From assembly GCA_018715445.1 (NCBI GenBank), contig DVLP01000350.1:1-7212 (forward strand): DNA of 7,212 nt, given 5' to 3'. How positions within the stretch are numbered: position 1 is the first letter of the stretch; each line of letters begins with the position of its first letter. Shown one piece after another: positions 1 through 7,212 of this stretch. The notes beneath the pieces were generated by a model. That model saw nothing but the letters and a program-made list of their open reading frames with translations. It had not been told where the DNA came from and did no database searches. A program made the translations under genes and the position numbers. The stretch is from Candidatus Avipropionibacterium avicola (lineage in GTDB: Bacteria > Actinomycetota > Actinomycetes > Propionibacteriales > Propionibacteriaceae).

Positions 1-879
1 GCGATGGTCCTTGTACTCCGTGCTGGCGTAGCGGGGCAGGACCGCCTGGGACAGGTTCGCCAGTCGTACGGCGGCCTGGGGGTCGAGCTCGGCGGCACAT
101 TCCACCCGAACCACCCCGACCCACGGGGCACCGTCGGCCGACGGCAACCGAAGGTACCAACTGAGCCGATCCCACGAGGTCCCCATGGCAAAGATCGGCG
201 TCCGCTCACCGGCGCCGAGCCGGGCGATGACTGCATGCAACGCCGGTGGCAGATACGTCGTCCGGTGCGACTTGATGTAGCCGATGGTGTCGGCCAGCGA
301 GGTCCGTCCCCGCAGCGGGCCGTCCACCACGACCAGGGAGTCCTCGACGTCGTGGTCGCGCAGGCCGTTGCGGGCCTCGGCCGCGGCGATGATCTCGAGA
401 TCGGTGAGGTGTTGCTGCAGGGCACCGGAGAGCAGCAGGGCGGGGTTCTCCTCGCCCCGGTCGCCGGTGTGGTGGGCCCGGTAGGTCCCGGCCGTGGTCG
501 TCACGTCCTCGGCGCCGGCGACGGTGGTGAACAGCCCACGTCGGGTCAGCGCACTGAGCAGATGGGCCCCTCGCTGACAGCTGCACACGACACCCGAGCC
601 GTACGAGGCGCACAGGCCCATCCCGGTCTGGGTGCCGAGCACCTCACCGGTGTCGGGGTCGAGCAGCGGCTCCTCGATCCACACCCGGGCATCGACCCGG
701 CGGATGCCGTCGACGAACAGGATGGCGGCCGGCCGGGGGACCGCGGTGGCCGGGATCGGGGCCCAACGGGAGGCCGGGACCTCCACCTCCGGGTCGATCC
801 GGGCCGTGGAGGACGCCGTCTCGGCAGCGTCGACGCTCGAGCCGTACGCCGGGTCCCAGGTGTCGACGTGGAACCTCAC
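1..879 (-). CDS. nurA: NurA-family 5'-3' nuclease, partial (C-terminus beyond window)
   Basis: The frame is open through the left edge with no stop, giving 293 residues. NurA is a metal-dependent nuclease with an RNase H-like fold that pairs with the HerA hexamer to resect DNA ends. Visible from the GTG start: N-terminal WDPAYGSS (about 8-15); the first motif FVDGIRR with D57, matching the catalytic aspartate of the family; a second acidic motif VVVDGPLRG with D186; GYIKSH with K203; VRVECA with E260; and the late motif STEYKDHR (286-293), which in NurA proteins lies near the C-terminus, so roughly 30-50 residues are probably missing. GTG at 879 is preferred: it overlaps the sbcC stop as GTGA and sits 4 nt from the Shine-Dalgarno GGGAGG (884-889). 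The ATG at 882 leaves only 1 nt. Its place after sbcC in an operon begun by herA supports the call. Odd point: three clustered cysteines (C90, C99, C101). Family call is strong from motifs; activity is inferred. Confidence 0.88.
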   Translation of the reverse strand, partial: MRFHVDTWDPAYGSSVDAAETASSTARIDPEVEVPASRWAPIPATAVPRPAAILFVDGIRRVDARVWIEEPLLDPDTGEVLGTQTGMGLCASYGSGVVCSCQRGAHLLSALTRRGLFTTVAGAEDVTTTAGTYRAHHTGDRGEENPALLLSGALQQHLTDLEIIAAAEARNGLRDHDVEDSLVVVDGPLRGRTSLADTIGYIKSHRTTYLPPALHAVIARLGAGERTPIFAMGTSWDRLSWYLRLPSADGAPWVGVVRVECAAELDPQAAVRLANLSQAVLPRYASTEYKDHR

Positions 880-3797
880 CATGCCTCCCGGGTGACCGAG
901 GAGGTACGGCTGTCGCGCCGGACCTGGAAGCGGACCGGGACCCGTTCGGCGAGTGCCTGCACGTGGGTGACCACCCCGACCGTCCGGTCGCCGCTGGCGA
1001 GGTTCTCCAAGGTGGCGGCCACGGTGTCCAAGGACTCCGGGTCAAGCGTGCCGAAGCCTTCGTCGAGGAACATCGACTCCAGCCGGACCGCTCCGGCCAT
1101 CCCGGCGAGCTGATCGGCCAGCGCCAGCGCGAGGGCGAGGCTGGCCTGGAAGGTCTCGCCGCCGGAGAGGGTCCGCACCGAGCGGACCGAGTCGGCGTCG
1201 CTGTGGTCCACGACCGCGAACTCGCCCTTGTCGTGGGTGAGGTCGAACTGGTCGTTGGAGAGGCGGCGCAGGGTCTCGGAGGCGGTGGCCACCAAGGAGT
1301 CCAGGGCCGTGTCGGCCAGCCACTGCGGGAACCGGTTGGAGCGCAGCATCTTGCGCAGCTCCTCGGCCACCTGCTGCTCCTGCTTCGCCGTGGCGATCTC
1401 GGCCTCGAGGTGGCTGCGGCGCTCGAGGCGTTCCTGCATCCGTGCCACCTCGGCCCGGGCACGCTCGGTGTGGACGGCCAGCAGTCGGGCGAGGTCCTCG
1501 TCGGCGGCGATGGCCTCCACCTCGATCACCGTGGCCACCCGGGCTCGCAGCTCGGCGGTGAGCCGGTCGGCCTCGGCCACTGCGGTGGCGAGGTCGTCGG
1601 CCAGTGTGGCGACCAGGTCGGCCACGGTGCTGCGCTGTGTCTCGGCCCAGGCGAGCAGGTCGTGCCAGGCCATGGGCAGGTCGTCGACCTCCAGGGGCGG
1701 GGGCCCGAGGACGGCGACACGGTCGCGTTGCTGGTTCAGCACGCTCCGGGCCTCGCGGATGGCTTCGGTGGCCTCGCCCAACTCCCGTTCGGCCTCCTGC
1801 TGGGCCTGTTCGGCCGCCGAGACCCGAACCTCGGCGTCGTCACGGGCCGTGGCCAGCTCGACGGCCCGGGCGAGCAGCCCGTCCAGGTCGGCGAACGGTG
1901 GCGCGGTCGTCAGCGAGTCGTTGAGGCCGGCGAACCGCTTCTGCAAGGCCTCGTGGTGCGCGAGGGCGCGTGCGTGGGAGCTGCCTGCCTCGGAGTCGAC
2001 GGTCCGGGCCCGGTCCAGGGTCTCGTCGGCTGCGTGGTGCGCGGTCCGGGCTGCCGTGACGGCATCGGTCCGCTCCCGGTGGGCGGTGGCGGCGGCCTCG
2101 ATCTGCTGGTCCAGCTCGTGGCGGCGGGTGGCGAGCCAGTCCGCGGCCCGGTCGGGTCGTTCCGGGAGGTCGGCGACGTCGTCGCGGAGCCGGGACCACT
2201 GGCTGTCGATCGCGTCGCCGAGATGCTGGATCCGCAGCTGGAGGGCCCGCAGGTCTGAATCGGCCCGGTTGGCCGCCTCCCGAGCCCGGGTCTCGTCGTC
2301 GCTGCTGCGTTCGAGATCGTCGCGCGCCCGGTCGAGGGCGGGGTCGGCGATCGGCGGCGGCAGGGTCGTCACCTGCTGGGTGCAGACCGGACAGGCGTGG
2401 CCGACCTCGAGGTGGGGGCGCAGCGCGGCGGCCTCGGCCTGTGCCCGGGCTCGGTCCATCTGCTGCTCGGCCTGCTCCCGCTGCTTCGCAGCTGCGGCGG
2501 CCAGCGTCCGCGCCTCGTCAAGTCGCTGCTCGTGGTCGGTGAGGTCGCGGTCGAGCTCAGCGCGCGTCTCGATCTGTCCGTCGAGATGGATGAGCTGGCG
2601 CTGGACCCGCTGCAGGTCGTCATGTCGGGCCTGCAGGGACTGCTGATGCTGCTGGGACTCGGCCTGATGCTCGAGGGCGAGCTGCAACTGTTCGTCGGCC
2701 GAGCGCTCCTGCTGCTTGGCGACCTCGAGGGCCGCGGAGGACTCGGTACGAGACTGGTCGCCGGCCGTCACCTGCTCGAGCGCTGCCGCCAGCTCCTCCT
2801 CGACCCGGGTCCGTTCCTGGTACAGCTCGCGCCACCGGGTCACCACGTCCCGGCTCGGCTCGGTGGCGCCGGCCCGTACCGCCTCCTGGTACTGCGTGCT
2901 GGCATCGCGGCGCTGCTGCTCGGCCCGGGTGCGGGCGGTCTCGGCGTCGCGGAGACGTCGGTGGAGGCCGGTCACGTCGTCGGGGATGCTGAGCCCGTCG
3001 AGCAGTCCCAGGTGTGCACGGGACTGACCGAGCTGACCCTCGAGCTCGGCCACGCCGGTCCGCGCCAAGGTGAGCGCAGGGGACCGGTCCGCCACCTCGG
3101 CCTCCACCTGCTCGAGGTCGTGCCGGCGGCCGGTGAGCCGCTTCACCTCGTCCGTGGTGGCGTCGCTGAGCTCGCCGACCTGTCCGGCCAGCAGGTCAAC
3201 CGTGTGGCGTCGCGCCTCGGCCCGGGCGCCGGCGCGGCGACCGATGCCTTCGTACTGGTCGGCGCCGAGCAGCGCGAGCAGGATCTTCTGGCGATCGACC
3301 GCCGGTGCGGTCAGGAAGCGGGCGAACTGGCCCTGCGGCAGCACCACGCACTGGCAGAAGTTCTCATAGCTCAGCCCGAGCAGTGACTCGACGCACTCGC
3401 GCAACTCCTTGATCTCGCCGGCCAGCACCTCGCTGGTGTCGACATCGGCAGCGGTCGCGGTCGGATCGTGGAACCGGACCAGGCTGACATTGCGCTGCTG
3501 GGGGGTGGCCCCGACGCGTCGCACCTCACGGGCCACCTGGTAGCGCTCGCCAGCGACGTCGAAGACCAGGCTGACGGTGCAGCGGTTGGTCGTCGGGGCG
3601 AGCGCGTCGGCGATGGCGTCGCGTCGGCCCCACCGGGGCACGGTGCCGTACAGGGCGAAGACGATCGCGTCGAGCACCGTCGACTTGCCCGAACCGGTCG
3701 GGCCGACCAGGGCGAAGTAGTCGGCCTCGCCGAAGTCGAGGGTGGCCGGCTCCCGGAAGGAGGCGAAGCCGTGGAGGCTGAGCTGGACGGGGCGCAT
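876..3797 (-). CDS. sbcC: SbcC/Rad50 ATPase subunit of the SbcCD (Mre11-Rad50) nuclease
   Basis: 973 residues, close to the usual SbcC length of about 1000. SbcC is an ABC-type SMC-like ATPase that clamps DNA and gates the SbcD nuclease at double-strand ends and hairpins. Seen in order: N-terminal lobe starting MRPVQLSLHGFASF; Walker A GPTGSGKST (32-40); Q-loop region CVVLPQGQFARFL (about 150-162); a long Glu/Arg/Gln/Ala-rich coiled coil (about 180-460); the zinc hook HACPVC (468-472) with the CxxC that dimerises two Rad50 arms; a returning coiled coil (about 485-820); ABC signature LSGGE (877-881); Walker B and D-loop ending MFLDEGFGTLD (about 909-919); and an H-loop histidine in VVTH (H945). 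All ATPase motifs are intact. The ATG start follows the sbcD stop by 6 nt, with GAGGA of the Shine-Dalgarno overlapping that stop. The stop overlaps the nurA start. Nothing looks broken. Confidence 0.97.
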   Translation of the reverse strand: MRPVQLSLHGFASFREPATLDFGEADYFALVGPTGSGKSTVLDAIVFALYGTVPRWGRRDAIADALAPTTNRCTVSLVFDVAGERYQVAREVRRVGATPQQRNVSLVRFHDPTATAADVDTSEVLAGEIKELRECVESLLGLSYENFCQCVVLPQGQFARFLTAPAVDRQKILLALLGADQYEGIGRRAGARAEARRHTVDLLAGQVGELSDATTDEVKRLTGRRHDLEQVEAEVADRSPALTLARTGVAELEGQLGQSRAHLGLLDGLSIPDDVTGLHRRLRDAETARTRAEQQRRDASTQYQEAVRAGATEPSRDVVTRWRELYQERTRVEEELAAALEQVTAGDQSRTESSAALEVAKQQERSADEQLQLALEHQAESQQHQQSLQARHDDLQRVQRQLIHLDGQIETRAELDRDLTDHEQRLDEARTLAAAAAKQREQAEQQMDRARAQAEAAALRPHLEVGHACPVCTQQVTTLPPPIADPALDRARDDLERSSDDETRAREAANRADSDLRALQLRIQHLGDAIDSQWSRLRDDVADLPERPDRAADWLATRRHELDQQIEAAATAHRERTDAVTAARTAHHAADETLDRARTVDSEAGSSHARALAHHEALQKRFAGLNDSLTTAPPFADLDGLLARAVELATARDDAEVRVSAAEQAQQEAERELGEATEAIREARSVLNQQRDRVAVLGPPPLEVDDLPMAWHDLLAWAETQRSTVADLVATLADDLATAVAEADRLTAELRARVATVIEVEAIAADEDLARLLAVHTERARAEVARMQERLERRSHLEAEIATAKQEQQVAEELRKMLRSNRFPQWLADTALDSLVATASETLRRLSNDQFDLTHDKGEFAVVDHSDADSVRSVRTLSGGETFQASLALALALADQLAGMAGAVRLESMFLDEGFGTLDPESLDTVAATLENLASGDRTVGVVTHVQALAERVPVRFQVRRDSRTSSVTREAW
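884..889 (-). promoter_or_regulatory. Shine-Dalgarno of nurA, decides GTG over ATG start
   Basis: Minus-strand GGGAGG lies inside the end of sbcC. It is 4 nt from GTG 879 but only 1 nt from ATG 882, so the GTG start, with its GTGA overlap of the sbcC stop, is favoured. Both starts are in the same frame and differ by one residue. Confidence 0.6.
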
Positions 3798-3800
3798 GGG

Positions 3801-3805
3801 TCCTC
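3801..3805 (-). promoter_or_regulatory. Shine-Dalgarno of sbcC overlapping the sbcD stop
   Basis: Minus-strand GAGGA is formed partly from the sbcD stop codon TGA and ends 3 nt before the sbcC ATG. A ribosome terminating on sbcD covers the site, which suggests coupled synthesis of the two subunits. Confidence 0.55.
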
Positions 3806-4958
3806 AGGTGGTCGTCTCGTCGAGGAGCTGGTCGAACAGCGCGTTCAGACGTGGATCGTCGACACCGTTCTCGGCGCAGTAGTCGGAGAACAGTTCGGCG
3901 GGGGAGCGCTGCGGGCGATCGACCGCGACGCCGGCCCGGGCCGCGGTGGCGGCGTGGTCGGGGTGGATCCGTACCTCGAGGGTGTGGGGCAATGCCTCGA
4001 CGATCTCGTCGCGCAGACCGGCCCTGCCGGGCTCGGTGACCACGACGCGCAGCAGGTCATCGCCGTACCGGTCGGGATCGGCGATCAGCTCGGCCACGGT
4101 CCCGGTGACGGTCCGCAACCGTCGCCCGGAGGTGATCGGCAGGTCGGTGACCTTGGCCGGGACGCCCGGAGCGACCTCGACCAGGCAGACGCCCGGGGTG
4201 TAGTCCTGCTCGCCGAAGTCGACCGCGATCGGTGAGCCGCTGTAGTGGACGGGGCAGGCGGCCGGGATGTGTTGGCGCCGATGGAGGTGGCCCAGGGCGA
4301 CGTAGTGGAGGTCCGTCCCGAAGATCGAGGCCGGGACGTGGTACTCGAAGATCGACTGGGCCTGACGCTCCCCACCGCCGAACTGGCCGCCGGTGCAGGT
4401 CAGGTGGGCCATCACGATGCGGACGGCGTCCGGCTCGAAGCCCGTCGTCAGCTCCTGGACCAGGTCGCGCAGCAGCTGGTCGTAGTGCCCGACGTTCTCG
4501 GCCGGGGTGTTGGTCATGATCTGCGCCGCGCGGACCGCATAGCGCTGGGAGAGGAACGGCAGCAGTGCGATCTGGCAGCGCTCCCCGGTGGAACCGACGG
4601 TGAAGCTGTGGACCCCGCCACGGTGTGGTTCGCGCGCCTGGCCGCGGACGTGGATGCCGGCCTGGGCCATCAGGGGCTGGTACGCCTCGAACATCGCCGG
4701 GTTGTCGTGGTTGCCGGCGATCGCCACGACCTCGATCCCGCGCGAGGCCAGCGCCATCAGGGTCCGTACCACCAGGCGCTGGGCAGCGGGGGTCGGGCTC
4801 GAGGTGTCGTAGAGGTCGCCGGCCACCAGGACCGCGTCGACCTCATGGTTGATCGCCAGCGTGACGATCTCCTTCAGCACCGCCGTCTGCTCCTCCAGGC
4901 GGTCACGGCCCTTCAACGTCTTGCCGACGTGCCAGTCGGCGGTGTGCAGGAACCTCAT
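3804..4958 (-). CDS. sbcD: SbcD/Mre11 exonuclease-endonuclease subunit
   Basis: 384 residues, a normal SbcD length. It is the Mn-dependent nuclease partner of SbcC, processing double-strand ends, hairpins and protein-blocked ends. The calcineurin-like metallophosphoesterase motifs are all present: TADWH (D8, H10), AGDLYD (D48), AGNHDN (N83, H84, D85), VMAHLTC (H185) and LGHLHRR (H224, H226). These are the two-metal ligands plus the catalytic histidine. GSPIAVDFGE (241-250) is the segment after the catalytic core typical of SbcD. The C-terminal part carries the capping region and the stretch that in Mre11/SbcD binds the Rad50 coiled-coil base. Start: the ATG at 4956-4958 gives the family N-terminus MRFLHTADWH and overlaps the herA stop as ATGA. 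An upstream GTG at 4988 would add ten unrelated residues and run inside herA. Its Shine-Dalgarno is weak (GGGCAG), consistent with reinitiation from herA translation. Confidence 0.97.
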   Translation of the reverse strand: MRFLHTADWHVGKTLKGRDRLEEQTAVLKEIVTLAINHEVDAVLVAGDLYDTSSPTPAAQRLVVRTLMALASRGIEVVAIAGNHDNPAMFEAYQPLMAQAGIHVRGQAREPHRGGVHSFTVGSTGERCQIALLPFLSQRYAVRAAQIMTNTPAENVGHYDQLLRDLVQELTTGFEPDAVRIVMAHLTCTGGQFGGGERQAQSIFEYHVPASIFGTDLHYVALGHLHRRQHIPAACPVHYSGSPIAVDFGEQDYTPGVCLVEVAPGVPAKVTDLPITSGRRLRTVTGTVAELIADPDRYGDDLLRVVVTEPGRAGLRDEIVEALPHTLEVRIHPDHAATAARAGVAVDRPQRSPAELFSDYCAENGVDDPRLNALFDQLLDETTT

Positions 4959-6718
4959 CGCTGGCTGCCCGGGTCGTCGAAGCTCCACTCGTCGTCCTGG
5001 CCGTCCAGGTCCAGGGCGGTGAAGGCGGTCCTGGACGGGTCCCGGTCACCGTGGTCGGAGTCAGGGGCCACCTCGGACAGTCGTGTCGCCCAGGCCGGGA
5101 ACGGGAACTCCACGGCGAGCGGGACGGGGATCTCGGGCTGGGAGACGAACATCGTGCCCGGTTTGGCCAGGGTGGCGCGATGGCGTTGGGAGGCCGGGAG
5201 GAATCGGTACTCCGGCCGGGCGGCCTCGGCGGCGTCGAGGCGTCCCACCACCCGGATCGCCGAGTTGGAGATGATCCGACGCTCCACCTCGGACGCGGTC
5301 TGCTGGGCCCCGATGAGGATGATGCCCAGGGAGCGGCCCCGCTCGGCGATGTCCAGCAGCACCTCCTTGATGGGGGAGGAACCGTCGCGGGGTGCGTACT
5401 TGTTCAGCTCGTCGAGCATGGTGAACAGCAAGCTGCCCGGGCCGCTGCGTTCCTTGCGCTCGGTCTCGCTGGCCAGCACGACGCCCACCACGAAGCGCTG
5501 GGCACGGTCGGGCAGGTTGTGCAGGTCGACCACGGTGACCTGATGGTCCTCGGTGCTCACCGAACGACGGCGCCGGTCCCCGGCCAGGTCACCGCGCAGG
5601 ATCGGGCCGAGCGCCTTCTGGGAGGAACGCAGCCGCCGCAGGAAGGCGTTGATGGTGCCCATCCCGGTGGCGGGCCCGGCCCAGGTGGCGCGGGTGGCGT
5701 CCTCGGTGACGAGCCTGCTGATCAGCTCGATCAGCTCGGCCCAGGTCCGGCAGATGGTGCCGTCGATCGTGACGGCGCCGTCGTCACCACTGGGACGGGC
5801 CTGGCGCCGCAACTGGGCGCTGACCTGGTGCACGACCATCGTGTACTGGTTGCGGTCATCCTCGGCGTCGGCGAAGACGTACGGCAGGAGCTCACGCTCG
5901 CAGAGCTCGGCCAGACTCCACCAGAAGGCGTCGACGCCGCTGGTCCGTCCGGTGACGTGGGGTCGTCCGACGGTGTCGCCGGGCAGGGGTGGCGCGTAGA
6001 AGCCGACCGAGGCGAACGGTTCGCAGGCCAGTCCGAGGTCGCGGTACTGCGCCCGCAGCCGGTCGTCGACCCTGACATTGGCCCGGTCGAGGAAGAGCAG
6101 GTCCTCCCCCTTGACCGAGAACACCAGGGCCTTCGCGTTGAGAGAGCGCGGTCCGAGGGCGCCCGAGGTGAACAGTGAGTGCAGCAGGAACAGGGCGAAG
6201 CTGGTCTTGGTCGCCACCCCCGAGACACCCGAGATCGACACGTGGGCACCGCGCGTCCCGTCCAGGAACTCCCGATTGACCACGATCGGCTCGCCGTCGC
6301 GACCCGTCCCCACCGGGACCCGGTGCTCCATGGTGTCGAAGTACAGGGCCGACTCACGACCGCTCCCACTGGCGCGCTCGACCGCTTCCCCCGGCCGTGG
6401 CGGGATGTAGCACTCCGGCTCGACCCGGGTGGTGGCGATCTCGGCGATCTCCTGGGTCTCGGCCGGCAGTACCCCATCGGCGATCAGGAAGACGTCGGAA
6501 CCGAAGCTGGCCCCTTCGTGGCGGGCCACCACCTGGGTCACCACCCCCGAGGTGGTCACCGGGCCGAGCCCGGGCACCTCGCGGCAGGTCGTCACCACGT
6601 CGTCCAGTTGCAGGTAGTGATCGGGTCGTACGGCCACGTGGAAGGTCAACGGCGTCGAGTCCTCGGTGCCGGCCACCATGCCGACCCCGACGGGCTGGGC
6701 ATCCACTCGCTGGTCCAT
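4955..6718 (-). CDS. herA: HerA-family DNA translocase ATPase (HAS barrel plus FtsK/HerA RecA-like domain)
   Basis: 587 residues. HerA proteins form hexameric rings that pump double-stranded DNA and drive NurA in end resection. Seen: an N-terminal beta-rich region fitting a HAS barrel (about 25-105, from FHVAVRP to YIPPRPG); a P-loop region SISGVSGVATKTS (161-173); strand KALVFSVKGEDLLFLD (196-211); a long alpha-rich insert (about 215-390); VTVVDLHNLP (394-403); Walker B LLFTMLDELNKYAP (430-442; D436, E437); the polar sensor stretch IGAQQTA (469-475); and SNSAIRVVGRLD (484-495), the HerA-type motif with R489 and R493 as arginine-finger candidates. The C-terminal tail is acidic and ends near DDEWSFDD. 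Odd: the P-loop has TKT where GKT/S is expected. Start: ATG 6718 has AAGGAG (6723-6728) 4 nt upstream. The frame stays open upstream but that part is non-conserved and runs into rRNA promoter DNA. First gene of the operon. Family call is strong; naming it herA rather than a HerA-like paralogue is slightly less certain. Confidence 0.88.
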   Translation of the reverse strand: MDQRVDAQPVGVGMVAGTEDSTPLTFHVAVRPDHYLQLDDVVTTCREVPGLGPVTTSGVVTQVVARHEGASFGSDVFLIADGVLPAETQEIAEIATTRVEPECYIPPRPGEAVERASGSGRESALYFDTMEHRVPVGTGRDGEPIVVNREFLDGTRGAHVSISGVSGVATKTSFALFLLHSLFTSGALGPRSLNAKALVFSVKGEDLLFLDRANVRVDDRLRAQYRDLGLACEPFASVGFYAPPLPGDTVGRPHVTGRTSGVDAFWWSLAELCERELLPYVFADAEDDRNQYTMVVHQVSAQLRRQARPSGDDGAVTIDGTICRTWAELIELISRLVTEDATRATWAGPATGMGTINAFLRRLRSSQKALGPILRGDLAGDRRRRSVSTEDHQVTVVDLHNLPDRAQRFVVGVVLASETERKERSGPGSLLFTMLDELNKYAPRDGSSPIKEVLLDIAERGRSLGIILIGAQQTASEVERRIISNSAIRVVGRLDAAEAARPEYRFLPASQRHRATLAKPGTMFVSQPEIPVPLAVEFPFPAWATRLSEVAPDSDHGDRDPSRTAFTALDLDGQDDEWSFDDPGSQR

Positions 6719-6722
6719 CGCA

Positions 6723-6728
6723 CTCCTT
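6723..6728 (-). promoter_or_regulatory. Shine-Dalgarno of herA
   Basis: Minus-strand AAGGAG lies 4 nt before ATG 6718. It is the strongest ribosome binding site in the operon and is the reason for choosing this start over the long upstream extension of the frame. Confidence 0.75.
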
Positions 6729-6734
6729 CGACCC

Positions 6735-6753
6735 CGTCGCCACGGCGGCGACG
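6735..6753 (-). other. GC-rich stem-loop in the herA 5' leader
   Basis: CGTCGCC (6735-6741) pairs perfectly with GGCGACG (6747-6753), leaving a 5-nt loop. In a herA transcript the hairpin would end 6 nt upstream of the AAGGAG ribosome binding site. No U-tract follows on the minus strand, so it does not look like an intrinsic terminator. A role in mRNA stability or ribosome access is possible, but GC-rich DNA forms such stems by chance. Confidence 0.35.
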
Positions 6754-6760
6754 ACACTGT

Positions 6761-6784
6761 GGGATCACCGTAATCGGTGACCCC
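6761..6784. repeat. 24-nt inverted repeat upstream of herA (operator candidate)
   Basis: Arms GGGATCACCG (6761-6770) and CGGTGACCCC (6775-6784) flank TAAT. Nine of ten pairs match; the exception is A6764 against C6781. It lies 43 nt upstream of the herA start and about 44 nt left of the first rightward promoter, so a protein bound here could act on either side. The A+T centre in a G+C arm pair resembles a dimeric-repressor site. The family of any regulator is not recognisable. Confidence 0.45.
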
Positions 6785-6826
6785 GACAGCCCGGTCCGGG
6801 GGACCACGAGCCACCCGTGACCCCGA
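6777..6826. repeat. 10-bp direct repeat, 40 bp apart
   Basis: GTGACCCCGA occurs at 6777-6786 and again at 6817-6826, exactly 40 bp start to start and so close to four helical turns. The second copy abuts the -35 box of the first rrn promoter. The shorter core GACCCCG also occurs at 6730-6736. It may be a pair of activator sites on one DNA face, or chance in GC-rich sequence. Confidence 0.3.
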
Positions 6827-6827
6827 G

Positions 6828-6856
6828 TTGCACGCCCACGGGCGGGACGGTACTGT
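6828..6856 (+). promoter_or_regulatory. rrn promoter candidate P1 (TTGCAC-17-TACTGT)
   Basis: TTGCAC (6828-6833), a 17-nt spacer and TACTGT (6851-6856) fit a sigma70-class promoter firing rightward toward the rRNA operon. The spacer contains the 12-bp palindrome CGCCCACGGGCG (6833-6844, sharing one base with the -35). It is the weakest of the three tandem candidates. Confidence 0.5.
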
Positions 6857-6923
6857 TCTCCGAGTCGTCAGGAGCGCCCCGGACACGGAGCAAGCACCGG
6901 ACGACCGGATCAGACAGTCGAAG

Positions 6924-6952
6924 TTGACACCTGTCAGGCGAGAGACTAAACT
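6924..6952 (+). promoter_or_regulatory. rrn promoter candidate P2 (TTGACA-17-TAAACT)
   Basis: A perfect -35 TTGACA (6924-6929), a 17-nt spacer and -10 TAAACT (6947-6952) make this the best promoter match in the window. Transcription would start near 6959 and run into the rRNA leader. The -35 is half of a palindrome TGACA-CC-TGTCA (6925-6936). Confidence 0.75.
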
Positions 6953-7084
6953 GATCCAGCCCGAACGGGGTCCAAGACCTCGAGAGGGAAACACAACCTC
7001 CTCCAGGACACCGCGGTGGTGCGCGCCCTTGTCGGGCCCACGAACACCACGGGAGAATGAGGAAACAGAGGAAATCAGGTCGGT

Positions 7085-7113
7085 TTGACCGGGTTGGTTT
7101 TTCTCTGTAATGT
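7085..7113 (+). promoter_or_regulatory. rrn promoter candidate P3 (TTGACC-17-TAATGT)
   Basis: TTGACC (7085-7090), a 17-nt spacer and TAATGT (7108-7113) form a third rightward sigma70-type promoter about 160 nt downstream of P2. It sits in a locally T-rich stretch just before the conserved rRNA leader. Start site would be near 7120. Tandem promoters are usual for rRNA operons. Confidence 0.6.
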
Positions 7114-7173
7114 TGGTCTGGTTGCCCCGGGCTGAGGATCGTTGGTGGTTCTTGGTGTGGTGTGTGATCGAAG

Positions 7174-7212
7174 TTTGAGAACTCAACAGTGTGCCGAAAG
7201 TCAATGCCAAGC
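7174..7212 (+). other. Conserved actinobacterial pre-16S rRNA leader element (partial)
   Basis: The stretch containing TTTGAGAACTCAACAGTGTG and then GTCAATGCCAA matches, from memory, the leader found a short way upstream of 16S rRNA genes in many high-G+C Gram-positive bacteria. That leader region is involved in antitermination and RNase processing of the rRNA precursor. It contains a short self-complementary TTGAG-AA-CTCAA (7175-7186). The mature 16S gene is not in the window and should start beyond 7212 on the plus strand. Confidence 0.8.

What the first reader, a model, noticed from the sequence alone, without database searches (positions are those of the whole stretch)
1..6718. Complete archaeal-type HerA-Mre11-Rad50-NurA resection operon in an apparent actinobacterium
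Four consecutive minus-strand genes are HerA, SbcD/Mre11, SbcC/Rad50 and NurA by clear motifs. In archaea these four genes cluster and cooperate in double-strand-end resection. Bacteria normally have SbcCD without HerA-NurA and resect with RecBCD, AddAB or AdnAB. A bacterial locus fusing both pairs in one transcription unit suggests a dedicated end-resection machine, as an alternative or backup to the standard helicase-nuclease. The first three genes are intact in the window and nurA is intact as far as visible.
Basis: partly seen in the sequence, partly recalled or inferred. Interest (0 to 1): 0.72.

Follow-up and report, generated by a model that had tools for sequence, protein, structure and literature searches.

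The report
Damage-linked HerA–SbcCD–NurA repair operon
An actinobacterium carries four tightly packed genes of the HerA-NurA and SbcCD families behind a sequence that resembles a known DNA-damage promoter, so the proteins are predicted to be made together and would likely trim broken DNA ends for repair, beside the standard machines that the same genome also encodes.

Summary
The window (one contig of a Propionibacteriaceae genome) encodes herA, sbcD, sbcC and nurA head to tail on the minus strand, joined by 4- and 7-bp overlaps and a 6-bp gap; nurA is cut by the contig end. Catalytic motifs are present. "Archaeal-type" is wrong for the proteins: among solved structures HerA and NurA match the Deinococcus pair, SbcC and SbcD match bacterial SbcCD. 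The linkage is not chance: among 197 genomes of the class the same 14 have HerA and NurA, SbcD beside them in all 14; 64 of 80 named loci show the full order. It does not replace the standard resectors: the host also has AdnAB and RecC. New here is a PafBC/RecA-NDp-type damage promoter motif upstream of herA (window 6789-6767): 18 of 66 relatives carry it against 5 of 693 other upstream regions. In the host and a congener the motif also precedes recA, uvrA/B/C, radA, priA and recC. Where herA lies apart, sbcD often has its own (5 of 12 loci, 0 of 57 others). Most likely: a DNA-damage-induced end-resection set. Bacterial HerA-NurA is already in print, and HerA with SbcCD in Oceanithermus; I found no description of this operon's regulation.

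The parts
6767..6789 (-). PafBC / RecA-NDp-like DNA-damage promoter motif CTGTCGGGG-N8-TACGGT (7 of 9 plus TANNNT); 48 bp lie between it and the herA start
   Evidence: consensus tTGTCRgtg-8nt-TannnT from PMC5656591 (passage)
4955..6718 (-). herA: HerA-type ATPase/translocase, Deinococcus subtype; Walker A lysine/threonine, Walker B D-E and the further catalytic D conserved with drHerA
3804..4958 (-). sbcD (Mre11 family nuclease, bacterial type); its ATG overlaps the herA stop by 4 bp
876..3797 (-). sbcC (Rad50 family ATPase) with Walker A, CPVC zinc hook, LSGGE signature and Walker B, read from the sequence
1..882 (-). nurA, 294 codons visible; the C-terminal 31 codons match on contig C403 (8815-8907); D, K and R equivalent to drNurA D53, K201, R309 present

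Best explanation
The window encodes one tightly packed herA-sbcD-sbcC-nurA cluster whose promoter motif predicts induction by DNA damage and whose products would likely act together to process and resect broken DNA ends. Shown by sequence: the four genes, their tight packing, the motif, and their co-occurrence in relatives. Inferred: after damage, PafBC (activated by single-stranded DNA in mycobacteria) switches the operon on with recA, uvr genes, radA and recC; SbcCD clips blocked, hairpin or protein-bound ends; the HerA hexamer then pumps duplex into the NurA dimer, which degrades the 5' strand and leaves a 3' tail for RecA. Because the same genome keeps AdnAB and a RecBCD-type RecC, the operon would be an added path for ends that those enzymes handle poorly.
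For: Family and fold assignment. Operon packing. HerA and NurA in exactly the same 14 of 197 class genomes (own genome included), SbcD on the same contig and strand in all 14 (Fisher p 1e-21, not corrected for kinship). Order and strand the same in 64 of 80 named loci, and all four genes in 17 of 20 sampled loci of more distant members of the phylum. Motif (7 or more of 9 plus TANNNT) upstream of herA in 18 of 66 loci, 9 of 30 genera or groups, against 5 of 693 other ORFs of the fetched loci (p 2e-16); upstream of sbcC 1 of 70, of nurA 2 of 79. At the same score approximate dinucleotide shuffles give 0.4 of 71 and the reverse strand 0 of 71, observed 20 of 71 with duplicates and window. sbcD has its own motif in 5 of 12 loci where herA is displaced, 0 of 57 where it is not. 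Whole-genome pattern: 9 sites in the host (reversed control 0) and 16 in a congener (control 1), next to recA, uvrB and a DEDD exonuclease (host) and recA, uvrA, uvrC, radA, priA, recC, dnaB, dnaX (congener). PafB-like protein in the host (cut by a contig end), PafB-PafC pair in the congener. Pairwise distances of HerA, SbcD and NurA correlate at 0.89 to 0.94 in 62 loci. Enzymology of D. radiodurans HerA-NurA (PMC9960219, abstract, passages and sections 12 and 14).
Against: No expression, interaction or activity was tested. The motif is absent at this score from 48 of 66 loci, including 5 of 5 Streptomyces and 3 of 3 Actinoplanes, and from 25 of the 28 distant herA loci with enough upstream sequence; the window site has two mismatches. 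The genome-wide pattern was written after the window site was seen, so the window's own hit there is by construction. Some motif sites in the two genomes precede genes with no clear repair role (ABC transporters, rhomboid, ubiE, ffh). herA is separable from sbcDC-nurA, and one genome (L057's draft) has sbcDC-nurA without a HerA at E<=1e-20. In D. radiodurans, deleting nurA-herA raised resistance to high UV and mitomycin doses about 10-fold (PMC9960219 section 14), the opposite of a simple repair phenotype. The fold list also holds TdpB, part of an anti-phage system as I recall.
Confidence: 0.7

Rival explanations
1. Anti-phage or anti-plasmid defence: HerA-NurA with an SbcC-type ATPase recognises and shreds foreign DNA ends, like TdpAB or Lamassu-type systems.
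For: NurA model matches TdpB (8wfd, E=1.2e-5); SbcC matches LmuB (5.4e-28) and mad3 (1.5e-26), HerA matches mad8 (5.3e-9) and HerA defence models weakly; patchy distribution, 14 of 197 in the class. Of 88 flanking or inserted proteins some match PADLOC models at 1e-10 (111 models in all): kinases in 3, mad3 in 3, RecD-like helicases seen in L024 and L040.
Against: DNA-damage promoter motif shared with recA, uvrB and others. Much stronger matches to repair proteins. The PADLOC models that match are generic kinase, helicase and ABC-ATPase ones (in the one mad3 case looked at, one flanking protein matches mad3 and mad8 in two halves), no family recurs in more than 4 of 88; but the 86 flanking proteins were hand-picked from 148 printed of 189, and there was no control set. 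With a NurA query: no match in 50,697 phage records, 4 of 72,556 plasmid records.
Confidence: 0.15
2. A weaker form of the best reading: SbcCD and HerA-NurA share a promoter and need, yet act on different substrates without hand-off. (Overlaps the best explanation, which asks for joint action.)
For: herA lies apart from sbcD in 12 loci while sbcD-sbcC-nurA stay together; nurA sits at either end of the cluster.
Against: The gene set persists through rearrangement and distances correlate strongly; in archaea the two pairs are reported to cooperate (PMC8708640, passages).
Confidence: 0.35
3. Recent transfer of an archaeal HerA-Mre11-Rad50-NurA operon.
For: Same four functions in one cluster; the same order herA-mre11-rad50-nurA as I recall for Sulfolobus.
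Against: The best models or solved structures for the four proteins are bacterial; other members of the phylum have nurA-herA-sbcD-sbcC (9 of 20); the HerA tree is spread over Actinomycetota and puts the window with L004 and, weakly, other Propionibacteriaceae. No archaeal sequence was in that tree.
Confidence: 0.03

Closest known systems
Deinococcus radiodurans NurA-HerA (PDB 7f6d; PMC9960219)
   Same: HerA aligned over 540 residues, E=3.6e-137, same unusual Walker A loop ATKT; NurA profile E=1.5e-31 and catalytic D, K, R conserved
   Different: That paper treats nurA/herA as an operon of two; the word SbcC does not occur in its text. Here SbcCD lies between herA and nurA, behind a PafBC-type motif.
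Oceanithermus profundus hepA (herA) with sbcD-sbcC downstream (PMC5448004, passage)
   Same: Bacterial cluster of HerA with SbcCD, which its authors liken to the archaeal system
   Different: Other phylum; the passage does not say where nurA is. In 9 of 20 distant Actinomycetota loci nurA comes first, in the window last
Archaeal herA-mre11-rad50-nurA operon (PMC2288612, PMC8708640, passages)
   Same: Four functions clustered, co-transcribed in Sulfolobus acidocaldarius, co-induced by UV
   Different: Archaeal subfamilies of the four proteins; the window proteins are of bacterial subtypes
Bacterial SbcCD (6s6v, 4lty; E. coli by recall)
   Same: SbcC and SbcD are of this type
   Different: No HerA-NurA partner, by recall
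TdpAB
   Same: TdpB shares the NurA-like fold
   Different: Weak match; phosphorothioation genes were not looked for; known to me by recall as an anti-phage system

Membership tests
NurA nuclease (PF09376, bacterial type) | RNase H-like fold with catalytic Asp, Lys, Arg as drNurA D53, K201, R309 | tested here: met
   profile match E=1.5e-31; those residues align (chain numbering 20 higher, my count) with invariant D57, K217, R307 of A1; fold match; all three present in the window protein
NurA nuclease (PF09376, bacterial type) | window protein itself over the Pfam cut-off | tested here: not met
   0 families at E<=1 for the truncated protein; full-length relative P0001 14.2 bits, cut-off 21; 15 of 20 relatives match at E<=0.1, best 1.2e-5
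HerA translocase | RecA-like ATPase with drHerA K175/T176, D220, D487/E488, and the N-terminal domain | tested here: met
   540-residue alignment to drHerA from its residue 14 on, motifs aligned; but no Pfam family at E<=1
SbcCD | SbcD metallophosphoesterase and C-terminal domain; SbcC head domains plus CxxC zinc hook | tested here: met
   hook CPVC read from the sequence; SbcC is under the cut-off of TIGR00618
Archaeal HerA-Mre11-Rad50-NurA operon | archaeal subfamilies of the proteins | tested here: not met
   bacterial models or structures score higher
PafBC (RecA-NDp) regulon | promoter motif tTGTCRgtg-N8-TannnT upstream, PafBC in the genome | tested here: met
   window 7 of 9 plus TANNNT, enriched in relatives; PafB-like protein at a contig end of the host, PafB-PafC in the congener; PafC of the host not seen
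PafBC (RecA-NDp) regulon | PafBC-dependent induction by DNA damage | not testable with these tools
   needs expression data
LexA/SOS regulon | SOS-box-like palindrome upstream of herA | tested here: not met
   0 matches of a simple GAAC-N4-GTTC-type pattern in 62 upstream regions including the window, 0.45 expected from shuffles
Anti-phage defence system (TdpAB, Lamassu, MADS) | better match to those proteins than to repair proteins, and their partner genes nearby | tested here: inconclusive
   repair matches are stronger; flank survey shows only generic models but had no control; partner genes not searched one by one

The most novel reading that the evidence does not exclude
Actinomycetota own a third, PafBC-switched end-resection machine: SbcCD and HerA-NurA form one hand-off complex, a bacterial counterpart of archaeal Mre11-Rad50-HerA-NurA, that takes broken ends which AdnAB and RecBCD cannot process; its archaeal-looking gene order arose inside bacteria by moving nurA from the front to the end of a nurA-herA-sbcD-sbcC cluster.
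Probability: 0.35. Interest if true: 0.72.

Novelty: new variant of a known kind. Interest (0 to 1): 0.52.

Why it matters
Bacterial end resection is usually described as the work of RecBCD, AddAB or AdnAB. HerA of this type is in 71 of 396 sampled genomes of the phylum (HerA alone counted), and in the loci looked at it mostly comes with SbcCD and NurA. A damage-linked HerA-SbcCD-NurA operon would add a path built like the archaeal one and would couple SbcCD to long-range resection. Named carriers such as Kineosporia, Amycolatopsis and Streptomyces strains make it testable.

Tried and rejected
Horizontal gain by the window's genus: considered because 0 of 19 sampled genomes of other genera of the family have HerA and 1 of 19 has an SbcD over the cut-off, and the nearest relatives outside the genus are mostly Streptomyces and kin by identity. 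The HerA tree puts the window with L004 (100/100) and Tessaracoccus (82/61, weak), so vertical descent with many losses fits as well; not claimed.

Replacement of the ordinary SbcCD: 9 of 14 operon-bearing class genomes have no other SbcD over the cut-off, 5 do (G131, G142, G162, G163, G221); this does not differ from the 99 of 183 operon-free genomes with SbcD (Fisher p 0.27). Not claimed.

Replacement of AdnAB: rejected; a pair of PF12705 ORFs 3 to 5 kb apart on one strand is in 15 of 15 operon-bearing genomes (14 of the class sample plus the congener). Helicase domains were checked only in the host. RecC over cut-off in 3 of 15, any match in 4 of 15, the host among both.

SOS control: no SOS-box-like pattern. 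An exact motif search found only 3 Kineosporia sites in 62, so a graded score was then used. The consensus was recalled before the search and found later in PMC5656591; the threshold 7 of 9 was set. The genome-wide pattern (first base C or T, eighth free) was written after the window site was known.

Loci not complete: 9 of 80 show only sbcC-nurA, 7 lack herA nearby. Seven of the 9 begin within 1 kb of the sbcC match and are cut; in L070 and L081 the 713 and 980 bases left of the sbcC match show no sbcD, unexplained. Of the 7, L077 is cut at its edge; the other six genomes were searched: 5 have HerA elsewhere, judged by coordinates about 4 to 11 kb upstream in L054, L013 and L056 (same contig assumed), and L057's draft has none. 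Two of the 64 complete loci, L042 and L055, hold only part of herA. Duplicates L008 and L089-L092 were dropped from the counts; the window is not among the 66. The tree used 35 of 62 named rows (window included) plus 20 others, two on very long branches. The genome searches scored only the best few candidates of each genome (6, 10 and 3).

Defence neighbourhood: 88 proteins scanned (86 hand-picked from the 148 printed of 189 flanking ORFs, plus two inserted in L058); PADLOC and Pfam show no family in more than 4, each table cut at 25 families. One search looked at 10 of them again.
Full report
What is there. The window is contig C304 (7212 bases) of a 3.25-Mb genome, 91% complete. A congener, the named record L004, is an uncultured Propionibacteriaceae bacterium (its 16,663-base contig fits G001:C54 in length and herA position). 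Four minus-strand genes follow each other: herA 6718-4955, sbcD 4958-3804, sbcC 3797-876, nurA 882 to past the edge. herA and sbcD overlap by 4 bp (ATGA), sbcD and sbcC are 6 bp apart, sbcC and nurA overlap by 7 bp. The last 31 codons of nurA match at the end of contig C403. The two contigs share no overlapping ends, but C403 has neighbours seen downstream of nurA in L004: a tRNA in both, a family 2 glycosyltransferase (91% identical) and a MarR-like gene (61%).

Family assignment. HerA matches D. radiodurans HerA along 540 residues (E=3.6e-137); the residues that PMC9960219 names as K175, T176, D220, D487, E488 align with identical residues. The Walker A loop ATKT, which looks degenerate, is the same in drHerA. 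The window NurA has no Pfam or NCBIfam hit by itself; the 20-row profile hits drNurA at 1.5e-31, 15 of 20 relatives match PF09376 at E<=0.1, and the predicted structure of the closest full-length relative P0001 matches drNurA, Thermotoga TM1739 and Sulfolobus NurA. D53, K201 and R309 of drNurA, all needed for nuclease activity, correspond to invariant residues of A1 that are present in the window. SbcD and SbcC match bacterial SbcCD best, archaeal Mre11/Rad50 less (organisms of the PDB entries partly recalled).

More than chance. Among 197 genomes drawn from the class (own genome included), HerA at E<=1e-60 is found in 14 and NurA at E<=1e-3 in the same 14; in all 14 an SbcD lies on the same contig and strand, the whole within about 8 kb. 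Of 80 named loci retrieved with NurA, 64 hold all four genes in the order herA-sbcD-sbcC-nurA on one strand (two with herA cut), 7 lack herA nearby and 9 show only sbcC-nurA, seven of these cut. Over the phylum HerA is in 71 of 396. Of 20 distant loci fetched (of 71 HerA-bearing genomes), 8 have herA-sbcD-sbcC-nurA, 9 have nurA-herA-sbcD-sbcC, 1 is cut after sbcC and 2 show herA only. The set is kept while the order changes. Pairwise protein distances over 62 loci correlate at 0.80 to 0.94 between the four genes.

What the host already has. Paired nuclease-domain ORFs of AdnAB type are in 15 of 15 operon-bearing genomes; in the host one ORF has UvrD helicase plus nuclease domains and the other is cut by the contig end, its nuclease domain being visible. 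RecC is in the host, its congener and one more over the cut-off (3 of 15; 4 of 15 with any match). Only one SbcD, the operon's, is found in the host.

Regulation. In mycobacteria the PafBC factor, activated by single-stranded DNA (PMC11804915, abstract and passages), drives most damage-induced genes; the RecA-independent promoter consensus is tTGTCRgtg-8nt-TannnT (PMC5656591, passage), and the PafBC regulon includes RecBCD, AdnAB, RecA, RuvA and RuvC (PMC8223512, passages). PMC5656591 also says that ClgR recognises this promoter, so the regulator could be ClgR in part. The window has CTGTCGGGG-N8-TACGGT at 6789-6767, with 48 bp to the herA start. Sites scoring 7 or more of 9 with TANNNT lie within 300 bp upstream of herA in 18 of 66 relatives, 9 of 30 genera or groups; upstream of 693 other predicted ORFs of the fetched loci there are 5; upstream of sbcC 1 of 70, of nurA 2 of 79. 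Approximate dinucleotide shuffles give 0.4 of 71 and the reverse strand 0 of 71. Streptomyces (0 of 5) and Actinoplanes (0 of 3) lack it, and of 28 distant herA loci only 3 reach 7. Where herA is more than 300 bp from sbcD or not nearby (12 loci), sbcD has its own site in 5, four of them beginning 31 to 33 bp before its start; in the 57 others none. In the host the pattern YTGTCRGNG-N8-TANNNT, written after the window site was seen, has 9 sites (reversed control 0): recA, uvrB, a DEDD exonuclease, herA, two related genes of DUF222 type, an ABC transporter and a divergent pair of unknowns. In the congener there are 16 sites (control 1): recA, uvrA, uvrC, radA, priA, recC, dnaB, dnaX and herA, a DUF222-type gene, a YhcG-type nuclease, but also ffh, ubiE, rhomboid, an ABC transporter and a resolvase. 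A PafB-like protein lies at a contig end of the host; the congener has PafB next to PafC.

How it most likely works. Shown: genes, order, motif, company. Inferred: co-transcription, damage induction, and the hand-off from SbcCD to HerA-NurA. The enzymology is taken from D. radiodurans (5' strand digested during translocation, 3' tail left; PMC9960219, abstract and passages) and archaea. Against a simple reading: in D. radiodurans loss of nurA-herA raised resistance to high UV and mitomycin doses (section 14).

What is known. PMC8708640 states that NurA and HerA homologues occur in Actinobacteria, Cyanobacteria, Firmicutes and Deinococcus-Thermus but were studied only in D. radiodurans (passage). 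PMC5448004 reports sbcD and sbcC downstream of hepA in Oceanithermus profundus (passage). Searches of the held library for HerA+NurA+SbcCD+Actinobacteria (0 papers), HerA+NurA+bacteria+operon (20 listed), NurA+HerA+Streptomyces, HerA+SbcD+SbcC+NurA, PafBC+HerA (in PMC8223512 the whole word HerA does not occur) and NurA+HerA+Actinobacteria brought up no title or passage, in what I saw, that describes this actinobacterial operon or its promoter; of these papers I read passages or sections of PMC2288612, PMC5448004, PMC8223512, PMC8708640 and PMC9960219 only, the rest as listings. The library lacks most subscription papers, and the paper I sought as the 2004 FtsK-HerA comparative study (id recalled) was not held, so earlier notice cannot be excluded.

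Verdict. Real, conserved, bacterial-type, and probably a DNA-damage-regulated resection set; a new variant of a known kind rather than a new kind.

Noticed in passing
L058:4871-5388: A Phd-type antitoxin and RelE-type toxin pair sits between herA and sbcD in Tessaracoccus bendigoensis, and sbcD there has its own damage-type motif.
   Followed up: partly
L170, L171, L173-L179: In 9 of 20 distant Actinomycetota loci the order is nurA-herA-sbcD-sbcC instead; in the HerA tree this label needs 2 changes, with long branches.
   Followed up: partly
L070 and L081, left of the sbcC match: Two Pseudonocardia loci have sbcC and nurA with no sbcD match in the 713 and 980 bases left of the sbcC match.
   Followed up: no
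window 7100-7212: The right end upstream of herA resembles, from recall, spacer or leader sequence of actinobacterial rRNA operons, which would explain the contig break; Rfam found no rRNA in the window.
   Followed up: no
L103, L111, L120: Members of one family in host and congener (DUF222 by Pfam in L103; L111 and L120 by similarity) carry strong PafBC-type motifs a few bases before their start; role in damage response unknown.
   Followed up: partly
L113:1474-1609: A divergent pair of genes without Pfam match in the host shares an intergenic region with two opposite PafBC-type motifs.
   Followed up: no
L110:1557-2396: A YhcG-type PDDEXK nuclease gene in the congener lies behind a strong PafBC-type motif.
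   Followed up: no
L135, L136, L140, L141, L146, L149, L153: Distant herA loci that score only 6 of 9 share a form close to YTGTCRCAG-N8-TAGGNT, perhaps a lineage variant of the motif.
   Followed up: no
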